This document shows, piece after piece, positions 1-7,076 of a stretch of 7,076 bases of DNA (within the stretch, counting starts at the first letter, position 1; every line of letters begins with the position of its first letter). Made by a program: the position numbers and the translations under genes. The stretch spans positions 1 through 7,076 of the forward strand of contig CAMLLA010000222.1 of assembly GCA_946480525.1 (NCBI GenBank), in the 5' to 3' direction. The notes below the pieces were generated by a model. It saw only the letters and a list, made by a program, of their open reading frames with translations. It did no database searches and was not told where the DNA came from. The stretch is from an uncultured Asticcacaulis sp. Its GTDB lineage: Bacteria; Pseudomonadota; Alphaproteobacteria; Caulobacterales; Caulobacteraceae.

Positions 1-908
1 CAAAGCCAGGCCCGCGCCTGCTGATCACCGCCGGCATCCACGGCGACGAACTGAACGGCATCGCCGTCATCCACACCCTGACAGAGACGATCAGGCCTGA
101 GGATCTGAGCGGCACCATCATCGCCATTCCGGGACTGAACACGCCGGGCCTGCTGCATTCGACGCGCTCGTTCAGCTCGGGCGTCATCGGTTCCAGCGGC
201 GGCGAGAACCTCAACCGCCTGATGCCTGACACCGCCCACCCGGGCGAGCCGACCGGCGGAGCCGCCAAGCGCTACGATCAGCGCATCTGGACGCAGCTGT
301 TCGTCGGCAATGCCGATTTGGCGGTCGATCTCCACACCCAGACCCGTGGCACCACCTATCCGGCTTACATCTTCGCGCAGACGGGCGAGGCGCGCAAAAT
401 GGCCGATGCCCTGAAACCCGACTTCATCAACATGGACCCTGGCATCGCCGGCGCCGTTGAGAACATGCTGAACGTCATCGACGTCCCGTCCGTGACCTAT
501 GAGCTGGGCGGCGGCGAGGTCTTCGATGGACCGCTGATCGACCGAGGCATTACGGGCCTGCGTAACCTTATGGTCGTGCGCGGCATGCTGAAGGGCAAGG
601 CCGAGGCACCCGGCAAGCCGTTTGTGGGCAACGCGGTGGAAAACGTGCTGTCGCCGGTTGGCGGCTGGGCACGCCTCAAGGTGAAGATCGGCGACGACGT
701 CAAGGAAGGCCAGCCCTTGTTCACGGTCCATAACCCGTTTGGCGAAGAACTGGCCACCGTGACGGCGCCCAGGGCCGCGAAGGTCCTGGCCCTGTCGCTC
801 GACCCACGCATGGAGCCCGGCGACTGGGCCGTGCGGCTGATCTGGTGGGACGATGCCCTGCCCTGCAAGGCCGACGGCTGCCCTCCGGGTCCGATCCCCG
901 AGGAATAA
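1..908 (+). CDS. AstE/AspA-family zinc hydrolase, probable beta-Asp-Arg dipeptide hydrolase (CphZ-like), 5' truncated
   Basis: The reading frame is open from base 3 to the TAA at 906-908, giving 301 visible codons; the N-terminus lies left of the window, so the ATG at 222 is internal. It is an M14-type succinylglutamate desuccinylase/aspartoacylase-fold enzyme. Visible zinc ligands are His and Glu of GIHGDELNG (codons 39-41 and 48-50) and His of DLHT (333-335). NLNR follows at about 210-221, and the likely general-base Glu lies in YELGGGE (501-503). A beta-rich C-terminal domain (about 600-850), with a biotinyl-like stretch GDDVKEGQPLF, is normal for the family. Relatives hydrolyse N-succinylglutamate, N-acylaspartate or, in CphZ/AotO, the beta-Asp-Arg dipeptide from cyanophycin. 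I favour CphZ because the gene faces a cyanophycinase/isoaspartyl-peptidase fusion; family membership is near certain, the substrate is inferred. Whether it is cytoplasmic or exported cannot be seen because the N-terminus is missing. Confidence 0.82.
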   Translation, partial: KPGPRLLITAGIHGDELNGIAVIHTLTETIRPEDLSGTIIAIPGLNTPGLLHSTRSFSSGVIGSSGGENLNRLMPDTAHPGEPTGGAAKRYDQRIWTQLFVGNADLAVDLHTQTRGTTYPAYIFAQTGEARKMADALKPDFINMDPGIAGAVENMLNVIDVPSVTYELGGGEVFDGPLIDRGITGLRNLMVVRGMLKGKAEAPGKPFVGNAVENVLSPVGGWARLKVKIGDDVKEGQPLFTVHNPFGEELATVTAPRAAKVLALSLDPRMEPGDWAVRLIWWDDALPCKADGCPPGPIPEE

Positions 909-910
909 TC

Positions 911-948
911 CGGGAGGGGCTGAGGCCTCTACTTCAGCTCTTCTCCCG
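911..948. terminator. Possible terminator hairpin between convergent genes
   Basis: CGGGAG (911-916) pairs with CTCCCG (943-948), and inside it GCTGA (919-923) pairs with TCAGC (934-938). Together they make an 11-pair helix with a small internal loop. It spans the 20-base gap between the two stop codons and the end of the leftward gene. Read leftward it is followed by ATTATT, a weak T-rich tract; read rightward it is followed by A residues, so any intrinsic termination should mainly serve the leftward transcript. Confidence 0.35.
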
Positions 949-2872
949 CAAAAATCCCGGTGCGCGGGGTCGGCGCATCCGAAGACACGGCGCCGCGATA
1001 CATGCCGAGATCGTTGATCGCAAAGACGGCTTTCCCATCCTTGTCCATGGCGATCAGCCCGCCGTCGCCGCCCAGAGCACCAACCGACATGATGGTATTA
1101 TAGGCGGCCTGGTCGATCGTTTCCTTGTTCCAGCGCACACGGTCGCAGACCTGGCGCGCGGCGCTGTCGCGGATGAAGTATTCGCCCGTGCCCGTCGCCG
1201 ACACTGCACAGTCGCCGTCACGCGCATAGGTGCCGGCGCCGATGACGGGTGAGTCGCCGATGCGGCCCCACTTCTTCCCAGTCAGCCCGCCGGTCGACGT
1301 CGCCACCGCCAGATGGCCGTCGGCATCGAGCGCCACGACACCGATCGTGCCATAGAGGTGCGACTGGTCGACACTGGCTAGATTCTTCGCCTTCCAGGCT
1401 TCGAAAGCCTTCTGACGCTCAGGCGTTATGAAGTAGGACGGATCGACCTGTTCAAGCCCCTGTTCGACCGAAAAGGCGTCCGCCCCCTCGCCCGCCAGAA
1501 ACACGTGACGCGTCTTTTCCATCACCTTGCGCGCCAGGCTGATCGGGTTTTTGGTCCGCGTCGTGCCGGCCACGGCGCCGGCCTTCTGCGTTCCGCCATC
1601 CATGATGGCGGCGTCGAGATAGGCCTTGCCGTCGGCGGCGATGACCGCGCCCTTGCCGGCGTTGAACAATGGATCGTCTTCCAGCACGCGCGCCGTGGCT
1701 TCGACGGCATCCAATGACGTGCCGCCCTTGGCCAGAACGGCCTGTCCGGATTCCAGCGCCTTGGTCAGCGAGGCGCGATACTGAGCCTCTTTCTCGGGCG
1801 GCATGTTTTCCCGTTCGATAACGCCCGCCCCGCCATGGACGGCCAGCGACCAGTGCATGCGCTGGGCTACCACGCCGTCCTTGACGTCGTAGGTACGGGT
1901 AAAGGCGGGATTGCCGACCTCAAGTGTTTTCACGTTGAAGGTCGAAGCCTTGCCGATACCGATGACCGAGACGCCGGTAAGGTTCAACGGCTTGCCGGGC
2001 GCAAGGTCGATCGGATCGCCACCCTGGACGAGCCACGCCTTGCCGTCCTTGTTAGTATGGACGCGGGCGGTCCCGTCGGCCTCGACCGTCACGGCGGCTT
2101 CTTCATCGATGCCGAGCCCCACCAGCGGCCTGGCGTAGCGCGCCGTCGGCGAGGCGCGAAGCTTGTTGGACTTCACGACGAAGGCAAACAGACGTCCCAA
2201 CCGGTCGCGCTCCGCGAAATGGCTGTCGGTGACGACCTGCGTCAGCAGCTCGAAATGCAGGAAGTTGTCGACCATGGTGACCGCCGGCCCCAGCGGGTCC
2301 TTAAGAGCTTCCGGCGACGTGACGCTGCCGTCATCCATGGCGCCGTAGGACCAACTGCCCTGGACAGCCAGACCGGCGCTGGTGCCGCCGAGCGGCTTGC
2401 CAGCTTCGACATGGGCGTCGATCGCCTCATTGAGCGGTGTGCCCTTCCACATACGGACATAGCGCGCCTGATCGCCCCCGGCCAGGAAGATGCCATCGGC
2501 CTTCTTCACCGCCTCCAGCAGTTTCGGATCGGACGCGGCCTTGCGGTCGGTGAACAGGAAGGTGCGCACGCTCGTCACACCCTTTACGCCATTGTAAAAC
2601 TCGTCCTGGGATTCCGTGGTGCCTGACGCGCGCAGCACCACCAGATGGCCATTGCCCGCATGATTGACGAACCAGCGAAAGGCGTCATAGGCCCAGTCGC
2701 CGCCGCCCGACATCAATAAGCCGCCCTTGACCTGCCCCGGTGTCGGCTTCGATTCGTCGCCGATGACGAAGGTCTTATAGCCCGGCCCGCCCGTCCAGAC
2801 CTTCGGTTTCGCCTGCGCGGAAACGGCTACGGCCAGCAAACACAGGGTAAGGGTCGCGATCAGACGGCGCAT
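929..2872 (-). CDS. Secreted cyanophycinase-isoaspartyl peptidase fusion (S51 + T2)
   Basis: This 647-residue two-domain hydrolase has a signal peptide, with likely cleavage after AQA at 19-21, so it should act outside the cytoplasm. Residues about 45-265 match cyanophycinase (CphB, peptidase S51): GGDQ at 132-135, nucleophile Ser165 in GGTSAG, and His218 in DSHFAERDRLGRL, keeping the arginines at 222, 224 and 227. Cyanophycinase releases beta-Asp-Arg dipeptides. After a beta-rich stretch, residues about 341-647 form an isoaspartyl peptidase/type III asparaginase: HGGAG at 346-350, FNAGKG at 403-408, autocleavage and catalytic Thr509 in GTIG, Thr527, Arg537, Asp540, then Thr560-Gly561. The spacing equals that of E. 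coli IaaA Thr179, Thr197, Arg207, Asp210, Thr230 and Gly231. This domain would split beta-Asp-Arg to Asp and Arg. The start fits the signal peptide and an AGGAG five bases upstream. Met339 at the junction has no ribosome site, so this is one polypeptide. It diverges from the receptor gene. Domain calls are strong; cyanophycin as substrate is inferred. Confidence 0.93.
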   Translation of the reverse strand: MRRLIATLTLCLLAVAVSAQAKPKVWTGGPGYKTFVIGDESKPTPGQVKGGLLMSGGGDWAYDAFRWFVNHAGNGHLVVLRASGTTESQDEFYNGVKGVTSVRTFLFTDRKAASDPKLLEAVKKADGIFLAGGDQARYVRMWKGTPLNEAIDAHVEAGKPLGGTSAGLAVQGSWSYGAMDDGSVTSPEALKDPLGPAVTMVDNFLHFELLTQVVTDSHFAERDRLGRLFAFVVKSNKLRASPTARYARPLVGLGIDEEAAVTVEADGTARVHTNKDGKAWLVQGGDPIDLAPGKPLNLTGVSVIGIGKASTFNVKTLEVGNPAFTRTYDVKDGVVAQRMHWSLAVHGGAGVIERENMPPEKEAQYRASLTKALESGQAVLAKGGTSLDAVEATARVLEDDPLFNAGKGAVIAADGKAYLDAAIMDGGTQKAGAVAGTTRTKNPISLARKVMEKTRHVFLAGEGADAFSVEQGLEQVDPSYFITPERQKAFEAWKAKNLASVDQSHLYGTIGVVALDADGHLAVATSTGGLTGKKWGRIGDSPVIGAGTYARDGDCAVSATGTGEYFIRDSAARQVCDRVRWNKETIDQAAYNTIMSVGALGGDGGLIAMDKDGKAVFAINDLGMYRGAVSSDAPTPRTGIFAGEELK

Positions 2873-2877
2873 TCGGG

Positions 2878-2882
2878 CTCCT
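2878..2882 (-). promoter_or_regulatory. Ribosome binding site of the fusion hydrolase
   Basis: On the minus strand the bases read AGGAG, five bases before the ATG at 2870-2872. This supports that ATG, which also begins a clean signal peptide. Confidence 0.75.
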
Positions 2883-2909
2883 ATGCGGTATGCAGGTGCA
2901 ACAAATTTA

Positions 2910-2922
2910 CGTCACCTTGACG
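2910..2922. promoter_or_regulatory. Perfect inverted repeat CGTCA-CCT-TGACG, candidate operator
   Basis: Five-base arms at 2910-2914 and 2918-2922 flank a 3-base spacer. The right arm overlaps TTGACG, the candidate rightward -35 element, and the site lies about 38 bases before the leftward start codon, so a bound dimer could affect both genes. Which protein binds it, if any, is unknown. Confidence 0.4.
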
Positions 2923-2960
2923 GAGAATTTATGACACGGCAACAAAATGATTGCGCGTAA

Positions 2961-2976
2961 GGGCAAAATGGTGCCC
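2961..2976 (+). repeat. Short inverted repeat GGGCA-N6-TGCCC
   Basis: Arms at 2961-2965 and 2972-2976 enclose a 6-base loop. It could be a small RNA hairpin in the receptor leader or a regulator half-site pair. Chance cannot be excluded for five-base arms. Confidence 0.3.
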
Positions 2977-2993
2977 GTTTCGGACAAGAAATT

Positions 2994-3038
2994 TCCAGAA
3001 TTAGTCCATTTTGAAACAAAGTCTTCCGGACTTCTGGA
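2994..3038 (+). promoter_or_regulatory. Structured leader upstream of the receptor gene, with alternative hairpins
   Basis: TCCAGA (2994-2999) pairs with TCTGGA (3033-3038), and AGTCC (3003-3007) with GGACT (3028-3032), giving an 11-pair stem with a 3-base bulge and a 20-base loop. A competing small hairpin, AAGTC (3019-3023) with GACTT (3029-3033) around TTCCG, uses the same right-hand bases, so the two folds exclude each other. The element ends 32 bases before the ribosome binding site. It could be an mRNA leader switch, an operator, or chance; I recognise no known riboswitch class. Confidence 0.35.
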
Positions 3039-3069
3039 TACCTCGCAGACGCAACAAAAATCTTTCCCC

Positions 3070-3073
3070 GGAG
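3070..3073 (+). promoter_or_regulatory. Ribosome binding site deciding the receptor start
   Basis: GGAG lies eight bases before the ATG at 3082. It favours that ATG over the in-frame upstream ATG at 2947, which would add 45 residues of non-receptor-like sequence ahead of the signal peptide. Confidence 0.7.
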
Positions 3074-3081
3074 ATTGGACC

Positions 3082-5874
3082 ATGCCGAACAACCGCCTTG
3101 CCAGATATTGCAAGCTGACCCTGCTTATGGGCTGTAGCCTGTACGGGCTTACAGCTACGGCAAGCCTGGCGCAAGACGCCGCGCCTGCGAACGAACCTGT
3201 GACTACGGAAGAAAACGGCGTGGTGACGATTCTCGGCTCGCGAATCCCGCGCGTCCGCAAGGAGGGCCCGGCGCCCGTCACCGTCATCACCTCCGAACAG
3301 ATCAGGGCCGGCGGCTATGCCAATGTGCCGGACGTGCTGAAGACCATCACCCAGAACGGCGGCGAAACCCAGGGCATGCAGTCGGGCAATGCCGCCGACT
3401 ATTCGCCGGGCGCGCAACAGGTCAACCTGCGCGGCCTGGGCCCCAACCATACGCTCGTGATGGTCAATGGCCGCCGCGTCGCCGACTATCCCATGCCCTA
3501 TAACGGCGACAGCAATTTCACCGATATCTCCAACATCCCGCTCGGCATGGTCGACGCCATAGAAGTCCTGAGCGGTTCGGCCTCGGCCATCTACGGTTCG
3601 GACGCCTTGGCCGGCGTCGTCAACTTCAAGCTCAAGCAGCGTGCCGACGGCACGACACTCGATTATCGTTACGGCTGGACCGAACAGGGCGGCGGCGCGT
3701 CGCACCGTTTCAATGCCTCGTCGGGCTTCGACTTCGGCAAGCTGCACGGCGTCTTCGGCGGCGAGCTGATGTTCCAGGACCCGGTCTACGGCTATCAGCG
3801 CAAGCGCCAGGATTCGACCGCCGACGCGCCCGATCCTGACTATCAGATGGGCGTGACCAACTGGCAGCGCGTCGATTATGACGTCTACGCCATCGACGCC
3901 ACCTCGGCCGATTGCGCGCGCACGGCCAGCACGAACGGCGGCACGACCTCGCTGCAGATCGATCCCTACTATGGCGACGGCGAAGACATCCTGGGCGCCT
4001 ACTGCGGATCGCAGACCGCCATCGGTTACAAGACCGTCGTTTCCGAACGCCAAAGCGCCAACTTCGTCGGGTCCTTCACCTATGACCTGAACGACGACAC
4101 CCACCTCTTCCTCGACGCCCAGGTCGGTGTCAGCAAGCTGAAGCTGCTCAAGCGTCCCCTGTCGTGGGGCTATCAGGACGAAACCGGTAACGACGTCGGC
4201 GACTTCTATAACGCCCATTCGTCGCGCGAGGACACCGACAACTGGTATCGCATCTTCACGCCGGAAGAGATGGGCGGGCTGGAACCGGCCATGCGCCGCG
4301 TCGAATCGACGACCTATACGATCACGCCCGGCATCCGCGGCACCTTCGGCGCCGACGGTAAGTGGAATTACGAAGCCGCCATCAGCGCCAGCGTCTACAA
4401 CGCCGAAGTCACCTTCCCGCTGATCAATGTCGAAAAGGCCAATGCGCTGTTCCTCGGGCCGCAGCTCGGCATGGATACCGACGACGCATATCTCGGCGAA
4501 GACGACGGCTACGGCCTGCCGGTGTTCAACGCCGACCCGACGCGTTTCTATACGCCGCTGACGCCGACCGAGTTCGCCTCGATCCAGGAAGACTCGGTCT
4601 ATAAGCCGCGCTCGTCGGTCGTCGAAGCCTCGCTGGAAATCGGCACGCGCGACCTGTTCCAGATGCCCGCAGGCCCCGTGGGCTTCAGCGCCATCATCGA
4701 GGCCGGCCGCCAGGACTATAACCAGGGCACCGACCCGAAGGCGACCTCACCCTACTATTTCAGCTGGGTGGACTTCACCGCCAAGGGCCACCGCACGCAT
4801 TCGGCCGCCGCCGTCGAATTCTCAGTACCCTTGCTGTCCACGCTGCAATCGAGCGTGGCCGCGCGCTACGACAGCTTCGATTATGCCGGCCACAGCGTTG
4901 GGGAAGCGACCTATAACCTGGGCCTTGAATACCGCCCGCTCGACACCCTGCTGTTCCGCGCCGCCTGGGGCACGGGCTTCCGCGCGCCGGATCTGAACTA
5001 CGTCTATCGCGGCACGGGCTTCGAAGAAGGCCGTGCGCCCGACTATTACCAGTGTATCCAGGACGGCGACTATCCGGACGACTGCGGCCGTGGCCCGCGC
5101 ATCCGCGTCCGCACCGGCGGCAATCTGGACCTCGAGCCGGAAACGTCCGAGTCCTTCAATACCGGCGTCGTCTGGGCGCCAAGCCGTGCCTTCGACATCA
5201 GCATCGACTACTTCAAGATCGACATGAAGGGCCAGGTCGAGGACCTGCTGGTTTCGAACCTGACGCGCACCGAAGGCGAATGCCGCGGCGGGCTCCAGGG
5301 CATCGATACGCCCACCTGCCAGGACGCCATCGCCCGCGTCACCCGCGACAGCGACGGCGACATCACCCAGGTCTTCGTCAGCCCGATCAACGTCTCGGAA
5401 GAAACCACATCCGGCATCGACCTGTCGGCCCACGCCCGCCTGGAAACGCCGATCGGCAAGCTAACCCTGACCGGCAGCTATACGCATGTGATCGACCACG
5501 ACTATGTGCGCTATGTCGGCGATCCGACGATCGACAAGCTGGCCAACGATTCCAGCTATTACATCCCGCGCGACAAGGCCTCGGTCAGCGCCAACCTGGT
5601 GTCGGGCGCGTGGACCCTCAACATCGACGGCAATCACCTGAGCCGCCTGCCGAACTACGATGAAAATGCGTGGGTCAAGCCCTACACCACCTATAACGGT
5701 TCGGTGCAGTACAAGGTCAATGACAAGGTCCGCATCTCCCTGGCCATTACCAACCTGTTCGACACCCGGCCGCCGGTCGATGAGACCTGGGTCAGCTATC
5801 CCTACTATAATTCCAGCTGGTACGACGGCCTCGGCCGCTCGGGCTTCCTGCAGGTGACGTACAAGCTTGACTGA
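3082..5874 (+). CDS. TonB-dependent outer-membrane receptor, probable importer of cyanophycin-derived or other peptides
   Basis: This 930-residue protein is an energy-coupled outer-membrane transporter. A signal peptide (1-30, likely cut after SLA) is followed by a TonB-box-like segment, GVVTILGSRIPR at 46-57. The plug domain runs from about 62 to 188 with VNLRGLGPNHTLVMVNGRR at 114-132 and EVLSGSASAIYGSDALAGVVNF at 161-182. The rest is a 22-strand-type barrel, with GTGFRAPDLNY at 630-640, the late-barrel NLDLEPETSESFNTG at 681-695, and TNLFDTRPP at 890-898 near the end. It ends YKLD rather than in an aromatic residue. Six cysteines remain after export and fall in near pairs (278/308, 658/668, 734/746), suggesting disulfides in surface loops. 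Several predicted loops are rich in Asp/Glu, for example 465-477. The gene diverges from the exported cyanophycinase fusion, so its ligand is plausibly the polymer, its fragments or beta-Asp-Arg. That is inference; receptor identity is certain, ligand is not. Confidence 0.95.
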   Translation: MPNNRLARYCKLTLLMGCSLYGLTATASLAQDAAPANEPVTTEENGVVTILGSRIPRVRKEGPAPVTVITSEQIRAGGYANVPDVLKTITQNGGETQGMQSGNAADYSPGAQQVNLRGLGPNHTLVMVNGRRVADYPMPYNGDSNFTDISNIPLGMVDAIEVLSGSASAIYGSDALAGVVNFKLKQRADGTTLDYRYGWTEQGGGASHRFNASSGFDFGKLHGVFGGELMFQDPVYGYQRKRQDSTADAPDPDYQMGVTNWQRVDYDVYAIDATSADCARTASTNGGTTSLQIDPYYGDGEDILGAYCGSQTAIGYKTVVSERQSANFVGSFTYDLNDDTHLFLDAQVGVSKLKLLKRPLSWGYQDETGNDVGDFYNAHSSREDTDNWYRIFTPEEMGGLEPAMRRVESTTYTITPGIRGTFGADGKWNYEAAISASVYNAEVTFPLINVEKANALFLGPQLGMDTDDAYLGEDDGYGLPVFNADPTRFYTPLTPTEFASIQEDSVYKPRSSVVEASLEIGTRDLFQMPAGPVGFSAIIEAGRQDYNQGTDPKATSPYYFSWVDFTAKGHRTHSAAAVEFSVPLLSTLQSSVAARYDSFDYAGHSVGEATYNLGLEYRPLDTLLFRAAWGTGFRAPDLNYVYRGTGFEEGRAPDYYQCIQDGDYPDDCGRGPRIRVRTGGNLDLEPETSESFNTGVVWAPSRAFDISIDYFKIDMKGQVEDLLVSNLTRTEGECRGGLQGIDTPTCQDAIARVTRDSDGDITQVFVSPINVSEETTSGIDLSAHARLETPIGKLTLTGSYTHVIDHDYVRYVGDPTIDKLANDSSYYIPRDKASVSANLVSGAWTLNIDGNHLSRLPNYDENAWVKPYTTYNGSVQYKVNDKVRISLAITNLFDTRPPVDETWVSYPYYNSSWYDGLGRSGFLQVTYKLD

Positions 5875-5895
5875 TCAGCGGCATAGCAAAAGACG

Positions 5896-5922
5896 AAAGG
5901 CCGGGGCGATCCCGGCCTTTTT
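5896..5922 (+). terminator. Intrinsic terminator of the receptor gene
   Basis: AAAGGCCGGG (5896-5905) and CCCGGCCTTT (5911-5920) form a perfect 10-pair stem with a 5-base loop, followed by TTCTTGTTT. It starts 21 bases after the receptor stop. On the minus strand it is followed by CGTCTTTTGC, so it may also stop transcripts arriving from the right. Confidence 0.9.
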
Positions 5923-6106
5923 CTTGTTTCAAACGAGTTTATAAGTCCGCAAGTGTTCATGCCCGTATTGTCAACTCCGAAGGGAAATATTCGGTTGGCT
6001 GAAACCTGAGTGGTCAGGAGCGCCCTTTCCCATTGACGGTGCGGCTCGACGTAATGGACGGCAAACACGCTGAGGTTCGAAGCCAGCGGCCTCGGGTCCG
6101 CCCAAC

Positions 6107-6478
6107 CTATGAAAGGTTGAAGTTGCCGGTATAGGTAACCTTGTCACCCGGCTTGTTCTTGGTCAGATCGACGACCACCAGTTTCTCGGCGATCTTTTTT
6201 ACAGCGGCGCCAAAGTCGTATCCCGGCGCACTTTCTTCTATGACTTCACACGCGCCCAGCCGTCCGGTGTCGAGCACTGTGCACAGGACAGTGCCCCACC
6301 CTCTGGCTTCGGCTTCGGCGGCCAGTTGCGGATAATAGTCCCTGTTACTTGGAAGCAGCTTGCTGACCGTAGCCTTGGGGTATTCCTCCGCCCTCGCGAC
6401 CGCAGGCGCGCCCGCCAGCGCGATGGCCACTACACACAGAAATACCTGTCGCGTCTTCGATCCGTTGATCCCGGTCAT
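6107..6478 (-). CDS. Small exported TonB C-terminal-domain protein
   Basis: This 123-residue protein has an N-terminal signal peptide with a hydrophobic core at about 11-26 and likely cleavage after ARA (28-30). Nearly all of the rest resembles the TonB C-terminal domain of energy transducers: YPQLAAEAEARGWGTVLC at 49-66, then GRLGACEVI at 72-80, then the PGYDFGAAVKK segment at 85-95. Cys66 and Cys77 sit where Caulobacterales TonB-like proteins often carry a cysteine pair. It lacks the proline-rich periplasmic spacer and, if the signal is cleaved, the membrane anchor of a working TonB. It may therefore be a periplasmic partner or decoy for receptor TonB boxes rather than an energy transducer. 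I chose the ATG at 6476-6478 over the in-frame ATG at 6514 (135 residues) because the shorter form starts a normal signal peptide and has AAGGGG eight bases upstream. It lies 56 bases behind the AraC-type gene on the same strand and could share its transcript. No function is assigned. Confidence 0.75.
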   Translation of the reverse strand: MTGINGSKTRQVFLCVVAIALAGAPAVARAEEYPKATVSKLLPSNRDYYPQLAAEAEARGWGTVLCTVLDTGRLGACEVIEESAPGYDFGAAVKKIAEKLVVVDLTKNKPGDKVTYTGNFNLS

Positions 6479-6486
6479 GGCCCATT

Positions 6487-6492
6487 CCCCTT
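6487..6492 (-). promoter_or_regulatory. Ribosome binding site of the small TonB-domain protein
   Basis: The minus strand reads AAGGGG, eight bases before the ATG at 6476-6478. The alternative ATG at 6512-6514 has only a distant AGGA. Confidence 0.5.
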
Positions 6493-6534
6493 TTGTGTTA
6501 GTTCCAGCGATCATCTGGTAGCAAATCCTATACG

Positions 6535-7076
6535 TTAACCCATCGGCAGCAACCGCGTATAAACCGCGTGCTCCGGAGCCTCGCTAACCACGCGCTTGCG
6601 CCGGCTTAAGTAGTCGCCGGGCGTGTGGCCGGTGAAGGACTTGAATTCCTTGTTGAAATGCGCCTGGTCAGAAAACAGGAAGTCCTGCGCCACCGCTGTC
6701 CAGCGCATGGGACGCGCCCCGTCGATGACGTCGATGACCTCCTGAAGACGATAGAGGCGCGCCAGCCGTTTGGGTGGGACGCCGACGACGGCGTTGAACA
6801 GGGAGATCACGTGCTTGGGCGTGAAATCGGGCATGGCCAGGACCTGCTCCCCCTCCGCCGTGGCGTGGCCGAGTTGCAGAGCCTGGAGCGCCGGGGCGAT
6901 CTTTTCGAACTTGGCCGAGCGGTCGATGCGCGCGGTCAAAAGACGTTCCAGTAGGATGAACCGCGCCTGAGCGCCGCCCGCATCAAACAGGCGCTCGCGC
7001 AACTCCCCGGTAAAGCGGCCCCAAAGGTCGTCGAGCGACACAAGCTGGTTGTGTATGAGGTTGATGTCCACGCCCA
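6535..7076 (-). CDS. AraC-family transcriptional regulator, 5' truncated
   Basis: The frame is open to the right edge and ends at TAA (6535-6537); about 180 codons are visible, and the N-terminal sensing domain is mostly outside. The GTG at 7069-7071 is probably internal. Counting from that GTG, residues about 8-50 (LVSLDDLWG, then ELRERLFDAG, then FILLERLL) resemble the end of the effector domain in AraC proteins whose N-terminal part is often labelled DUF6597. The paired helix-turn-helix unit follows: FTPKHVISLFNAVVGVPPKR at 83-102 and WTAVAQDFLFSDQAHFNKEF at 124-143, then the family-typical GHTPGDYLSRR at 148-158. It should bind DNA as a transcription activator or repressor. Its targets are unknown. 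It may control the small gene just downstream, or the receptor/hydrolase pair; it is separated from these by the convergent spacer, so a link is only a guess. Confidence 0.9.
   Translation of the reverse strand, partial: GVDINLIHNQLVSLDDLWGRFTGELRERLFDAGGAQARFILLERLLTARIDRSAKFEKIAPALQALQLGHATAEGEQVLAMPDFTPKHVISLFNAVVGVPPKRLARLYRLQEVIDVIDGARPMRWTAVAQDFLFSDQAHFNKEFKSFTGHTPGDYLSRRKRVVSEAPEHAVYTRLLPMG

Follow-up and report, generated by a model that had tools for sequence, protein, structure and literature searches.

Cyanophycin is broken down in two steps, and the available passages of PMC10206079 treat the enzymes involved as separate, often clustered genes, with no mention of a fusion (the string 'fus' occurs there only in an author's name). 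The closest described counterparts of the first half of the protein reported here are the CphE enzymes (Pseudomonas alcaligenes CphEal and P. anguilliseptica CphE), which likewise belong to family S51, carry a signal peptide and a Ser/His/Glu triad, and combine pocket Gln, Asp and three Arg residues with a hydroxyl residue replacing CphB Gln173 (PMC3235067, in part). CphE is a separate protein and ends at beta-Asp-Arg, whereas in the fusion a T2 domain continues in the same frame. The counterpart of this second half is the T2 enzyme IaaA/EcAIII; EcAIII is cytoplasmic, whereas the T2 domain here is predicted to be exported and is joined behind S51. At the level of the locus, the cyanophycin utilization locus of Ben Hania et al. 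consists of a cyanophycinase, iadA and a transporter (as cited in the available passages of PMC10206079). The 7,076-nucleotide stretch of Asticcacaulis DNA analysed here (the window) similarly combines a transport gene with predicted activities of the cyanophycinase and isoaspartyl dipeptidase types, but T2 stands in the place of IadA, a single exported protein would cover both steps, and the transport part is a TonB receptor. In an Asticcacaulis relative, one exported protein looks able, judging from its sequence, to perform both steps of cyanophycin breakdown. The two-domain architecture is already present in databases, often named isoaspartyl peptidase among the matches listed, and no description of the fusion was found in titles or abstract starts of the open literature searched (subscription papers lie mostly outside that search). 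Both the components and the pathway were known before; within the open literature searched, what is new is a variation on them, an exported fusion that has a TonB receptor of its own.

Architecture and catalytic residues of the fusion

The fusion gene (929..2872, minus strand) encodes 647 residues comprising a signal peptide, a CphE-type cyanophycinase-like S51 domain and an isoaspartyl peptidase-like T2 domain; the ORF and its translation bear out the coordinates, strand and length given in the original prediction. That prediction also placed S51 and T2 in series in one frame, which agrees with Pfam matches over the curated cut-offs (PF03575 Peptidase_S51, residues 116-173, E = 1.9e-9; PF01112 Asparaginase_2, residues 341-632, E = 5.2e-100), and both domains were present in 120/120 of the best homologues (of 7,331 with E <= 0.001; 7,996 scored). 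The N-terminus, MRRLIATLTLCLLAVAVSAQA, reads by eye as the anticipated Sec-type signal peptide (residues 1-21; 2810..2872, minus strand) and appears as a low-pLDDT helix (residues 2-17) in the whole-chain model (mean pLDDT 89.5, pTM 0.83). The S51 domain with its C-terminal beta extension spans residues about 30-335 (1868..2785, minus strand), followed by the T2 domain at residues 339-643 (944..1858, minus strand).

The proposed S51 nucleophile Ser165 (codon 2378..2380, minus strand) and catalytic His218 (2219..2221, minus strand) align with CphB Ser132 and His174, and Glu257 aligns with CphB Glu201, completing a Ser165-His218-Glu257 triad. Mapped on CphB, the S51 half keeps Gln101, Ser132, Asp172, His174, Arg178, Arg180, Arg183 and Glu201; its Gln135, Asp216, Arg222, Arg224 and Arg227 correspond to the pocket residues Gln101, Asp172, Arg178, Arg180 and Arg183, which the available text of PMC3235067 lists as critical in CphB. 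Among the best 120 of 7,331 homologues, all of them fused, Gln135, Ser165, Asp216, His218, Arg222, Arg224 and Arg227 were each invariant (120/120) and Glu257 was retained in 118. A search with the S51 half gave the same picture among the matches listed (120 proteins, two of which also carry T2), with Glu257 in 117 and the other mapped pocket and catalytic residues in all 120. Ser217 occupies the position of CphB Gln173, where Ser and Thr were found in 51 and 69, respectively, of the best 120 (of 7,331) fused homologues, and in 94 and 26 of the 120 S51-query proteins listed. Counting this substitution against a CphE-type reading was dropped: the hydroxyl residue matches the published CphE state, as secreted CphEal retains every pocket residue except Gln173, which is Thr there (Thr223 in CphEal; PMC3235067, in part). 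The comparison with CphEal was made through its published residues only.

Against the cyanophycinase equivalog TIGR02069, the S51 half scored 94.5 bits, below the curated cut-off of 126.6 bits. A Priestia megaterium plasmid protein annotated as cyanophycinase likewise fell below it (75.4 bits); residues 4-335 of the S51 half align with this protein at 31% identity (159 bits), and its gene stands before aspA. A B. megaterium CphE has been characterised, according to the available text of PMC3235067, and may or may not be the same protein. Identity to solved cyanophycinases was only about 26-27%. The predicted S51 fold was nearer to cyanophycinase than to dipeptidase E in Foldseek, a match taken from a separate second look, the top 50 for the whole model being all T2-type. 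A structurally very similar relative, 7uqv, has the fold and much of the pocket in common with the S51 half; its PDB title is pseudo-CphB, and it was reportedly without activity. Because so similar a protein is titled pseudo-CphB, motifs alone do not prove cyanophycin activity. In the fetched loci, a protein over the TIGR02069 cut-off (L116:6899-7774, plus strand, genome G764) has GLGAG for the GTSAG and DQGG for the DxHF of active cyanophycinases and, from these motifs, looks like a naturally inactive homologue. A different exported S51 architecture was seen in L107:8871-10352 (minus strand), where an S51 domain comes after a PPC pre-peptidase domain.

In the T2 half, the T2 fold, the Gly-Thr processing site and the further catalytic residues were all found. 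Thr509 aligns with residue 1 of solved E. coli IaaA beta chains, and the Gly508-Thr509 codons (1346..1351, minus strand) mark the expected self-cleavage site and T2 nucleophile. Thr509, Thr527 and Thr560, singled out in the original prediction, were each conserved in 120/120 of the best fused homologues (of 7,331), as were Gly508, Arg537 and Asp540, and the model loop at 499-506 had pLDDT < 50. T2 precursors cut themselves before the nucleophile, and therefore two mature chains, S51-T2alpha (about 22-508) and T2beta (509-647), are expected; of the claim that both steps lie in one chain, the single reading frame stands but the single mature chain probably does not. The T2 half fell below the cut-off of the beta-aspartyl-peptidase equivalog PRK10226 (NF007589; 273.6 versus 567 bits), and three separate T2 genes from split loci also scored below it (288.8-328.1 bits). 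Overall, the sequence supports a fusion of two catalytically complete domains of the kinds that perform the two successive steps of breaking down cyanophycin, and both are very probably active as peptidases.

Fused and split forms across Proteobacteria

Divergent to the fusion stands a gene for a TonB-dependent receptor of 930 aa (3082..5874, plus strand; PF07715, PF00593), counted from the ATG at 3082 in a frame open back to 2947; the intergenic region between the two genes (2873..3081) is presumed to be a shared control region. We compared the window genes with 24 fetched loci and two plasmid loci by tblastn, and found S51 at >= 44% identity in 23 loci including the window: 12 with S51 fused to T2, 8 with a separate T2 gene after it and 3 without nearby T2 (L004, L098, L099; the L004 genome has a T2 half elsewhere, 66%). 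Outside this count are L107 and L109 (S51 33-34%) and L108 and L110 (T2 only). Besides the window, the fusion was present in nine fetched loci (L001-L003, L091-L095, L100) and on two Novosphingobium megaplasmids. A receptor 43-86% identical to that of the window stood divergent to S51 in 21 of 22 relatives; none was found in L101, whose contig ends about 1 kb from S51. Receptor and S51 were 122-424 bp apart (5' to 5') in 18 of these 21; the gap was about 1.0 kb in L095 and reached about 2.3 kb in both L100 and L102. ECF sigma and FecR genes lie between them in L100, and the same clusters recur in L102. S51, T2 and receptor therefore occur together in the window and 18 of 22 relatives, the exceptions being L004, L098 and L099 (T2) and L101 (receptor). 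Two more receptor matches across the relatives' loci were 26 and 31% identical.

In the split pairs, S51 and T2 share a strand (8/8), the T2 homology starts 100-216 bp after the S51 stop, and a hydrophobic export-type N-terminus is visible by eye on each half (8/8); both steps therefore seem meant for outside the cytoplasm. Unlike split T2, the fused form has no inner (second) signal. The two activities had been described as normally residing in separate proteins; the fusion is real, but the same two-gene module also exists in split form in relatives, and the fused form is one of its states. In the proposed search for S51-T2 proteins and their taxonomy, taken together with the search with the S51 half, source names among the matches listed include Asticcacaulis, Terricaulis, Sphingopyxis, Novosphingobium, Steroidobacteraceae, Luteimonas and Pseudoxanthomonas. 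In three genome searches, each of which scored no more than a few top candidates in any genome, we found full-length fusion matches in 6/249 Caulobacterales genomes and adjacent halves in 2 (E <= 1e-60), while 39/385 Alphaproteobacteria genomes matched at E <= 1e-30, full length in 1 (the centre genome) and in the T2 part only in 38. The S51 half matched 11/398 Pseudomonadota genomes at E <= 1e-20 (3 fused, 7 adjacent and 1 more distant S51).

Compared with three Asticcacaulis loci, the fusion showed dN of 0.07-0.20 and dS of 0.87-1.33 across its two halves; by these sequence comparisons, the S51 half is under purifying selection. The S51 tree comprised 22 rows (10 fused, 12 split): the window, 20 fetched loci and the protein P0123, which comes from a contig of 1.05 Mb and was classed from the protein alone. 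It requires at least 3 changes between the fused and split states, 2 of them forced by starred branches. A topology that keeps the fused rows together was rejected (AU P = 6.2e-5); the branch to L100 is long. In the T2 tree, fused L100 grouped with split L101 (97/92), apart from the Asticcacaulis fusions; this is the only grouping used from its 36 rows, one of which (L013) is in the wrong frame (branch length 10). A FastTree with 100 rows and 10 state changes was set aside in favour of the 22-row tree, because its split rows include short-contig proteins that are possibly truncated.

Proposed substrate and site of action

The locus reads best, with moderate confidence, as a Gram-negative system for scavenging cyanophycin or short beta-Asp oligomers that resemble it. 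Pieces of polymer would be bound by the TonB receptor and carried into the periplasm, where the Sec-exported fusion would act. Its S51 half, a CphE-type serine exopeptidase (Ser165-His218-Glu257), would cut the aspartate backbone to beta-Asp-Arg, and its T2 half, with Thr509 freed by self-cleavage, would split the isopeptide bond to Asp and Arg. We infer the substrate, the import direction, the periplasmic site, self-cleavage and any hand-over between the two sites. Cyanophycin or its oligomers are, from the sequence, reasonably probable as the natural substrate. The original prediction had the enzyme acting on extracellular polymer. Sec export (the signal read by eye), taken with the conservation of the TonB receptor, favours the periplasm over the medium, and we lean slightly towards a periplasmic site. 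The 7uqv precedent, a receptor ligand that is putative, the promiscuity of IaaA and the sequence-level basis hold the cyanophycin reading at its moderate confidence.

Pathway context in the relatives' genomes bears on this reading. Cyanophycin synthetase (TIGR02068) was over cut-off in 0/13 relatives' genomes of unstated completeness, with weaker matches in 13/13 (the window's own genome lies outside this count), and controls gave weaker matches in 14/14 genomes and 1 over cut-off. TIGR02069 cyanophycinase was over cut-off in 2/15 genomes, G595 and G764. In G595 it shares a contig with the split S51/T2 pair, at a distance of about 10 kb, an arrangement that supports a cyanophycin context. There, a compact cluster (L115:1931-8530, minus strand) holds the TIGR02069 cyanophycinase, a T2 gene, a second TonB receptor and a gene that by eye is permease-like; it is possibly a second, more classical cyanophycin locus. 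As G595 has both the module and a TIGR02069 cyanophycinase, the two may differ in substrate, and the module need not duplicate the cyanophycinase.

The same G595 cyanophycinase alongside the split pair also suits an alternative that we regard as unlikely, in which the same enzymes and locus serve another substrate, either isoaspartyl or Asp-rich peptides of aged protein or an isopeptide-bonded natural product entering through the receptor; S51 would trim and T2 would remove beta-Asp. The receptor with ECF sigma/FecR genes in L100 (and the L102 clusters) recalls peptide-uptake systems, of which lasso-peptide isopeptidase loci are an example, and the Amidohydro_3 genes by the receptor in several fused loci fit general use of peptides or N-acyl amino acids. 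T2 enzymes are, moreover, promiscuous, with the IaaA enzymes of cyanophycin clusters accepting many beta-Asp dipeptides in the available passages of PMC10206079. Against another substrate, the S51 pocket keeps the CphB/CphE residues (120/120, except Glu257 in 118, of the best 120 of 7,331) and the S51 fold is nearer to cyanophycinase than to dipeptidase E. It is improbable that the S51 half is a pseudo-cyanophycinase inactive on polymer and serving binding or folding, with T2 alone working as an exported beta-Asp peptidase or asparaginase: the pseudo-CphB title of 7uqv, its reported inactivity and the score below the TIGR02069 cut-off would suit this, but the nucleophile and histidine are invariant in 120/120 fused and 120/120 S51-query homologues among the matches listed, S51 occurs without nearby T2 in L004, L098 and L099, and S51 is under purifying selection. 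A sequencing error joining two genes, named at the outset as what would undo the prediction, has a negligible chance of explaining the fusion; relatives do have split neighbouring genes, but full-length single-frame matches in three Asticcacaulis and five further Caulobacterales genomes, L100 and two plasmid records refute it, and both domains are present in 120/120 of the best homologues (of 7,331).

Taking the cyanophycin reading further, we tentatively propose a 'selfish' module of Alpha- and Gammaproteobacteria, in which a dedicated receptor would import polymer pieces into the periplasm, and a CphE-IaaA fusion that cleaves itself, and that arose or came apart more than once, would convert them directly to Asp and Arg. 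Since its score does not reach the TIGR02069 cut-off and its given name is isoaspartyl peptidase, surveys of cyanophycin users may underestimate the module. If true, a set of heterotrophic Proteobacteria could turn a nitrogen store of cyanobacteria into free Asp and Arg by means of one protein, served by a dedicated uptake receptor. This would change which organisms count as cyanophycin consumers, and would offer a candidate outer-membrane receptor for beta-Asp polymer and a ready enzyme for producing Arg and Asp from this store. With both fused and split forms available for comparison, the benefit of joining the two steps can be tested directly.

Other neighbouring genes

In the window, 3-908 (plus strand) encodes a succinylglutamate desuccinylase/aspartoacylase-type protein (PF24827), with a full-length relative at L003:840-1967 (minus strand) that is exported-looking by eye and has DoeB as its nearest solved structures. 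This relative scored 55.4 bits to DoeB 6twm versus 29.7 bits to 8ein; we take 8ein and 8eip to be CphZ structures. Genes with this annotation turned out to be dipeptide hydrolases in the available passages of PMC10206079, and CphZ, a cyanophycin dipeptide hydrolase, shares the superfamily. Unlike CphZ, the neighbour has a relative nearer to DoeB and exported-looking, and it occurs in only 1/24 other loci, placed differently relative to the fusion; its identification as CphZ is unsupported. Beyond the receptor lie genes for a small exported protein that resembles TonB_C but scores under the Pfam cut-off (6107-6514, minus strand) and an AraC-type regulator (6535-7074, minus strand), neither with a tblastn match in the 24 other loci. 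Elsewhere, several fused loci have Amidohydro_3 genes next to the receptor, and in one Caulobacterales genome (L091:5765-8704, minus strand) a predicted frame that contains a zinc carboxypeptidase M14 domain extends to the 3' end of the fusion; DgcN/DgcA genes stand beside L096, found by cluster in two split loci. An Lrp/AsnC-type regulator gene directly follows T2 in L002:11944-12396 (fused) and L096:10373-10873 (split), both by family search, and in L097:10487-10990 (split, by cluster) (+), and may sense an amino acid product.
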